From Bradyrhizobium diazoefficiens (GTDB lineage: Bacteria; Pseudomonadota; Alphaproteobacteria; Rhizobiales; Xanthobacteraceae), in the NCBI RefSeq assembly GCF_016616235.1, contig NZ_CP067100.1, positions 3,035,001 to 3,099,000 on the forward strand: a stretch of DNA of 64,000 nt, read 5' to 3'. Both the position numbers and the translations under genes were made by a program. Below, one piece after another: positions 1 through 64,000 of the stretch. Below the pieces are notes generated by a model that had not been told where the DNA came from, did no database searches, and was given only the letters and a program-made list of their open reading frames with translations. Position 1 is the first letter of the stretch. Each line of letters opens with the position of its first letter.

Positions 1-3000
1 TCTGCCGGTGTTCCTCCTCGGACGCCGCGCGCACCGCCTCGAACTGGCGGGTGATCGCGGCCGAGCCTGCGCCGGCTGTCTCCGCGACGACGCGGGCGAT
101 GTCGCGGGCCCGCTCCTCGGCGGCGGCCAGCGATTCATCGAGCAGGCCGGTGAAACGCGACAGCCGCTGGTCGAGATCGGCGGTGCGGAGGTCGATGGTC
201 GTGACGAGCGATTCCAGCGCCTGCTTGCGCTCGGCGAGCGAGGCGGTGGTGTTCTTGTTGCTCTGCTCGACGACCTGGGCGGCCTCGACCAGCGCCTTGC
301 CGTGGGCATCGAACTGCGTCGACAGCTCGCCGAGATCCTGCAGCGCCTTGGTGGTCTTGCTGTTGAAGACGTTGAGCTGATCTTCCAGGTTCTGGGTCGC
401 AGTGCCGTTGCGCGAGGTGACGTCGTTCATCGCCGAGACGAAGTCGGCGACGCGCGTCACCAGCGCCCGCTCGAGCGAGTTGAGGTTGTCGTGCGCACCG
501 GTCAGCACCTCCTGGAGCAGGATGTTGCCTTCGCGCAGGCGCTCGAACAGGGCGACCGTGTCGGTGCGCAGGATCTTGCTGGTCTCCTGCATCTCGGTGA
601 CGGCCGCTATCGAGACCTGGCGCGACTGGTCGATCGCCGTGCGCGAGGCCTGCTCGAGGTCCTTGAGCGACTTGCCGACCGCGCTGGTGGCGACCTCGCT
701 CGCCGCGTTGATGGTGCGGGCGACTTCCGAGCCGTTGCCCATCATGGTCTGCGAGAACGCATGGCCGCGCGTCTCGATCGACTTCAGCGCGTCGGAGGTG
801 ACGCGGTCGATGTCGAGCGTGAGCTGGCTCGTCTTCGAGCCAATCGCGTCGACCAGGGCGCCGCGCTTGGCGTCGATCATGTTCGCCAGGCGGTCGGCCT
901 GCTGCTGCACATAGGTGACGATCTCGTCGGTCTTGCCGGTCATGGCCTGGCCGAAGCTGCTGCTGGCCGCGAGCACCGAACGTTCGACGTCGGCGGAGCT
1001 CGACTTGACCCGCGAACTCGCCTCGTTCGAGGCGGAGATCAGCGCGTTCTGGGCGTTGAGCGCGCTGGTCTGGATGTCGTTGGTCGCATTCGCCGTGGCC
1101 GCGCTCAGCGTCCGCTCGATCTCGGTCGAGATAGTGCGGATCTGGCTGGCGGCATCCGCCGAGGTCGAGGTCAGCGAGGTCTGGGCCTCACGCGCGCTGT
1201 TGAGGATAGTCGAGGCAGTGTCGGCGCCGACCGCGGTCAGCGTGCGCTCGATATCCGTGGTCAGCGACTTGATCTGGCTCGCCGCATCGCTCGAGGCGGA
1301 GATCAGCGTGCCCTGCGCTTCGCGCACGCCACTGGTGAGTGCCTCGATGGTGGCGCCGCCGGCGGTCGCCAGCGCGCGCTGCATCTCGGCCGCGAGCGAA
1401 CGGACCTGGCTGGTCTGTTCCGCCGAGACCGCGAGCAGGGTGCTCTGGGCATCGCGGGCGCTGGTGGTGATCGTCTCGGCGGTGGTCTGGCCGACCTGCG
1501 AGAGCGAGCGGTGCACTTCGGCCGCGAGCGACTTGACCTGGCTCGCCGCATCCGAGGACGCCGTGACCAGCGTGCTCTGGGCTTCGCGGGCGCCGGACAT
1601 GATCGTCTCGGCCGTCGCGGTGCCCGCCATCGAGAGCGAGCGCTGCACGTCCGAGGACAGCGCCTTGATCTGGTTGGCGGTCTCGCTCGAGGCGGCGATC
1701 AGCGTGCTCTGCGCATCGCGGGCGCCGGCGGTGATCGATTCCGCGGTGCTGGTGCCGGCCAGCGACAGCGAACGCTGCACGTCGGCGGTGAGCGTCTTGA
1801 CGTGGTTGGCCGCGTCCGAAGACGCGGTGACGAGCGTGGTCTGCACCTCGCGGGCGCCGGCCAGGATCGAGGCTGCGGTGGCGGAACCCGCCGCCGACAG
1901 CGTGCGTTCGACGTCGGCCGACAGCGACTTGATCTGGTTGGAGGTATCGCCGGAGGCGGCAACCAGCGTCGCCTGCGCCTCGCGGGCGCTGGTCAGGATC
2001 GAGTTCGCAGCTCCCGTGCCGACCGCGGTCAGCGCGCGCTCGACCTCGGCGGAGGTCATCTTGAGCTGGGCGTTGACGTCGGAGGAGACCGTCAACAGCG
2101 ACTGCTGGGCGGTGCGCGCACCGGTCTGGATCGTCTCGCTGGTGTTGACCACGAGGTTGGTGAGCGAGCGCTCGGCGTCCTCGACATGCGAGCGGATCGC
2201 GGTCGAGATCATCTCGGCACGCGAGATCATGTCCTCGCTGGCCTGGCGGCCGCTGCTCTCGATACGGCCAGCGACGGCCTCGACGCGCGAGCCGAGCAGG
2301 TCCTCGAATTGCGCCACGCGCACGTCGATGTCGCTCGCGACCGAGCCGACCTTGGTCTCGATGGCCTGCTGGATATCCTGGAAGCGCGCGGTGACCGTGT
2401 CGGTCAGATGCATGCTGCGGCCATCGATGAGATCGGCGACGCTGGTGATGCGGCGGTCGACCGCCTCGATCGCCTGCGCGGTGCCGTCGGTCAGCGTCGA
2501 GGTCAGCATAGTGAGGCGCGTGTCGATCGACTGCACGGCCTGCGAGGCGCCGTTGGTCAGCGCGGTGGTGAGATGGGTGAGGCGGGAGTCGATGGACTCC
2601 AGCGCCTGCGATGCGCCGCTGTTGAAGGTCGTCGTCAGATGCGTCAGGCGTGTATCGATCGCCTGGATCGTCTGCGATGCGCCGTCGGTCAGCGTCGTCG
2701 TGAGGCTGGTCAGACGGGAATCGATGGACTCGAGTGCTTGCGTCGCGCCGCCGGTGAGCGTCGTCGTGAGATGCGTCAACCGCGTATCAACCGAGTGGAT
2801 CGCCTGCGCCGCACCATCGGTCAGCGTCGCGCTGAGCGTGTTGAGACGCCCGTCGATCGTCTCGGTGACGGACCTCGCGCGGGTATCGAACGACGCTTCG
2901 AGCGCGCTGACGCGGCCGCCGAGCTGCTCGTCGAAGGTCTTGATGTGGCCTTCGATGGTGCCGTCGAGGCTGGCGATCTTGTTGTTCAGCGATGCGTCGA

Positions 3001-4765
3001 GGTTGCTGACGCGTTCGCCGATCGTCGTCTCGAACTGTACCAGCCGCTGGTCGAGCTCGGCCGTGATCTGGCCGCCGTTGGAGGTGAAGCGGGTATCGAA
3101 ATTGTCGACATAGGTCTTCAGCGTCTCGGCGATGTCCTGCGTGCGCTGGCCCATGCGCTCGACGATCTCGCCGCCGAACGTCTTTACGGTGCGGTCGAAC
3201 TCGGAGATGTGGCGGGTGATCAGCGCGCCCAGCGTGCCGGAGTCGCGGGCGAACTTCTCGACCAACTCGGTGCCCTGGTTCTTCACCAGCTCGTCGAACG
3301 CGCTCATCTGCAGCGACAGCGAGTCGTGCGCGGTCTCGGTCTGGCTGACGACCTTGGCGACGAGGCTGTTGACCGTGGCGTCGAGCGCCTCGCTGGCCTT
3401 GTCGCCGCTCGTCATGATCTGGCCGGCGAGGCGGTTGCCGGCGTCGTCGATCTTGGCGGAGAGGTCGTTGGAGCGCAGCTCGAGCTCGAGCAGCAGCGAG
3501 TCCGACGAATTCTTCAGGCTGTCGTGCACCAGCTCGGTGCGCTCGGAGATGCCGTCGACGATCGCGGCGGAGCGCTGCTCGAACTCGCCGGTGATGCGGT
3601 CGATGCGCTCGTTCAGCATCTCGTGGACGCGGTCGGCGAGGTCGACGAACTCGTCATGGACGTGGCCGGTCTTGAAGTTGAGGCTGGTGGTCAGCCGCTC
3701 GCTGGCGTCGAGCACGGCGCGCGTGGTCTCGTTGCTGGCCTCCTCGAGGCGGTCGAGCAGGTCGCCGCCGCGCTCGCCGAGCGCCAGGATCATGTTGTCG
3801 CCGGCATTGCTCAGCGCCTGGGTGATGTGGGCGCCGCGCTCTTCCAGCGCGCCGGTGATGGACTTTGCGACCTCGTCGACGCGCGAGGCGATCGCGTCCG
3901 AGATCAGCGCGATGTCGTGGCGCAAATCGATCTGCACGCCGGAGATGGCGCTGCGGACCTGCTCGGCCTGGCCGACCAGATTGTCGCGCTGATGCGCGAT
4001 ATCCTGGAGCAGGGCGCGGATGCGCACTTCGTTGTCGCTATAGGCGCGCTCGAGCGCCGCAACCTCATTGGCAACCAGCGTCTCGAGCTCGCCGGCGCGC
4101 GCAATGGCGCGCTCGATGCCGTCGCCCATCGCCGCGACCTCGCGGCGGATCGCCTGGCCGACGGTGACCATGGAATCGGAGGCGGAGCCCTCGGGCTCGG
4201 AGAAGCGGATTGCGACCTGCGCCATCGCCTGCGCGATCATGCGCATCTCCTGGCCGCGCCAGACCAGGCTCGCCAGGAAGTAGAACAGCATGATCGGGGC
4301 GAAGAACATCGCGATCAGGCCGGCGATGACGAGCACGCCGCCGCTCTGGCCCATGGCGGCCTGGATCGAGGGCAGGAAGCCGACCGTCAGCGCGGCGCAG
4401 GCGGCGAGCCAGACGCCGGCGAAGATGGTGGCGAAGGTGTAGACGCTGCGGGCAGGGCGGCCCTTCTGAAGCGCCTGGAGCAGCTGGCCGATGGTCTCGC
4501 GGTCGTCATTGGCGGGGCGGCGCGCGGCGCGAGGCTCCTCGACCGGATCGAATACGGTGGCGCGCTCATTGGCGGCCGGGCGCGGCTCGAAGGTCGGCTC
4601 GTCGAAGCTCGGGGGCGCGGGCGGCGCCACCGGAGGGGCCGTTTCGTTGCGCATCGTGGCGTTGCGGCTGGTGTCCGCAGCCGTGTCGCTGATGTTGAGG
4701 GCTTCCTGGATCGCAGAAAGCGCGACTTCTGTGGGGTCTTTGACCTTTTTCGGAGTGTTCGCCAT
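1..4765 (-). CDS. Giant membrane-anchored coiled-coil repeat protein (3' end missing)
   Basis: The reading frame stays open from an ATG at 4765 to the window edge, so about 1588 residues are visible and the C-terminus is missing. The first ~100 residues are Pro/Ala/Glu-rich and probably cytoplasmic. Two hydrophobic segments follow at about 109-131 and 142-169, then more than 1400 residues of predicted helix rich in Ala, Ser, Thr, Asp and Glu. Two internal repeat arrays are visible: six 22-residue units (about 640-771) and nine 44-residue units (about 879-1274). The 22/44 periodicity resembles apolipoprotein A1/A4/E-type amphipathic helices. The expected picture is an inner-membrane anchor with a long rod, perhaps a polar or envelope scaffold, but the function is unknown. 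The long plus-strand reading frame over the same bases is an antisense shadow, because the minus-strand product has a membrane anchor and coherent protein repeats. Confidence 0.85.
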   Translation of the reverse strand, partial: MANTPKKVKDPTEVALSAIQEALNISDTAADTSRNATMRNETAPPVAPPAPPSFDEPTFEPRPAANERATVFDPVEEPRAARRPANDDRETIGQLLQALQKGRPARSVYTFATIFAGVWLAACAALTVGFLPSIQAAMGQSGGVLVIAGLIAMFFAPIMLFYFLASLVWRGQEMRMIAQAMAQVAIRFSEPEGSASDSMVTVGQAIRREVAAMGDGIERAIARAGELETLVANEVAALERAYSDNEVRIRALLQDIAHQRDNLVGQAEQVRSAISGVQIDLRHDIALISDAIASRVDEVAKSITGALEERGAHITQALSNAGDNMILALGERGGDLLDRLEEASNETTRAVLDASERLTTSLNFKTGHVHDEFVDLADRVHEMLNERIDRITGEFEQRSAAIVDGISERTELVHDSLKNSSDSLLLELELRSNDLSAKIDDAGNRLAGQIMTSGDKASEALDATVNSLVAKVVSQTETAHDSLSLQMSAFDELVKNQGTELVEKFARDSGTLGALITRHISEFDRTVKTFGGEIVERMGQRTQDIAETLKTYVDNFDTRFTSNGGQITAELDQRLVQFETTIGERVSNLDASLNNKIASLDGTIEGHIKTFDEQLGGRVSALEASFDTRARSVTETIDGRLNTLSATLTDGAAQAIHSVDTRLTHLTTTLTGGATQALESIDSRLTSLTTTLTDGASQTIQAIDTRLTHLTTTFNSGASQALESIDSRLTHLTTALTNGASQAVQSIDTRLTMLTSTLTDGTAQAIEAVDRRITSVADLIDGRSMHLTDTVTARFQDIQQAIETKVGSVASDIDVRVAQFEDLLGSRVEAVAGRIESSGRQASEDMISRAEMISTAIRSHVEDAERSLTNLVVNTSETIQTGARTAQQSLLTVSSDVNAQLKMTSAEVERALTAVGTGAANSILTSAREAQATLVAASGDTSNQIKSLSADVERTLSAAGSATAASILAGAREVQTTLVTASSDAANHVKTLTADVQRSLSLAGTSTAESITAGARDAQSTLIAASSETANQIKALSSDVQRSLSMAGTATAETIMSGAREAQSTLVTASSDAASQVKSLAAEVHRSLSQVGQTTAETITTSARDAQSTLLAVSAEQTSQVRSLAAEMQRALATAGGATIEALTSGVREAQGTLISASSDAASQIKSLTTDIERTLTAVGADTASTILNSAREAQTSLTSTSADAASQIRTISTEIERTLSAATANATNDIQTSALNAQNALISASNEASSRVKSSSADVERSVLAASSSFGQAMTGKTDEIVTYVQQQADRLANMIDAKRGALVDAIGSKTSQLTLDIDRVTSDALKSIETRGHAFSQTMMGNGSEVARTINAASEVATSAVGKSLKDLEQASRTAIDQSRQVSIAAVTEMQETSKILRTDTVALFERLREGNILLQEVLTGAHDNLNSLERALVTRVADFVSAMNDVTSRNGTATQNLEDQLNVFNSKTTKALQDLGELSTQFDAHGKALVEAAQVVEQSNKNTTASLAERKQALESLVTTIDLRTADLDQRLSRFTGLLDESLAAAEERARDIARVVAETAGAGSAAITRQFEAVRAASEEEHRQ
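944..2131 (-). repeat. Nine tandem 132-bp coding repeats (44 residues each)
   Basis: Nine in-frame units of 132 bp encode residues about 879-1274 of the coiled-coil protein. Each unit has the pattern (I/L)xxxAR(E/D)xQ, then (S/A)xxxQ(I/V)Ksl, then E/D-V-x-R-(T/S)-L. All copies have the same length with no frame break. The last copy is the most diverged. Confidence 0.85.
2453..2848 (-). repeat. Six tandem 66-bp coding repeats (22 residues each)
   Basis: Six in-frame units of 66 bp encode residues about 640-771. Each unit begins RLTxLTxTLT and ends with Q(A/T)(I/L)(E/Q)(S/A)(I/V)D. The unit is exactly half the 44-residue repeat found later in the same protein, so both arrays fit one amphipathic helical periodicity. 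Confidence 0.85.
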
Positions 4766-5161
4766 GTTCAGTCCGAGCCCTCGTTACTTGTACGCGTCCC
4801 CCGCGAGCCCTGCGCGCTACGCAAGCCCACAGACCGGATCATGCCGCTTGCGCGGATCTCCGAGCCGTCCCCACCCGGACGGCTTGTCCGCTAATTTCCG
4901 CAACATCCTATTGGCAGAGCGTCGCGAATGAAATGCCTGCGATTAAGACAATCTTAATCATCGTTAACAGGATCGCGCTCTAACGCCTTAGCAATAAATG
5001 CAATTCTCCACCGAACTTGACGGATTGCGGCAACTTTTCGTCAATAAACCGGCGGAATTACGTAAAACGGCGCGAACATTTCGTTAACCATTTTCATGCT
5101 TGGGTGGGGCGAACTTACCGCCGGAGCGGCGGAACCATCGCGCGATGCCGGGGCCTGCGCC
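4766..5161. other. Divergent intergenic region, coiled-coil gene / Hpt gene
   Basis: About 400 bp without a convincing gene. Both neighbouring genes point outward, so it should hold both promoters. The AT-rich core (about 4940-5095) carries a perfect CtrA-type box at 4943-4957 and a lone TTAACCAT half-site near 5084. An upstream in-frame ATG at 5096 could lengthen the Hpt protein by 22 residues, but those residues do not look like Hpt sequence. Confidence 0.6.
4943..4957. promoter_or_regulatory. CtrA-type box TTAA-N7-TTAA
   Basis: TTAAGACAATCTTAA matches the CtrA consensus TTAA-N7-TTAA exactly and is also the core of an inverted repeat, GATTAAGA-CAA-TCTTAATC (4941-4959). It lies 178 bp from the coiled-coil start and about 205 bp from the Hpt start, so either gene could be the target. 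A third TTAA follows at 4964 with 6-bp spacing. Confidence 0.55.
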
Positions 5162-5536
5162 ATGACGCCTGAACTGCAACGGATGGACTGGATGCCCTCG
5201 CCCCCGCTTGCGCCCATCGACAGCCCGCTCGACCTCGACCACCTCTCCCGCATGACGTTCGGCGATGCCGAGCTGGAGCAGGAAGTGCTCGCGATGTTCG
5301 CTGAGCAGGCGGTCCGCCTGGTGGCCGCGATGACCGCGTTGCCGGCCGAGTCCGGCGCGCTGGCGCACAAGCTCAAGGGCTCGGCGAGGGGGATCGGCGC
5401 CTTTGCCGTCGCCGATGCTGCCGCCAGCCTCGAGATGGCGATCCGGACCGGCCACGACCGGCCGCACGCCTTCGCCGCGCTGAAAGAGGCGGTGGCCGAG
5501 GTTCGCGCCGCCATCGCGGCGATCCTCAAGCACTAG
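5162..5536 (+). CDS. Orphan Hpt-domain phosphotransfer protein
   Basis: A 124-residue protein that is almost entirely one histidine phosphotransfer domain. The core is AHKLKGSARGIGA, with the phospho-accepting histidine at about residue 69 followed by the usual K-x-K/G-S spacing. Such proteins relay phosphate between a hybrid kinase and a response regulator in the cytoplasm. No kinase or receiver gene lies nearby. I chose the ATG at 5162 because it leaves a short N-terminus before the helical bundle; starts at 5096 and 5186 are also possible. A CtrA-type box upstream suggests cell-cycle control, but this is inference. Confidence 0.8.
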   Translation: MTPELQRMDWMPSPPLAPIDSPLDLDHLSRMTFGDAELEQEVLAMFAEQAVRLVAAMTALPAESGALAHKLKGSARGIGAFAVADAAASLEMAIRTGHDRPHAFAALKEAVAEVRAAIAAILKH

Positions 5537-5710
5537 GCCCGACGACCCCATCATGCGGGGGCCTTGCGCATTGGCCTTCTGTCTGGACACATTTTTAGCA
5601 CGCGAGGCGGGGTCCACTTCGCGCGAAAACGCTATAGCGCGGCCCTGACCGACCCGTTATAGGACAGCCCGGATACTCCTTTTCCCAACATCGCGGCAGC
5701 ACGAGCACAC

Positions 5711-6031
5711 ATGGCCAAGATTCACTTTGTCGACCACAAGGGCGAAACCCGCACGGTGGAAGTCGAGAACGGCGCGACCGTGATGGAAGCCGCCATCCGC
5801 AACAGCATTCCCGGCATCGAAGCCGAATGCGGCGGCGCCTGTGCCTGCGCGACCTGCCATGTCTATGTCGACGAAGCCTGGCGCGAGAAGGTCGGCAGCC
5901 CGACGCCGATGGAAGAAGACATGCTCGACTTCGGCTTCGACGTGCGTCCGAATTCGCGCCTGTCCTGCCAGATCAAGGTCTCCGACGAACTCGACGGGCT
6001 GGTCGTCGCGACGCCTGAACGCCAAGCCTGA
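5711..6031 (+). CDS. Adrenodoxin-type [2Fe-2S] ferredoxin
   Basis: The 106-residue length is typical of vertebrate-type or bacterial ISC-type ferredoxins. Cluster ligands are visible as C40, C46, C49 and C86 (C-x5-C-x2-C-x36-C), inside [14 protein letters not shown] and the later RLSCQIKV. These proteins carry single electrons to oxygenases, P450s or Fe-S assembly. A ferredoxin-NADP reductase lies 690 bp downstream on the same strand, with only the opposite-strand thioesterase between, so the two could form a redox pair. The partner oxygenase is not in the window. Confidence 0.93.
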
Positions 6032-6065
6032 TCCTCAAAGCCTGATCCTTATCAAGCCTGATCCT
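6024..6065 (+). repeat. Three 12-bp direct repeats at the 3' end of the ferredoxin gene
   Basis: AAGCCTGATCCT occurs at 6024-6035, 6038-6049 and 6054-6065. The first copy includes the ferredoxin stop codon and the last ends 3 bp before the stop of the convergent thioesterase gene. It looks like a local slippage expansion in the short convergent spacer. Confidence 0.8.
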
Positions 6066-6067
6066 CA

Positions 6068-6538
6068 TTACGACGCACGCGGTGGCGCGACCTCGATGCC
6101 GCGCTTGTGCCAAGGTTTCAGCTTCTCGACGACTTCGGGAACGAGCGGCGTCGGCCGCCGCGTTGCCTCGTCGATCATGACGCCGACCGACGTCGCAGAC
6201 GCGATGCATCTGCCTTCGGAGAACACCACCTGCTCGAAGGTCACCGACGTCCGTCCCAGCTTCACGACGCCGAGGCCGAGCTCGATCGTATTCGGCCAGT
6301 GCAGCTCGGCGCGGAAATGGATGTCGAGCCGCACCATGATCCAGGCGAGGCCCGGCGGGGTCAGCCCGTATTCGGGACGCTTCATCAGCGTGACGCGGCC
6401 GGTCTCGAAATAGGTGGCGTAGACCGCGTTGTTGACGTGCTGGTTGGGATCGAGATCGCCGAAGCGGACATTGTCACTGAGGCGAAACGGATAGTCCTCA
6501 AGGCGTGGCGTCATATCGAGGCGGCTTGGTGCGTTCAC
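6068..6538 (-). CDS. Hotdog-fold acyl-CoA thioesterase (YbgC/4HBT type)
   Basis: A 156-residue single hotdog domain. The family signature VRFGDLDPNQHVNN, with likely catalytic Asp30, sits near the N-terminus and is followed by AVYATYFETGR, the central helix. Enzymes of this group hydrolyse acyl-CoA or hydroxybenzoyl-CoA thioesters in the cytoplasm, but the substrate cannot be told from sequence alone. The gene stands alone, convergent with the ferredoxin gene. Confidence 0.85.
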   Translation of the reverse strand: MNAPSRLDMTPRLEDYPFRLSDNVRFGDLDPNQHVNNAVYATYFETGRVTLMKRPEYGLTPPGLAWIMVRLDIHFRAELHWPNTIELGLGVVKLGRTSVTFEQVVFSEGRCIASATSVGVMIDEATRRPTPLVPEVVEKLKPWHKRGIEVAPPRAS

Positions 6539-6711
6539 CGGTTGATCTCCGTCATAGCGCAGCCCGTTACAGCCCAGTTATCCTGACCCGGCAAGTGGGC
6601 GCGGCCGCGGGGCGCTCCCGCTTTTATGCCTTCCCTGATCCATCCCCGTTGGCTAGACAGGCAGGGTCACCTCTGCCCACCGGGCGCCGTCCAACCGATA
6701 AAGATCGATAA

Positions 6712-7749
<1,038 letters not shown>

Positions 7750-7855
7750 CGGCGAGAAGGCGGAAGGCTATGCCCCATGTTTCTGGTGCTGGAAGCGTTC
7801 GCGAAATCGCCGTAGTCTGCGGCCATTCCAGTTGCCGCCTAGCAAGGTGATCATA

Positions 7856-8461
7856 ATGCGGAATCTCTTTTCCAGCTTTCGGCTGCTCGCGCTGCTGGCG
7901 CTAGGCCTTGCGCTGACGTTGGGCGCGGTGAGGCCGGCTGCCGCGCAGGCGCAGCAGCCGACCGCCGCGGGTCTTTGGCAGAAGGTCGAAGACGGCAGGC
8001 CGGTCGGATGGTTTCTCTTCATCGACCACAACGGCATCTTCGAAGGCGTGATCGCAAAAACCTTTCCGCGTCCCGGCGACGATCCGAACGAGGTCTGCGC
8101 CAAATGCACCGACGATCGCAAGAACCAGCCGGTGCTCGGTCTCTCCTTCATCCGCGACATGAAGCGCGATGGCTTGAAATATGAGGGCGGCAACGTGGTC
8201 AATCCGCGCGACGGCAACATCTGGAAGGCCAAGATGACCGTGAGCCCGGATGGCCAGACCCTGACCATGCGCGGCTTTCTCGGCATCTCGCTGTTCGGCA
8301 AGGACGAGACCTGGACGCGCCTGCCCGACGCCAACATCGCCCAGGTCGATCCCGCCATTGTCGCGAAATATCTGCCCGCACAGGCCGCCGCGACCAAGCC
8401 GACCGCGCCCGCGCCTGCGGCGAAGAAGGGCGGCGCGATGATGGCGCCGGCAAGGCAGTAG
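7856..8461 (+). CDS. Secreted DUF2147-family protein
   Basis: A 201-residue protein with an N-terminal signal peptide (basic MRNLFSSFR, a Leu/Ala-rich core, then AAAQA as the cleavage region). The mature part shows the DUF2147 pattern: [17 protein letters not shown] at the start, a C-x2-C pair (about 81-84) and [14 protein letters not shown] near the middle. The tail is Ala/Pro/Lys-rich and low in complexity. DUF2147 proteins are periplasmic with no settled function. The ATG at 7856 has an AAGG ribosome site; an in-frame start at 7739 would overlap the reductase gene and is less likely. Confidence 0.8.
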
Positions 8462-8520
8462 GCTGTCTTCGCATCCCTGAAAGTCCAGGCGGCGTCGGAT
8501 CCAGGGTCGCCCCCTGAACC

Positions 8521-10062
8521 TTACGTCACCGGAGCTGGATTGAACAGCGTGAGGTCGTTGTGGATGCCCCAGCGATCCGACCATGGCTTGGTGCGGCCGC
8601 TGGCGACATCGAGGATCAGGCGAAACAGGTCCCAACCGGTTTCCTCGATCGTCTTCTCGCCGGTGGCGATGCTGCCGGCGTCGAAATCGATCAAATCCTT
8701 CCAGCGGCGGGCAAGCTCGGTGCGGGTCGCGACCTTGATCACCGGTGCGGCTGCGAGGCCGTAAGGCGTGCCGCGGCCGGTGGTGAACACCTGCAGTGTC
8801 ATGCCGGAGGCGAGCTGGAGCGTGCCGCAGATGAAGTCGCTTGCAGGCGTTGCCGCGAACAGCATGCCCTTCTGCGTGGCCTTCTCGCCGGGCGAGAGCA
8901 CGCCGGTAATCGCGCTCGAGCCGGACTTGACGATCGAGCCCAATGACTTCTCGACGATGTTGGCGAGGCCGCCCTTCTTGTTGCCGGGCGTGGTGTTGGC
9001 GCTGCGGTCGGCGCCGCCGCGGGCGAGATAGGAATCGTACCAGGCCATCTCGCGCACCAGCGCGCGGCCGACATCCTCGTTGATGGCGCGGCGGGTGAGG
9101 AGCTGGATGGCGTCGCGCACCTCGGTGACTTCCGAGAACATCACGGTGGCGCCGGCGCGCACGAGGAGATCAGCCGCGAATCCGACGGCGGGGTTGGCGG
9201 TGACGCCGGAGAAGGCGTCGCTGCCGCCGCATTGCAGGCCGACGACGAGATCGGACGCCGGGCAGGTCTCGCGCTTGCGCTGGTTGAGGATTTTAAGCCG
9301 TGCTTCGGCCTGGGTCATGATCGCATCGACGATCGCACCAAAGCCGTCGAAGGCTTCGTCCTGCATGCGGACGATGGCGTCCGTGATGCCTTCCGGCACC
9401 AGCCGCTCCGGCGCGAGCTTCTCGCAACCGAGGCTGATGACAAGAATCTCGCCGCCGAAATTCGGGTTGAGCGCGAGGTTCTGCAGCGTGCGGATCGGCA
9501 CGACCGCATCGGGCGCGGTGATGGCGACGCCGCAGCCATAAGCGTGCGTCAGCGGCACGACGTCGTCGACATTCGGGTACTTCGGCAAGAGCTCGGCGCG
9601 GATGCGCTTGACCGCATATTCCATCGTGCCCTTGACGCATTGCACGGAGGAGGAGATGCCGAGGATGTTCTTGGTGCCGACCGAGCCGTCCGGATTGCGG
9701 AAGCCCTCGAAGGTGAAACCTTCGAGCGGCGGCAGCGGCGCGGGGACGGCGGTCGAGATCTCCAGCTTGTCGAGGGCAGGGGCCTCCGGCATCCGAATGC
9801 GGGCCTCGTCCACCCATTCGCCTGCGAGGATCGGCGAGAGCGCATAGCCGATGATCTCGCCATAGCGGATGATCGGCCGATCTTGCGCGATGTCGACCAG
9901 GGCCGTCTTGTGCCCCTGCGGCACGAAGGCGCGCAGCGTCAGCCCGCTGGCAAAACGGGAGCCGGCGGGGAGCCCGAAATCATTGACCACGATCGCGACA
10001 TTGTCGCGCTCGTTGAGCTTGATGTAGCGGGGCTGCTCTTTCGCTGCGACGTCCTGGTCCAT
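8521..10062 (-). CDS. garD: Galactarate dehydratase (UxaA/GarD family)
   Basis: A 513-residue protein of the altronate/galactarate dehydratase family. An N-terminal SAF-like segment ([13 protein letters not shown]) is followed by the large catalytic domain, with [20 protein letters not shown] and [12 protein letters not shown], typical of the metal-binding core. It should dehydrate galactarate (or a related hexarate) to 5-dehydro-4-deoxyglucarate, which the downstream-pathway enzymes in this locus consume. It is last in the minus-strand gene order, separated from the dehydrogenase gene by about 200 bp holding a palindromic repeat. Altronate as substrate cannot be excluded. Confidence 0.85.
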
Positions 10063-10100
10063 GTGCTGTCCTCAACAACAGAAGAAGCCGTATTCGCGAT

Positions 10101-10232
10101 CACCTCTCCCCAGCGGGGAGAGGTCGATTGCGAAGCAATTCGGGTGACGGGGCTCAGGTCCACGAAGCCGCGTAACCCCTCACCCGGAGCGCATCGCAGA
10201 TGCGATCCGATCTCTCCCAAAGGGAGAGGTGG
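10101..10232. repeat. Palindromic dispersed repeat between garD and the dehydrogenase gene
   Basis: CCTCTCCCcagcGGGGAGAGG forms a hairpin at 10103-10123, and further complementary segments (CGGGTGACGGGG against CCCCTCACCCG, then CTCTCCCaaaGGGAGAG) form a multi-arm structure. This general type of CCTCTCCC/CACCCG element is dispersed in Bradyrhizobium genomes; only one copy was noticed here. Confidence 0.7.
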
Positions 10233-10262
10233 GCACCTGCGCCGCGGCCCGATGATCGCTTA

Positions 10263-11711
10263 TCAACCCGGATAGGTATAGGCCGTCTTCACCGCCGTAT
10301 AGAACTCGCGTGCATAGGAGCCCTGCTCGCGGGCGCCGTAGCTCGAGCCCTTCCGGCCGCCGAACGGCACGTGATAATCGACGCCGGCGGTCGGCAAATT
10401 GACCATCACCATGCCGGACTCGCTGTTGCGCTTGTAGTGCGAGGCGTATTTCAGGCTGGTGGTGCAGATGCCGGAGGCGAGGCCGAACTCGGTGTCGTTC
10501 GAGATCGCCAGCGCTTCCTCGTAGTTCTTGGCGCGGATGACGGCGGCGACGGGACCAAAAATTTCCTCACGCGCGATGCGCATGTTGTTGTTGGCCTCGG
10601 TGAACAGCGCCGGCTGGAGATAATGGCCGGGATTCTCGCGCTTGAGCAGCTCGCCGCCGAAGGCGAGCTTGGCGCCTTCGTCCTGGCCGATCTTGATGTA
10701 GCGCAGGTCCTGATCGAGCTGGTTTTGGTCGACCACGGGTCCGATATGCACGCCGGTCTTGAGGGCGTCGTCGACCGACAGGCCGTTGAGGCGCTCGGCC
10801 ATCGCGGCGACGAAGCGGTCATGAATGCCTTCGGTGACGATCAGGCGCGAGGACGCCGTGCAGCGCTGACCGGTCGAGAAATAGGCACCGTTGACGGCGA
10901 CCTCGACAGCGGTCTTCAGATCGGCGTCGTCGAGCACGACCAGCGGGTTTTTGCCGCCCATCTCGAGCTGGAATTTCTTCATGTTGCTCGACATGACGCA
11001 GGCCTGCGCGATCTTGCGGCCGGTCTGCACCGAGCCGGTGAAGGAGATCGCAGCGACATCTGGATGGTCGAGCAGGGTCTGCCCGACCACGGAACCGGAG
11101 CCGACCACGAGATTGAACACGCCGGCGGGAAGGCCGGAGCGAGTGATGATCTCAGTGAGAGCGTGTGCCGAGCCCGGCACCAGCTCGGCGGGCTTGAACA
11201 CCACGGTATTGCCGTAGCAGAGCGCGGGGGCGATCTTCCAGGCCGGAATCGCGATCGGGAAATTCCAGGGCGTGATCATGCCGACGACGCCCATCGGCTC
11301 GCGGGTGATCTCGACCTCGAGGCCGGGCCGCACGGAGGCGCCCTTTTCGCCGATCAGGCGCAGCGCTTCGCCGGCGAAGAACGCAAAGATCTGGCCGGCG
11401 CGGGCGACCTCGCCGATGCCCTCGGGAAGGGTCTTGCCTTCCTCACGCGCGAGCAGGCGGCCGAGCTCTTCCTTGCGGGCGAGGATTTCGAGAGAGATCT
11501 TGTTCAGCGCGTCGTAGCGCACTTGCGGCGTCGACTGCGCCCAGGCAGGGAAGGCGGCTTTCGCGGCGGCGATCGCTTTCTCGGTCTGCGCCTTGTCGGC
11601 CTTGGCGTATTCGCCGACGAGATCGTTGGTGTTGGAGGGGTTGATGTTCCTGGTGACGCCGGAGCCGTCGACCCATTCGCCGCCGATGTAGTTCTTCAGG
11701 ATTGCAGTCAT
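10263..11711 (-). CDS. 2-Oxoglutarate semialdehyde dehydrogenase (aldehyde dehydrogenase family)
   Basis: The 482-residue length is normal for NAD(P)-dependent aldehyde dehydrogenases. Visible motifs are MITPWNFPIAIPAWK (cofactor site), ELGG-type EMGGKNPLVVLDDADL, and the catalytic cysteine in STGQRCTASSR at about residue 285. In this neighbourhood it is expected to oxidise 2-oxoglutarate semialdehyde to 2-oxoglutarate, the last step of hexarate breakdown. It starts 26 bp after the stop of the glucarate dehydratase gene and is surely co-transcribed with it. The substrate is inferred from context. Confidence 0.85.
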   Translation of the reverse strand: MTAILKNYIGGEWVDGSGVTRNINPSNTNDLVGEYAKADKAQTEKAIAAAKAAFPAWAQSTPQVRYDALNKISLEILARKEELGRLLAREEGKTLPEGIGEVARAGQIFAFFAGEALRLIGEKGASVRPGLEVEITREPMGVVGMITPWNFPIAIPAWKIAPALCYGNTVVFKPAELVPGSAHALTEIITRSGLPAGVFNLVVGSGSVVGQTLLDHPDVAAISFTGSVQTGRKIAQACVMSSNMKKFQLEMGGKNPLVVLDDADLKTAVEVAVNGAYFSTGQRCTASSRLIVTEGIHDRFVAAMAERLNGLSVDDALKTGVHIGPVVDQNQLDQDLRYIKIGQDEGAKLAFGGELLKRENPGHYLQPALFTEANNNMRIAREEIFGPVAAVIRAKNYEEALAISNDTEFGLASGICTTSLKYASHYKRNSESGMVMVNLPTAGVDYHVPFGGRKGSSYGAREQGSYAREFYTAVKTAYTYPG

Positions 11712-11737
11712 CTCTTTTCCTCCGAGGAAGTCTTGTT

Positions 11738-13081
11738 TTACCGAACGAGGCAGGGCCGCTTGTCGTCAAAGCTCCAGCCGGGGATCAGATCCTGCATGGC
11801 GAGCGCGTCGTCGCGGGCGCCAAGCCCATGCTGCTTGTAGAGCTCATGCGCGGCCTCGATGGCCGCGTGGTCGATCTCGATGCCGAGGCCCGGGCGATCC
11901 GGCACCGCGATCTTGCCGCCCTTGATCCGGAGCGGCTCTTTCGTCAAGGCCTGGCCATCCTGCCAGATCCAGTGGGTGTCGATCGCGGTGACCTTGCCGG
12001 GAGCCGCAGCGCCGACATGGGTAAACATGGCGAGCGAGATGTCAAAATGGTTGTTTGAGTGCGAGCCCCAGGTCAAGCCGTTGTCACGGCAGGTCTGGGC
12101 GACGCGCACCGAGCCTTGCATGGTCCAGAAATGGGGATCGGCGAGCGGAATGTCCACGGCGCCCAGGCGCAGCGCATGAGAGAGCTGGCGCCAGTCGGTG
12201 GCGATCATGTTGGTCGCGGTCGGAAGTCCCGTGGCGCGGCGGAACTCGGCCATGATCTCGCGGCCGGAGAAGCCGCCTTCCGCGCCACAGGGATCCTCGG
12301 CGTAGGCGAGGATGCCGTGCATGTCCTTGCAGAGGCTGATCGCCTCATCCAGCGACCAGGCGCCGTTCGGATCGAGCGTGACGCACGCATTGGGGAAGCG
12401 CCTTGCGATCGCGGTGACGGCCTCGATCTCCTGCTCGCCGCGGAGCACGCCGCCCTTGAGCTTGAAATCGGCGAAGCCGTAATGATCGTGGGTGGCTTCC
12501 GCGAGCCGCACCACGGTCTCGGGCGTCATCGCCTCCTGGTGGCGAAGGTTGAACCAGTCGGGCTTGCCGGTCTCGCCGCTGACATAGTCGAGCTTGCTCT
12601 TGCGCCGATCGCCGACGAAGAAGAGATAGCCGAGCGTCTCGACGCTCTTGCGCTGCTGGCCTTCGCCGAGCAGGGCTGCGACGGGCAGGTTGAGATGCTG
12701 GCCGAGCAGATCGAGCAGGGCGGATTCAATCGCGGTGACCGCGTGAATCATCACGCGAAGATCGAACGTCTGCTTGCCGCGGCCGCCGGCGTCGCGGTCG
12801 GCGAAGGCGGTGCGGATATCGGCGAGGATGTTGTTCATCGCGCCGACTGTCTTGCCGATCACGAGATCGCGGGCATCCTGAAGCGTCTGCCGGATTTTTT
12901 CACCGCCCGGCACCTCACCGACGCCGGTGTGACCGGCATTGTCGGTGAGGATGACGATGTTACGGGTGAAGAACGGCGCATGCGCGCCGCTCAAGTTGAG
13001 GAGCATGCTGTCGCGACCCGCGACCGGGATCACCTGCATCGCCGTGACGACGGGGGCGCCGGAGATTTCCGTCTGGGCCAT
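11738..13081 (-). CDS. gudD: Glucarate dehydratase (enolase superfamily)
   Basis: A 447-residue enolase-superfamily protein, the usual length for glucarate dehydratase. Family features include [13 protein letters not shown] with the catalytic lysine near residue 207, metal ligands in LDPNGAWSL and AEDPCG, and GSHSNNHFD with the general-base histidine near 340. It dehydrates D-glucarate to 5-dehydro-4-deoxyglucarate. It sits 27 bp downstream of the kdgD stop and 26 bp upstream of the dehydrogenase gene, a tight operon with both next-step enzymes. Confidence 0.92.
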
Positions 13082-13108
13082 CGCGCGCTCCTCCTTGTTT
13101 GCCGACCG

Positions 13109-14053
13109 CTATTCTGCCGCCCGTTGTGTCGATCGGATGGCAGGCAGATTTTGCACGAGTGCGGTCAGTTCCGCCATCTCCTGCTCGGTGAGATCGGTGA
13201 GCGGCGGGCGGACAGGGCCGGAATCGCGGCCGATCACCTTCATGCCGGCCTTGATGATCGAGACCGCATAGCCCTTCTTGCGGTTGCGGATCGCGATCAG
13301 CGGCAGGATGAACTCCTTCAGGCCGGCATGAATGGCGGCATGGTCGCGCTTGCGCACGGCGGCGTAGAAATTGGTGGCGAATTCCGGCACGAAGTTGAAC
13401 ACGGCCGAGGAATAGGTCGTCACGCCCATGTCGAGATAGGGCAACGCGAAGGTCTCGGCGGTCGGCAGGCCGCCGACATAGGTCAGGCGGTCGCCGAGCT
13501 TGGTGTAGACGCGGGTCATCAGCTCGATGTCGCCGATGCCGTCCTTGTAGCCGACGAGGTTCGGGCAGCGCTCGGCAAGGCGGGCCAGCGTGTCGGGTTG
13601 GAGGATGGCGTTGTCGCGGTTGTAGACGATGACGCCGATCTTCACGGCGGCGCAAACCGCCTCGACATGGGCGGCAAGGCCCTCCTGCTCGGAATGGGTG
13701 AGGTAGGGCGGCAGCAGCAACAGGCCGTCGGCGCCAGCCTTCTCCGCGCCGATCGCGATCTCGCGGGCAATCGCGGTGCCGTAGCCGGTGCCGGCGAGCA
13801 CGGGCACGCGGCCCTTGGTCTCGTCGACGGCGATCTTGACGACTTGCGGGACTTCGGTCGGCGTCAGCGAGAAGAACTCGCCGGTGCCGCCGGCGGCGAA
13901 CAGGCCTGCGACGTCATAGCCGCACAGCCAGTCCATGTTGGCGCGGTAGGTGGCCTCATCGAAAGAGTAGTCGGCCTTGAACGGCGTGACGGGGAAGGAC
14001 AGGAGGCCCGATCCGATTGTCTGGGCCATTTCCTGCGGGGTCATCTTGCTCAT
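13109..14053 (-). CDS. kdgD: 5-Dehydro-4-deoxyglucarate dehydratase
   Basis: A 314-residue member of the DapA/NAL TIM-barrel family. It shows [10 protein letters not shown] at the N-terminus, [13 protein letters not shown] (the GTGE signature), LAGTGYGTA, and the Schiff-base lysine in [10 protein letters not shown]. It converts 5-dehydro-4-deoxyglucarate to 2-oxoglutarate semialdehyde with loss of CO2 and water. I chose the ATG at 14053, which has a GGGAG ribosome site; the upstream in-frame start at 14155 adds 34 residues that do not match the family. Confidence 0.9.
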
Positions 14054-14184
14054 ATGGGCGCTGCTCCCTTGTCTCGTGTTGTGGAGGACGCAAGCAGAGG
14101 GCCGCGCGTCCATGCGCGGTTGTTTAGGAGACGGTTCGATGCGCGTCCAAGCCAAAGCCTATATCGACCGATGCGGATTGAGCA

Positions 14185-15090
14185 TCAATCGTCCGTCAGC
14201 TCCGCGGAGGACAATTCGCCGGCGATTTTGACCAGCGCCGACAGCAGCGGGCTTTCGTCGTCGCGGCGCCAGACCATGAAGAGTTCGACCGGAACGCGGG
14301 TGCGCAGCTTCAATGGTCGCAGCCGCACGTCGGAGATCTTCAGGCTCGCGGCTGCGGCGGGCACGATGGCGAGGCCGAGGCCGGCGCGGACCATGGCGAG
14401 GATCGAGTGGATCTGGCTGAGATGCTGGACGTAGCGCGGCAGCACGTCGGCGCGGGTGAACAGCGCCACCAGCAGGTCGTGGAAGTAGCGGCTCTCATAC
14501 GGCGAGTACATCACGAACGGCTGGTCGTCGAAATCCTTGATGGTGATGTTTTCAGCACTCGCCAGCGGATGCTTCTTCGGGATCGCGGCGAGCAGGGGCT
14601 CGGCGACGACACGGCGGCTGGTGAGCTCGGGGCGCGCGATCGGCGGCCGCAGCAGGCCGGCATCGATCTGGCCCGAGGTGAGCGCCTCGAACTGGTCGCC
14701 GGAGACCATCTCTTTCAGCGAGAAATCCACCTCGGGTAGCTTGGCGCGGCAGGCCGCGATCAGCTCTGGGAGGAAGCCGTAGGCGGCGGCAGCCGTAAAG
14801 CCGATTTTGAGGGAGCCGGTCTTGCCGAGCGCGATGCGGCGGGCGACTTGGGAAGCGCTTTCGGCAAGCTTCAGGATGCGCCGCGCCTCGGGCAGGAAGC
14901 TGCGCCCCGCAGGGGTCAGGCGCACCGAGCGGCTGGTGCGCTCCAAGAGCGGCGCATCGATGATGTGCTCGAGCACCTGGATCTGCCGGGACAGCGGCGG
15001 CTGGGTCATGTTCAGCCGCGCGGCGGCGCGGCCGAAATGCAGTTCCTCCGCCACCGTGACGAAACAGCGGAGCTGGTTGAGGTCGAACAT
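14185..15090 (-). CDS. LysR-family transcriptional regulator
   Basis: A 301-residue LysR regulator. The winged helix-turn-helix is clear at the N-terminus (FDLNQLRCFVTVAEELHFGR, then LNMTQPPLSRQIQVLE), followed by a substrate-binding-like effector domain. It lies on the same strand just upstream of kdgD and just downstream of the transporter gene, so it probably controls hexarate uptake and breakdown with a hexarate or pathway intermediate as signal. The start at 15090 (MFDLNQ) matches the family; an upstream ATG would add 16 residues. Confidence 0.9.
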   Translation of the reverse strand: MFDLNQLRCFVTVAEELHFGRAAARLNMTQPPLSRQIQVLEHIIDAPLLERTSRSVRLTPAGRSFLPEARRILKLAESASQVARRIALGKTGSLKIGFTAAAAYGFLPELIAACRAKLPEVDFSLKEMVSGDQFEALTSGQIDAGLLRPPIARPELTSRRVVAEPLLAAIPKKHPLASAENITIKDFDDQPFVMYSPYESRYFHDLLVALFTRADVLPRYVQHLSQIHSILAMVRAGLGLAIVPAAAASLKISDVRLRPLKLRTRVPVELFMVWRRDDESPLLSALVKIAGELSSAELTDD

Positions 15091-15212
15091 CGATACATGC
15101 CTTAGATGAATAAGGCGTTTCCCCGGCACTTCTAGCATCGATCACTCCCAAAACAAAGACGGCGGCCGTGAAGCCGCCGTTGAGTTGCCTGGTCAAGCTC
15201 CCGTGGGAGCCC

Positions 15213-16565
15213 TCAGGAGGAACGTTTGAGCACCACCCGCTCGATCTTGCCGACGATCACGAGATAGGCGAAGGCGGCCACCAGCGCGTTGGCGCCGACG
15301 AACACCAGCGCGCCGTTGAACGAGCCGGTCGCCGCCAGGATGTAGCCGATCACGATCGGGGTGGTGATCGAGGAGAGGTTGCCGAAGGTGTTGAACAGGC
15401 CGCCGGAGACGCCGCCGGCTTCCTTGGGCGAGGTGTCGGAGACGACCGCCCAGCCGAGCGCGCCGATACCCTTGCCGAAGAAGGCGAGCGCCATGAAGCC
15501 GACCACCATCGCCTGTCCATCGACATAGTTGCAGGCGATGATCGACATCGACAGCAGCATGCCGCCGACGATCGGGATCTTGCGCGCCATGGTCAGCGAG
15601 CCGGTCTTGCGCAGGATCGCGTCGGAGATGATGCCGCCGAGCACGCCGCCGATGAAGCCGCACAATGCTGGGAGTGTTGCGACGAAGCCGGCTTGCAGGA
15701 TCGACAGGCCGCGCTCCTTGACGAGGTAGACCGGAAACCAGGTCAGGAAGAAATAGGTCAGCGTGTTGATGCAGTACTGGCCGAGATAGACGCCGAGCAT
15801 CATGCGGTTGGAGAGCAGCTGGCGGATGTGGTCCCATCCGGAGTCGGAGTCGGGCGCGCGCTCCTGCATCAACTCGTTTTTGGGCGCATCGAGATCGACC
15901 AGCGCGCCGCCGTCCTTGATGTAGTCGAACTCGGCTTCGTTGATGCTGGGATGCTCCTTCGGGCCGTAGACGGTCTTGATCCAGACGAGGCCCATGGTAA
16001 CGCCCAGCGCGCCCATCACGAAGAACACGTAGCGCCAGCCGTAGTCATGGGCGATCCAGCCCATCAGCGGCGCGAAGATCACGGTCGCGAAATATTGCCC
16101 GGAATTGAAGAAGGCCGACGCGGTGCCGCGCTCGTTGCCGGGAAACCACGCCGCGACGATGCGGGCATTGGCGGGGAAGGACGGCGCCTCCGCGACGCCG
16201 ACCAGCAGGCGAAGCGCGAACAGCACGACGATGGCTGCACCGCCGCTCAGGAAGCCAACCCAGCCCTGCATCAACGTGAACAACGACCAGATGATGATGC
16301 TGAAGGCATAGACGAGGCGTGAGCCGTAGCGGTCGAGCAGCCAGCCGCCCGGCACCTGCGCGACGACATAGGACCAGCCGAAGGCCGAGAAGATCCAGCC
16401 CATGGCGACGGGATCGAGATGCAGCTCCTTGGACAGTGCGGGTCCCGCGATCGAGAGCGTGGCGCGATCGGCGTAATTGACGGTCGTGACCAGGAACAAC
16501 ATGGTCACGATGAACAGCCTGACGCGAGACCTCCTCACGTCCGCTGCGGACACCACTGCGCTCAT
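15213..16565 (-). CDS. MFS hexarate transporter (anion:cation symporter family)
   Basis: A 450-residue protein with about 12 membrane segments. The ACS-family signature NYADRATLSIAGPAL follows the first helix, and GWSYVVAQVPGGWLLDRYGSR matches glucarate/galactonate transporters of the GudP/GarP/DgoT group. It should import glucarate or galactarate with protons. The ATG at 16565 follows a strong AAGGAGG ribosome site at 8 bp, better than the TTG at 16586. It is first in the hexarate gene order. Confidence 0.87.
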   Translation of the reverse strand: MSAVVSAADVRRSRVRLFIVTMLFLVTTVNYADRATLSIAGPALSKELHLDPVAMGWIFSAFGWSYVVAQVPGGWLLDRYGSRLVYAFSIIIWSLFTLMQGWVGFLSGGAAIVVLFALRLLVGVAEAPSFPANARIVAAWFPGNERGTASAFFNSGQYFATVIFAPLMGWIAHDYGWRYVFFVMGALGVTMGLVWIKTVYGPKEHPSINEAEFDYIKDGGALVDLDAPKNELMQERAPDSDSGWDHIRQLLSNRMMLGVYLGQYCINTLTYFFLTWFPVYLVKERGLSILQAGFVATLPALCGFIGGVLGGIISDAILRKTGSLTMARKIPIVGGMLLSMSIIACNYVDGQAMVVGFMALAFFGKGIGALGWAVVSDTSPKEAGGVSGGLFNTFGNLSSITTPIVIGYILAATGSFNGALVFVGANALVAAFAYLVIVGKIERVVLKRSS

Positions 16566-16644
16566 CACGCGCCTCCTTGAACTCAAAACGTTTCCTCACG
16601 ACGACTCCTAGAGGCGCACGCAGGAAAGTGTCCAAGCTCAAGGG

Positions 16645-16660
16645 GGTATCGATTGATACC
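16645..16660. promoter_or_regulatory. Perfect inverted repeat GGTATC-N4-GATACC, candidate operator
   Basis: A 16-bp site with exact 6-bp arms and spacer GATT, 80 bp upstream of the hexarate transporter start. Its position and symmetry fit an operator for a dimeric regulator. The spacing is unlike a standard LysR T-N11-A box, so a GntR-type regulator elsewhere is equally possible. Confidence 0.45.
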
Positions 16661-16798
16661 GTTTTTGGATCGATGGAACGGCAGGGTGGGCCGGGTAGGC
16701 TAGTGCGCACTTTGCCAAAGCACGTCATGCCGAGCCAACGGGCCGCGTTTTGCGCGGACCGGTTCGCAATGACCGCGGTGAGGTCGTTCACATGTAAG

Positions 16799-16822
16799 GG
16801 GGCGAGCCTCGAAGCTCGCCCC
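16799..16822 (-). terminator. Hairpin downstream of the phosphodiesterase gene
   Basis: GGGGCGAGC and GCTCGCCCC form a perfect 9-bp stem with a 6-base loop, 12 bp past the stop of the gene at 16834. There is no strong T-run after it on the minus strand, so it may be a processing or pausing hairpin instead of a classic intrinsic terminator. Confidence 0.5.
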
Positions 16823-16833
16823 GATTGGTTTCG

Positions 16834-18432
16834 TCAGTCCCTATTCTTTAGCCGGAGGCCCGGCAGCAGGTGGGTATGGTCCTCGCCGCGCACCGCCTCG
16901 AGATCTTCCGGGTCCAGGCCGAGCGCCTTCAGGATGGTCGGCGCAACCTGCCTGTTCGCGACGTGCTCGCGGACGATCGTGGCATCGAGTTTCGGATTGG
17001 AGACCACGAGCAGGACGTGCGTATCGTCATCGGCGAAGCCGCCATGCTCGGCAATCTTCTTCTTGCTCTTGCTGTAGATCGTGCCGGGAATCGGCTGGAT
17101 GATGATATCAGGCGTGCGGCCGGCGGCCGGATCGCCGAACTTGTCGACGAGCTGCTCACCGGCATAGATCTTCTCGATGTGGGCCCGATTGTTGCCCTTG
17201 CGGTCAGCTTCGAGGATCGCGACGGCCTTCTCGGCATCACCCTGGTTCTTCAGCCAGATCAGCGCAACGTCATCGGCAGTCTCCTGAGCCAGCGCGACGC
17301 CGCCATTCGTCAGCAGGTCAGCTGGATCGGTCACGTCGGCGCGCAGGCCGCCGCCCAGCTTCGGATTGGTGCTGCCGGTCAGCATATGAAGCTTGGTGAC
17401 GTCGATCGGCGACTGGCCGTGCTTGGCCCCGACGATGACCAGCGTGTCGCGGGCAATGTGCTGGTCGGCCAGCGCATCCAGCATCTGGCCGAGCGAGGCA
17501 TCGACGAAGTCGAGCGACGCCTGGAGCTGCGGGCTCGGCGTCGCCGCCGCGTCCAGATATCCGTCGGCAGTCACTTTCTGGCCGACGCTGACGGCCTGGA
17601 AGTTCATGCCAAAGATTGCGGGAACGCCGACCTTGGCCTTGCCGGTATGGTCAAAACCCTTGATCCAGTTGAGCACGGCCGCGACCTTGAACTGGTCATA
17701 GGTGCGCGTGAAGCTTGGATCGGTGGTCCAGTCCGCGTCGGGCTGGCCCGGCACCGAGGTCGAGTTGATCTCGGGTGCATAGAGCTCGTCGAGGCCCTTG
17801 CCGGACGGACCGCTGATGATCTCATAGGCGGGGTGCTTGTCCGACCAGGCGGTGCGCTTGCCCGCCGCATGAATGACTTCCATGATCGTGTTGAGCTGCA
17901 GGAACTGATGCGGGTAGACCGGCTCGCATTTGCCGTTCTTCAGGCCCATCGGCAGGTGCGCTGGATTGATGTGATCGGAGCCTGCAGCACCGCCGCCATC
18001 GAGCTTGGTCAGGTCGTAATCAATGGATTCGTCGAACAGCGTCTCAGTTCCGGGACTGCCCTGGCAGTTGCTGCCGGGCGCGAACAGTGTGCGGTCGTAG
18101 CTGTCGTCGTAGAACACGCCATGAGTTTTCGGAGTGCCGCCGGTCATGAATGCGAGCAGGCCCGGGAAGGAGTCGGAGGGCCGGGAAGTGTGCGCATCGG
18201 CGAAATGTACGCCATGCGCGAGCAGCCTGGCGAAGCTCGACGAAGGGTGGGCGCTGACATAGCGTTGCAGGTCGACCTCATGCATGCCGTCGACGCTGAT
18301 CAGCAGGACGTGCTTGACGTCGCCGTTGCCCGTCTCCTCGGCGTGCGCGAATGATGGGGCCAGCAGCGAAAGGCCAACCGTCGAGACAAAAGCCATAGCG
18401 ACGGCCGCGAAGGGCCGTTTTCCGATCGTCAT
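16834..18432 (-). CDS. Secreted type I phosphodiesterase / nucleotide pyrophosphatase family protein
   Basis: A 532-residue protein with a signal peptide (residues about 1-31, ending FAHAEE). The alkaline-phosphatase superfamily fold is shown by HVLLISVDGMHEVDL (first metal site), TSRPSDSFPG (likely nucleophile Ser/Thr loop), AWSDKHPAYE, GAKHGQSPID and AEHGGFADDDTHV (metal-binding His/Asp). It probably cleaves phosphodiesters or phosphonates in the periplasm. The ATG at 18432 has a GGGGAG ribosome site and places the signal peptide at the N-terminus; an upstream start adds 31 unlikely residues. It is a single-gene unit. Confidence 0.82.
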   Translation of the reverse strand: MTIGKRPFAAVAMAFVSTVGLSLLAPSFAHAEETGNGDVKHVLLISVDGMHEVDLQRYVSAHPSSSFARLLAHGVHFADAHTSRPSDSFPGLLAFMTGGTPKTHGVFYDDSYDRTLFAPGSNCQGSPGTETLFDESIDYDLTKLDGGGAAGSDHINPAHLPMGLKNGKCEPVYPHQFLQLNTIMEVIHAAGKRTAWSDKHPAYEIISGPSGKGLDELYAPEINSTSVPGQPDADWTTDPSFTRTYDQFKVAAVLNWIKGFDHTGKAKVGVPAIFGMNFQAVSVGQKVTADGYLDAAATPSPQLQASLDFVDASLGQMLDALADQHIARDTLVIVGAKHGQSPIDVTKLHMLTGSTNPKLGGGLRADVTDPADLLTNGGVALAQETADDVALIWLKNQGDAEKAVAILEADRKGNNRAHIEKIYAGEQLVDKFGDPAAGRTPDIIIQPIPGTIYSKSKKKIAEHGGFADDDTHVLLVVSNPKLDATIVREHVANRQVAPTILKALGLDPEDLEAVRGEDHTHLLPGLRLKNRD

Positions 18433-18668
18433 TGATGAGCTCCCCAGTAATGTCAGGTGTTGGTTGACGTGCAGGCAGGCGACACTGCGCAGCGGAGAGC
18501 CTGCGCTCACCGCCACGTGCGTCAATTCGTAGCATCGGGAAAATTAGGTAGCGGCGATGAACCTTGGATGACGTCGCGATTACGCCGTACGCGAAAATAT
18601 TTGTGTGCGTGGTGCTGTCAAATCATACCAACCAGGTTTTTCGGATGCACGCGGTGAAGATGCGCTGG

Positions 18669-20621
18669 TTACTGCTGCGCGCCGCCAAGCAGCGGCGCGA
18701 GCAGCCCGCGCGTGACGCCTGGCGGCACGGCGTCTAGCCCAAGCACGGCGCTCGCAGCCGGCAGCGCTGCATCTGCCATCGCAGCGTGGCCTTCCGCGCT
18801 CGGATGCACGGCACCACCGTAGACAGCGGATAGCACGCCCCAGGTCGCATCGTGGATGTCGGTCGGCTGGCTCGCCGCGGGCAGGCCCTGCGGATAGGTC
18901 ATCGCGGCGAAATAGCTGTCGTTGGCGTCGCGGATCCAGCGGGCGCGAGGCAGGTAGGCGCGGTACTCCGAGGCGCCGCGGCCGCACAGCATCGGCTGGC
19001 TCGCCGCGCTCACGATGTCCGGATTGAAGCTTTGGCCGTTCTCGGCGAAACACGTCCGGTCGAATTCGGGGTCGTTGCCGGAATGCGCGCAAAAGCCGTG
19101 ATCGGCGAACGCGGCCTGGTGCGCGTCGACGAAGGTCATGCGATCGGCCTCAGGATCGCGGCACAGCGCGCCGCGGGTGCAGGTGGCGAGCCCCTTCAGC
19201 TGCGGTAGGAATTCGGTGTCGACGAAGGTCGAGACGCGGGCGAGGCGCTGCGGATCGGCGTTGAAGGCGGGATGGATATCGAAGCCGGCGCGGCCGCCGC
19301 GGCAGGGCACGCCGCCGTCGGCGAGCGCCGGATTGGCGTAGGAGACATAGACCACATGCGAGAGGTCGCCGCCGACGAGCGGCTTCAGTGCCTCGCGCAG
19401 GCGGACGAAATTCTGCGGCAGCTCGCGCGTCAGCGCGTCGCGGGAATCGTCGACGCTCGCCATCACGCCGGAGCGGCGGAACAATGCGCGCTCGGTCGCA
19501 GTGTCGACGATGACGTCGGCGACGAGACCGGAGAAGTAGACGTCATTGGCGCCGACCGAGAGCAGCACGAGGTCGAGCGTGCGGTCGGGCTGGCGCTTCC
19601 TGGCGGCGGTGAGCGCTTCGCGCAGCTCGGCGACCTGCGCATTCACGCTGGTGGTGCAGACGCCGGTCTTGCCGGGCGGACACTCGCGGGCACGCTGCGA
19701 GCCGAGCAGTCCGTCGCCGATGCTGGCGCCGGTGCAGGCGAGCGGCAGGAAGGTCACCGCGATGTGGGTGTAGCGAACCGCGAGCGCCAGCGCGGTGCGG
19801 GCCTGATAGCTGTAGAGCGAGCGGTGGCAGGGCGCGTTGAACCAGAGCGCGCCGTAACGCTGCCAGTTGGCAAGCGTATCCGGCGCCTCGCAGGCGCGGC
19901 CGCCCTTGTAGCCGGCGCGGCTCGGCCGGTAGTATTGCGCGCCGGCGGTGCCGAGATAGGAGCGGAAGCAGAAGCCTTCGTCCGATAGCGCCAGCGGCCG
20001 GTCCGGATTGCCTTCGCCCGAGGCGATGCTGTCCCCGAGGCCGGCGACGAAGATGTCGCGGACCGCGATCTCGGTTTGGACACGCTGGGTCGGATCGGAG
20101 CCGGAGGAGACGTCGACGGTTGCGACCGTCTGCTTGCCGTAGCGGACGCGCAAATTGATCGGCTCGGCGCAGTCGAACGTCGATTGTTGCGGCCCGTCGC
20201 CGTCGTCGAAGCTCCAGGCGCAGGTGGCGCCGACCGGCACCGCACCAGTGAGGCGCACGGTGACGGGGTGGTCGATGGGGGTGAGATAGTTCTCTTTGAC
20301 GTTATCGCGATTGCAGGGCTGGTTGACCCGGCCCTGCAGGTCGATGCAGAGCCGGTTGACCATGTTGCGGGCCCAGCCGCGGCCCTCGCTTTGGAGCTCC
20401 AGCGACTGCTCGGCGGCGAGGATGCTGCGGTTACGCGCGTTCTCGACATGGAGCAGGAAGTCGCGCTCCTCGCGGAACAGACGGAAGCGGTTGCGCACCT
20501 CCCAATTGATCTGCATCGCGCCGGCATCCTGCGCGGCAGCGCGTTCGGGCGGCAGAGCGGTCAGAATCCCCGCAAGCAACAGGGCGCCTGCGGCGAGGGT
20601 ACGGAGGGAAAGCTGGATCAT
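18669..20621 (-). CDS. Large secreted SGNH-hydrolase-like protein
   Basis: A 650-residue protein with a signal peptide (about 1-30, ending AAAQDA). A ~140-residue N-terminal region (WSFDDGDGPQQSTFDC, a PKD-like pattern) precedes an SGNH/GDSL esterase domain. Block I is FVAGLGDSIASGEGNP (catalytic Ser), and LVLLSVGANDVYFSG is the block III N. HPSAEGHAAMADA supplies the C-terminal D/HxxH histidine, at about residue 620. Many cysteines suggest disulfides in an extracytoplasmic setting. The natural ester substrate is unknown. The start at 20621 gives the signal peptide. Confidence 0.75.
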   Translation of the reverse strand: MIQLSLRTLAAGALLLAGILTALPPERAAAQDAGAMQINWEVRNRFRLFREERDFLLHVENARNRSILAAEQSLELQSEGRGWARNMVNRLCIDLQGRVNQPCNRDNVKENYLTPIDHPVTVRLTGAVPVGATCAWSFDDGDGPQQSTFDCAEPINLRVRYGKQTVATVDVSSGSDPTQRVQTEIAVRDIFVAGLGDSIASGEGNPDRPLALSDEGFCFRSYLGTAGAQYYRPSRAGYKGGRACEAPDTLANWQRYGALWFNAPCHRSLYSYQARTALALAVRYTHIAVTFLPLACTGASIGDGLLGSQRARECPPGKTGVCTTSVNAQVAELREALTAARKRQPDRTLDLVLLSVGANDVYFSGLVADVIVDTATERALFRRSGVMASVDDSRDALTRELPQNFVRLREALKPLVGGDLSHVVYVSYANPALADGGVPCRGGRAGFDIHPAFNADPQRLARVSTFVDTEFLPQLKGLATCTRGALCRDPEADRMTFVDAHQAAFADHGFCAHSGNDPEFDRTCFAENGQSFNPDIVSAASQPMLCGRGASEYRAYLPRARWIRDANDSYFAAMTYPQGLPAASQPTDIHDATWGVLSAVYGGAVHPSAEGHAAMADAALPAASAVLGLDAVPPGVTRGLLAPLLGGAQQ

Positions 20622-20717
20622 GGCCCGCGTCTTCAACGGCAAAGTTGAGGCGGAAATAAGAGAGGATTGCTCGCCCGCCTGCAACGTTTGTCTGGCTCTT
20701 TGCGGGCCGCGTGCAAC

Positions 20718-21800
20718 TCAGCGCTTGCTGGCCTGCCGCACCAGGCGCTCGCGCTCCATCGGGGTCACCTGCTTGGGCAAATTGGCCTGTGCGCAGGCTT
20801 CCGCCAGCCGCCGCCGCTCCTGCCAGGGCTGGACCACGTTCATCCAGAGCTCGCGGGTGCCCATGATCGAGATGGCGAGGCCGAACGGGATCACGAAATA
20901 GAGGATGCGGAACACCAGCAGGGTCGCCAGAAGCTGTTCGCGGCCGAATTCGGGCAGCGCCACCAGCATGGCGGCGTCGAACACGCCGATTGAGCCGGGG
21001 GCATGGCTGGCAAAGCCCAGCAGCGTCGCCAGGATGAACACGACGGCGAGCGAGAGGAAGTCGATCGGCGGATTGGCCGGGATCAGGAGGTACATCGCCA
21101 ATGCGCAGAAGCCGAGATCGACCACGCCGATCAGGATCTGCACCAAGGTCAGCGGCGCTGACGGCAGCACCACCTTCCAGCCCTTCTGGCCGAGCTCGCG
21201 GCGCTTCTCGCCCATACAGAGCCAGACCAGGTAGGCGGCGATCGCGGCGAGGCCACCGAATGCGATCAGCCGATTGATCGAGGAGGGCAGCTGATCCATG
21301 TACGAGGCGGCGTCCGGATGGATTGCCATGCCGATCGAGAGCACGAAGATGTTACCGAGCCAGAAGGTCAGGCCCGACAGGAAGCAGATCTTCGCGACGT
21401 CGATCGCGTTCAGCCCATAATCCGAATAGATCCGGAAACGGATCGCGCCGCCGGTAAAGACGGTGGCGCCGATGTTGTGGCCGATCGAATAGGACGTGAA
21501 GCTGGAGAGTGCTGCGATGCGATAGGGCACGTGCTTCTTGCCGATCGTTCGCAACGCAAAAAAGTCGTAGAAGGTCAGCGTACAGAACGCGAAGACGACA
21601 CAGATCGCCGCCAGGCCGATGTTTTCCCGGGGAATCTCGGTCAGCGCGGTCAGGATGACGCCGGTATCGATGCCTTTGAGGGTCCGCACAAGCGTAGTGA
21701 CCGCGAAGGCGATGATGAAGACGCTCGCGGCAACTCCGAGCCGTCGCCAGCCGATCCATCTTTTGAAGCCGCGTTTCAGCGCGGGCAGCAGTCCGTGCAT
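20718..21800 (-). CDS. MprF/UPF0104-type integral membrane protein
   Basis: A 360-residue protein with about eight membrane helices. It resembles the flippase-like domain of lysylphosphatidylglycerol synthetases (TYFDFFALR region, SYSIGHNIGATVFTGGAIRFRIY, GFASHAPGSIGVFDAAML). It has no C-terminal aminoacyl-transferase domain, so it is the transmembrane half only. Homologues are linked to moving lipids or lipid-linked products across the inner membrane. The gene appears monocistronic, and the substrate cannot be inferred. Confidence 0.8.
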   Translation of the reverse strand: MHGLLPALKRGFKRWIGWRRLGVAASVFIIAFAVTTLVRTLKGIDTGVILTALTEIPRENIGLAAICVVFAFCTLTFYDFFALRTIGKKHVPYRIAALSSFTSYSIGHNIGATVFTGGAIRFRIYSDYGLNAIDVAKICFLSGLTFWLGNIFVLSIGMAIHPDAASYMDQLPSSINRLIAFGGLAAIAAYLVWLCMGEKRRELGQKGWKVVLPSAPLTLVQILIGVVDLGFCALAMYLLIPANPPIDFLSLAVVFILATLLGFASHAPGSIGVFDAAMLVALPEFGREQLLATLLVFRILYFVIPFGLAISIMGTRELWMNVVQPWQERRRLAEACAQANLPKQVTPMERERLVRQASKR

Positions 21801-22226
21801 TCATCCTCCCGGCAGGGGGCAAGACCGACCGGGCCAGGCATTGGCCGGTCGGACGCGATCACCGCCACACGTTGGCGTCGATCGCTAGCATGATCCAGCT
21901 CATTTAAGGCAAAAACCGCGACTTGTGCAGCCCTTGACAAGGATAGGTTCTGCATCAGACCCGCTACTTTTGTCATACGCAGTTCACATCGGAGGCGCGT
22001 TAAGCATATGAGTCGTGACGCCGGCCCGGATCGCCGTCCGTGCCTTGGCAGGGTTTCAAATCCTGGCGCCGGCGCCCTTGTTCCAGCGTAAAGCGATGCA
22101 CGCTTTTTTGGAACGTGGATGGCATGTGCTCGTTAGCGCCCCATCAGCAATCGAACATGGCGGAATGTCCGGCTTTTCGCGCAAGCCGATGCCCCCGTGT
22201 TCCCGAAACCCGAAAGGATCGGACAG
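21801..22226. other. Intergenic region upstream of the DUF892 gene
   Basis: 426 bp between divergent genes. Small reading frames here have no family features or codon pattern that would support them. The region holds an EcfG-type promoter (22110-22134) for the downstream stress gene and a GC-rich palindromic stretch near 22062-22077. I see no clear housekeeping promoter for the minus-strand gene. Confidence 0.55.
22110..22134 (+). promoter_or_regulatory. EcfG-type general stress promoter (GGAAC-N16-CGTT)
   Basis: GGAAC at 22110-22114 and CGTT at 22131-22134 are separated by 16 bp, the exact consensus of alphaproteobacterial EcfG sigma factors. The predicted start would be near 22142, giving a leader of about 85 bases for the DUF892 gene, a family often found in the general stress regulon. 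Confidence 0.65.
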
Positions 22227-22733
22227 ATGGGACTGTTCACAAAAGACATCAAAACCATGAACGACCTGTTCGTGCACCAGCTCCAGGATATCTACTACGC
22301 GGAGCAGCAGCTCACCAAGGCGCTGCCGAAGATGGCAAATAAGGCCACCGATCCGCAGTTGAAGCAGGGCTTTTTGACGCACCTCGAAGAGACCAAGCAG
22401 CACGTCGCGCGCCTCGAGGAAGTGTTCAAGATGCACGGTGCCCAGGTGAAGGCGGTCGACTGCCCGGCAATCGACGGCATCATCGAGGAAGCCGACGAGA
22501 CCGCCGGCGAGGTCGCCGACAAGGCTGTGCTCGATGCGGCGCTCATCAATGCGGCGCAGGCTGCCGAACATTACGAGATCGTCCGCTACGGCAGCCTGAT
22601 TGCCTGGGCCAAGCAGCTCGGCCGCAACGATTGCGCCAGCGTGCTCGCCAAGACGCTCGAGGAAGAGAAGGCGACCGACAAGAAGCTGACCACCATCGCC
22701 GAGAGCAAGGTCAATCTGCGCGCGGCGAGCTAA
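22227..22733 (+). CDS. DUF892 (YciE/YciF) ferritin-like stress protein
   Basis: A 168-residue all-helical protein. The family opening LFVHQLQDIYYAEQQLTKALPKM is followed by repeated E/H-x2-H/E motifs (THLEETKQHVARLEEVF, AAEHYEIVRYG) of a ferritin-like four-helix bundle that may bind two metals. DUF892 proteins are induced by osmotic, desiccation and general stress, but their activity is unsettled. The ATG at 22227 follows an AAAGGA site; an upstream in-frame start adds 10 residues. An EcfG-type promoter lies upstream. Confidence 0.9.
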   Translation: MGLFTKDIKTMNDLFVHQLQDIYYAEQQLTKALPKMANKATDPQLKQGFLTHLEETKQHVARLEEVFKMHGAQVKAVDCPAIDGIIEEADETAGEVADKAVLDAALINAAQAAEHYEIVRYGSLIAWAKQLGRNDCASVLAKTLEEEKATDKKLTTIAESKVNLRAAS

Positions 22734-22800
22734 GCCGAACGAACTTCCGTCAGGAGACGCCGTGCAGCCGCGCGGCGTCTCCTTTCGGGCTTTGCCTATT

Positions 22801-24039
22801 CTATCTGTTCTGCGGCACCGCCTGCTCGTCCCGGTATTTCAGTCCGAACATCAGGGCAACCACCGCGAAGGCCGCAATGGTCGCCGCAAAGACCAGGCTC
22901 GCCACGGTCATGCTCGTTACTGTCGAGAGCACGCCGATCCCGATCACTGGAAGCGCGTTGCCGAGAAAGCAGCAGATGAAATAGGCCGAGACCACCTCGG
23001 CACGGCGATCATCCGGTGCGATCTGGTTCACCACCTGCAGGCTGCCGCGATAGCCGAGGCCTGCGGCGACGCCGCAGATCGCGGTCGACGCGATCATGAT
23101 TGCGAGCGACCCAACGAATTGGGCGGCCGCGAGCAGCGCAAGGCTCGGCAGCATCAAACCGAGCGACCACAGCATCGCGGTGCGGCTGGACAGTGACCGC
23201 GTCAGGGCGATGACCAGGGCAACGGCAGCGGCGAGCTCGAGGAAGATCGCGCCGGCGACGGCGTGGCTGGTGACATGCAGCTCGTTGGCGAGCACGCTCG
23301 GTGCAAGCGCGGCGAAAAAGGCAACGAGGGCCATGGCGCCGAAGCCCGTCACGGCAGGCGCCACGAACCGGGGCCGGATCGACGACGGAACGCCTGCGCG
23401 CGGCCGGATCGACAGCTGCGCGAACGCGGCCAGCGGCCGATCCACGGTCTCGCGCGCGAACGCGAGCAGCGCCGCGACGATGACCAGCACCGCGAGATAG
23501 GCGATGAACGGGGTTCGCAGCGGAAGCGCGACATATTCGGCAAGCAGGCCGGCGATCAGCGCGCCGAGGCCGAGGCCGGTGAAGTTCGCGATCGTCGCAA
23601 TCACGGTGGCGCGCGAGCGGTCCTGTTCCGCGATCAACTCGGCAAGCCACGCGGTGCCTGTTCCGGCGCCGATCCCGATGGCGAGGCCGCTCAGCACCCG
23701 CGCCACATACAGCGAAGCGACCCCGTGTGCGAACAGGAAGACCAGCGCGCCCGTGATGGCGATGCCGATCGCAATGACCGCCGTGCGCCGTCGCCCGACC
23801 TCGTCCGACATCCGGCCGAATACCAGGAGCGCGGTCAAATTGCCGATGACGTAGACGGCATAGATCAGCGTCAACGTGATCTGGGAGAAGCCGAACTGCT
23901 GCTTGTAGATGACATAGAGCGGGGTCGCGATGGTGCTGCCGGCGAACAGCGCCCCAATCAAGCAGCCGACGGCAATGATGGTTGCGGTCTTGCCGAGCTC
24001 CGATGTTCCTGGAATCGAGGTGTTGCCAGCTCTCGCCAT
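22801..24039 (-). CDS. MFS transporter, 12-helix drug-efflux type
   Basis: A 412-residue protein with about 12 hydrophobic helices. The MFS loop 2-3 signature appears as GRMSDEVGRRR, and the helix-4 region as VLSGLAIGIGAGTGTAWLAEL. This places it in the sugar/drug efflux-like families, with no recognisable substrate motif. I prefer the ATG at 24039 (MARAGN), which has a GGCAGGA ribosome site, over 24063. It is divergent from another MFS gene across a 220-bp spacer with an inverted repeat. Confidence 0.82.
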   Translation of the reverse strand: MARAGNTSIPGTSELGKTATIIAVGCLIGALFAGSTIATPLYVIYKQQFGFSQITLTLIYAVYVIGNLTALLVFGRMSDEVGRRRTAVIAIGIAITGALVFLFAHGVASLYVARVLSGLAIGIGAGTGTAWLAELIAEQDRSRATVIATIANFTGLGLGALIAGLLAEYVALPLRTPFIAYLAVLVIVAALLAFARETVDRPLAAFAQLSIRPRAGVPSSIRPRFVAPAVTGFGAMALVAFFAALAPSVLANELHVTSHAVAGAIFLELAAAVALVIALTRSLSSRTAMLWSLGLMLPSLALLAAAQFVGSLAIMIASTAICGVAAGLGYRGSLQVVNQIAPDDRRAEVVSAYFICCFLGNALPVIGIGVLSTVTSMTVASLVFAATIAAFAVVALMFGLKYRDEQAVPQNR

Positions 24040-24182
24040 GACGTCCTGCCTTGAAGGGAACATGAAAGGATCAATCGAAGCGATCTCGCCCTGTTCCCAT
24101 GCTTCCGCGCGGACGGGACTTGCACGGCGAGCAGGGCGCGACGCTTCGTCTCCCGCGAAAAACTACGATGTATCGTGCGGCG

Positions 24183-24206
24183 ATGCTTCGATCATAACCG
24201 AAGCAT
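24183..24206. promoter_or_regulatory. Inverted repeat ATGCTTCG-N8-CGAAGCAT, candidate operator
   Basis: Perfect 8-bp arms with an 8-bp spacer, 24 bp total, in the spacer between two divergent MFS pump genes and 54 bp upstream of the plus-strand gene. This fits a TetR- or MarR-type operator controlling one or both pumps. No regulator gene is adjacent. Confidence 0.5.
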
Positions 24207-24259
24207 GATGGCGCGATGGAGGTGTATGTTTCGCATGGGGCTGCAATCGAGGTGGCAGC

Positions 24260-25669
24260 ATGCGAGCAAGCACCATCAAATTCGAAATCTTCGACGGCGG
24301 AGCCGGCATCTCGCATGCGGGCTCGCGCCTTGCAACGTCCCTCACGCTGGCTGCGATGAGCCTCGGCTATGCCGTGGTGCAGCTCGACATTACTATCGTC
24401 AATACCGCGCTTGATGCCATGGGCAAGACGCTCGGCGGCGGCGTTGCCGAAGTGCAATGGGTGGTCAGCGCCTACACCATCGCGTTTGCCGCCTTCATCC
24501 TGACGGCGGGCGCGCTCGGCGACCGCATCGGCGCCAAGCGCATCTTCATGGCGGGATTCGCGATCTTCACCGCGGCCTCACTGGCGTGTGCGCTATCGCC
24601 CAATGCCATCATGCTGATCGCCGCACGGCTGGTCCAGGGATTGGCGGCGGCGATCCTGGTGCCGAACTCGCTCGCGCTGCTCAATCATGCCTATGCGGAC
24701 GATCGCGCGCGCGGCCGCGCCGTTGCGGTCTGGGCGGCAGGCGCCAGCCTTGCGCTGACCGCCGGCCCGTTCGTCGGCGGCGCACTGATCACGCTGGTCG
24801 GCTGGCGCGCGATCTTCCTGGTCAATCTGCCGATCGGGCTCGCCGGCCTGTGGCTGAGTTGGCGCTACGCGACCGAGACCACGCGCGCAACCTCGCGCGA
24901 GATTGATCTGCCCGGACAGCTCGGCGCGATCGGTGCGCTTGGTGCGCTCGCCGGCGCGATCATCGAAGCCGGCGCGCTCGGCTGGGGCCATCCTGCGGTA
25001 ATCGGAGCTTTTGTCGCGGCGGCTGTTCTCGCCGTGCTCTTCATCTGGCGCGAGAACCGCGCGGCGCAGCCGATGCTGCCGCTGTCGCTATTCAGCCACC
25101 GGCTGTTTACCCTGACGACGGTCGTCGGCCTCCTCGTCAACGTCGCGATCTATGGCCTGATCTTCGTGCTCAGCCTGTACTTCCAGCGGGTCAACGGCCT
25201 CTCGGCATGGTGGACCGGCCTCGCCTTCGTGCCGATGATGGGTGCAGTGCTACCGGTCAACTTGCTGGCGCCGCGGCTCGCCGAACGCATCGGATCCTGC
25301 CCGACCATCGTCGTCGGTGCCTGCATCTCGGCATTCGGTTGCCTCGGCCTGCTCTGGATCGGGACCGGGACGAGCTACTGGGCGATCTGCACGCAGTTGA
25401 TCGCCATCAGCGGCGGACTTGGTCTCTTGGTGCCGCCGCTGACCTCGACCTTGCTCGGGAGCGTCGAGAAGCCGCGATCCGGCATTGCCGCCGGCGTGCT
25501 GAACGCGACGCGGCAGACCGGCAGCGTGCTCGGCGTCGCGCTGTTCGGCTCGCTGGTGGCCCCGGAAGCAACCTTCATGATCGGGATGCATCTGTCGCTG
25601 ATCATTTCCGCCGCCGTCCTGCTGCTTGCTGCGGCCGTGATCGGCCTTGGCGCGAAGGTACAGGGGTAA
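24260..25669 (+). CDS. MFS multidrug efflux pump, DHA2 (14-helix) family
   Basis: A 469-residue protein. The DHA2 motif D1 is visible as LDITIVNTALDAMG in helix 1, then WVVSAYTIAFAAFILTAGALGDRIGAKR for the loop 2-3 signature and GAGASLALTAGPFVGG-like helix-5 motif C. About 14 membrane helices are expected, as in EmrB or QacA-type proton antiporters. The ATG follows GAGGTGG. No membrane-fusion partner (EmrA) is present. Confidence 0.87.
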   Translation: MRASTIKFEIFDGGAGISHAGSRLATSLTLAAMSLGYAVVQLDITIVNTALDAMGKTLGGGVAEVQWVVSAYTIAFAAFILTAGALGDRIGAKRIFMAGFAIFTAASLACALSPNAIMLIAARLVQGLAAAILVPNSLALLNHAYADDRARGRAVAVWAAGASLALTAGPFVGGALITLVGWRAIFLVNLPIGLAGLWLSWRYATETTRATSREIDLPGQLGAIGALGALAGAIIEAGALGWGHPAVIGAFVAAAVLAVLFIWRENRAAQPMLPLSLFSHRLFTLTTVVGLLVNVAIYGLIFVLSLYFQRVNGLSAWWTGLAFVPMMGAVLPVNLLAPRLAERIGSCPTIVVGACISAFGCLGLLWIGTGTSYWAICTQLIAISGGLGLLVPPLTSTLLGSVEKPRSGIAAGVLNATRQTGSVLGVALFGSLVAPEATFMIGMHLSLIISAAVLLLAAAVIGLGAKVQG

Positions 25670-25782
25670 ACAACGCGAGCGACCGCACACATTGTCTGTT
25701 CACCATTCTTCGAACCGGCGCAGAACTGGTTACCGACTGTCCACCCTCTGCCGGTTCTAGTGCGCTGGAACAGGGGCGGGCA

Positions 25783-28182
25783 ATGTATCAAATTCTTTAC
25801 TGTCTCACCGACCAGCATGATTGGCGCCTGGTCGCACTCGGCGGCGCGGTGTGTCTGCTGGCCAGTGCGGCGGCGATCAGCTTGTTTCACCGGGCGCGTG
25901 CGGCGCGCGGGGGCGCTCGCGTGGCGTGGATCGCGCTCGATGCTGCCGTTACCGGCTGCGGCATCTGGGCCACCCATTTCATCGCGATGCAGGCGTACGG
26001 GCCGGGCGCCGGCGGCGCCTACAACATCCCCGTGACGGTGCTGTCGCTGATCTTTGCGATCGCGGTCACTTTTATCGGTCTCAGCATCTCGGTGTCGACG
26101 ACGCGCGGACCCCTGATTGCATTCGGCGGAGCCGTCGTCGGCGGCGGCGTGGCGGCGATGCACTACACCGGCATGATGGCGTTGGAGATTCCCGCCCATG
26201 TCGGCTGGGCGACCGGTACCGTGACCGTCTCGATCCTGCTCGGCATTGTCTTTGGATCGTTCGCTTTCCTCGTCGCGGGACGGCGCGACAGCGTGTCGAG
26301 CGCTCTCGGCGCGACGGTCCTGCTGACGGTCGCCATCGTCTCACATCATTTCACCGCCATGGGCGCGCTGGAGTTGACGCCTGATCCGGCACTCGTCGTC
26401 AGCGGTCTTTCGATCCCGCCGGCATCGTTGTCGATCCTGACCGCCAGCGCGGCCGCCGGCATTATCGCCATCGCGCTCGCGGCGGCCATACTCGATCGGC
26501 GCGCGAAAAGCGAGATCGGACGTCAGCAGGTCGTGCTGGACACCGCGCTCGAGAACATGTCGCAGGGCCTGTGCATGTTCGACGCGGACGGCAGGATCAT
26601 GCTGTTCAACGAGCGTTACGCGGCAATGCTCCGTTGCACCGACATCGCGCTCGCAGGCCGCCTGCTGGTCGACGTGCTCAAGGAAGAGCAGGCCAAGGGC
26701 CAGTGGCAGGGCGACGCGGATCAATTCTTTGCGCGCCTCGTCGCCGACGCACGCGAGGGCCGCACCACGACCGACGTCGTCGACCGGTTCGGACGCTCCA
26801 TCCGCGTCGTCAACCAGCCGATGCAGGGCGGCGGCTGGGTCGCAACCTTCGAGGACATTACCGAATGGCTGGAGGCACAGGCCAAGATCTCGCACATGGC
26901 GCGGCATGACGCGCTGACCAGCCTGCCGAACCGCGTGCTGTTCCACGAACAGCTCGAGCAGGGACTGCGCCGGACCAGGTCCGGCGACCAGCTGGCAGTG
27001 CTCTGCCTCGACCTCGATCATTTCAAGGACATCAACGATTCGCTCGGCCACCCCATCGGCGATGCGCTGCTGAAAGAGGTCGGCCGCAGGCTGAAGGCCA
27101 CCGTCGGCGAGAACGACACCGTGGCGCGGCTCGGCGGCGACGAGTTCGCCGTGGTCCAGATCGGACGTTCCGAGGAAGCCGCGGCCAGATCCCTTGCCGG
27201 CCGCCTCGTCGAGGTGATCTCGGCGCCTTACCAGATCGAGGACCATCAGATCGTGATCGGCGTCTCGATCGGCATCTCGCTGTCGCCGCAGGACGGGAGC
27301 GATCCGGACGAGCTGTTGAAGAACGCCGACCTTGCGCTGTACCGCGCCAAGGCGGACGGCCGCGGCACCTATCGCTTCTTCGAGACCGGCATGGACGCGC
27401 GCGCGCAGGCGCGGCGCCTCCTGGAGATGGATCTGCGCGCGGCGCTTCAGCGCAACGAGTTTGCGGTCTACTACCAGCCGATCCGCGACGTCGCCAGCGA
27501 CCAGGTCGTCGCGTTCGAGGCCTTGCTCCGCTGGAACCATCCGCAGCGCGGCCTGATCTCGCCTATCAACTTCATTCCGCTCGCCGAGGAGACCGGCCTC
27601 ATTCTCCAGCTCGGTGAGTTCGTGCTGCGGCGGGCCTGTATCGATGCGGCGACCTGGCCGGAAGAGATCGGCGTCGCTGTCAACCTGTCGCCGGTGCAGT
27701 TCAAGAATCCGACCCTGATCGCGTCCGTGACTGAGGCGCTGGAGACGTCAGGGCTCGCTGCGCGCCGCCTCGAGCTTGAGATCACCGAATCCGTGCTGCT
27801 GCAGAACAGCGAGACGACGTTGACGACCCTGCACGAGCTGCGCGCCATGGGCGTGCGGATCTCGCTCGACGATTTCGGCACCGGCTATTCGTCGCTGAGC
27901 TATCTGCGCAGCTTCCCGTTCGACAAGATCAAGATCGACCGCTCGTTCGTGTCGGAGCTGGCGACGCGCGAGGATTCCATGGCGATCATCCGCGCCGTCA
28001 CCGGTCTTGGCCGCAGCCTCGGCATCGTCACCACCGCGGAAGGCGTCGAGAACGACGCGCAGCTCGAGCTACTGCGGCGCGAGGGCTGCACCCAGGCGCA
28101 AGGCTATCTGTTCAGCAAGCCGCGGCCTGCCTCCGACGTCGCGAGCATGCTGGAGCGTCCGCAGCTACGCGCGTCGGCCTAG
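25783..28182 (+). CDS. MHYT-PAS-GGDEF-EAL cyclic-di-GMP turnover protein
   Basis: A 799-residue membrane protein. An N-terminal MHYT sensor (about 1-240) has seven helices with the repeats WATHFIAMQAY, MHYTGMMAL and HHFTAMGAL, a proposed copper or gas site. A PAS domain follows (about 250-365), then GGDEF (about 375-535; intact RLGGDEFAVV), then EAL (about 550-795; ALLRWNHP, DDFGTGYSSLSYL, KIDRSFV). Both catalytic domains keep key motifs, so it could make or break c-di-GMP. The ATG at 25783 follows AGGGGCGGG; longer versions start inside the MFS gene. It may act on motility together with the flagellar locus, by inference. Confidence 0.9.
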   Translation: MYQILYCLTDQHDWRLVALGGAVCLLASAAAISLFHRARAARGGARVAWIALDAAVTGCGIWATHFIAMQAYGPGAGGAYNIPVTVLSLIFAIAVTFIGLSISVSTTRGPLIAFGGAVVGGGVAAMHYTGMMALEIPAHVGWATGTVTVSILLGIVFGSFAFLVAGRRDSVSSALGATVLLTVAIVSHHFTAMGALELTPDPALVVSGLSIPPASLSILTASAAAGIIAIALAAAILDRRAKSEIGRQQVVLDTALENMSQGLCMFDADGRIMLFNERYAAMLRCTDIALAGRLLVDVLKEEQAKGQWQGDADQFFARLVADAREGRTTTDVVDRFGRSIRVVNQPMQGGGWVATFEDITEWLEAQAKISHMARHDALTSLPNRVLFHEQLEQGLRRTRSGDQLAVLCLDLDHFKDINDSLGHPIGDALLKEVGRRLKATVGENDTVARLGGDEFAVVQIGRSEEAAARSLAGRLVEVISAPYQIEDHQIVIGVSIGISLSPQDGSDPDELLKNADLALYRAKADGRGTYRFFETGMDARAQARRLLEMDLRAALQRNEFAVYYQPIRDVASDQVVAFEALLRWNHPQRGLISPINFIPLAEETGLILQLGEFVLRRACIDAATWPEEIGVAVNLSPVQFKNPTLIASVTEALETSGLAARRLELEITESVLLQNSETTLTTLHELRAMGVRISLDDFGTGYSSLSYLRSFPFDKIKIDRSFVSELATREDSMAIIRAVTGLGRSLGIVTTAEGVENDAQLELLRREGCTQAQGYLFSKPRPASDVASMLERPQLRASA

Positions 28183-28192
28183 AATTTTTTGT

Positions 28193-28264
28193 TTGAGCAT
28201 GATCTCCGCGCAAACGCGTTTGTCGCGAGGGAAAACCGCTGTACAGTTTCCAGAGCATGCTCTA
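28193..28264. repeat. Dispersed palindromic repeat, family B copy 1
   Basis: The element begins TTGAGCATGATC and ends GAGCATGCTCTA, with GAAAACCGCTGTACAGTTTCC in the middle. It matches the copy at 33181-33262 (shared TTGAGCAkGATCTCCGCGCAAA and AAAACCGCTG). It lies just after the GGDEF-EAL gene and its end reaches the stop of the convergent gene. Confidence 0.75.
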
Positions 28265-28696
28265 GCCGCGGCGCAGCGCGAAATGCGCGCCGCAGAACGC
28301 CATCACGGCACCAAGACAGAGTGCGGCAAGGGCGGCCAGCATGCCCGAGATGGTGGGGACAGCGCTCGGCACCGAGGCCGCCTGGCCTGCGCCAGCGAGC
28401 AGGAGCACGCCGACCGCGATCAGGAACTGCCGCATGCGGTGCGGGATCTGGCCATCGGCGGCGCTCTGCATCAAGGTCGCCGTGAAATAGCCGCCGGAGA
28501 AGCCGACCGTTGCAATCAGCCACCAGGCGATCGCCGCGCCCGCAGGCATCAATTCATGCGTGTCGGAGCGCCAGAGGCCGCCGAGGTCGAGGCCGTAGCG
28601 CGCGCCCAGCATGTGCACTGCAAGCGCGAGCAGCACGCCGGAGATCACGGCGGCGCCGAGAATCAGGCGGCGCGGAAAAAAGGTCGTCTCAGCCAT
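28262..28696 (-). CDS. Small four-helix membrane protein
   Basis: A 144-residue protein with four hydrophobic segments (about 10-30, 50-70, 88-104 and 112-134). I do not recognise a family. MAETTFFPRR at the N-terminus suggests a short cytoplasmic start. The stop codon lies within the end of a dispersed repeat. It is divergent from the gene starting near 28756 with a 60-bp spacer. Four helices without conserved polar residues leave the function open. Confidence 0.65.
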   Translation of the reverse strand: MAETTFFPRRLILGAAVISGVLLALAVHMLGARYGLDLGGLWRSDTHELMPAGAAIAWWLIATVGFSGGYFTATLMQSAADGQIPHRMRQFLIAVGVLLLAGAGQAASVPSAVPTISGMLAALAALCLGAVMAFCGAHFALRRG

Positions 28697-28755
28697 GTCC
28701 CGCTTGTAGGATGGGCGAGGGCGATCGCGCAAGCGGATCGCAGACGGGATTGATC

Positions 28756-29349
28756 GTGAAGATGCAGGTTTCGGACGCGCAAGGCGCCGCAGGTGCGAGC
28801 TACGCCTACAAGGCGTCGCTGATCGGCTCGGCGCATCGCTTCGAGCTGACGGAGGAGGGCCTGTCCTGGCACATCGCCGGCCGCTCGGGCCTGTGGCGCT
28901 ATGACGAGATCAGCGCTGTCAGATTGTCGTTCCGTCCGGTCTCGATGCAGCAGCACCGCTTTCGCGCCGATGTCCGCCACAGCGGCGGCGGCCGCATCGC
29001 AATCCTGTCGACGAGCTGGCAGACCGCGGCACTGATGGCGCCGCAGGACAGCGGGTTTCGCGATTTCATCGTCGAATTGCACGCACGGATGGCCAGGGTC
29101 GGCAGCCGCGCTGTGCTGATCGCGGGCCTCGGCCGCAAGACCTATGCGGCAGTGCTGGCATTCCTCGCGGTGCTGACAGTGGCGATGATGGGCCTCCTGA
29201 TCCGCGCGCTCCTGATCGGCGAGTTCGCCGGTGCGCTGTTCATCATCGGCTTCGCCGCTTTGTTCGCCTGGCAGGTTGGTGGCTTCGTGCGGCGCAACCA
29301 GCCGCAGAACTACAGCTTTGATCGTGTGCCGAAGGCCCTGCTGCCCTAG
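28756..29349 (+). CDS. Conserved-looking protein with C-terminal membrane hairpin, unknown function
   Basis: A 197-residue protein. The first ~120 residues look like a soluble beta-rich domain (FELTEEGLSWHIAGRSGLWRY, similar in style to bacterial PH-like domains), and two membrane helices occupy about 131-152 and 156-175. The C-terminus is short and basic. The start is uncertain: GTG at 28756, ATG at 28762 or TTG at 28750 all fit. It converges on the MocR gene with an 8-bp gap. No function can be assigned. Confidence 0.6.
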   Translation: MKMQVSDAQGAAGASYAYKASLIGSAHRFELTEEGLSWHIAGRSGLWRYDEISAVRLSFRPVSMQQHRFRADVRHSGGGRIAILSTSWQTAALMAPQDSGFRDFIVELHARMARVGSRAVLIAGLGRKTYAAVLAFLAVLTVAMMGLLIRALLIGEFAGALFIIGFAALFAWQVGGFVRRNQPQNYSFDRVPKALLP

Positions 29350-29357
29350 ACGAGCCG

Positions 29358-30701
29358 CTACTCCGTCGAGTCGAAATCCTCTTCCTTCGTGCCGAGCAGC
29401 GAGACGATCGTGCGCAGGCCGGAATCGAGCTGCTCGAACGAGGGCGGGGCAAGTGCGAGGCGCACCGCATTCGGGGCATGGCCGTGCGCGATCGCAAAGG
29501 TCGAGGACGGCGTCAGCGCGATGCCGCGCCTTGCTGCGGCGGCAACGAAGGTCTGCGAGCGCCAGTGCGGCGGCAGCGTCAGCCACAAATGATAGGAGCG
29601 CGGATCGGCGGCGTGCTGGTAGCCGGCCAGCAACCGTGCCGCAGTGTGCTGGCGGCGCGCGGCGTCGATGCGCTTCAAACGTGTCAGCTCGGCGACGGTG
29701 CCATCGGCCATCAGCCGTTGTCCGGCCGCCAGCGCATGGCCGGAGGCGATCCAGCCGCCGGTGCGCACCGCGCTCATCACGCTCTCGCGCAAGCGAGGCG
29801 GCGTGACGAGGATGCCGAGCGCAAGCCCCGGCGCGACCTTCTTGGACAGGCTGTCGAGCACGATGCAGCGGTCAGGCCCGAGCGCCGCCAGCGGCGTGTC
29901 GTCGGCGAGGAAACCGTAGACGGTATCCTCGATGATGGTGAGGTCGAGCTTCTCGGCGACGCGCATGATGTCGGCGCGCCGCGTCGCGTTCATGGTGACA
30001 CCGAGCGGGTTCTGGATGATGGGCTGCAGATACAGCGCCGACAGATGCGCCTCGCGATGCGCCTTCTGGATCGCCTCGGGCCGCGCGCCGTGCTCGTCCA
30101 CCGGAATCGGGACCAGCGTCACACCTAGCCGCGCGGCGATGCTCTTGACGTAAGGATAGGTCAGTGCCTCGACGCCGCAGCGGCCGCCGGTGGGGACGAG
30201 CGCCGCGATCGCGGCTGCGAGCGATTGCTTGCCGTTGGCGGTGAAGACGATCTGCTCGGCTTGCGGTGCAAAATCCTTGCGCGCGAGATAGGCGGCGGCG
30301 GCAATGCGCGCGCTCTTGGTGCCGGTGCTGGTCGAGACCCGCAGCGCGGATTCGAGCGCATCGACGCGCTCCAGTCCCGCGAGACTCTTGGCGATCATCG
30401 CCCATTGCTGCGGCAACAGGGGGTAATTGACCTCGAAATCGATCCGGGCATCGCGCGGCTCGCTGATGGTCTCGACCTCGCGCCTGACGTCGCCGGAGAT
30501 GAAAGTGCCGCGGCCGACCTCGCCGACGACGAGGCCGCGGCGGAGCAATTCCGTATAGACCCGGCTCGCGGTCGAGACCGCGATGCCACGGTCATAGGCA
30601 AAATTGCGCTGCGGCGGCAGCCGGTCGCCGGGCCTTAACGTGCCGTTAGTGATATCGGCCGCAATGGCATCGGCAAGCTTCACGTACTCAAACTTGGACA
30701 T
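29358..30701 (-). CDS. MocR-family regulator (GntR helix-turn-helix plus aminotransferase domain)
   Basis: A 447-residue protein. An N-terminal GntR-type winged helix (RPGDRLPPQRNFAYDRGIAVS, about 20-70) is joined to a fold-type I aminotransferase-like domain. The PLP lysine is likely in DSLSKKVAPGLALG (about 270). MocR proteins sense PLP or amino acids and regulate vitamin B6 or amino-acid genes. It is divergent from the DUF1127 gene with a 185-bp spacer that carries a 10-bp-phased direct repeat, a typical MocR-site arrangement. Confidence 0.9.
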   Translation of the reverse strand: MSKFEYVKLADAIAADITNGTLRPGDRLPPQRNFAYDRGIAVSTASRVYTELLRRGLVVGEVGRGTFISGDVRREVETISEPRDARIDFEVNYPLLPQQWAMIAKSLAGLERVDALESALRVSTSTGTKSARIAAAAYLARKDFAPQAEQIVFTANGKQSLAAAIAALVPTGGRCGVEALTYPYVKSIAARLGVTLVPIPVDEHGARPEAIQKAHREAHLSALYLQPIIQNPLGVTMNATRRADIMRVAEKLDLTIIEDTVYGFLADDTPLAALGPDRCIVLDSLSKKVAPGLALGILVTPPRLRESVMSAVRTGGWIASGHALAAGQRLMADGTVAELTRLKRIDAARRQHTAARLLAGYQHAADPRSYHLWLTLPPHWRSQTFVAAAARRGIALTPSSTFAIAHGHAPNAVRLALAPPSFEQLDSGLRTIVSLLGTKEEDFDSTE

Positions 30702-30754
30702 TATTGCACCGAGAGCAATCTTTTACTTGCTCCGAGAAGTGTACTGGAGCATTT

Positions 30755-30771
30755 AAGTTCCATCAAGTTCC
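30755..30771. promoter_or_regulatory. Phased direct repeat AAGTTCC-N3-AAGTTCC
   Basis: Two AAGTTCC copies (30755-30761 and 30765-30771) are spaced 10 bp apart, one helical turn, 54 bp upstream of the MocR start and 116 bp upstream of the DUF1127 start. MocR regulators commonly bind such direct repeats. The assignment is by position only. Confidence 0.35.
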
Positions 30772-30886
30772 GCGATGAGCCGAGGACAGCGAGAGCAATC
30801 CGACGGCAAACGAGGTGCAGGCGCTGACAGCGTCCGCGCCAACGGCACCTGCTTCGCCGCGCGGGACAACGGGCCGGAGAAGAAAC

Positions 30887-31123
30887 ATGACCAGCATCTC
30901 GCAAACTGCCGGGCGGAGTTTACGCCCATCCTCATCGGGCGGATTTTTCCGCGCGCTTGCTAACGGCGCGTATGCGCTGTTCGACCGCCTGGAGCGCCGC
31001 TCCGCCGTCAAGACGCTCAGTGAGCTCGACGACCGCGCCCTGCGCGACATCGGGATCACGCGCAGCCAGATCGAGGACGCGGTCTACGGTCAGGTCAAGG
31101 CCGAGCTGACGCGGTATTTGTGA
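30887..31123 (+). CDS. DUF1127 small protein
   Basis: A 78-residue protein with the DUF1127 signature near the C-terminus: LSELDDRALRDIGITRSQIEDAV. Proteins with this motif are short, arginine-rich and linked to RNA turnover, phosphate or stress control in alphaproteobacteria. The preceding 45 residues are Ser/Arg-rich and may be disordered. The ATG at 30887 follows GGAGAAG; an upstream in-frame start at 30815 adds 24 residues without support. Confidence 0.8.
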   Translation: MTSISQTAGRSLRPSSSGGFFRALANGAYALFDRLERRSAVKTLSELDDRALRDIGITRSQIEDAVYGQVKAELTRYL

Positions 31124-31436
31124 GAGTTGTCCTCTTGTCTCGGACGCGCAGCAACGCGTGAGCGTTGCTGCGCAGAGCCGGGACCCAGCAGGACACACGG
31201 ACGACTGTAGCATGGGCCCCGGTTCTGCAGCGCACCGTCGAAGAGACGCTGCGCTGCGTCCGGGGGCACGAGACCCCGAGTTTTCGCGCACAGATGTTCT
31301 ACATCGTCATTTGCGAGCGCAGCGAAGCAGATCCTCCGCGGAAAGACTCTGGATTGCTTCGCTGCGCTCGCAATGACGGAGTGTGAGTGACATGGTCGCT
31401 CCGTCCGGGCTACAAGGTTTTGAGCTTGCAGATGGA
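31124..31436. other. Intergenic region with palindromic repeats
   Basis: 313 bp with no credible gene. It is almost wholly repeat-like: a GCAACGcgtgagCGTTGC hairpin near 31150-31170, GC-rich complementary blocks around 31210-31275, and a family A palindrome at 31305-31378. It separates the DUF1127 gene from a convergent membrane-protein gene and may act as a bidirectional terminator. Confidence 0.6.
31305..31378. repeat. Dispersed palindromic repeat, family A copy 1
   Basis: CGTCATTTGCGAGCGCAGCG at the left pairs with CGCTGCGCTCGCAATGACG at the right, leaving a short loop. The same arms recur at 31972-32057. This CGTCATTGCGAGC/GCTCGCAATGACG element is a familiar intergenic repeat in Bradyrhizobium genomes. 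Confidence 0.85.
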
Positions 31437-31898
31437 TCAGGCGAATGCGACCTGGTCCCATGCTCCGCCGAGGACCCGATCCTCTTCGGAATGGTCGGGC
31501 TTGGCGTGCCGTGTTATCGCGGTGCTGCGCTGACGCCTGTGACGGATATCCAGACGCCGCAATTGCGCCGCGGTATTGCCTACGCGGGCAGCGACACGTG
31601 CCGCGGCCTGTTTGACGACGAACAGGATCGTCGTGACGCGGCTCAGCACGCCGAGCAGGATCACCACCGAGAAGATGTCGATATAGGCGAGGAAGTCGCC
31701 GACCAGCATCAGCTCCGGCGGAATCGGGATTCTATGATAGTAGGCCAGCACGATGATCGCGACCGGGATGAGAGCGATCACCTTCCGCACGGTCAGCCTG
31801 TCCAGCAGCGCGGCGAGTTGCACGACCAGCACTTCCCATAACGCATCGCCGATCGCGAGCGGGATCTCGTAGGTCCATCTCCGCCACCATCGCTTCAT
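31437..31898 (-). CDS. Small membrane protein of unknown function
   Basis: A 153-residue protein. MKRWWRRWTYEIP at the N-terminus is a basic amphipathic start. Hydrophobic segments lie at about 17-35, 40-56 and 66-92, followed by a basic Arg-rich tail (about 95-125). The ATG at 31898 has a GGAG ribosome site; an upstream start adds 24 residues. It lies between two copies of repeat family A. I do not recognise the family. Confidence 0.65.
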   Translation of the reverse strand: MKRWWRRWTYEIPLAIGDALWEVLVVQLAALLDRLTVRKVIALIPVAIIVLAYYHRIPIPPELMLVGDFLAYIDIFSVVILLGVLSRVTTILFVVKQAAARVAARVGNTAAQLRRLDIRHRRQRSTAITRHAKPDHSEEDRVLGGAWDQVAFA

Positions 31899-31971
31899 GA
31901 CATTGCTCCGAGTTGAGTGCTGACCATCAGTTTGTAGGCTGGCGGAGCGATAGGCGACAGCTGCTTCCAAT

Positions 31972-32057
31972 CGTCATTGCGAGCGAAGCGAAGCAATCCA
32001 GCCTCGCTCCTAGGTGGAAGTCTGGATTGCTTCATTGCTTCGCTCCTTGCAATGACA
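31972..32057. repeat. Dispersed palindromic repeat, family A copy 2
   Basis: CGTCATTGCGAGCGAAGCG at the left and GCTTCGCTCCTTGCAATGACAG at the right form an imperfect long stem. It is 590 bp from copy 1, so the small membrane-protein gene is bracketed by two copies. Confidence 0.8.
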
Positions 32058-32070
32058 GCGTGGCGCGAGC

Positions 32071-32496
32071 TCAGTGCCTGACCACCAGCACCGAGCACTT
32101 GGCGTAGCGCACGACGTGCCCGGCATTGGAGCCGAGGAAGTAGGTGCGCATTGCCGGCCGGTGCGAGGTCATCACGATCAAATCGGCCTTCATGTGTACG
32201 GCTTCCTCGAGGATCTCGTGATAGATGCCGCCCTGGCGCACCACGCTGGAGATGCGGGACGGCTCGATGCCGGATTCGCGCGCGACGATGGCGAGGGCTT
32301 CTTCCGAGGTCTGGCGTTGCTGCTCGTCGAAATCGGCCGGCACGTATTCAGCCAGCATCACCGGTGTCATCGGCAGCACATTGAGCAGGCGCACCGAGCC
32401 GCTCCAGGTCTGCGACAGCGTTGCCGCGGTTGCGATCGCCGGCTTGGCGAGATCGGTGTCGGCGAGGTCGATGGGCACGAGGATGGACTTGAACAT
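32071..32496 (-). CDS. Universal stress protein (UspA family)
   Basis: A 141-residue single Usp domain. It opens FKSILVPIDLADTDLAK with the conserved Asp in beta-1. The ATP-binding-type loop appears as MTSHRPAMRTYFLGSNAGHVV near the C-terminus, close to G-x2-G-x9-G(S/T), so nucleotide binding is possible but not certain. Such proteins help survival under stress. It stands close to sixA (65 bp) on the same strand and may be co-transcribed. Confidence 0.88.
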   Translation of the reverse strand: MFKSILVPIDLADTDLAKPAIATAATLSQTWSGSVRLLNVLPMTPVMLAEYVPADFDEQQRQTSEEALAIVARESGIEPSRISSVVRQGGIYHEILEEAVHMKADLIVMTSHRPAMRTYFLGSNAGHVVRYAKCSVLVVRH

Positions 32497-32561
32497 CTGC
32501 GCCTCCAGTCTTCCAGTTAGCGTGTCGTGCAGTTAGCTCGTCTTGCCGGCACGCCGCGCGA

Positions 32562-33098
32562 TCAACCCGATCGAAGCAGCTTGGGGCTGACGAGCAGCAC
32601 CAGTTTGCCGCGGCGGTAGGCCACGTCGCGCCAATCCTTGACATCAAAGTCGAAGATCGCAAGCCCCGCGGTGGGCAGGTTGTCGGCGAGCGCCTTGGCG
32701 CCGGCGGGATCGCCGCCGCCCATCAGCATCAGGGCGACCTCATGCATGCCGGGATTATGGCCGACCAGCAGCAAACGCTTGGGGTCGGCGGGGGCGGTTG
32801 CAGTGCGAATGGAGTCCAGGATCTGCGCGGGATCGGCGCCGTAGAGTTCCGGCAGCACCTCGACCTCGGGCGCCGCGACGCGGTCCTTCATCGTCTCCCA
32901 GGCAATGTCCCAGGTCTGCCTGGCCCGGACGGCGTGCGACACCAGCACGGCGTCGGGGAAGGGGGGATGCGCGGCGATCCAGTTGCCCATCTGCGCAGCA
33001 TCCCTGTGGCCGCGGTCGTCGAGCCGCCGGTCCTGGTCACGGCCGCTCGGCGCGTCGGTTTCCGTCTTGGCGTGACGCAGCAGCATCAAACGGCGCAT
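32562..33098 (-). CDS. SixA-type phosphohistidine phosphatase
   Basis: A 178-residue histidine phosphatase. The RHG-type motif LMLLRHAKTET with the catalytic histidine is near residue 9, HAVRARQTW supplies a phosphate-pocket arginine, and LLVGHNPGMHEVAL contains the second histidine (about 108). SixA proteins remove phosphate from histidines of phosphotransfer proteins. The start at 33098 (MRRLMLL) places the RHG motif at the N-terminus; the longer start adds 7 residues. An orphan Hpt is encoded 27 kb away, but no link can be shown. Confidence 0.82.
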   Translation of the reverse strand: MRRLMLLRHAKTETDAPSGRDQDRRLDDRGHRDAAQMGNWIAAHPPFPDAVLVSHAVRARQTWDIAWETMKDRVAAPEVEVLPELYGADPAQILDSIRTATAPADPKRLLLVGHNPGMHEVALMLMGGGDPAGAKALADNLPTAGLAIFDFDVKDWRDVAYRRGKLVLLVSPKLLRSG

Positions 33099-33180
33099 GG
33101 CATTCTCGAATCGTTCCACGTCCAGAATAATCTACAGGCGCCCGTTGAGGACAAGGTGACAAGCGCCCGGCTGGCATTGT

Positions 33181-33262
33181 TTGAGCAGGATCTCCGCGCA
33201 AAACCGAATCCGGGTTTGTCGCGATAGAAAACCGCTGCACACTTTTCCGGATCATGCTCTAA
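33181..33262. repeat. Dispersed palindromic repeat, family B copy 2
   Basis: Begins TTGAGCAGGATC, contains GTTTGTCGCGATAGAAAACCG, and ends GGATCATGCTCTAA. The outer arms are complementary to each other and match copy 1 at 28193-28264. It ends 9 bp before the oxidoreductase ATG, so it may affect that gene's leader. Confidence 0.75.
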
Positions 33263-33271
33263 GAAAACGAC

Positions 33272-34741
33272 ATGAGCGAGACTTTCACAAGCGTGTCCCA
33301 GCAGGAAGCCGGCTTTCGCGACCGCACGCGGCTGTCATTCGATCTTGACGCCGACATCTGCGTGATCGGGGCGGGACTGGCCGGACTCTCGATCGCGCTG
33401 GAGGCGGCGCGGCTCGGGGCCAGCGTCGCGGTGCTCGAGGGCCGCCATATCGGCTGGAACGCCTCCGGAAACCAGCTCGGCACCGTGATGCCTGGCTTTG
33501 CGCTGCCGCTCACCGATCTGATCGAGCGCGTCGGCTTCGAGGACGCGCGCGAATTGTGGACGCTGTCGAAGGAAGGCGCCGAGTTCGTCCGCGCCAATGC
33601 CAGCGAAGAGAACATGCCGGGCATCGGCCGCAGCGATGGCGTGCTGGAAGTCTCCAATGTCGATGCCGGCGACCGGCTGATCAGCCGGCTGCAGATGCTG
33701 AACGAGGATTTCGACACCGAGGTCGAGGGCTGGCAGGTTGATCGCGTCCGCGCGGTGCTCAAGACCGATCATTACTTCCACGGCGTCTATTATCCGAAGG
33801 CATTCCAGGTCGACGGCCGCGAATACGTGCACGGCCTGGCGGCGCTGGCGCGGCGGGCAGGCGCCCGCATCTTCGAGGATACGCCGGTGGTCAGCATCGA
33901 TCATTCCGGCATCCGCAAGCGCATCGTCACGCCCTCGGCGCGGCTGCGCGCCACCCACATCGTGCTCGCCGGCAACATCCATCTCGGTGCGCCCTTGCGG
34001 CGCCTCTCCGAGACGTTGTTGCCGGTCTGGCGCTATGCCGGCATCACCGCGCCGCTCGGCGAGCGCGTGCACGAGATCATCGCCTTCAAGGGATCGGTGA
34101 TGGATTCCGACGGCGTCGATCATTTCCGCATCATCGACGGCGACCGCCTGATGTGGGAGAGCCCGGAGACCACCTGGGCCGCGCGTCCGCAGCGTTTTGC
34201 GGGCAGCGTCAGGCGGCGGATCCGGTCGATCTTCCCCGAGCTCGGCAACGTCGAGATCACCGACATGTTCGGCGGCGCCACCGGCCAGACCGTGCACGGC
34301 ATGCCGCAGATCGGCCAGCTCCGCAAGGGCCTATGGGTCGCGAGCGGGTTCGGCCGCCAGGGCATGAACATTTCGGCCATGGCCGGACACCTGATCGCGC
34401 GCAGCATCCTATGGGGTGACGAGCGCTGGAAGCTGTTCTTGCCGTTCGAGCTGGTCTGGGCGGGCGGCGCCGCGGGGCGCGTTGCGGGCCGATTGGTCGG
34501 AATGTGGGGCAGGGCGAGTTCGGCCGCTGCAGGCTCGCTGGCGCGCTACCGCGAACGGGCAAGGATCAAGGACCGGGGACGCGAGGCGCGGCTGGCTGAA
34601 GCCAATCGGGCCGCCGGCACGGGTCCGCGCCGTCTGCCGCCCGGTGTCCGGCCGCAGGTGGTGTCGCCGCCCAAACCGGCGGCCCAAGGACCAGAACAAG
34701 CCGTGGAACCGGCTTCGCAGGATACCGGCGTCCCGCAATAA
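33272..34741 (+). CDS. FAD-dependent amine/amino-acid oxidoreductase (DadA/PuuB-like)
   Basis: A 489-residue DAO-family flavoprotein. The dinucleotide fold ICVIGAGLAGLSIALEAARLGASVAVLE (split here only to cite the GxGxxG at about residue 33) is followed by GWNASGNQLGTVMPGF, typical of gamma-glutamylputrescine oxidase-like enzymes, and a C-terminal GLWVASGFGRQGMNIS FAD-binding segment (about 352-368). The last ~90 residues are basic, Pro-rich and unlike the family, probably a disordered tail. The substrate is unknown; amines or N-methyl amino acids are likely. Confidence 0.82.
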   Translation: MSETFTSVSQQEAGFRDRTRLSFDLDADICVIGAGLAGLSIALEAARLGASVAVLEGRHIGWNASGNQLGTVMPGFALPLTDLIERVGFEDARELWTLSKEGAEFVRANASEENMPGIGRSDGVLEVSNVDAGDRLISRLQMLNEDFDTEVEGWQVDRVRAVLKTDHYFHGVYYPKAFQVDGREYVHGLAALARRAGARIFEDTPVVSIDHSGIRKRIVTPSARLRATHIVLAGNIHLGAPLRRLSETLLPVWRYAGITAPLGERVHEIIAFKGSVMDSDGVDHFRIIDGDRLMWESPETTWAARPQRFAGSVRRRIRSIFPELGNVEITDMFGGATGQTVHGMPQIGQLRKGLWVASGFGRQGMNISAMAGHLIARSILWGDERWKLFLPFELVWAGGAAGRVAGRLVGMWGRASSAAAGSLARYRERARIKDRGREARLAEANRAAGTGPRRLPPGVRPQVVSPPKPAAQGPEQAVEPASQDTGVPQ

Positions 34742-34828
34742 GCCCGGCGAAAAATTCCGCCCGGAAGTGTAACATGGGCCGTTAGAGCCCGTATCTCAGG
34801 GCGTGGATGCTCCCGCACGGAGAATGAG

Positions 34829-35341
34829 ATGTTTGACCGCCGCATTCTGCTAACGACTGTCGCCGGCCTGTTCGGCCTTTCGGCCTTCCGCTGGCTGCGA
34901 GGGACGCCTGCCGAGGCTGGCGAGAAGGCCACGGAAAAGTTCGACATCGAGAAGACGGAGGCCGAGTGGCGTGCCCAGCTGACGCCGCAACAATATGAGA
35001 TCCTGCGCAATCACGGCACCGAGCGGCCCGGCTCCAGTCCGCTGCTGAAGGAGCACCGCAAGGGCACCTTCGCCTGCGCCGGCTGCGACCTGCCGCTGTT
35101 TGCGTCGGAGACCAAGTTCGAGAGCGGCACCGGCTGGCCGAGCTTCTACCAGCCGATCGAGGGCAATGTCGGCAAGACCGAGGACCGCACCTACGGCATG
35201 GTGCGCACCGAGGTGCATTGCCGCCGCTGCGGCGGCCATCTCGGCCATGTCTTCGACGATGGTCCGAAACCGACCGGTCTGCGCTACTGCATCGACGGTT
35301 TCGGGCTGGTCTTCCACCCGGCCGCGGCGTCGGCGACGTAA
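34829..35341 (+). CDS. msrB: Peptide-methionine (R)-S-oxide reductase, exported form
   Basis: A 170-residue MsrB with an N-terminal RR-containing hydrophobic segment ([17 protein letters not shown]), suggesting export or membrane attachment, possibly by Tat. Zinc ligands are C83, C86, C131 and C134; the catalytic cysteine is C154 in [14 protein letters not shown] and HLGHVF are the family signatures. It repairs oxidised methionine in proteins. The ATG at 34829 follows a GGAG site. Confidence 0.93.
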
Positions 35342-35377
35342 GGAAAGTCCCGGCAATTGTTGCCGGCCCGGCAATTG

Positions 35378-35409
35378 TGCCCCGGTCGTTCGGCCGGGGC
35401 ATCTCTATT
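35378..35409 (+). terminator. Terminator after msrB
   Basis: TGCCCCGG (35378-35385) and CCGGGGCA (35394-35401) form a perfect 8-bp stem, followed by TCTCTATTT. It lies 37 bp after the msrB stop and 40 bp before the flgE promoter, so it insulates the flagellar operon. Confidence 0.65.
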
Positions 35410-35440
35410 TAAGTTATTGATTTCCTGAAGATACCCGCAT

Positions 35441-35455
35441 TGGCATAGCCCTTGC
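35441..35455 (+). promoter_or_regulatory. Sigma54-type promoter of flgE
   Basis: TGGCATAGCCCTTGC has the invariant GG-N10-GC and a full TTGC, very close to the consensus TGGCACG-N4-TTGC. Predicted start is near 35467, a leader of about 53 bases to the flgE ATG. In Caulobacter, hook genes use sigma54 with the activator FlbD, which fits this position. Confidence 0.75.
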
Positions 35456-35519
35456 GACTGTCTCTTCCGACTGCGGCCATGGTCGACCGGCTGCCGGGAT
35501 CGGATTTGGAGACAAGGTT

Positions 35520-37772
35520 ATGGGTATCTTCGATGCAATGAATACCTCGGTGGGTGGCCTGCAGGCGCAGTCCTACGCGCTGCAGAACATTTCCGGCAAC
35601 ATCGCGAACTCATCCACCACCGGTTACAAGGGCATCGGCACCAGCTTCGTCGATCTCATTCCCGACTCCTCGGTGCCGAGCAAGCAGGTCGCCGGCGGTG
35701 TGACGGCGAACGCGAAAGCGACCATCACGACGCAGGGCACGATCTCGGGCTCCACGGTCGCGACCAACATGGCGATCACCGGCGACGGCTTCTTCTCGAT
35801 CCAGAAGGCGACCGGCATCGTCGACAACGTGCCGGTGTTCAGCGGCGTCACCTATTACACAAGGCGCGGCGACTTCCAGCTCAATGCCAACGGCAACCTG
35901 GTCAACGGCGCTGGCTATTACCTGATGGGCGTCACGGTCGATCCGAAGACCGGCAACCCGCAAGGCAACGTGGCGACGGTCCTGAAATTCCAGAACAACT
36001 TCATCCCGGCGCAGGCGACCACCTCGATCCAGTACGCGGCGAACCTGCCGACCCAGCCGAACACGGCGGCGAGCTCCACCGCGGCGAGCGGCACGCTGCT
36101 CGCAGCTGGCGGATTGAACCCCTCCGACTTCTCGGCCAACCCGCTGCCGGTGGGCACGCCGCCCGCACCCTACACCAATGCGACGGTGGCCGGCGCGGCC
36201 GCCACCGGCAACATCCGCTCGGCGTACTCGTCGACGACCGGCACGGGCACGGTTGCGCTCCAGAACAACTCGTCGGCGGTGGCCTCCACCACCACCTCCC
36301 TCGACAACACCGTCGGCACGCATCTCGCCTCCAGCATCCTCACGGCGCTGAGCGGCCAGACGCTGACCATCAACGGCAACACGATCACCTTCAACGGCGG
36401 CACCACGGTCACGACGACCGGCAGCAACACCACGATCGGCCTCGGTGCGGGCACCACGGCAACGGTGGGCAGCATCCTGAACGCTATTCAGACGGCCGGC
36501 GGCGCCGGCGTCACCGCCACGCTCTCCGCCAGCGGCAACATCCAGATATCGACCGGCACCGGCACCGACGTCGCAGTCAACAGCGGCTCGGCAGCCACGG
36601 CGCTCGGCATCAGCAGCGTCACGCGCGGCGGCAACGTACTGTCCTCGCCCGCGATCACCGGCGCCACGGTGCTGAGCGGCAGCGCGACCGCCGGCGGCGC
36701 CGAGGTGCTCTCCTCGGGCTTCGCGGCGGGCGACACCATCACGGTCGACGGCCAGACGCTGACCTTCATGGCCTCGGGCGCGTCGGGTGCGAACCAGATC
36801 AACATCACGGACAACATCACGACCCTGCTCGGCAAGATCGACGCTCTCTCCGGCGCGTCGGGATCTTCGGTCAGCAGCGGCGGCGTGATCACGCTGAACA
36901 CCGGCACCGTTTCCAACCTGTCGGTGTCCAGCTCGAACAGCGCCGCCTTCGCCGCGCTCGGCTTCACCTCGACCATCACCAAGAATCGCGACGGCGGCGG
37001 CACCGCCGGCACCGGCGGCGTGGTCGGCAACGACATCGCCACTTTCACCAAGGAATCGATCAGCGGCGGCGCAGTGACCGCCTACAACGCCGCCGGCACG
37101 CCAGTGAATTTGCAGCTGCGCTGGGCCAAGACCGACAGCGCCTCGCTGGGCGCCGGACATTCCGATAGCTGGAACCTGTTCTATCAGACCGATCCGAATG
37201 CGACCGGCACGACGGTCGGCTGGGTCAACACCGGGCAGGCCTTCACGTTTGCCAGCGACGGCTCGCTGACCTCGCCGAGCGGTTCGGGCATCACCATCAA
37301 CAATGTCAGCGTCAGCGGCCAGTCGCTCGGCTCGGTCGCCTTCAACATCTCCTCGGGCGGGCTGACGCAATATGCCAGTACCAGCGGCGCGGTGACCATC
37401 AACACCATCACCCAGAACGGCTATGCCGCCGGCCAGCTCCGCTCCGTCGCCGTCAACAACAACGGCCTCGTGGTCGGAACCTTCTCCAACGGCCAGAACC
37501 TCGATCTCGCCCAGGTCTCGCTGTCGCACTTCAACGGCACCAATTACCTGAAGGCGCTCGACGGCGGCGCCTATGCCGCGACTGAGCAGTCGGGACCTGC
37601 GATCGACGGTGCTTCGGGCACCATCAGCGGCTCGTCACTGGAAGGCTCGAACACCGACATCGCCGACGAATTCACCAAGCTGATCGTGACCCAGCAGGCC
37701 TATTCGGCCAACACCAAGGTGATCACGACCGCGAATTCGATGGTGCAGGACCTCCTGAACGTGTTGCGCTGA
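35520..37772 (+). CDS. flgE: Flagellar hook protein FlgE, extended
   Basis: A 750-residue hook protein, nearly twice the enterobacterial length. The N-terminus (SVGGLQAQSYALQNISGNIA, then NSSTTGYKG) and the C-terminus (QQAYSANTKVITTANSMVQ) are the standard rod/hook heptad-like regions. The central part (about 200-500) is Ser/Thr/Gly-rich and holds two flagellin-hook IN-type modules, starting near residues 280 and 403. It polymerises into the hook outside the cell, with export through the flagellar secretion system. The ATG follows GGAG. A sigma54 promoter precedes it. It is first in flgE-flgK-flgL. Confidence 0.95.
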   Translation: MGIFDAMNTSVGGLQAQSYALQNISGNIANSSTTGYKGIGTSFVDLIPDSSVPSKQVAGGVTANAKATITTQGTISGSTVATNMAITGDGFFSIQKATGIVDNVPVFSGVTYYTRRGDFQLNANGNLVNGAGYYLMGVTVDPKTGNPQGNVATVLKFQNNFIPAQATTSIQYAANLPTQPNTAASSTAASGTLLAAGGLNPSDFSANPLPVGTPPAPYTNATVAGAAATGNIRSAYSSTTGTGTVALQNNSSAVASTTTSLDNTVGTHLASSILTALSGQTLTINGNTITFNGGTTVTTTGSNTTIGLGAGTTATVGSILNAIQTAGGAGVTATLSASGNIQISTGTGTDVAVNSGSAATALGISSVTRGGNVLSSPAITGATVLSGSATAGGAEVLSSGFAAGDTITVDGQTLTFMASGASGANQINITDNITTLLGKIDALSGASGSSVSSGGVITLNTGTVSNLSVSSSNSAAFAALGFTSTITKNRDGGGTAGTGGVVGNDIATFTKESISGGAVTAYNAAGTPVNLQLRWAKTDSASLGAGHSDSWNLFYQTDPNATGTTVGWVNTGQAFTFASDGSLTSPSGSGITINNVSVSGQSLGSVAFNISSGGLTQYASTSGAVTINTITQNGYAAGQLRSVAVNNNGLVVGTFSNGQNLDLAQVSLSHFNGTNYLKALDGGAYAATEQSGPAIDGASGTISGSSLEGSNTDIADEFTKLIVTQQAYSANTKVITTANSMVQDLLNVLR

Positions 37773-37806
37773 CCGGCGCGTGACGTAACCAAAGGCGGCC
37801 AGTGAT

Positions 37807-39690
37807 ATGGGTTTGAGTTCAGCCCTTGCCAGTGCGATGAGCGGTCTGCGTGCCAACCAGGCCGCGCTCTCGATCGTCTCCTCGAACGTCGCCAACTCGC
37901 AGACGCCGGGTTACGTCGTCCAGACCCCGAACCAGATCGAGGTCACCACCGGCGATTTCGGCTCCACGGCGATGACGACAGGCGTCAGCCGGGAGCTCGA
38001 CACCTATGTGCTGAACCAGCTGCGCACCGAGAGCGGCGGCAGCGGCTATGCCGACCAGATGGCCAACATCCTGAAGCAGCTTCAGAATGTCTACGGCACG
38101 CCCGGCAACGACGGCACGCTCGAAAGCGCGCTGAACAAGTTCACCACGGCGCTCCAGGCGCTGTCGACGAGCTCGGGCGCGTCGTCGGCGCAGACGGTTG
38201 CCCTTGGCGCGGCGCAGGCACTGGCAAAACAGCTCAACGTCACGACCACGGGCATCCAGTCGCTGCGCTCCAATGTCGAGCAGGACCTCGGCAATTCGGC
38301 GCTAGCCGCCAACGCGGTGATGCAGCAGGTCGCCGACATCAACACCAAGCTCCAAGGCCTGTCGGCCAACGATCCCTCCGCCGCGACGCTGATGGACCAG
38401 CGCGACCATGCCATCAACACGCTGTCGAAATATGTCGACGTTCGGGTCACCACCGACGGTTCGAACCAGGCCAACATCTACACCACGACCGGCATCCAGC
38501 TGGTCGGCGCCGGACTCGCCTCGCAATTCACCTTTGCGTCTGCCGGTGCGCTGTCGGCGACCTCGCTCTACAATAGCGACCCGGCCAAGTCTGGCGTCGG
38601 TGCGCTCAATATCAAGTTGCCGAACGGCTCGCAGGTCGACGTCGTCGCCAACAACGTGGTCTCCTCGGGCCAGATCGCGGCCGACCTGAAGCTGCGCGAT
38701 CAGACCCTGGTGCAGGCGCAGAACCAGATTGACCAGCTCGCCGCGACGATGTCGAGCGCGCTGTCGGACAAGACCACGGCCGGCAGCACGGTGTCCGGCC
38801 CGCCGCCCGGCTTCGATCTCGACCTTGCCGGTGCGCAGCCGGGCAACACGGTCAACATCACGTACACCGATACGGCCACCAACACGCAGCGCCAGATCAC
38901 GCTCATCAACGTGACGGATCCTGCGGCGTTGCCGCTCCAGAATGCCACCAACGCCAATCCGATGCGAGTGGGCGTCAATTTCTCTGGCGGCACGAGCGCA
39001 ATCGCGTCCGCGCTCAACACCGCGCTGTCGGGCTCGCATCTGTCGTTTTCCGCCGCCCCGTCGCCGGCGACCGCAACGACGCTGCGGGTCACCGACGACA
39101 ACAGCGGCCTTGCCAAGGTCAATTCGTCCTCAACCACCAAGACGATCTCGTCGCTGGTCTCGGGCAATCCGCAACTGGCGCTGTTCACCGATGGCGGGCA
39201 GGCGCTCTACACCGGCGCGATCACCGCGTCGGGCTCGCAGATGACCGGCCTTGCCGGGCGCATCGCGGTGAACACGCAGCTGGTCAGTGATCCGACCAGG
39301 CTGTCGGTCTACAACACCGCGCCGGTGACGCCCGCGGGCGACACCACGCGCTCGGACTATCTCTATTCCCAGCTCACCAATGCGGTGTTCTCCTATTCGC
39401 CGGCGACCGGCCTCGGCTCGGCGAACCAGCCCTTTACCGGCAGCGTCTCGAACTACCTCCAGCAGTTCCTGAGCATCCAGGGCAATGCCGCGACACAGGC
39501 AAGCCAGCTCCAGCAGGGCCAGAGCGTCGTGGTCTCGACACTCCAGGCCAAGTTCAACTCGACCTCCAGCGTCAACCTGGACTCGGAGATGTCGAACCTG
39601 ATCCAGCTCCAGAATGCCTATGCCGCCAACGCCCACGTCATGTCGGTGGTGCAGAGCATGATGAACACTTTGATCCAGGCTCAAGGGTAA
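37807..39690 (+). CDS. flgK: Flagellar hook-associated protein 1, FlgK
   Basis: A 627-residue hook-filament junction protein. The N-terminal motif SALASAMSGLRANQAALSIV, then SNVANSQTPGYV, and the C-terminal NLIQLQNAYAANAHVMSVVQ are the paired helices that assemble into the junction. The middle is variable and Ala/Ser/Thr-rich. It starts 34 bp after flgE on the same strand, so it is co-transcribed from the same promoter. Confidence 0.94.
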   Translation: MGLSSALASAMSGLRANQAALSIVSSNVANSQTPGYVVQTPNQIEVTTGDFGSTAMTTGVSRELDTYVLNQLRTESGGSGYADQMANILKQLQNVYGTPGNDGTLESALNKFTTALQALSTSSGASSAQTVALGAAQALAKQLNVTTTGIQSLRSNVEQDLGNSALAANAVMQQVADINTKLQGLSANDPSAATLMDQRDHAINTLSKYVDVRVTTDGSNQANIYTTTGIQLVGAGLASQFTFASAGALSATSLYNSDPAKSGVGALNIKLPNGSQVDVVANNVVSSGQIAADLKLRDQTLVQAQNQIDQLAATMSSALSDKTTAGSTVSGPPPGFDLDLAGAQPGNTVNITYTDTATNTQRQITLINVTDPAALPLQNATNANPMRVGVNFSGGTSAIASALNTALSGSHLSFSAAPSPATATTLRVTDDNSGLAKVNSSSTTKTISSLVSGNPQLALFTDGGQALYTGAITASGSQMTGLAGRIAVNTQLVSDPTRLSVYNTAPVTPAGDTTRSDYLYSQLTNAVFSYSPATGLGSANQPFTGSVSNYLQQFLSIQGNAATQASQLQQGQSVVVSTLQAKFNSTSSVNLDSEMSNLIQLQNAYAANAHVMSVVQSMMNTLIQAQG

Positions 39691-39711
39691 CAAGTAACAG
39701 GGCTCTGAAAG

Positions 39712-41595
39712 ATGTCGATCAGCAGCATCAATTATTCCTCGTCGGTTCTCGGCTCGCAGATCCGCAACATCAATCAGCAACTCACCGACCTATCGACGCA
39801 GCTCTCGACCGGCAAGCTGTCGCAGAACTATTCCGGCATGGGCACCAACGAGGGCTTTGCGATCGCCGGACGCTCGCAGCTCTCCAACATCGCCGCCTAT
39901 ACCGACACGATCACCAACGTCAACGTCAACATCAACCTCGCCAACACTGCGCTCCAATCGCTGACGACGATCCGCAACACGGTGCAGACCGGCTCCGCCA
40001 ACACTGCGCAGGACCTCAACGTCAACGGCCAGACGGTCGCGCAGAACACCGCCGCCGCGCAGTTCGGCTCGATGGTCGGCGTTCTCAACACGCAGTCGGG
40101 AAACCGTTATCTGTTCTCCGGAACCGCCGTCAACACGCAGTCGGTCGCTGATGCCGGCGACATCATCAACGGCACCACGACGCAGGCGGGCTTCAAGACC
40201 GTCCTGGCGGAGCGCCAGGCCGCCGATCTCGGCGCCAGCGGCAAGGGCCGCCTGGTGCAGACGCAGCCGACGGCGAGCTCGGTGCAGGTGGCGGAGGACG
40301 CCGCGGGCTCGCCGTTCGGGCTCAAGATCAAGGCGGTGTCCTCGACGCTGACGGGCGCGACCGTTACGGGGCCGAGCGGCTCGCCGGTGTCGTTCTCGGT
40401 CGATCTCAACGGCGTCAATCCGAACAACGGCGACAAGCTGAGCGTTCAGTTCACGCTGCCGGACGGCACGACCGAGCAGATCGACCTGACCGCGTCGACA
40501 GCGACGCCGACGCCGCTCGGCAGCTTTGCGATCGATGCCAGCGTTCCGGTCAATCCGAACAATACTGCGGCGAATCTCAACACCGCGCTGAACACCGCGA
40601 TCACGAAGCTCGCCAACACCTCGCTGGTGGCGGCGTCCGCGATCGTCGCCGGCGACAATTTCTTCAATACTGCAAGCTCGGCGACCGGCACGCCGGTCAA
40701 CAACCAGGCGGCGACGCCCGTGCCGATCACCGGAGCGACGGCGCTGTCCGGCGCCAGCCCCTCGGATTCGATCTCGCCGGGCTTCGTTGCCGGTGACACC
40801 ATCACCGTCAACGGCACCACGCTCACCTTCGTCAGCTCGGGCGCGACCGGCAACCAGCTCAATGTCGGCGACAGCATCCAGGCCCTGCTCGGCAAGATCG
40901 ACCAGATCACGGGGACCTCGAAGCCTTCGACCGTTCATGGCGGTGTGATCACGATCAATACCGACGACGCGGCAAGCCTCAACATTACGAGCTCGAATAC
41001 GGGTGCGCTCGGCTCGCTTGGTTTCGGCTCGACACCTGTCACCGCGACCCAGCCGCCGCTGCGCGTCGGCTCGTCACCGGCGAGCTCGGCGACGACGCTG
41101 GTGAACGGTTCGGCCACCACCGTGAAATGGTACCTCGGCAATGACGGGCCCGGCTCGCCGCGCTCCACCGCGATGGCGCGAGTCGACGATTCCGTCACGG
41201 TGCAATATGGCGCACAGGCCGACGAGGACGCGATCCGCCGGCAGTTGCAGGCGATCGCGGTGTTCGGGACGTTCTCGACCTCGCCGGGCGGGCAATATTC
41301 GGGCGGGCAGGTCTCGGCGCTGAGCCTGCGGGTGACGCAGGCACTGACCCAGCAGCCGGGCCAGCAGCGTATCGAGGACATTCAGACCGACATCGCGATG
41401 GCCCAGAACACGATGAAGGACGCGTCCACGCGCCAGACCCAGGCCAAGGCGCAGCTTCAGTCTATCATCGACCAGGCGGAATCGGCCTCGCCGGACCAGG
41501 TGGCGAGCGAGATCCTGTCGCTCCAGAACGCGCTCCAGGCATCCTACCAGACGACTTCGAAGCTCGCCCAGCTCTCGCTCGTCAAGTTCCTGTAA
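39712..41595 (+). CDS. flgL: Flagellar hook-filament junction protein FlgL, extended
   Basis: A 627-residue protein of the flagellin/FlgL superfamily, about twice the enterobacterial FlgL length. The N-terminal LTDLSTQLSTGKLSQNYSG and a C-terminal ASYQTTSKLAQLSLVKFL bracket a variable middle. Residues about 360-443 (GDTITVNGTTLTFVSSGA to the LGFGS end) match the IN-type module seen in FlgE and the flagellins. It begins 21 bp after flgK and closes the hook-junction operon. Confidence 0.9.
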   Translation: MSISSINYSSSVLGSQIRNINQQLTDLSTQLSTGKLSQNYSGMGTNEGFAIAGRSQLSNIAAYTDTITNVNVNINLANTALQSLTTIRNTVQTGSANTAQDLNVNGQTVAQNTAAAQFGSMVGVLNTQSGNRYLFSGTAVNTQSVADAGDIINGTTTQAGFKTVLAERQAADLGASGKGRLVQTQPTASSVQVAEDAAGSPFGLKIKAVSSTLTGATVTGPSGSPVSFSVDLNGVNPNNGDKLSVQFTLPDGTTEQIDLTASTATPTPLGSFAIDASVPVNPNNTAANLNTALNTAITKLANTSLVAASAIVAGDNFFNTASSATGTPVNNQAATPVPITGATALSGASPSDSISPGFVAGDTITVNGTTLTFVSSGATGNQLNVGDSIQALLGKIDQITGTSKPSTVHGGVITINTDDAASLNITSSNTGALGSLGFGSTPVTATQPPLRVGSSPASSATTLVNGSATTVKWYLGNDGPGSPRSTAMARVDDSVTVQYGAQADEDAIRRQLQAIAVFGTFSTSPGGQYSGGQVSALSLRVTQALTQQPGQQRIEDIQTDIAMAQNTMKDASTRQTQAKAQLQSIIDQAESASPDQVASEILSLQNALQASYQTTSKLAQLSLVKFL

Positions 41596-41602
41596 GGATG
41601 CG

Positions 41603-41617
41603 TTAAGACGCCGTTAA
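41603..41617 (+). promoter_or_regulatory. Perfect CtrA-type box upstream of the glycosyltransferase gene
   Basis: TTAAGACGCCGTTAA matches TTAA-N7-TTAA exactly and is extended by CCAT, as in many CtrA sites (TTAACCAT). It starts 7 bp after the flgL stop and lies 50 bp upstream of the glycosyltransferase ATG, so it probably sits over that gene's promoter. Confidence 0.6.
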
Positions 41618-41666
41618 CCATGCCTGTTTACCTCTTGGTGAGGATTGGAACGGGGACGAGCGGCCG

Positions 41667-42449
41667 ATGTCGGACACGATGCGACTGGTGGTGGCGACGC
41701 CGTGCTTCGGAGGGCAGGTGTCGAGCATCTATGCGAGCTCGATTTTCGCGCTCCAGCGCGCCGTGCACGGCATGTCCAATCTCGAGCTCAAGGTGCACAT
41801 GCGTGACGGCGACGCGCTGATCACGCGGGCGCGGGCCAATCTGGCCGCGATGTTCCTGGACGATTCCAAGGCAACCCATTTTCTGTTCATCGATGCCGAC
41901 ATCGGCTTCAGGCCGGAGCAGGTGTTTCGGCTGATCGAATGCGGAGCGGACGTCGTCGCCGGCTGCTATCCGATCAAGCGGGTCAACTGGGACAAGGCGA
42001 GGCGCGCGATCGACGCCCGCCGCACTGATGTGGGCGCGGCCTCGCTCGACTACGTACTCGAGGTCGAGGACCCCGACCGTATCGTCGTGGTCAACGGCTT
42101 TACGCGCGTGCGCTACGCCGGCACCGGCTTCCTGATGATCCGCCGCCACGTGCTGGAGACGATGTGCCGCCATCCGGACTATGCCAAGCTGCAATTCTTC
42201 CGCGAGCATTCACATGACACGCTGACGGCGAGCCAGAACCGGTTCGCGCTGTTCGAATGCATGATCGATCCGGCGACCGGCACCTATCTCTCCGAGGACT
42301 TCGCCTTCTGCAAGCGCTGGACCGATATCGGCGGCGAGATCTGGGCCGACATCCAGAGCTCGCTCGACCATGTCGGGCCGTCCGTATTCCACGGCGACAT
42401 CGCCTCGCAATTCGCAGCCGCGCCCGCGGCGGCAGCCGAGGCGGCGTGA
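41667..42449 (+). CDS. GT-A-fold glycosyltransferase-like protein
   Basis: A 260-residue protein. It opens RLVVATPCFGGQVSSIYASS, a nucleotide-sugar-binding-like strand and loop, and carries FLFIDADIGF with a DxD-type DAD at residues 76-78, the metal and nucleotide-sugar site of GT-A enzymes. GTGFLMIRRHVLE and YLSEDFAFCKRW (an acidic ED near the acceptor site) support the fold. It has no membrane segment. Located between flgL and the flagellins behind a CtrA-type box, it could glycosylate flagellin or another surface molecule, but no acceptor is proven. Confidence 0.7.
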   Translation: MSDTMRLVVATPCFGGQVSSIYASSIFALQRAVHGMSNLELKVHMRDGDALITRARANLAAMFLDDSKATHFLFIDADIGFRPEQVFRLIECGADVVAGCYPIKRVNWDKARRAIDARRTDVGAASLDYVLEVEDPDRIVVVNGFTRVRYAGTGFLMIRRHVLETMCRHPDYAKLQFFREHSHDTLTASQNRFALFECMIDPATGTYLSEDFAFCKRWTDIGGEIWADIQSSLDHVGPSVFHGDIASQFAAAPAAAAEAA

Positions 42450-42747
42450 GCGTTCCGGGATGAGCGCCGGCGCATCCCCTCTGCCAGTCCTGGAGCGCAC
42501 ATCTGGTAGCGGCTCGCGCGCAGCGTCTGGCATTGCGCGCTCCGGTGCGGAGCCAGCGGTCGTGGGTGCTATCGAGGCCAGCCTCGCGCAAGGCCGCTGC
42601 GCTCTTCTGCAAATCGAAGCCTGGTCGCCGGACACGGCGCAGGCGCAACGCAATGTGCAGCATGCTCGATCGCGTCGCCCATGTCCTGAAGATCGAGCTG
42701 CTGCTTGACCGTACCGCGCCATCCCGGCGTAGCCTGATAGGTTTGAG
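42450..42747. other. Gap between glycosyltransferase and ATP-grasp genes
   Basis: 298 bp with GC and codon texture like coding DNA but no start-to-stop reading frame with recognisable family features on either strand. It could be the remnant of a gene or an N-terminal part lost from the ATP-grasp protein. No clear promoter or terminator was seen. Confidence 0.4.
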
Positions 42748-43983
42748 ATGTTGCATCCGCTTGCCGCGCCGAACTATGCCGACCGCATCGGCTTTGCGCA
42801 TTTGACGCGCCAGGCCTTCGAGGGTGTCGATCTGCACCCATTGCGCGAGCGGCTGTTGGCGCGGATCGCCGAGGGAACGGCGCTGGCGGGCGAGGGGCTG
42901 GACTTGTCCTTGATCGCTCAGCTGATGGGCGAGAAGGAAGCCGGCCTCGTGATCCAGTCCGAGGTGCTCTCCTTCCATCAGCTGTTTCGCACGCCCACTG
43001 CGGCACCGAAGCCGGGCCTGCGCGTGCTTGCGCTTGCAGCCGACATCGACATGGGCGGCAACACGCCGATTGAATTTCTGCTCGAAGGCTCCGATATCGA
43101 GCTCCTGACACTCTATGTGACCAAGGCGACAGGCTTGCCGGAAGCATTGCCTGATCACGACGTTGCCATCGTGGTCGCATCCGATTCCGAGGAATGCCGC
43201 GACGCGCTTGCGTTGATCGCAAAGGCGGCGCCGCGCTGGCCGCGGCCGCTGCTCAACCGCCCCGAGCTGATCGGCAATCTCGACCGCGACAAGCTGTACC
43301 GGCTGCTGGCTGATATCCCCGGTCTCGACATCCCCGTGACCGCCCACGCGACGCGCGCGCAACTGACGGCTCTGTCGGAGGGGCGGATCGCTTGTGCGGA
43401 GATCACGGGCGAATTGCACTTTCCGATGATCGTGCGGCCGCGCGGCACGCATGCCGGCGTCGGGCTTGCGAAGATCGACGATGCGGCAGCGCTCGCGGTC
43501 TATCTTGCCGAGCGGCAGGAGCAGGACTTCTTCGTCGCGCGTTTCGTCGATTATGCGAGCCCGGACGGGCTCTATCGCAAGATCCGCCTCACCATGGTCG
43601 ACGGCAAACCCTATGCCTGCCACATGGCGATCGCCGATCGCTGGGACATCTGGTACCTCAACGCTTACATGGCGTTCAGCGAAGAGAAGCGCGCGGAAGA
43701 AGCCGTCTTCATGCAAGACTTCGACCATGTGTTCGCCGCGCGCCACAAGACTGCACTCGACGAGATGAGCAGGCGCGTCGGTCTCGATTATTTCATCGTC
43801 GATTGCGCCGAGAACCAGAACGGCGAGCTGCTGGTGTTCGAGGCCGACAACACCGCCGTCGTGCACAACATGGATTCGCCGGTGGTGTTTCCGTACAAGC
43901 CGCCGCAGATGCGCAAGATCTTTGCCGCGTTCACTTCGATGCTGTCGCGGCATGCAAAGGCGGGTGAGGGGAGCGCAGAATGA
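42748..43983 (+). CDS. ATP-grasp-like ligase of unknown substrate
   Basis: A 411-residue protein. Residues about 225-400 look like an ATP-grasp catalytic half: FPMIVRPRGTHAGVGL (nucleotide-binding strand with basic residue and flexible loop), FFVARFVDY (adenine-contact), and a late LLVFEADNTAVVHNMD (acidic metal-site residues). The first ~200 residues have a Rossmann-like stretch (GLRVLALAADIDMGGNTPIEF). RimK-like proteins join carboxylates to amines using ATP. Its stop overlaps the start of the decarboxylase gene by 4 bp (ATGA), so the two are translationally coupled. The substrate is unknown. Confidence 0.65.
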   Translation: MLHPLAAPNYADRIGFAHLTRQAFEGVDLHPLRERLLARIAEGTALAGEGLDLSLIAQLMGEKEAGLVIQSEVLSFHQLFRTPTAAPKPGLRVLALAADIDMGGNTPIEFLLEGSDIELLTLYVTKATGLPEALPDHDVAIVVASDSEECRDALALIAKAAPRWPRPLLNRPELIGNLDRDKLYRLLADIPGLDIPVTAHATRAQLTALSEGRIACAEITGELHFPMIVRPRGTHAGVGLAKIDDAAALAVYLAERQEQDFFVARFVDYASPDGLYRKIRLTMVDGKPYACHMAIADRWDIWYLNAYMAFSEEKRAEEAVFMQDFDHVFAARHKTALDEMSRRVGLDYFIVDCAENQNGELLVFEADNTAVVHNMDSPVVFPYKPPQMRKIFAAFTSMLSRHAKAGEGSAE

Positions 43984-45476
43984 ACGAGATCATCCGCAAC
44001 ACACAAGACTCCGTCACGGGCGCCTCGCTCGATCCGCAGGACTGGAGCGAGTTTCGCGCGCTCGCCCACCGCATGCTAGACGAGACGATCGACGGCATCG
44101 CCAACATTCGTGCGCGTCCGGTGTGGCAGCCGATCCCCAATGAGGTCCGCGCCGCATTGAAGAGCGATGTGCCGCGTGAAGCAAGCGATCTTGCCGAGGT
44201 CTATCGCCAATTCGCCGAACATGTCGCTCCTTATGCGACCGGAAATGTCCATCCCGGCTTCATGGGCTGGGTGCATGGCGGCGGCACCGCGGTCGGCATG
44301 CTCGCGGAGATGCTCGCGGCCGGCCTCAACGCCAATCTCGGCGGGCGCGATCACATGCCGATCGAGGTCGAGCGCCAGATCGTCGACTGGATGCGCCGCC
44401 TGTTCGCCTTGCCGGAAAGTGCGAGCGGCATCTTCGTCACGGGCACGTCGATGGCAAACCTGATGGCGGTGCTGGTGGCGCGCACGGCTGCGCTCGGCAC
44501 GCAGGCGCGGCAGCACGGCATCGGCAACGATGGCGCGTTGCTCACGGCCTATACGTCGCGAGCCGCGCATGGCTGCATATCGCGCGCGATGGACATTGCC
44601 GGATTTGGCACCGATGCGCTGCGCAAGGTCGGGATGGATACCGATCATCGCATCGATGTCGAAGCGCTGCGGGCGCAGATCGCGACCGATCGCGAGGTCG
44701 GTTTCAAGCCATTCCTCGTCGTCGCCTCCGCCGGCACGGTCGATATCGGCGCGATCGACGATCTCAAGGCGATCGCGCGGCTGTGCCGGGACGAAGGCAT
44801 CTGGTTTCACGTCGATGGCGCCTTCGGTGCGCTCGCGATCCTCTCGCCCGAGCTGGCGCCGCTGCTTGGCGGCATTGAGCTTGCCGATTCCATTGCGCTC
44901 GACTTCCACAAATGGGGGCAGGTGCCCTATGACGCCGGCTTCCTTCTGGTGCGCGATGGCGAGCAGCATCGCCAGGCCTTTGCGCAACCGGCGGCGTATC
45001 TCAGCCGCGAGTCGAGGGGACTTGCAGCGGGCGCAATCTGGCCCTGCGATCTCGGCCCCGATCTGTCGCGCGGCTTCCGGGCGCTGAAGACCTGGTTCAC
45101 GCTGAAGACGTTCGGCACCGATCACCTTGGCGCCGTGATCGCCCGCAGCTGCGCGCTGGCAAAATATCTGGAGGCGCGCGTTCTCGCCGAGCCGCGGCTG
45201 GAGCTGCTGGCGCCGGTGAACCTCAACATCGTCTGCTTCCGCTACCGCGCGGATGACGCGGTCAATCGCGAGATCGTCGCCGATGTCCATGAGTTGGGCA
45301 TTGCGGCACCGTCGAGCACGACGCTGAACGGCAGGTTTGCGATCCGCGCTGCCATCGTCAATCATCGCACCGAAGCGACGGACATCGATGCGCTGGTCGC
45401 TGCCGTGCTGGACTTTGGTGCACGGCGCAGCGGCGGCGTGATCGAGGTCGAGGCGCCGCCGCTCGCGGCGCAGTGA
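43980..45476 (+). CDS. PLP-dependent decarboxylase (group II-like)
   Basis: A 498-residue fold-type I PLP enzyme. Visible residues include WFHVDGAFGA with the PLP-ring Asp279, and SIALDFHKWGQVPYDAG with the PLP lysine K311. NVHPGFMGWVHGGGTAVGML and FVTGTSMANLMAVLVAR fit the aromatic-amino-acid, glutamate and diaminobutyrate decarboxylase group. The reaction would yield an amine and CO2. Four-base overlap with the ATP-grasp gene implies a two-step pathway: an amine and an ATP-dependent ligation. The substrate is unknown. Confidence 0.82.
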   Translation: MNEIIRNTQDSVTGASLDPQDWSEFRALAHRMLDETIDGIANIRARPVWQPIPNEVRAALKSDVPREASDLAEVYRQFAEHVAPYATGNVHPGFMGWVHGGGTAVGMLAEMLAAGLNANLGGRDHMPIEVERQIVDWMRRLFALPESASGIFVTGTSMANLMAVLVARTAALGTQARQHGIGNDGALLTAYTSRAAHGCISRAMDIAGFGTDALRKVGMDTDHRIDVEALRAQIATDREVGFKPFLVVASAGTVDIGAIDDLKAIARLCRDEGIWFHVDGAFGALAILSPELAPLLGGIELADSIALDFHKWGQVPYDAGFLLVRDGEQHRQAFAQPAAYLSRESRGLAAGAIWPCDLGPDLSRGFRALKTWFTLKTFGTDHLGAVIARSCALAKYLEARVLAEPRLELLAPVNLNIVCFRYRADDAVNREIVADVHELGIAAPSSTTLNGRFAIRAAIVNHRTEATDIDALVAAVLDFGARRSGGVIEVEAPPLAAQ

Positions 45477-45489
45477 CATCAAGGCGGCT

Positions 45490-45532
45490 CAAAGCACAAC
45501 GCCCCGGACCTGGTCCGGGGCGTTGTGCTTTG
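45490..45532. terminator. Bidirectional terminator with a 21-bp perfect stem
   Basis: CAAAGCACAACGCCCCGGACC (45490-45510; quoted in two parts as CAAAGCACAACG and CCCCGGACC) pairs with its exact complement ending at 45532, with essentially no spacer. It lies between the convergent decarboxylase and flbT stops. The outer A/T pairs give a T-containing 3' side in both directions. Confidence 0.75.
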
Positions 45533-45547
45533 AGACGTGCGAAGCGC

Positions 45548-45973
45548 TCAGGCGGCGGAGCTGACGTCGCCTTTGGGATGGGCGGCCTCGAACTGCTCGC
45601 GCAGCTTGTCTTCATAAGCGATCAGCTTGCGGGCCTCCTTGAGGGCCCGGTAGAGGTCGCCGCTCATGATGTTGTTGTTGATGCCCTCGATGATCGGCCA
45701 GGAGCTCGGCACCGCGGTAACGATGTCGCGGACGAGGTTGAAATAAGTGCCGTGCTGGGTCTGCGGATCCGGCGAGATGTACATCAGCTGGACCGCCAGA
45801 TAGACGAGCTTGGCCGGCGTATCGGCTGTCTCGGGCGTGAGGATGTCGCGCTCGCGCAGGATCGGCACGTTGTCGCCGTCGATCAGAAGGCGGGCGCGCT
45901 GGTCCGTGTTGGTGATCACGGAGTTACCGACGATGATGCGCTCGTGCGGTTTGAGTTCGACCTTGAGAGCCAT
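45548..45973 (-). CDS. flbT: Flagellin mRNA regulator FlbT
   Basis: A 141-residue FlbT. It opens LKVELKPHERIIVGNSVITN and has the conserved LVYLAVQLMYISPD and NNIMSGDLYRALKEARKLI segments. In Caulobacter, FlbT binds the 5' leader of flagellin mRNA and lowers its stability until the hook is complete. Here it lies next to the first flagellin gene and points away from it. A GG-N10-GC sigma54-type site precedes it. Confidence 0.95.
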   Translation of the reverse strand: MALKVELKPHERIIVGNSVITNTDQRARLLIDGDNVPILRERDILTPETADTPAKLVYLAVQLMYISPDPQTQHGTYFNLVRDIVTAVPSSWPIIEGINNNIMSGDLYRALKEARKLIAYEDKLREQFEAAHPKGDVSSAA

Positions 45974-46003
45974 GCCTGTTCTCCATCAACCCTTTTGTAA
46001 CGA

Positions 46004-46018
46004 GCGGCACGCGTGCCA
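46004..46018 (-). promoter_or_regulatory. Sigma54-like promoter candidate for flbT
   Basis: On the minus strand TGGCACGCGTGCCGC keeps GG-N10-GC and the full TGGCACG half, 31 bp upstream of the flbT ATG. The site is partly palindromic (GGCACGCGTGCC), so another explanation is possible. Confidence 0.5.
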
Positions 46019-46046
46019 GTGAACGACAACTGCCAGCCCTGATTTG

Positions 46047-46060
46047 GGTCCAATCCTTGC
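46047..46060 (+). promoter_or_regulatory. Sigma54-like promoter candidate for the first flagellin gene
   Basis: GG-N10-GC with a full TTGC (GGTCCAATCCTTGC). The -24 half differs from TGGCACG at several positions. It lies 237 bp upstream of the ATG, which would give a long leader. Confidence 0.4.
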
Positions 46061-46069
46061 TGAATGTGG

Positions 46070-46084
46070 TTAACGGCTCGTAAA
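46070..46084 (+). promoter_or_regulatory. Near-consensus CtrA-type box, first flagellin gene
   Basis: TTAACGGCTCGTAAA is TTAA-N7-TAAA, one mismatch from TTAA-N7-TTAA. It is embedded in TGGTTAACGG-N2-CGTAA, which recurs in front of the second flagellin gene at 48699-48713. Confidence 0.45.
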
Positions 46085-46296
46085 GATCCGCGCTCGCGTC
46101 CAAGAACATAGCGATGTCAATGGCTTGAGCGGACGAAAAGCCCTGCGCTGCAAGCGTGCGGCAAGGCGCTTTGGGTCCGACGCGGACAAACCCGAGGTTT
46201 CATTTCACGGATTGTTAGAGGCTCGGAGGCACCGTCCGCCGGTCGTTTGATCAATCTCGGTCAAACAGGACGCGTAGCTACCAGAAAGGTAACAGT

Positions 46297-48579
46297 ATGT
46301 CCGGTATCGTTCTCTCCTCCTCGGTTCGTCAGAACCTGCTCTCCCTCCAGTCCACCGCCGATCTGCTCGCCACCACCCAGTCGCGTCTGTCGACCGGCAA
46401 GAAGGTGAACTCGGCGCTCGACAACCCCACCAACTTCTTCACCGCACAGTCGCTCGACAACCGCGCCAGCGACATCAACAACCTGCTCGATGGCATCGCC
46501 AACGGCGTGCAGGTGCTGCAGGCCGCCAACACCGGCATCACCTCGCTGCAGAAGCTGCTCGACTCTGCGAAGTCGATCGCCAACCAGGCGCTGCAGACCA
46601 CGGTCGGTTATTCGACCAAGTCGAACGTCTCGACCACGATCGCGGGCGCGACCTCGACCGACCTGCGCGGCACCACGACCTATTCCAGCGCGACCGCGCA
46701 ATCCAACGTGCTGTTCTCCGGCGCGGCCGGCGGCGCCACGGCGGCGACCGGCGCCACCACCCTCGGAGGCACCATCGGCAGTGTGACTGGCCCCACAGTC
46801 GTGAAGGACAACCAGGGCACCCCGGCGAACATCACCGCCTCGACGCTGCTCTATGGCGACGGCGCAGCGCTGGCCACCGCAGGTCTGAGCACCGGGGCTG
46901 CAACTCAGTTCACCGACGGCACGAGCTTCACGGTCAACGGCCATTCCATCACCTTCAAGTCGGGCGCTGCCCCGGCGGCGGCAAGTGCTCCGGCCGGTTA
47001 CGGCGTCAGCGGCAACATCGCCACTGATGGCAGTGGCAACTCGATCGTCTATCTCGGTGCGAGCGCGACCAACTCGACCGCGACCGTCGGCGACGTTCTC
47101 TCCGCGATCGATCTCGCCAGCGGGGTCAAGAATGCTGTTGTCGCTTCGGGTGCTGCAACGATCACCACGAACACCAGCCAGACCCCGTCGTCGATCACCG
47201 GTGGTCAGATCACGCTCGAGACCTCGACAGGTGCTGACCTCTCCGTCGTCGGCAAGGCCGACCTCTTGAAGACCCTTGGTCTGACCACTGCGACCGGCTC
47301 CGGCAACGCGACCATCACCGCGTCCCGTACAACCGCCACGGGCAGCCTTGCCTCACTGATCAGCGACGGCTCAACGCTGAACGTCAACGGCAAGACCATC
47401 ACGTTCAAGAACGGTGGCACGCCGGCTGCTGCGAACGTGCCGACCGGGTCCGGCGTCACCGGCAACATCGTCACCGATGGCAGCGGCAATTCGACCGTCT
47501 ACCTGAACAAGGGTACCGTCGCCGACATTCTGACCGCGGTCGATCTCGCCACTGGGGTGCAGACCGCGACCATCGCTTCGGGTGCTGCGACCCCGGCCAC
47601 AGCCAGCGGCCAGACCGCGTCCTCGATCGTGGCTGGCGCGCTGCACATCTCGACTGGTGCGAACGCGGATCTGTCGATCACCGGCACGGGCAACGCGCTG
47701 TCGGCGCTCGGTCTGACCGGCTCGACCGGCACCGGCACCGCCTTCACGGCGAGCCGCAGCGCGGCCTCCGGCGGCGTCTCGGGCAAGACCTTGACCTTCA
47801 CCTCCTTCAACGGCGGCACGGCGGTCAACGTCACCTTCGGCGACGGCACCGGCGGCACGGTCAAGACGCTCGATCAGCTCAACACGGCGCTGCAGGCGAA
47901 CAACCTGTCGGCCACGATCGATGCCAACGGCCTGCTCACGGTATCTGCGACCAACGACTATGCGTCCTCGACGCTCGGCTCGGCCGCCGCCGGCGGCACG
48001 ATCGGCGGCACGATTACCTCGGCCTTGACCTGGTCAAATGCCACCGCGCCGGTTGCTGACGCGGTTGCCCAGGCCACTCGTACCAACCTGGTGTCTCAGT
48101 ACAACAACATCCTGACCCAGATCGACACGACCTCGCTGGATGCTTCGTTCAACGGCGTCAACCTGCTCAACGGCGATCAGCTCAAGCTGGTGTTCGACGA
48201 GACCGGCAAGTCGAGCCTGAACATCACCGGCGTGACCTTCAACTCGAAGGGTCTCGGTCTGGCCGGCCTGGTGCAGGGCACCGACTTCATCGACAACTCC
48301 GCCACCAACAAGGTGTTGACGAATCTGAACAAGGCCTCGAGCACGCTGCGTTCGGAAGCTTCGACCCTTGGTTCGAACCTCTCGGTCGTGCAGGTGCGTC
48401 AGGACTTCAACAAGAACCTGATCAACGTGCTGCAGACCGGTTCGTCGAACCTGACGCTGGCCGACACCAACGAGGAAGCGGCCAACAGCCAGGCGCTGTC
48501 GACCCGCCAGTCCATCGCGGTCTCCGCGCTCTCGCTGGCCAACCAGTCGCAGCAGAGCGTGCTCCAGCTGCTCCGCTAA
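46297..48579 (+). CDS. fliC: Giant flagellin 1
   Basis: A 760-residue flagellin. The N-terminal D0/D1 helix (SVRQNLLSLQSTADLLATTQ, then RLSTGKKVNSALDNP) and the C-terminal partner (ALSTRQSIAVSALSLANQSQ and the final QQSVLQLLR) are canonical. The central ~500 residues are Ser/Thr/Gly/Ala-rich and contain three IN-type modules starting near 209, 361 and 498 (patterns xxVNGhsITFk and KTLTFTSFNGG). It builds the filament of the thick flagellum outside the cell. RBS is AGAAAGG. It is first of three tandem paralogues. Confidence 0.95.
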   Translation: MSGIVLSSSVRQNLLSLQSTADLLATTQSRLSTGKKVNSALDNPTNFFTAQSLDNRASDINNLLDGIANGVQVLQAANTGITSLQKLLDSAKSIANQALQTTVGYSTKSNVSTTIAGATSTDLRGTTTYSSATAQSNVLFSGAAGGATAATGATTLGGTIGSVTGPTVVKDNQGTPANITASTLLYGDGAALATAGLSTGAATQFTDGTSFTVNGHSITFKSGAAPAAASAPAGYGVSGNIATDGSGNSIVYLGASATNSTATVGDVLSAIDLASGVKNAVVASGAATITTNTSQTPSSITGGQITLETSTGADLSVVGKADLLKTLGLTTATGSGNATITASRTTATGSLASLISDGSTLNVNGKTITFKNGGTPAAANVPTGSGVTGNIVTDGSGNSTVYLNKGTVADILTAVDLATGVQTATIASGAATPATASGQTASSIVAGALHISTGANADLSITGTGNALSALGLTGSTGTGTAFTASRSAASGGVSGKTLTFTSFNGGTAVNVTFGDGTGGTVKTLDQLNTALQANNLSATIDANGLLTVSATNDYASSTLGSAAAGGTIGGTITSALTWSNATAPVADAVAQATRTNLVSQYNNILTQIDTTSLDASFNGVNLLNGDQLKLVFDETGKSSLNITGVTFNSKGLGLAGLVQGTDFIDNSATNKVLTNLNKASSTLRSEASTLGSNLSVVQVRQDFNKNLINVLQTGSSNLTLADTNEEAANSQALSTRQSIAVSALSLANQSQQSVLQLLR

Positions 48580-48607
48580 TAGCGGCTGACATCGTAATCA
48601 ACTCATG

Positions 48608-48638
48608 GCGGCGGGGCTTCGGCCCCGCCGCTTTTTTT
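48608..48638 (+). terminator. Terminator of flagellin gene 1
   Basis: GCGGCGGGGC-TTCG-GCCCCGCCGC, a perfect 10-bp stem with a stable tetraloop, then seven T residues. It lies 29 bp after the stop and matches the terminator after the second flagellin gene. Confidence 0.9.
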
Positions 48639-48698
48639 GTTGGCGTTCGGCTTCGAAATACCTCCGGCAGAGCTCCGGAAAGTAACCGTCGGTTATGG

Positions 48699-48713
48699 TT
48701 AATGGAGCGTAAG
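48699..48713 (+). promoter_or_regulatory. Near-consensus CtrA-type box, second flagellin gene
   Basis: TTAATGGAGCGTAAG is TTAA-N7-TAAG, within TGGTTAATGG-N2-CGTAA, the same arrangement as in front of flagellin gene 1. It lies 190 bp upstream of the ATG. Confidence 0.4.
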
Positions 48714-48902
48714 CGCAGAGAATCGCCAATGATTTCAGTCTGATTGCCCGACCGCGTGGCGCCGCTCGCCAGTTTATGGTGAATCGGCGCTTATGTGGGC
48801 AAGGCTCGTTTCACCCTTTGTTAGCCATGTCCGCGCAGGCTGTGCCCGTCACTCGATCCGAAGCGATCGAACGAAGACGCGTAAACCAGAAGGGTAAGAG
48901 TT

Positions 48903-51212
48903 ATGTCCGGTATCGTTCTCTCTGCGTCGGTTCGCCAGAACCTGCTCTCTCTCCAGTCCACCGCCGACCTGCTCGCCACCACCCAGTCGCGCCTGTCGAC
49001 CGGCAAGAAGGTGAACTCGGCGCTCGACAACCCCACCAACTTCTTCACGGCGCAGTCGCTCGACAACCGTGCCAGCGACATCAACAACCTGCTCGATGGG
49101 ATCGCCAACGGCGTGCAGGTGCTGCAGGCCGCCAACACCGGCATCACCTCGCTGTCGAAGCTGCTGGACTCCGCGAAGTCGATCGCCAACCAGGCGCTGC
49201 AGACCACGGTCGGTTACTCCAGCAAGTCGAACGTCTCGACCACGATCGCCGGTGCGACGGCCTCCGACCTGCGCGGCACCACGACCTACACCAGCGCGAC
49301 CGCGCAATCCAACGTGCTGTTCTCCGGTGCTGCCGGCGGCGTCACCGCGGCGACGGGCTCGACCACGCTCGGCGGTACGGCCGCTTCTTATGTCGGGACC
49401 GCGGCGGTCAATGACAACCAGGGCACCCCGGCGGCGATCACCACCTCGACCCTGATCTATGGTGACGGCGCTGCCCCAGCCACCGCAGGTCTGAGCACGG
49501 GCGCAACCTCGCTCTTCACCGACGGAACGACGCTCACGGTCGACGGCCACTCGATCACGTTCAAGGCCGGCGCAGCGCCGGGCGTGACCGGATCACCCAA
49601 TTCCTTGCCGGCTGGTTACGGCGTGGATGGCGGCGGTACCGGCAGCATTGCCACCGACGGCAATGGCAATTCGATCGTCTATCTCGGTGCAAGCGCGACC
49701 AACTCGACGGCGACGGTCGGCGACGTCCTGAAGGCGGTTGACCTTGCGGCGGGCACCCGCGGTGCCACGATCGCGGCCGGCGTTGCCACGATCAATGCCA
49801 ACAACACCAGCCAGACCGCAGCTTCCATCACCGCCGGCAAGATCACGCTGAACAGCTCGACTGGCGCCGATCTCAGCGTCGTCGGCAAGGCTGACCTGTT
49901 GAAGGCGCTCGGTCTGACCACTGCGACCGGCTCCGGCAACACGACCATCACGGCGGCCCGGACCACGGCCACCGGCAGCCTTGGTTCGCTGATCAGCGAC
50001 GGATCGACCCTGAACGTCAATGGCAAGACCATTACGTTCAAGAACGGCGGCACGCCGGCCGCGGCCAATGTGCCTACGGGATCTGGCGTCACCGGCAACG
50101 TCGTCACCGACGGCAACGGCAACTCGATCGTCTACCTGAACAAGGGCACCGTGGCCGACATCCTGAGCGCGGTTGATCTCGCCACCGGCGTGCAGACCGC
50201 AACCATTGCTTCGGGTGCTGCGACCCTGTCGACGGCCAGCGGCCAGACCGCGTCCTCGCTGGTTGCCGGTTCGCTGCACATTTCGACCGGCGCGAACTCG
50301 GATCTGTCGATCACCGGTTCGGGCAACGCATTGTCCGTGCTCGGCCTCACCGGCTCGACCGGCACCGGCACCGCGTTCTCGGCGAGCCGCTCCGCGTCGG
50401 CCGGCGGTGTTTCGGGCAAGACCTTGACCTTTGCCTCCTTCAATGGCGGTACGGCGGTCAACGTCACCTTCGGCGACGGCACCGGCGGCACGGTCAAGAC
50501 GCTGGATCAGCTCAACACCGCGCTTCAGGCCAACAACCTGACGGCCACGATCGACGCTAACGGCCTGCTCACGGTGTCTGCGATCAACGACTTTGCGTCC
50601 TCGACGATCGGATCCGCCATCGCGGGCGGTGCGATCGGCGGCACGATCACGACGGCCCTGACCTGGACCAACGCGACCACGCCGACTGTGGATGCCGTCG
50701 CTCAGGCCACACGCTCCAACCTGGTTGCGCAGTACAACAACATCTTGACGCAGATCGACACGACCTCGGTCGACTCGTCGTTCAACGGCGTCAACCTGCT
50801 CAACGGCGATCAGCTCAAGCTGGTGTTCGACGAGACCGCCAAGTCGAGCCTGAGCATCACAGGTGTGACCTTCAACTCGAAGGGGCTCGGTCTGGCGTCG
50901 CTGGTCCAGGGCACCGACTTCATCGACAATTCGGCCACCAACCGCGTGCTCACCAGCCTCAATTCGGCCTCGAGCACGCTGCGCTCGCAAGCCTCGACGC
51001 TGGGTTCGAACCTCTCGGTCGTGCAGGTGCGTCAGGATTTCAACAAGAACCTGATCAACGTGCTGCAGACCGGCTCGTCCAACCTGACGCTGGCCGACAC
51101 CAACGAGGAAGCGGCCAACAGCCAGGCGCTGTCGACCCGCCAGTCGATCGCAGTTTCGGCGCTGTCGCTGGCCAACACGTCGCAGCAGAGCGTGCTCCAG
51201 CTGCTCCGCTAA
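48903..51212 (+). CDS. fliC: Giant flagellin 2
   Basis: A 769-residue flagellin, the longest of the three. N-terminal ~130 residues and C-terminal ~150 residues are almost identical to flagellin 1, and the central IN-type modules start near 209, 370 and 506. Differences concentrate in the middle, with a small insertion around residues 225-245 (a SLPAGYGVDGGGTG stretch). RBS is GAAGGG. It has its own promoter region and terminator. Confidence 0.95.
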   Translation: MSGIVLSASVRQNLLSLQSTADLLATTQSRLSTGKKVNSALDNPTNFFTAQSLDNRASDINNLLDGIANGVQVLQAANTGITSLSKLLDSAKSIANQALQTTVGYSSKSNVSTTIAGATASDLRGTTTYTSATAQSNVLFSGAAGGVTAATGSTTLGGTAASYVGTAAVNDNQGTPAAITTSTLIYGDGAAPATAGLSTGATSLFTDGTTLTVDGHSITFKAGAAPGVTGSPNSLPAGYGVDGGGTGSIATDGNGNSIVYLGASATNSTATVGDVLKAVDLAAGTRGATIAAGVATINANNTSQTAASITAGKITLNSSTGADLSVVGKADLLKALGLTTATGSGNTTITAARTTATGSLGSLISDGSTLNVNGKTITFKNGGTPAAANVPTGSGVTGNVVTDGNGNSIVYLNKGTVADILSAVDLATGVQTATIASGAATLSTASGQTASSLVAGSLHISTGANSDLSITGSGNALSVLGLTGSTGTGTAFSASRSASAGGVSGKTLTFASFNGGTAVNVTFGDGTGGTVKTLDQLNTALQANNLTATIDANGLLTVSAINDFASSTIGSAIAGGAIGGTITTALTWTNATTPTVDAVAQATRSNLVAQYNNILTQIDTTSVDSSFNGVNLLNGDQLKLVFDETAKSSLSITGVTFNSKGLGLASLVQGTDFIDNSATNRVLTSLNSASSTLRSQASTLGSNLSVVQVRQDFNKNLINVLQTGSSNLTLADTNEEAANSQALSTRQSIAVSALSLANTSQQSVLQLLR

Positions 51213-51241
51213 TAAGCGGCTGAAATCACAAACTAAAACCG

Positions 51242-51272
51242 GCGGCGGGGCTTCGGCCCCGCCGCTTTTTTT
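51242..51272 (+). terminator. Terminator of flagellin gene 2
   Basis: The same GCGGCGGGGC-TTCG-GCCCCGCCGC hairpin followed by seven T residues, 30 bp after the stop. The sequence identity with the first terminator supports gene duplication including the 3' end. Confidence 0.9.
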
Positions 51273-51332
51273 GCGTGTGCCGGAGGGTGCAGAGTCCGCG
51301 GATCCGGGGCGGAGGAGGGCGCTAACCCGGCA

Positions 51333-51371
51333 TTAACCGTATCCCTTAAACCGCCGTTAACCATACTTTAA
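51333..51371 (+). promoter_or_regulatory. CtrA-type array: TTAA at four phased positions
   Basis: TTAA occurs at 51333, 51346, 51357 and 51368. The last three form two overlapping perfect TTAA-N7-TTAA boxes (51346-51360 and 51357-51371) sharing the middle TTAACCAT; the first is at 13-bp distance. This is 18 bp upstream of a sigma54-like site and 86-125 bp from the flagellin 3 ATG. Confidence 0.6.
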
Positions 51372-51388
51372 AGGACAGCCCCTAAAAC

Positions 51389-51403
51389 TGGACAAAAGCC
51401 CGC
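51389..51403 (+). promoter_or_regulatory. Sigma54-like promoter candidate for the third flagellin gene
   Basis: TGGACAAAAGCCCGC keeps the invariant GG-N10-GC but differs from TTGC at the -12 TT. Predicted start is near 51415, a leader of about 43 bases. Position is good, strength uncertain. Confidence 0.4.
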
Positions 51404-51457
51404 TTTCCAGATCGGCGAGCCCCCGATTCGTATCCGGTTCAAAAGGAAGACCCGCCA

Positions 51458-53698
51458 ATGTCCAACATCGTTCTCTCGGCGTCAGTTCGCCAGAACCTGT
51501 TGTCACTGCAGTCGACGGCCGACCTGCTGTCCACGACGCAGCAGCGCCTTTCGACCGGGAAAAAGGTCAACACCGCGCTCGACAACCCGACCAACTTCTT
51601 CACCGCACAGGGGCTGGACAACCGGGCGAGCGACATCAGCAATCTCCTCGACGGCATCAACAACGGTGTGCAGGTGCTGCAGGCCGCCAACACCGGCATC
51701 ACCTCGCTGCAAAAGCTGATTGACAGCGCCAAGTCGATCGCCAACCAGGCGCTCCAGACCACGGTCGGCTATTCGACCAAGTCGAACATCTCGACCACGA
51801 TCCCCGGCGCGACGCCGGCCGATCTGCGCGGCACGACGAGCTATACCTACGCAACGGCAACCGGCAATGTCGTCACCAACGGTACCGCCGGCGGCACCAC
51901 ACCGGCCACCACCGCGACCACGCTCGGCGGCATCTCGCAGTCGCTGGTCGGTTCGGCTGCTCCTGATGGTGCCGGCACCGCAGCAAGCTTGGCGCCGGGT
52001 CTCACCCTGCTCGGCACGCCCAGCGCGACTACCATCGCCACGAACGGCGCTCCGTCGGATGGCGATGTGCTCGTCGTCGACGGCAAGACCATCACCTTCA
52101 GGGCCGGCGCTGCGCCTGCGGTCGCCAACGTTCCTGCCGGCTCCGGCAAGAACAACAACATCGTCACCGACGGCAATGGCAACTCGACGGTTTACCTCGG
52201 CACAAACGCCGCTCCGGCCGCAACCGTCCAGGATGTGACGGATGCGATCGACCTTGCGAGTGGTGTGCAAAAGGCTGCCATCACGGGCGGTACCGCGACG
52301 CTGTCGAACTCGTCCGGCGCCAACGCTTCCATCGCTTCTGGTGTTCTCACCCTCACCACTGGTACGGGCTCCGACCTCAGCATCACCGGCAAGGCCGACT
52401 TCCTCAAGGCGCTCGGTCTGACCACCGCGACCGGCTCCGGCAATGTCAATGTGACCAAAGCGCGCCTGACGACCTCGGCGACGCTGGGCACCCTCGTTCA
52501 GGACGGTTCCACGCTCAATGTGGATGGCAAAACCGTCACGTTCAAAAACGCGGCTGCGCCTGCTGCCGCTCCGACGGGGTCGACCAAGATCGGCAACATC
52601 GTCACGGACAACAATGGCAACTCCATTGTCTATCTCCAGGGCGCAACCGTTCAGGATTCGCTGAATGCGATCGACCTGGCATCGGGAGCCGGCACCGTCA
52701 GCGGCGCCGCCGTGGTTGCGGCAAGCGGTTCGTCGCTGTCCTCGGTCGTGAACGGCGCTCTCAAGCTCAGCACCGGCACCACGGCGGATCTGTCGATCAC
52801 CGGAACGGGCAACGCGCTGTCCTCGTTCGGTCTGACCGGTCCCACCGGCACCGGCACGGCCTTCACCGCGGGACGCGCGCCGGGAGCAGGCAGCATCTCG
52901 GGCAAGACCTTGACGTTTACCTCCTTCAACGGCGGCACGCCGGTCAACGTCACCTTCGGTGACGGCACCAACGGCACCGTCAAGACGCTCGACCAGCTGA
53001 ACTCGCAGCTCCAGGCGAACCACCTCACGGCGACGATCGACGCCAACGGCGTGCTCACGATCACCACCGTCAACGAATACGCCTCTTCGACGCTCGGCTC
53101 GGTGACCGCCGGCGGCGTCGTCGGTGGCACGATCACCGCCACGGTTGCCTTCACGACGGCCCAGCCGCCGATCCAGGATCCGGTCGCGCAGACGGCGCGC
53201 TCGAACCTCGTCAACCAGTTCAACAATATCCTGGCGCAGATCGACACGACGTCGCAGGACGCCTCCTTCAACGGGGTGAACCTGCTCAACGGCGATACGC
53301 TGAAGTTGATCTTTAACGAGACCGGCAGCTCGACGCTCGGCATCAATGGCGTGGTGTTCAACGCGGCGGGCCTTGGCCTTTCCAACCTCGTCAACGGCGT
53401 CGATTTCATCGACAACGGTGCCACCAACAAGGTGCTCGCGAGCCTCAACGCGGCCTCGAGCACGCTGCGCTCGGAAGGTTCTGCGCTCGGCTCCAATCTC
53501 TCGATCGTGCAGGTGCGTCAGGACTTCTCCAAGAACCTGATCAACGTGCTGCAGACCGGCTCGTCCAACCTGACGCTGGCCGACACCAACGAGGAAGCGG
53601 CCAACAGCCAGGCGCTGTCGACCCGCCAGTCGATCGCGGTCTCGGCGCTGTCGCTGGCCAACCAGTCGCAGCAGAGCGTGCTCCAGCTGCTCCGCTAG
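51458..53698 (+). CDS. fliC: Giant flagellin 3
   Basis: A 746-residue flagellin, the most diverged of the three. The N-terminal helix (SVRQNLLSLQSTADLLSTTQ, then RLSTGKKVNTALDNP) and the C-terminal region are conserved, while residues about 130-500 differ strongly from flagellins 1 and 2. IN-type modules begin near 204, 353 and 482. RBS is AAAAGGAAG. Unlike the others it is preceded by overlapping perfect CtrA-type boxes, so its expression may differ. Confidence 0.95.
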   Translation: MSNIVLSASVRQNLLSLQSTADLLSTTQQRLSTGKKVNTALDNPTNFFTAQGLDNRASDISNLLDGINNGVQVLQAANTGITSLQKLIDSAKSIANQALQTTVGYSTKSNISTTIPGATPADLRGTTSYTYATATGNVVTNGTAGGTTPATTATTLGGISQSLVGSAAPDGAGTAASLAPGLTLLGTPSATTIATNGAPSDGDVLVVDGKTITFRAGAAPAVANVPAGSGKNNNIVTDGNGNSTVYLGTNAAPAATVQDVTDAIDLASGVQKAAITGGTATLSNSSGANASIASGVLTLTTGTGSDLSITGKADFLKALGLTTATGSGNVNVTKARLTTSATLGTLVQDGSTLNVDGKTVTFKNAAAPAAAPTGSTKIGNIVTDNNGNSIVYLQGATVQDSLNAIDLASGAGTVSGAAVVAASGSSLSSVVNGALKLSTGTTADLSITGTGNALSSFGLTGPTGTGTAFTAGRAPGAGSISGKTLTFTSFNGGTPVNVTFGDGTNGTVKTLDQLNSQLQANHLTATIDANGVLTITTVNEYASSTLGSVTAGGVVGGTITATVAFTTAQPPIQDPVAQTARSNLVNQFNNILAQIDTTSQDASFNGVNLLNGDTLKLIFNETGSSTLGINGVVFNAAGLGLSNLVNGVDFIDNGATNKVLASLNAASSTLRSEGSALGSNLSIVQVRQDFSKNLINVLQTGSSNLTLADTNEEAANSQALSTRQSIAVSALSLANQSQQSVLQLLR

Positions 53699-53725
53699 TT
53701 TCGCATCGCAGGATACTGAAACGTC

Positions 53726-53753
53726 ACGGCGGAGCTGATGCTCCGCCGTTTTT
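53726..53753 (+). terminator. Terminator of flagellin gene 3
   Basis: CGGCGGAGC-TGAT-GCTCCGCCG, a 9-bp perfect stem with a 4-base loop, followed by TTTTT. The hairpin differs from those of flagellin genes 1 and 2, in line with the greater divergence of this copy. Confidence 0.88.
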
Positions 53754-53892
53754 ATGGAGATCGCTAAGGCAGGATTAGCCGAGATTGATGCGCATCATGC
53801 GAGGCGTGTTTACACCACCCATGTGCGCATCTAGCTTCGCTGACGAAGGACTCCGCGGCCCGTAATAATGCGGAGGGCTTCCAAGCACACAC

Positions 53893-53907
53893 GTAAGCAA
53901 ATCTTAA
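53893..53907 (+). promoter_or_regulatory. Near-consensus CtrA-type box upstream of flaF
   Basis: GTAAGCAAATCTTAA is GTAA-N7-TTAA, one mismatch from consensus, 76 bp upstream of the flaF ATG. A further TTAAG is at 53939. The evidence is weaker than for the other boxes. Confidence 0.3.
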
Positions 53908-53982
53908 GCGGTGCTGCCTAGGGTTGGGAAAGAAATCCTTAAGCGCGTTCAACGGGCTAGGTAAACCTCCAAGGTGTGATTG

Positions 53983-54351
53983 ATGTCGAATTCCGCTGCC
54001 TCGGCTTACGCGCGCGTCGCAACGACCACCGCCTCTCCCCGGGACATCGAAGCGCAAACCCTGCTGAAGGCCGCCAACAAGCTTCAGGACGCCGTCAACA
54101 GTGCCGATCCCTTCAGCGAGTTGACCAGTCACGCCCTGATGTTCAACCGCAAGCTCTGGACGATCTTCCTGAGCGAGGCGATGCGCGACACCAATCCGCA
54201 GCCGATCGAAGTCCGGCAGAAGATCGCCAACATCAGCGTGTTCGTTCTGAGCCAGACCGCCGCGCTCCAGATGAGCCCGCAGTTCGATCACTTCCGCCCG
54301 CTGATCGAGATCAACCGCAACATTGCCGCCGGTCTGTCCGGCCGTCCGTGA
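53983..54351 (+). CDS. flaF: Flagellar biosynthesis regulator FlaF
   Basis: A 122-residue FlaF. It has the family core AYARVATTTASPRDIEAQ, ADPFSELTSHALMFNRKLWTIF and SVFVLSQTAALQ. FlaF promotes flagellin translation or secretion and acts opposite to FlbT in Caulobacter. It lies directly after the third flagellin terminator. The ATG at 53983 has an AAGGTG site; the preceding in-frame TTG is not needed. Confidence 0.93.
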   Translation: MSNSAASAYARVATTTASPRDIEAQTLLKAANKLQDAVNSADPFSELTSHALMFNRKLWTIFLSEAMRDTNPQPIEVRQKIANISVFVLSQTAALQMSPQFDHFRPLIEINRNIAAGLSGRP

Positions 54352-54418
54352 GGACGTAACGGCGGTCAGTCGCGGCCGTCAGCCCGACGTCATCGCCGCC
54401 ACGCACGACACCTGAACG

Positions 54419-54778
54419 TCAGGCGCTGACATCCGTATTGAGCGGACGCGAGGGCTGGGACTTCAGATCCTCTGCATGGAAATAAGCCCGCCGGCGCAGC
54501 ATCGCTTCATCGGGGAACTGGTTGACCACTGCATCGGTCTTGTCGTTGACCACCTGAAAAACGAACGAGGCGGCCGCCTGGTCGAACACGACCTGGCGCG
54601 AGATATTCTGATTGTTCGGGAGATCGTTGCGCACGGCCGCGCTCGTATCGCTCGCGGCGACCGTTTGGCTGACCGGCAAATCAGTCTGCACGGCCTCGTT
54701 CGCCGCCGAATTCGACGTCGGCACGATCTGCGCGGGGGCCGGTATCCCCACCGGCCGGATGCTGAAATCTGTACTCAT
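54419..54778 (-). CDS. FlaG-like flagellar protein
   Basis: A 119-residue protein. A disordered Ser/Ala/Thr-rich N-terminal half is followed by ISRQVVFDQAAASFVFQVVN and then DAVVNQFPDEAMLRRRAYF. This matches the pattern of FlaG-family proteins (a hydrophobic strand, then V-x2-x-P-x-E and a basic helix). In other bacteria FlaG limits filament length. It is placed between flaF and a FlgN-like gene, which supports the call, but similarity is short. Confidence 0.6.
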   Translation of the reverse strand: MSTDFSIRPVGIPAPAQIVPTSNSAANEAVQTDLPVSQTVAASDTSAAVRNDLPNNQNISRQVVFDQAAASFVFQVVNDKTDAVVNQFPDEAMLRRRAYFHAEDLKSQPSRPLNTDVSA

Positions 54779-54937
54779 GGCAGCCTCCTGGTTGCCTCAC
54801 GTGAGTCAAATCCCAACCCCTCTCAATGCGCAACCATGGAACACCAGGATTGAACACCCGGTTAGCAAACGTGCCTAACCGCGCGACGATGTCGCCGCGC
54901 GGCTTTTCGTAAAATTGTCGTTTGTGATTGCGTGCGC

Positions 54938-55435
54938 TCAGAGCGAGCGGCTGACCGCGAGCGGCGTGATGTGACGCGGGCCCGGAGCTGCGCGGCGGCC
55001 GGCCGCCGTATAGGTATTCGGCACGTTACGCTTCTGGATCTCGGCATTGACGCCGCGTACGACGCTCTCGGAGACCGCATGCGCGGTCGCGAGCACGGTG
55101 AGATTGACCTGGAGCATCGCGCGGAACGCATCGTGGTGGCGATGCAGCGTCGACAGCAGCTCGGGCGCGGATTTCGCCAACTGGGCCTGGTTCGCCTTCA
55201 GCTCGCTGACGGCGCCGACGTAATTGCGCGACAGCTCCTGCTTCTTGCTCTCGAGCGTCATCGCCTCGCGGACCTTGCCGGCGCGAACGAGCTCGGTCTC
55301 GCGCTCGATCAGTCCGAGCAGGGCGTTCATCGCATCCATCAGCTGCTCGGCGAGCTTGCGCGCCTCAGTGCCGCCGGGCGCGGCGTTCGCTCGCTGTGCT
55401 TGCATCGGCTGACGGGAGGCGTTGAACTGGTTCAT
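54938..55435 (-). CDS. FlgN-like flagellar chaperone
   Basis: A 165-residue mostly helical protein. The middle (ARKLAEQLMDAMNALLGLIE, then LVRAGKVREAMTLESKKQEL) is characteristic of FlgN-type export chaperones for FlgK and FlgL, and alphaproteobacterial flagellar loci usually have one in this position after flgJ. The N-terminus is Gln/Asn-rich, the C-terminus basic. The ATG at 55435 is preceded by an AACGAGATG leader; longer starts overlap flgJ. Confidence 0.65.
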   Translation of the reverse strand: MNQFNASRQPMQAQRANAAPGGTEARKLAEQLMDAMNALLGLIERETELVRAGKVREAMTLESKKQELSRNYVGAVSELKANQAQLAKSAPELLSTLHRHHDAFRAMLQVNLTVLATAHAVSESVVRGVNAEIQKRNVPNTYTAAGRRAAPGPRHITPLAVSRSL

Positions 55436-55446
55436 CTCGTTTGACC

Positions 55447-55827
55447 TTATGCCGTGCGGATGGTTTTGGCCTGCTGCATGATCAGGGTGCGGTAGACTTC
55501 GGTGGCGACGCCGACGCCGCCGGCCTTGGCGAAGTTCTTGGAATATTGCTCGGTCAGCATCGAGCGCCACACGCCGGTGCCTGGCGTATCGCCGAACGGG
55601 CCTTCGCCCTTCAGGCTAGATGTCATCTGCGAGAACATGCTGTTGAGAAACATCGCCTCGAAATCGGTGGCGGTCTTCTGCGCCTTGGACTGCTGCTGCG
55701 GCGAGACCTTTTGCAGCGCTGCGGCGAGCTCGAAGTCAGGCCGGCCGTTGCGGCTCTCGACCGAGAAGGCGGGGTTCGACAGAGCGGCGGCGGGGGCGCG
55801 CGAGGTGTTGATCGTGCCGGTCTGCAT
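55447..55827 (-). CDS. flgJ: FlgJ-type rod-binding protein (no muramidase domain)
   Basis: A 126-residue protein with the rod-binding FlgJ N-terminal domain: KAQKTATDFEAMFLNSMFSQM and GVATEVYRTLIMQQ. It lacks the peptidoglycan-hydrolase domain that enterobacterial FlgJ carries, as usual in alphaproteobacteria. It caps the growing rod in the periplasm. Its ATG overlaps the flgI stop (TGATG at 55825-55829), so translation is coupled. Confidence 0.85.
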   Translation of the reverse strand: MQTGTINTSRAPAAALSNPAFSVESRNGRPDFELAAALQKVSPQQQSKAQKTATDFEAMFLNSMFSQMTSSLKGEGPFGDTPGTGVWRSMLTEQYSKNFAKAGGVGVATEVYRTLIMQQAKTIRTA

Positions 55828-56951
55828 CACATCACCTCGATGTCAGCTTCGATCGCGCCGGCGGCCTTGATCGCCTGGAGGATGCTGATGAGGTCGCGCG
55901 GGCCGATGCCGAGGCCGTTGAGGCCGTCGACGAGCTGCTGCAGCGAGACGCCGTCCTTGACGAGGGCGAGCTTCTTGCCGTCCTCGCTGACGCTGACGCT
56001 GCTGCGCGGGGCGACCACGGTGCGACCGCGCGACAGCGGGTTCGGCTGGCTGACCTGCGGGCTCTCGGAGATGGTGACGGTGAGGTTGCCCTGCGCCACC
56101 GCGACGGTGGCGACGCGGACGTCGCGGCCCATCACGATGATGCCGCTGCGTTCGTCGATGACGATCTTGGCGGCGAGGTCAGGATCGACCTGGAGCTGCT
56201 CGATCTCGGTGAGAAAGGCGACGACGTTGCCCTTGAATTCCGGCGGGATCGCAAGCTGCACCGTCGAGGGATCGATCGGCTCGGCGGTCTTGACGCCGAG
56301 ATAGTCGTTGATCGCGGCCGCGATCCGCTTGGCGGTGGTGAAGTCGGCATTGCGCAGCGCCAGACGCACGTTCGGCAAGCGGTTCAGCGCGAACTCGATC
56401 TCGCGCTCGATGATGGCGCCGTTGGCGATGCGGCCGACCGTCGGCACGCCGCGGACGATTTTCGCAGCTTCCCCCTCGGCCTGGAAGCCGGAGATCGCGA
56501 GCGAGCCCTGGGCCACCGCATAGACGTTGCCATCCGCGCCGAGCAGGGGAGTGACGAGCAGGGTGCCGCCGCGCAGATCCTTGGCATCGCCGAGCGCGGA
56601 GACGGTGACGTCCATGCGGGTGCCCTGGGTGGCGAAGGCTGGCAGGTTGCCCGTCACCATCACGGCGGCGACGTTGCCGGTGCGGATAGTGGCGCCGCGG
56701 ATATTGACGCCCATGCGCTCGAGCATCGCTTGCAGCGACTGCTTCGTGAAGGGGATGTTGTTGAGCGTGTCGCCGGTGCCGTTGAGGCCGACGACGAGAC
56801 CGTAGCCGATGAGCTGGTTCTGCCGCACGCCTTCGATATTGGCGAGGTCCTTGATGCGCGAGGTCGCGCTTGCAGACGTGACCGAGAGCGCCAGCGCTGA
56901 CAGCGCGGCACAGGCCACCCCAACAATCCTCACCCAACGAACGCCTGGCAT
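55827..56951 (-). CDS. flgI: Flagellar P-ring protein FlgI
   Basis: A 374-residue P-ring protein with a signal peptide (about 1-30, ending SASATS). Family motifs include RIKDLANIEGVRQNQLIGYGL, LNGTGDTLNNIPFT, MVTGNLPAFATQGTRMDV and the C-terminal NGLGIGPRDLISILQAIKAAGA. It forms the periplasmic ring around the rod. The ATG at 56951 follows GGGGAG; a start 24 bp upstream is possible. A near-perfect sigma54 promoter lies 90 bp upstream. Confidence 0.95.
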   Translation of the reverse strand: MPGVRWVRIVGVACAALSALALSVTSASATSRIKDLANIEGVRQNQLIGYGLVVGLNGTGDTLNNIPFTKQSLQAMLERMGVNIRGATIRTGNVAAVMVTGNLPAFATQGTRMDVTVSALGDAKDLRGGTLLVTPLLGADGNVYAVAQGSLAISGFQAEGEAAKIVRGVPTVGRIANGAIIEREIEFALNRLPNVRLALRNADFTTAKRIAAAINDYLGVKTAEPIDPSTVQLAIPPEFKGNVVAFLTEIEQLQVDPDLAAKIVIDERSGIIVMGRDVRVATVAVAQGNLTVTISESPQVSQPNPLSRGRTVVAPRSSVSVSEDGKKLALVKDGVSLQQLVDGLNGLGIGPRDLISILQAIKAAGAIEADIEVM

Positions 56952-57040
56952 CCTCTGCTCCCCAAGGCTTCTCAAAAGCCTCCTTTAAAATCTCGGACCA
57001 AATTCGACACTCCCATGACGAGCTGGTCCGACGCTTTCCT

Positions 57041-57056
57041 TGCGAGGGCTGTGCCA
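57041..57056 (-). promoter_or_regulatory. Sigma54 promoter of the flgI operon
   Basis: Minus strand TGGCACAGCCCTCGCA has GG-N10-GC and matches TGGCACG-N4-TTGCA at all but two positions. Predicted start is near 57031, a leader of about 80 bases to flgI. It would drive flgI-flgJ-flgN-like. Confidence 0.75.
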
Positions 57057-57174
57057 ACGCTGGGTAGCAGGGCCAGATCGCTGAATAGGTTGAATAAATC
57101 TGTTTCGACCGGTGTCAGCGGCCGTTGTCCCTGAGGAGCGAAACTGCCGCCTGTCGGCAGATTTTGCCGGGCTG

Positions 57175-57189
57175 TTTACGGCCCGTTAA
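57175..57189 (+). promoter_or_regulatory. Near-perfect CtrA-type box upstream of fliX
   Basis: TTTACGGCCCGTTAA is TTTA-N7-TTAA, followed by CCAT (TTAACCAT half-site), 47 bp upstream of the fliX ATG. In Caulobacter fliX is a CtrA-controlled early flagellar gene, which fits. Confidence 0.55.
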
Positions 57190-57235
57190 CCATAAAACGG
57201 CGAATGTGGCGCATCGATCACCCGGATTGTTTCCG

Positions 57236-57649
57236 ATGCGCATCTACGGACCGAACGGCACCACGCTTGGAACGCCGGCCAGCCAGGCCAGGCGGACGAG
57301 CTCCGGCACCTTCGTGCTGCCCGACACCTCGTCGGCGCAGGAGACGCGGAGCGCTGCGGCGCCGAAGGCCACCGCCAACATCGACGGACTGCTCGCGCTG
57401 CAAGGCATCGAAGAGAATCCCGTCGAGCGCCGCAGGCGCTCGGTCGCCCGCGGCAAGACCGCGCTCGATGTGCTCGACGATCTCAAGATGGGCCTCTTGT
57501 CCGGCAATCTCGACGCCTCGACCGTGATGCGGCTGCGCGATGCCGCAGCGAACCTGAAGTCGTCCTCCGGCGATCCCGGCCTCGATGCCGTGCTGTCCGA
57601 GATCGAGCTGCGCGTCGAAGTCGAGCTGGCGAAGGCCGGGCTGGCGTAG
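57236..57649 (+). CDS. fliX: Flagellar regulatory protein FliX
   Basis: A 137-residue FliX: MRIYGPNGTTLGTPASQARR at the start, and RSVARGKTALDVLDDLKMGLL plus DAVLSEIELRVEVELAKAG towards the end, all family hallmarks. FliX couples assembly of the basal body to the sigma54 activator FlbD in Caulobacter. It is divergent from flgI, the classic arrangement. The ATG at 57236 fits the family; an upstream start adds 37 residues. Confidence 0.92.
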   Translation: MRIYGPNGTTLGTPASQARRTSSGTFVLPDTSSAQETRSAAAPKATANIDGLLALQGIEENPVERRRRSVARGKTALDVLDDLKMGLLSGNLDASTVMRLRDAAANLKSSSGDPGLDAVLSEIELRVEVELAKAGLA

Positions 57650-57661
57650 TCCGGCCCACCA

Positions 57662-57770
57662 AGCTGTCGTCGTCCGGCTTGACCGGACGACCCTGTATTC
57701 CAGAGACAGCTGTTTTAAATCGAGAGGCCGCGGCGTACTGGATGCCCCGGCCAAGCCGGGGCATGACAGC
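57662..57770. repeat. Dispersed palindromic repeat, family C copy 1
   Basis: Contains the hairpin GTCCGGCTTGACCGGAC (57671-57687) and a second one, GCCCCGGCCAAGCCGGGGC, joined by GTACTGGAT. The same build-up of CAGTAC/GTACTGG segments and a final ATGACAGC appears at 62201-62301. Confidence 0.7.
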
Positions 57771-57808
57771 GGAGTTTGCAGCAGCAAGCCAACAGCCAGT
57801 GCTCTTCG

Positions 57809-58180
57809 TTACGCCGCTTCGTCCTTCTGCTGCGCGTCGTAACGACGCTGGGCGGCGAGCACGTCTTTCAGATTCTGCTCGGCCCAATCGCGCAAGGGAT
57901 CGACGGCGGCGGCGAGCGTGACGCCGAGCTGCGTGATCGAATACTCCACGGTCACCGGCACGGTTGCGATGGCGCGGCGTTTGATCAGGCCGTCGCGTTC
58001 GAGCGATTTCAGAACCTGGCTCAGCATCTTCTGCGAAATGCCTTCAATCGTGCGGCGTAACTGATTGAAGCGCATCGCCTCCTCGCGCAGCAGCAACAGG
58101 ATCAGCACGGCCCATTTGTCGCCGACGCGGTCGAGGATCTGGCGCGTGGGGCAGTTCGCAGCATAGACGTCTGGCTTCAT
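57809..58180 (-). CDS. HxlR-family transcriptional regulator 1
   Basis: A 123-residue winged helix protein. The family core is CPTRQILDRVGDKWAVLILLLL and MRFNQLRRTIEGISQKMLSQVLKSL (recognition helix region), with Cys10 near the N-terminus as in redox-sensing HxlR members. It is divergent from a NmrA-type oxidoreductase gene with 149 bp between, the standard arrangement for regulator and target. A 5-5-5 inverted repeat lies near the target gene. Confidence 0.88.
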   Translation of the reverse strand: MKPDVYAANCPTRQILDRVGDKWAVLILLLLREEAMRFNQLRRTIEGISQKMLSQVLKSLERDGLIKRRAIATVPVTVEYSITQLGVTLAAAVDPLRDWAEQNLKDVLAAQRRYDAQQKDEAA

Positions 58181-58291
58181 TGTTGATCGTCCTCAAGATC
58201 GATTCAGGTTGCGCTCGTCGCGCCAGTTACTCCCGCGTAATCAGGTAAGCACAAAGTGCTCTCTTAACACCAGCATTCTTTGCGATATCTG

Positions 58292-58306
58292 GTAACGATT
58301 GGTTAC
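58292..58306. promoter_or_regulatory. Inverted repeat GTAAC-N5-GTTAC, candidate HxlR operator
   Basis: GTAACGATTGGTTAC, followed by TATAGA that could be a -10 element, 24 bp upstream of the oxidoreductase ATG. GTAAC-type palindromes are common in HxlR sites, so this is a natural candidate for the adjacent regulator. Confidence 0.45.
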
Positions 58307-58329
58307 TATAGAAGCAAAGGAAGCCTTCC

Positions 58330-58941
58330 ATGAAAATCGCAATCGCCGGCGCCTCGGGCCGTGCCGGGTCGGAGGTCACCAAGGAACTGTCCCGCCGCGG
58401 CCACAGCGTGACCGCCATTGCCCGCCATCCCGAGAAGATTGCGGCCCTGCCGAATGTCACACCCACCAGGGGGGATGTGCTCGACCAGGCCGGCCTTGCC
58501 AGCCTGTGGGGCGGGCACGACGTCGCTGTGAGTTCCGTGCACTTCCTGGCCAGCGACCCGCTTAAGTTAATCGGTGCGGCGAAGGACTCCGGCGTGGCCC
58601 GTTATCTCGTCGTCGGCGGCGCCGGCAGCCTGGAGGTTGCCCCGGGAGTGAAGCTGGTCACAACTCCCGGTTTTCCTGCCCAGTACAAGGCGGAAGCCGA
58701 AAAAGGTTCCGTCTTCCTGGAGCTGCTTCGGCAGGAGAAGGACCTGAACTGGACCTTCATTTCGCCGTCGGCGCTGTTCGTCGAGGGCGAGCGGACCGGC
58801 AAGTTCCGGCTTGGGACCGATCAGCTTCTCGCAGATGCGAACGGCAAGAGCTGGATCAGCTTCGCGGACTACGCCATTGCGCTCGCCGATGAGATCGAGC
58901 GCCCAGCCCATCCGAGGCAGCGCTTCACGGTCGGCTACTAG
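58330..58941 (+). CDS. NAD(P)-binding NmrA/SDR-type oxidoreductase
   Basis: A 203-residue Rossmann-fold protein. KIAIAGASGRAGSEVTKELSRRG is the dinucleotide-binding start (GASGRxG), and GVARYLVVGGAGSLE and WTFISPSALFVEGERTG match the atypical SDR group (NmrA/YwnB-like). Activity may be as reductase or redox sensor; members next to HxlR regulators often respond to quinones or electrophiles. Confidence 0.82.
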   Translation: MKIAIAGASGRAGSEVTKELSRRGHSVTAIARHPEKIAALPNVTPTRGDVLDQAGLASLWGGHDVAVSSVHFLASDPLKLIGAAKDSGVARYLVVGGAGSLEVAPGVKLVTTPGFPAQYKAEAEKGSVFLELLRQEKDLNWTFISPSALFVEGERTGKFRLGTDQLLADANGKSWISFADYAIALADEIERPAHPRQRFTVGY

Positions 58942-59108
58942 GCTTTCGGCCCCAGGTCCTGCAGGATAAACCTTCCTGTGCAAGGGCTTGGGGGCGCCAG
59001 CCGGGCGGTCAGGGAAACATTGTCTGTCACAGGAGGCCGCTATATAAGGCCCCGCTCAACGGACCCCGTTCCGTTCAGCGAGTCGTTGCTTAGACAGATG
59101 GGCCGCCC

Positions 59109-59519
59109 TTGGAAAAGTTGAAAAACTACCGACCGACCGAAAAAGAGCCTTTCATGAACGACCGGCAGAAGGAGTACTTCCGTTTGAAGCTCCTGGCCTG
59201 GAAGGATGAGATCCTCAAAGAGTCCAAGCTCACCCTGCAAGCCTTGCAGGAGGAGAACGTGAACCACCCCGATCTTGCCGATCGGGCCTCGTCCGAAACC
59301 GACCGCGCCATCGAACTCCGCGCCCGCGACCGCCAGCGCAAGTTGATCGCCAAGATCGACGCCGCGCTCCAGCGCATCGAGGACAACACCTACGGCTATT
59401 GCGAGGAAACCGGCGAGCCGATCTCTCTGAAGCGGCTCGAAGCACGGCCCATCGCGACGCTCTCGGTGGAAGCGCAGGAGCGCCACGAGAAACGCGAGAA
59501 GGTGTACCGCGACGAATAG
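59109..59519 (+). CDS. dksA: DksA-type RNA polymerase-binding protein with reduced zinc motif
   Basis: A 136-residue DksA. A coiled-coil region (FMNDRQKEYFRLKLLAWKDE to the DRAIELRARDRQRKL tip) is followed by the globular GYCEETGEPISLKRLEARP and AQERHEKREKVYRDE tail. Only one cysteine (C98) remains where classic DksA has four, so zinc binding is probably lost, as in some alphaproteobacterial DksA proteins. It modulates transcription with ppGpp. TTG at 59109 is my start because the residues after it match the family; ATG at 59154 is an alternative. Confidence 0.85.
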   Translation: MEKLKNYRPTEKEPFMNDRQKEYFRLKLLAWKDEILKESKLTLQALQEENVNHPDLADRASSETDRAIELRARDRQRKLIAKIDAALQRIEDNTYGYCEETGEPISLKRLEARPIATLSVEAQERHEKREKVYRDE

Positions 59520-59526
59520 AGCCCGG

Positions 59527-59553
59527 GCCGCAGAGTTGCGGCTCTTTGTTTTT
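59527..59553 (+). terminator. Terminator of dksA
   Basis: GCCGCA-GAGT-TGCGGC hairpin (59527-59542) followed by a T-rich run TCTTTGTTTTT, 7 bp after the dksA stop. The stem is short but the T-run is good. Confidence 0.75.
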
Positions 59554-59855
59554 GGGATGCAGGGCGCCGTTTCGCGCCGCGACTTGCGTTTTGCCTGTCG
59601 CCTGCGCCCGCGCGCATCAACGGGCGAGCGCAATCGCGAAAAGTGAATCGCGATCAATGGGCTAGAGTCCATTCCTCCGAGCTCACGTGAATTCGGATGA
59701 GAAACAGCCTTCACTTGAGGTGGTGGAGATTTTGCGAGTCGCATCAACGAGATCGACTCGCATGTTGCGACGGCGATCCAGCTGCACCAAGCATCGTTGC
59801 AATCAGATTTGTCGCGACGCCGCAAGGCGCGCATCTCCATAAAGCCTCGACCAGC
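59554..59855. other. Intergenic region between dksA and HxlR 2
   Basis: About 300 bp between the dksA terminator and the stop of the minus-strand HxlR gene. It has a few short complementary stretches (GCGAGTCG against CGACTCGC near 59735-59762, forming a 10-bp-scale hairpin) but no supported gene, and no clear promoter. Confidence 0.45.
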
Positions 59856-60200
59856 TCAATATTTCCTTAAACGGCGGCAACAGGCCGTAAGCCGCTCCGT
59901 CAGCTCGTGCTCGACCCGCAGTGGCTTCTCCGCGAAGACGGTGCGCGACACCAGTCGATCCTGCGCGAGCTCGCGCAGCTGCGCGGTCAGCATGTGCTGG
60001 GTGATGCCGCCGATCGACCGCCGCAACGTGCCGAAACGGACCGCGCCGTTCATCAGCGCGAACAGGATCTCCAGTTTCCACTTGCCGCCGAGCGCGTGGA
60101 TGGCGCGCTTGAAGTCGGCGAGCAGGGCAGGGTCCGGGCTGCAATCGCAGTCGTCGTCGCAGACATTGGTCAGGTTTTCCATACCGGTCTCGAAATCCAT
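59856..60200 (-). CDS. HxlR-family transcriptional regulator 2
   Basis: A 114-residue winged-helix protein. ALGGKWKLEILFALMNGAVRF and GTLRRSIGGITQHMLTAQLRE are the family core. A Cys/Asp-rich start (NVCDDDCDCSPD) could be a redox or metal-responsive element, which is unusual. It is divergent from the SDR gene at 60292 with 91 bp between, so it is likely its regulator. The start may be at 60200 or 60182. Confidence 0.82.
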   Translation of the reverse strand: MDFETGMENLTNVCDDDCDCSPDPALLADFKRAIHALGGKWKLEILFALMNGAVRFGTLRRSIGGITQHMLTAQLRELAQDRLVSRTVFAEKPLRVEHELTERLTACCRRLRKY

Positions 60201-60291
60201 TCTACTTGTTCGCCGGGAGATAGTGACCAGATGCGGCTTTGAGCAGGGTGGCGGGACAATTTGCCGGCCCGCCAACACGAGGGAATTGGCA

Positions 60292-61320
60292 ATGAGCACT
60301 GTTCTGGTCACCGGCGGGTCGGGCTTCCTCGGCATCCATGTCGTCCTGCAACTTCTGGCCGCCGGCCATACGGTGCGAACTACGGTGCGCCGGCCGGACC
60401 GGCGGGATGATGTGCTGGCGATGCTGCGCGAGGGCGGGGCGGCTGCGCCGGAAAGCCTGTCCTTCTTCACCGCCGACCTCACCGCGGACGAAGGCTGGCG
60501 CGAGGCCGTCGCCGGCTGCGATTACGTGCTCCATGTCGCTTCGCCGCTGTCAACCAGCGTGCCCAAGGACGAGAACGACATGATCATCCCGGCGCGCGAC
60601 GGCACGCTGCGGGTGCTGCGCGCCGCACGCGATGCCGGTGTCAAACGGGTCGTCATCACCTCCTCAGTCGCTGCGATCGGCTACGGCCACCCGCCACGGG
60701 ACAAGCCATTTAATGAGACCGACTGGACCAACCTCGATGGCGCGGATCTGCAGCCGTACCCGAAATCCAAGACGCTGGCCGAGCGGGCGGCCTGGGATTT
60801 CATCGCGCGCGAGGGCGGCGGACTCGAATTATCGGTGGTCAATCCCGCCGGCATTTTCGGACCCGTGCTGGGGCCGGACTTCTCCGGCTCGATCGAGATC
60901 GTCAAATCGCTGCTCGACGGCGCCATGCCGGCGGTGCCGCGGGTCTATTTCGGTGTGGTCGACGTGCGCGACGTCGGCGACCTGCATTTGCGGGCGATGA
61001 CCGCGCCCGAGGCGAAAGGCGAGCGCTTCATCGCGGTCTCCGGCGAGACGATGTCGATCCTCGACATCGCCAAGGTGCTGCGGCGGGAACTCGGACCGCG
61101 GGCGCGCCGCGTTCCGCGGCTCCAAGCCCCGGACTGGCTGGTGCGGCTGGCCGCGACCCGGATTCCTTTGTTGCGCGCGGTCGTGCCGATGCTCGGCAAG
61201 GTGCGGCATTCCACCAGCGCCAAGGCGACGTCGCTGCTCGGCTGGGAGCCCCGTTCCAATGTCGAGGCGATCCTCGCGACGGCCGAGAGCCTGGTCCGGC
61301 TCGGCCTGCTCAAGGGGTGA
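60292..61320 (+). CDS. SDR-family NAD-dependent reductase (dihydroflavonol-4-reductase-like)
   Basis: A 342-residue extended SDR. VLVTGGSGFLGIHVVLQLLAAGH is the cofactor-binding start (GGSGFLG), and the catalytic YPKSK (about 162-166) with an upstream Ser in VVITSSVAAI is intact. Similar enzymes reduce aldehydes or ketones. The ATG at 60292 follows GAGGG; longer starts lie in the HxlR gene. It forms a regulator-target pair with HxlR 2. Confidence 0.87.
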   Translation: MSTVLVTGGSGFLGIHVVLQLLAAGHTVRTTVRRPDRRDDVLAMLREGGAAAPESLSFFTADLTADEGWREAVAGCDYVLHVASPLSTSVPKDENDMIIPARDGTLRVLRAARDAGVKRVVITSSVAAIGYGHPPRDKPFNETDWTNLDGADLQPYPKSKTLAERAAWDFIAREGGGLELSVVNPAGIFGPVLGPDFSGSIEIVKSLLDGAMPAVPRVYFGVVDVRDVGDLHLRAMTAPEAKGERFIAVSGETMSILDIAKVLRRELGPRARRVPRLQAPDWLVRLAATRIPLLRAVVPMLGKVRHSTSAKATSLLGWEPRSNVEAILATAESLVRLGLLKG

Positions 61321-61404
61321 GGGCACGCGCCACCCGCGCTTGTCACGCCGGGGCGGGGATGCTGAAGTGCCGCCCTCGATTGGGTAGCGTGGGAGGCGGC
61401 GCCG

Positions 61405-62184
61405 ATGGACAAGATTCTCGAAGCCGCAAAGGCGATCGCGCTGGCGCGCCGCAACCATGCGCCGCTCGCGGCGCTGGAGCGTCCTCCCGCAGATGAGGCC
61501 GAGGGTTACCTGGTCCAGCGCGCGCTGCATGATCTCTTGCTGCCGCATGTCGGGCCACTGGTCGGCTACAAGATCGGCTGCACCAGCCAGGTGATGCAGG
61601 ACTATATCGGCATCCCGCACCCCTGCGGCGGCGGCGTGTTCCAGAAGGGCGTGCATGAGAGCGGCGCGAAGCTCGCGGCCTCCGACTACGTCCGCGTCGG
61701 CGTCGAATGCGAGATCGCGGTGCGGTTCAAGCGCAATCTCGCCGCCGGCGAGGCACCGTTCACGGCCGAATGGGTCGGCGAGGCCGTCGAGGCCTATCAT
61801 CCCGCGATCGAGATCGTCGACGATCGTTATGTGAAGTGGGAGACGATGGGCGCGCCGACGCTGATCGCCGACGACTTCTTCGCCGCCGGCTGCGTGCTGG
61901 GCGAGGCGGTGCCGCGCTCGTCGGTGCCGGACCTCAAGGCGGTCAAGGGCCGCGCCATCGTCAACGGCGAAGAGGTCAGCCACGGCACCGGCGCCGACGT
62001 GCTCGGCCATCCCCACAACGCGCTCGCCTGGCTCGCCAACCACCTCGCCGCGGAAGGCAAGGGCTTGCATGCGGGACAGCTCGTGCTGACGGGGAGCCTG
62101 GTGAAGACGCTGTGGCTGAAGGCCGGCGACAAGGTTCGGATGGAGCTGGACGGGCTGGGCGTGGTCGAGGCGGAGTTTACGTGA
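61405..62184 (+). CDS. 2-Keto-4-pentenoate hydratase-like protein
   Basis: A 259-residue protein of the fumarylacetoacetase-hydratase family. It has GYLVQRALHDLLLPH, LVGYKIGCTSQVMQDYIGI (Lys and Cys typical of MhpD/HpcG), VECEIAVRF (metal-ligand Glu pair) and a C-terminal LTGSLVKTLWLKAGD. MhpD-type hydratases add water to 2-hydroxypenta-2,4-dienoate in aromatic ring breakdown. No ring-cleavage genes are nearby, so the pathway is open. It starts 84 bp after the SDR. Confidence 0.85.
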   Translation: MDKILEAAKAIALARRNHAPLAALERPPADEAEGYLVQRALHDLLLPHVGPLVGYKIGCTSQVMQDYIGIPHPCGGGVFQKGVHESGAKLAASDYVRVGVECEIAVRFKRNLAAGEAPFTAEWVGEAVEAYHPAIEIVDDRYVKWETMGAPTLIADDFFAAGCVLGEAVPRSSVPDLKAVKGRAIVNGEEVSHGTGADVLGHPHNALAWLANHLAAEGKGLHAGQLVLTGSLVKTLWLKAGDKVRMELDGLGVVEAEFT

Positions 62185-62200
62185 GAATGCATTCTCCTCC

Positions 62201-62301
62201 GTCATTCCCCGCGAAGGCGGGGAATCCAGTACGCTGCGCCGTATCGACTAAGCACTGACGTCTTGGAGTACTGGATCGTCCGTCTTCGCGGAGGATGACA
62301 G
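62201..62301. repeat. Dispersed palindromic repeat, family C-like copy 2
   Basis: GTCATTCCCCGCGAAGGCGGGGAATCCAGTAC (quoted here as GTCATTCCCCGCGAAGG and GGGGAATCCAGTAC) and its loosely complementary right half ending GAGGATGACAG fold into a long stem. It shares CAGTAC and the terminal ATGACAG with the repeat at 57662-57770. Confidence 0.7.
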
Positions 62302-62374
62302 CCGAGGGCTTGGCTTGCGCTACCGCTCATCATGATTGCTGACAGCAGACTGGGCGCCCCAAAACACCACCGCC

Positions 62375-62414
62375 AAAATACAAACGGCCCTCGCCAGGGG
62401 AGCTAGCGAGGGCC
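62375..62414 (-). terminator. Terminator of flgA-flgH
   Basis: GGCCCTCGC (62386-62394) and GCGAGGGCC (62406-62414) form a perfect 9-bp stem with an 11-base loop, followed on the minus strand by GTTTGTATTTTGG. It is 63 bp past the flgH stop. Confidence 0.85.
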
Positions 62415-62476
62415 GCGTCGTACATCGTCGTTCGCGCCTAGGTTCGCGAACACGATGTGGGAGCTCTTACAGAAGG

Positions 62477-63241
62477 CTAGAAGGGCAGCAGCACGTCCAT
62501 GACCTGCTGGCCGTAGCGCGGTTGCTGCACGTCCGTGATCTGGCCGCGGCCGCCATAGGCGATGCGGGCCTGCGCGATCTTGCTGGAATCGATGGTGTTG
62601 TCGCTCTGGATGTCTTCGGGGCGGACGATGCCGGCGACCACGAGCTCGCGGATCTCGTAGTTGACGCGGATCTCCTGCTTGCCTTCGACCACGAGGTTGC
62701 CGTTCGGCAGCACCTGGGTCACCACCGCGGCAACGTTGGTCTGCAAGGCTTCCGTGCGGTTGACGCTGCCCTTGCCGTCGCTGGAAGCGGTGGAGTCGGC
62801 GGTGAGGATGCGGCCGGGCAGCACCTTCTGCGCCTGGACGCCGAGGGTCTTGCCGCCGATGAAATCGGTGATGCCGGAATCTTCCTTGTTGGTGCGGCTG
62901 CGCTGGGTCTCGTTGGAGAGGTTGGCCTTGTCGGTGATGTTCACGGTCACGGTCAGGAGGTCGCCGACATGGGTCGCGCGCTGGTCCTTGAAGAAGGCCC
63001 GGCTGCCGTTGCGCCACAAGGAGTTCGGATTGTAGGACGCGACTTCCGGCTTCGGCATCGGCATCTGCACCGGCTTGTAGCCGGGCTGCGTCGTTGGATT
63101 GTCGATCGCCGACAGCTTGGGTTGCTCGCCGATCTGCGACAGGCGGTCGATCGAGGAGCAGCCGCCCAGCACGGAAGAGGCCAGCAGTAGGGCAGAGATC
63201 GCGATGCGACGAAGACGGGAAGCCGAACTGAACGAGGACAT
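62477..63241 (-). CDS. flgH: Flagellar L-ring protein FlgH
   Basis: A 254-residue outer-membrane lipoprotein. The lipobox is SVLGGCSS with the lipidated Cys28. Family motifs include NSLWRNGSRAFFKDQRATHV, GDLLTVTVNITDKANL, and the C-terminal YGGRGQITDVQQPRYGQQVM. It forms the L-ring around the rod in the outer membrane. It starts 3 bp after the flgA stop, so both are in one operon. Confidence 0.95.
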   Translation of the reverse strand: MSSFSSASRLRRIAISALLLASSVLGGCSSIDRLSQIGEQPKLSAIDNPTTQPGYKPVQMPMPKPEVASYNPNSLWRNGSRAFFKDQRATHVGDLLTVTVNITDKANLSNETQRSRTNKEDSGITDFIGGKTLGVQAQKVLPGRILTADSTASSDGKGSVNRTEALQTNVAAVVTQVLPNGNLVVEGKQEIRVNYEIRELVVAGIVRPEDIQSDNTIDSSKIAQARIAYGGRGQITDVQQPRYGQQVMDVLLPF

Positions 63242-63244
63242 GAC

Positions 63245-64000
63245 TTACTCTGACTTGGCTGGAGCTTGCGAGGCGCGAACTTGCGGGATCTGGGCTTGGG
63301 CGACCTGGGCCGGCGACGCGGGGGCCTGGACCAGGTTTCGGACGAGGGCATCGGTGTTGACGGGGGCGGGCGCTTCGTCGCGCCTAAGCGAGGAGGTCTG
63401 CTCGACCGCAGCGGCCATCGGCGCGGACTGGCTCGCGCCCTGGACCGTCACCTGGCCGCGGCCGGTAACGGTTCCGGTCAGGGTGCGCTTGGTTTGCAGA
63501 TTGAGGACGCTGACGGTGTCGCCCTCGGCGCCGCTCTCGATCGCCTTGCCGCGGGTGGTGAGATAGATCCCGGGGACCTGGTAGATCACGGTGACGCTTT
63601 GGTCGCGCTGCACGAAGTCGGGCTTGACGATGTCGGCGACGCGGATCGGCGTGCCCGCGCGCATCGGCCGGCGCAGCTGCATGCCGATGGTCCGCTCGCG
63701 CGTGGCGGGCTCGCCGCTGACTTCGGCCTTGGGCCGGCGCTCCAGCGCGATGTCGGACGATTTGAGGAGGTCGGCGCGGTCGATGTCGCGCGTCAGCACG
63801 GCCACTTCCACCGTCTCGATCGCGGTGCCGGTGAAGCGCAGCTTGGTCGGCGTCGGGTTGCTGTCGTTGCTGACCTCGAAGGCAACGTCGAAACGGCCGC
63901 TGCGGGCGTCGTAGCGGGTTGCGACCGGCTGCAGCGCGCCGGTATTGGAAGCATCCAGCCGCATGTCGGAGACGCCGCGGTCGAAGGTGACGGTGATGTT
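63245..64000 (-). CDS. flgA: Flagellar P-ring assembly chaperone FlgA (5' end missing)
   Basis: The visible C-terminal part (about 252 residues) has the SAF-like region of FlgA: VLTRDIDRADLLKSSDIALE, MQLRRPMRAGTPIRVADI and YQVPGIYLTTRGKAIESGA, where FlgA helps P-ring assembly in the periplasm. The last ~60 residues are Ala/Pro/Gln-rich and poorly conserved. The frame continues past the right edge, so the N-terminus with any signal peptide lies outside this window. Confidence 0.88.
   Translation of the reverse strand, partial: NITVTFDRGVSDMRLDASNTGALQPVATRYDARSGRFDVAFEVSNDSNPTPTKLRFTGTAIETVEVAVLTRDIDRADLLKSSDIALERRPKAEVSGEPATRERTIGMQLRRPMRAGTPIRVADIVKPDFVQRDQSVTVIYQVPGIYLTTRGKAIESGAEGDTVSVLNLQTKRTLTGTVTGRGQVTVQGASQSAPMAAAVEQTSSLRRDEAPAPVNTDALVRNLVQAPASPAQVAQAQIPQVRASQAPAKSE

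Follow-up and report, generated by a model that had tools for sequence, protein, structure and literature searches.

In the window (the whole 64,000-nucleotide stretch of Bradyrhizobium diazoefficiens DNA analysed here), two forward-strand genes lie between the hook-filament junction gene flgL (39712..41595, +) and the oppositely oriented flagellin regulator gene flbT (45548..45973, -; PF07378 and NCBIfam PRK12791). The first (42748..43983, +) encodes a 411-aa ATP-grasp ligase-like protein, recognized from its open reading frame and predicted fold, and the second (43980..45476, +) a 498-aa group II PLP-dependent decarboxylase (PF00282). As the initial annotation had described, the two reading frames share four base pairs, the ATGA at 43980..43983 (+) holding the stop codon of the ATP-grasp gene and the start codon of the decarboxylase gene. 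Upstream are a glycosyltransferase-like (GT-like) gene of 260 aa, possibly of GT-A type (41667..42449, +; open reading frame and invariant residues), and the decayed remains of a further gene, hereafter X (42460..42718, +), located by blastn against X of loci L018, L036, L044 and L046. Beyond flbT lie a giant flagellin gene encoding 760 aa with two DUF1522 stretches (46297..48579, +) and two more giant flagellin reading frames (48903-51212 and 51458-53698); the flagellin family search covered the first of the three alone, and the names of the hook-junction genes flgE, flgK and flgL before the cassette come from reading and conservation with relatives.

The four-base-pair overlap recurred in 80 of 80 named loci (ATGA in 78, GTGA in 2), which rules out a chance product, and its form suggests translational coupling. 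These loci are the best 80 of 171 relatives among 297 pattern-matching stretches, belong to Bradyrhizobium or are placed there by tree, and consequently lean towards close kin; some derive from the same genomes as those given G handles below (e.g. L115 and G030). Between the decarboxylase gene and flbT, a long hairpin (45484..45538, on neither strand in particular) was computed to fold with -48.7 kcal/mol (z -7.2). It probably ends both converging transcripts, and is not listed by a terminator scan that requires a T-run.

The coupled enzymes and a third, repeatedly lost partner

The group II class of the decarboxylase, as initially annotated, is firm, and its activity is predicted accordingly: PF00282 was matched at 225.9 bits (cut-off 27), and K311, H197, D279 and Y340, which we take to be the PLP lysine, stacking histidine, aspartate and loop tyrosine, respectively, are identical in 24 of 24 aligned sequences (the count, like the tree, omits a 198-aa fragment from G035). 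The family profile and all four catalytic-type residues that define the group are thus present. The nearest solved relatives (E 3e-60 to 3e-55) are a DOPA decarboxylase, a decarboxylase of the desferrioxamine pathway and 4obu, an unnamed PLP decarboxylase, and the window's own genome holds one decarboxylase match at E 1e-20 or better. RhbB (L-2,4-diaminobutyrate decarboxylase) and aromatic amino-acid decarboxylases share this class and their catalytic residues align; however, the protein scores only 187.5 bits against the RhbB equivalog cut-off of 900 in NCBIfam, and 135.1 against the PanP cut-off of 606.1.

For the ATP-grasp protein, a predicted model of only moderate confidence places residues 88-411 in an ATP-grasp fold, preceded by some 88 mostly helical residues. 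Near the C-terminus, D352, E365 and D367 are presumably acidic metal-binding residues, by analogy with D-Ala ligase; D352 and E365, together with R230, R280 and H373, are identical in 33 of 33 cassette-type relatives, and D367 in 29 of 33, in counts that omit two TPR-type rows serving as the unlabelled outgroup of the tree. Both the modelled fold and the conserved acidic residues therefore point to the ATP-grasp superfamily. The protein reached no Pfam or NCBIfam cut-off, including those of the Ddl, RimK and ATP-grasp_4 families (best PF07478, E 0.034, 14.1 bits against 24), and is therefore assigned to the superfamily only. It differs from RimK, LysX-ArgX and D-Ala ligases in lacking a sequence match above their family cut-offs and in its extra N-terminal helical part. 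When the ATP-grasp alignment was compared as a profile against a Ddl-like protein encoded nearby in L166, nothing useful emerged.

The initial annotation had called the protein an ATP-grasp-like ligase, and the model upholds the ATP-grasp fold. In structural comparison, inositol kinases and D-Ala ligases score as high as RimK-like enzymes, and so the fold does not pick a substrate. The same result bears on the possibility that the enzyme acts in the manner of RimK on a flagellar protein, joining the amine from the decarboxylase to flagellin carboxylates with no glycan involved. We consider this very doubtful, as it would also leave the GT-like neighbour present in 74 loci unexplained. Elsewhere, divergent pairs of long ATP-grasp-like genes were seen in L028 (8186-11645) and L029 (8438-11849), TPR-bearing in the one scanned.

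The initial annotation had read the locus as a two-gene system, which does not agree with the relatives: 76 of the 80 named loci have X ahead of the ATP-grasp gene, and 74 have the GT-like gene at full length. Comparison of these loci indicates that the pair is the remainder of a larger conserved cassette with X as third enzyme, of which the window retains collinear pieces of the start, middle and C-terminus separated by two internal deletions. Intact X is a PLP enzyme of about 540 aa, predicted to have a class V aminotransferase/NifS-like fold with a PLP lysine; a sequence search with X against the PDB gave no significant match, and in UniRef several of its relatives are named Bll5850. Gene fusions connect all three enzymes, with the ATP-grasp protein and decarboxylase forming one 884-aa frame in the distant genome G594, and X and the ATP-grasp protein one 953-aa frame in G373, each in a single assembly. 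Because of these fusions, the three very probably act in one pathway. The proposal that the two enzymes act jointly is thus borne out by the G594 fusion together with the invariable overlap, and an ATP-grasp enzyme, a group II decarboxylase and a class V-type PLP enzyme appear joined as one module, fused in nature.

X was lost at least seven times, with the pair retained under purifying selection. Omega in the window is 0.10 for the ATP-grasp gene and 0.125 for the decarboxylase gene, against medians of 0.143 and 0.129 in 79 rows with X, and other X-less rows reach an ATP-grasp omega of up to 0.249, inside the 0.058-0.307 range of rows with X. Decay of the pair following X loss was therefore not seen. 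Since the pair is under purifying selection, a neutral recent insertion, one form of the unrelated insertion that the initial annotation had kept as its alternative, is unlikely. Beyond the named loci, X was found in 10 of 297 genomes of an order search and 5 of 385 of a class search; the ten X-hit genomes outside Bradyrhizobium hold the decarboxylase nearby in six cases and a flagellar locus in one (G577). In L166 (8434-11819), the neighbours of X are an ATP-grasp gene of D-Ala ligase type and a gene for a nucleotidyltransferase, possibly a different use of X.

Of the 80 named loci, 74 have a GT-like gene of full length, five a fragment of it and one no hit; it is therefore broken or missing in six loci that retain the pair. 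Its D76-x-D78 and E210-D211 motifs are invariant in nine aligned sequences (the L176 row omitted). The window protein matched no Pfam or NCBIfam family, the alignment gave no significant match to the PDB by sequence, and weak matches among homologues were to Anp1 in three of nine (best E 0.023) and GT2 in one of nine, which makes its assignment as a glycosyltransferase weak. No GT-like gene was seen together with the pair in the loci outside Bradyrhizobium. The slot after flgL varies in content, being occupied by a TPR-GT9 (FlmG-like) gene in G031 and by the GT-like gene alone in G035, where a partial decarboxylase lies elsewhere at a contig end. Also observed, in a different family (G045, L175:6294-9498), were four tandem GT-like genes immediately before flagellin genes.

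Genomic settings within and beyond Bradyrhizobium

Flagellar context, defined by tblastn hits to FlgE, FlgK, FlgL, FlbT or flagellins of the window, was found in all 80 named loci. In 77 of these the next gene hit was flbT on the opposite strand; among the exceptions, L067 holds nothing beyond the decarboxylase in its stretch, and L102 and L114 lead straight to flagellin. Across 36 Bradyrhizobium genomes (the window's own and 35 others), 23 encode FlgK of at least 61% identity, 22 of them with both genes of the pair and G035 as the exception, and the 13 with FlgK of 51-54% contain neither the ATP-grasp gene (0/13) nor a close decarboxylase (0/13; a 34%-identity hit in G019 was left out of the count). 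This split probably reflects a difference between two lineages, so that a Fisher test overstates it, and the association inside Bradyrhizobium is largely co-inheritance. Cassette-less loci were fetched for six of the 13 genomes: flgL is followed directly by flbT in five (L168-L171 and L174), the sixth being G031. Nor does the cassette track giant flagellins, a relationship that the initial annotation had offered as a check, given that a cassette-less genome has a 752-aa flagellin and flagellins of cassette genomes range from 283 to 812 aa in a pattern-based count that found none for L149.

Several further features of these loci and genomes were recorded. In L017, L021 and L035 and in 14 of the 80 named loci (L037, L038, L040-L043, L045, L047, L049, L056, L067, L068, L111 and L113), flgL contains a segment resembling FlgE (roughly its residues 223-485) with 59-73% identity, as if hook and junction proteins share a domain. 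L036 bears the title Frankia sp. RB7; its flagellar locus is typical of Bradyrhizobium and it groups within that genus on the tree, so the assembly is probably mislabelled or mixed. In the window's own genome, at 2.915-2.952 Mb and some 100 kb ahead of the window (L180, L181), lies a surface-sugar cluster with two NeuB genes and, by eye, cytidylyltransferase-, flippase- and asparagine synthase-like genes, which might supply nonulosonic acid to the flagella or the envelope.

From other genera of the family, 18 loci were fetched out of 23 full-length cassette-type ATP-grasp hits. Six are flagellar, and 12 show no hit to FlgE, FlgK, FlgL, FlbT or flagellin, such that the expectation of a pair always beside flgL and flbT fails. 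The cassette or its parts adjoin flagellar genes in five other genera, chemoreceptor genes in three, or lie elsewhere. Flagellar loci were identified in G370 (X and ATP-grasp), G438 (ATP-grasp) and the distant G577 (all three genes), and the ATP-grasp and decarboxylase genes lie by flagellar genes in G458, G485, G369 and G407, with gene orders differing among these loci. Both trees, that of the ATP-grasp proteins and that of the decarboxylases, require three changes of the flagellar label, a number that fits either an ancient link to flagella abandoned twice or three independent gains. The link to flagella originally proposed for the pair is therefore good but not exclusive: it holds in all 80 named loci and in five other genera, and is absent from 12 of 18 other-genus loci.

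Among the 12 non-flagellar family loci, a chemoreceptor (MCP) gene lies within approximately 18-19 kb in nine (eight by motif, L151 by Pfam), compared with three of 25 comparison loci, which were those already at hand, non-random and judged by motif alone. The difference corresponds to a Fisher p of 0.0003 if loci were independent, which they are not, since the nine come from three genera. This enrichment would be expected if the pair made a small amide, such as a signal, compatible solute or chemoeffector, that is linked to motility without being bound to the filament; such an amide would matter in motile cells, so that its genes would settle by flagellar or chemoreceptor genes depending on the genus. 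We regard this as possible, if somewhat unlikely. MCP genes are numerous in such bacteria, the motif detected no MCP gene in the 15 flagellar loci, nor in the five further trio loci that lack flagellar genes, and in two of the three MCP genera (G335/G377 and G384/G343/G408) the ATP-grasp gene stands alone. L138, L140 and L143 contain neither flagellar nor MCP genes in their stretch.

Trios or partial trios in L132, L134, L135, L137 and L163 are likewise non-flagellar, and X, ATP-grasp and decarboxylase genes occur together in such settings in L134, L135, L137 (X cut by the contig end), L138, L140-L142, L145, L156 and L163. In L132 (5829-10825), genes for an HpnW-type oxidoreductase and a PhnX phosphonoacetaldehyde hydrolase, both above curated cut-offs, come after the decarboxylase gene and X in the same orientation, which is the only hint at an aminophosphonate substrate. 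These arrangements might suggest a metabolic operon for an amine or aminophosphonate, unrelated to motility, that came to lie between flgL and flbT because the gap there is permissive. That explanation seems quite improbable, given that phosphonate neighbours occur in only one of 72 sources (the window and 71 loci) and that settling by fliC or flbT must have occurred or persisted in several lineages, as the three label changes per tree indicate.

Proposed function and relation to known systems

With moderate confidence, we favour a filament-modification cassette in which an amine is made and then amide-linked, decorating flagellin or junction proteins. This reading starts from a gene set, overlap, fusions, folds, catalytic-type residues, purifying selection and recurrent flagellar position observed in sequences or models; from these we infer what the enzymes act on, that an amide is formed, in which order the reactions run and that flagellin is the target. 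The scheme of making an amine and then attaching it, already suggested by the initial annotation, is plausible. The PLP decarboxylase would convert an amino acid, or an analogue of one, into an amine, and the ATP-grasp enzyme would activate a carboxylate as an acyl phosphate and then form an amide between it and the amine. Placing the sugar part would fall to the GT-like enzyme encoded upstream, joined in some relatives by FlmG-like enzymes, and the product would decorate the flagellin or junction proteins of the neighbouring genes. X may contribute an accessory, dispensable PLP step by which the product is varied. Against filament modification stand the 12 of 18 non-flagellar loci in other genera, the GT-like gene absent or broken in six of 80 loci, and an ATP-grasp type that differs from that of Clostridioides difficile. 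An unlikely extension of the same proposal is that alphaproteobacterial flagellar filaments carry an amide-capped glycan or peptide whose terminal amine (taurine-, aminophosphonate- or beta-alanine-like) is produced in place by the dedicated decarboxylase. A new family of ATP-grasp enzymes would then attach this amine, and X would be an optional step whose repeated loss changes the surface.

B. diazoefficiens, a soybean symbiont, is described as using a thick subpolar flagellum of the present type for swimming (PMC4823718), and a review raises the possibility that this flagellum is glycosylated (PMC8429497). The present analysis offers two or three concrete genes and a testable chemistry for the question of flagellin modification in this organism. 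The location by flagellin genes with one or more glycosyltransferases, the assignment of which is itself weak, is that of flagellin-modification islands, of which the cassette appears to be a variant not previously described in the literature searched; within open-licence literature, judged by title and abstract start, no publication on it was found.

Precedents for such a pathway are the flagellin-modification loci of C. difficile and Shewanella, whose ATP-grasp genes are needed for full modification. The C. difficile type B locus CDR20291_0241-0247 is reported likewise to place an ATP-grasp carboxylate-amine ligase gene and glycosyltransferases by fliC, and a mutant of the ATP-grasp gene CDR20291_0245 to lack the terminal sulfonated peptidylamido sugar (PMC5207246); the terminal group is described as holding taurine, alanine and glycine (PMC5207245). 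In contrast to the present cassette, no PLP decarboxylase is named for that locus in the accessible text, where its ATP-grasp protein is described as Pfam 13535 (PMC5207246). The window protein lacks this match, and none was obtained with PF13535 in 13 family members tested (E up to 5). In Shewanella oneidensis, the last gene of the flagellin-modification operon sfmABCDE encodes an ATP-grasp protein of similar length (412 aa), and deletion of this gene, sfmE, is reported to shift flagellin mass; its partners are given as PseI-like, TPP-enzyme, reductase and methyltransferase genes, with no decarboxylase or X in the text available (PMC3765264). The Caulobacter FlmG pathway is described for pseudaminic acid, with no ATP-grasp/decarboxylase module named in the accessible part of the report (PMC7591256). 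Its likeness to the present system lies in TPR-glycosyltransferases of FlmG-like make-up, which are encoded between flgL and fliC in G031 and also in the cassette region of G015 and G032.
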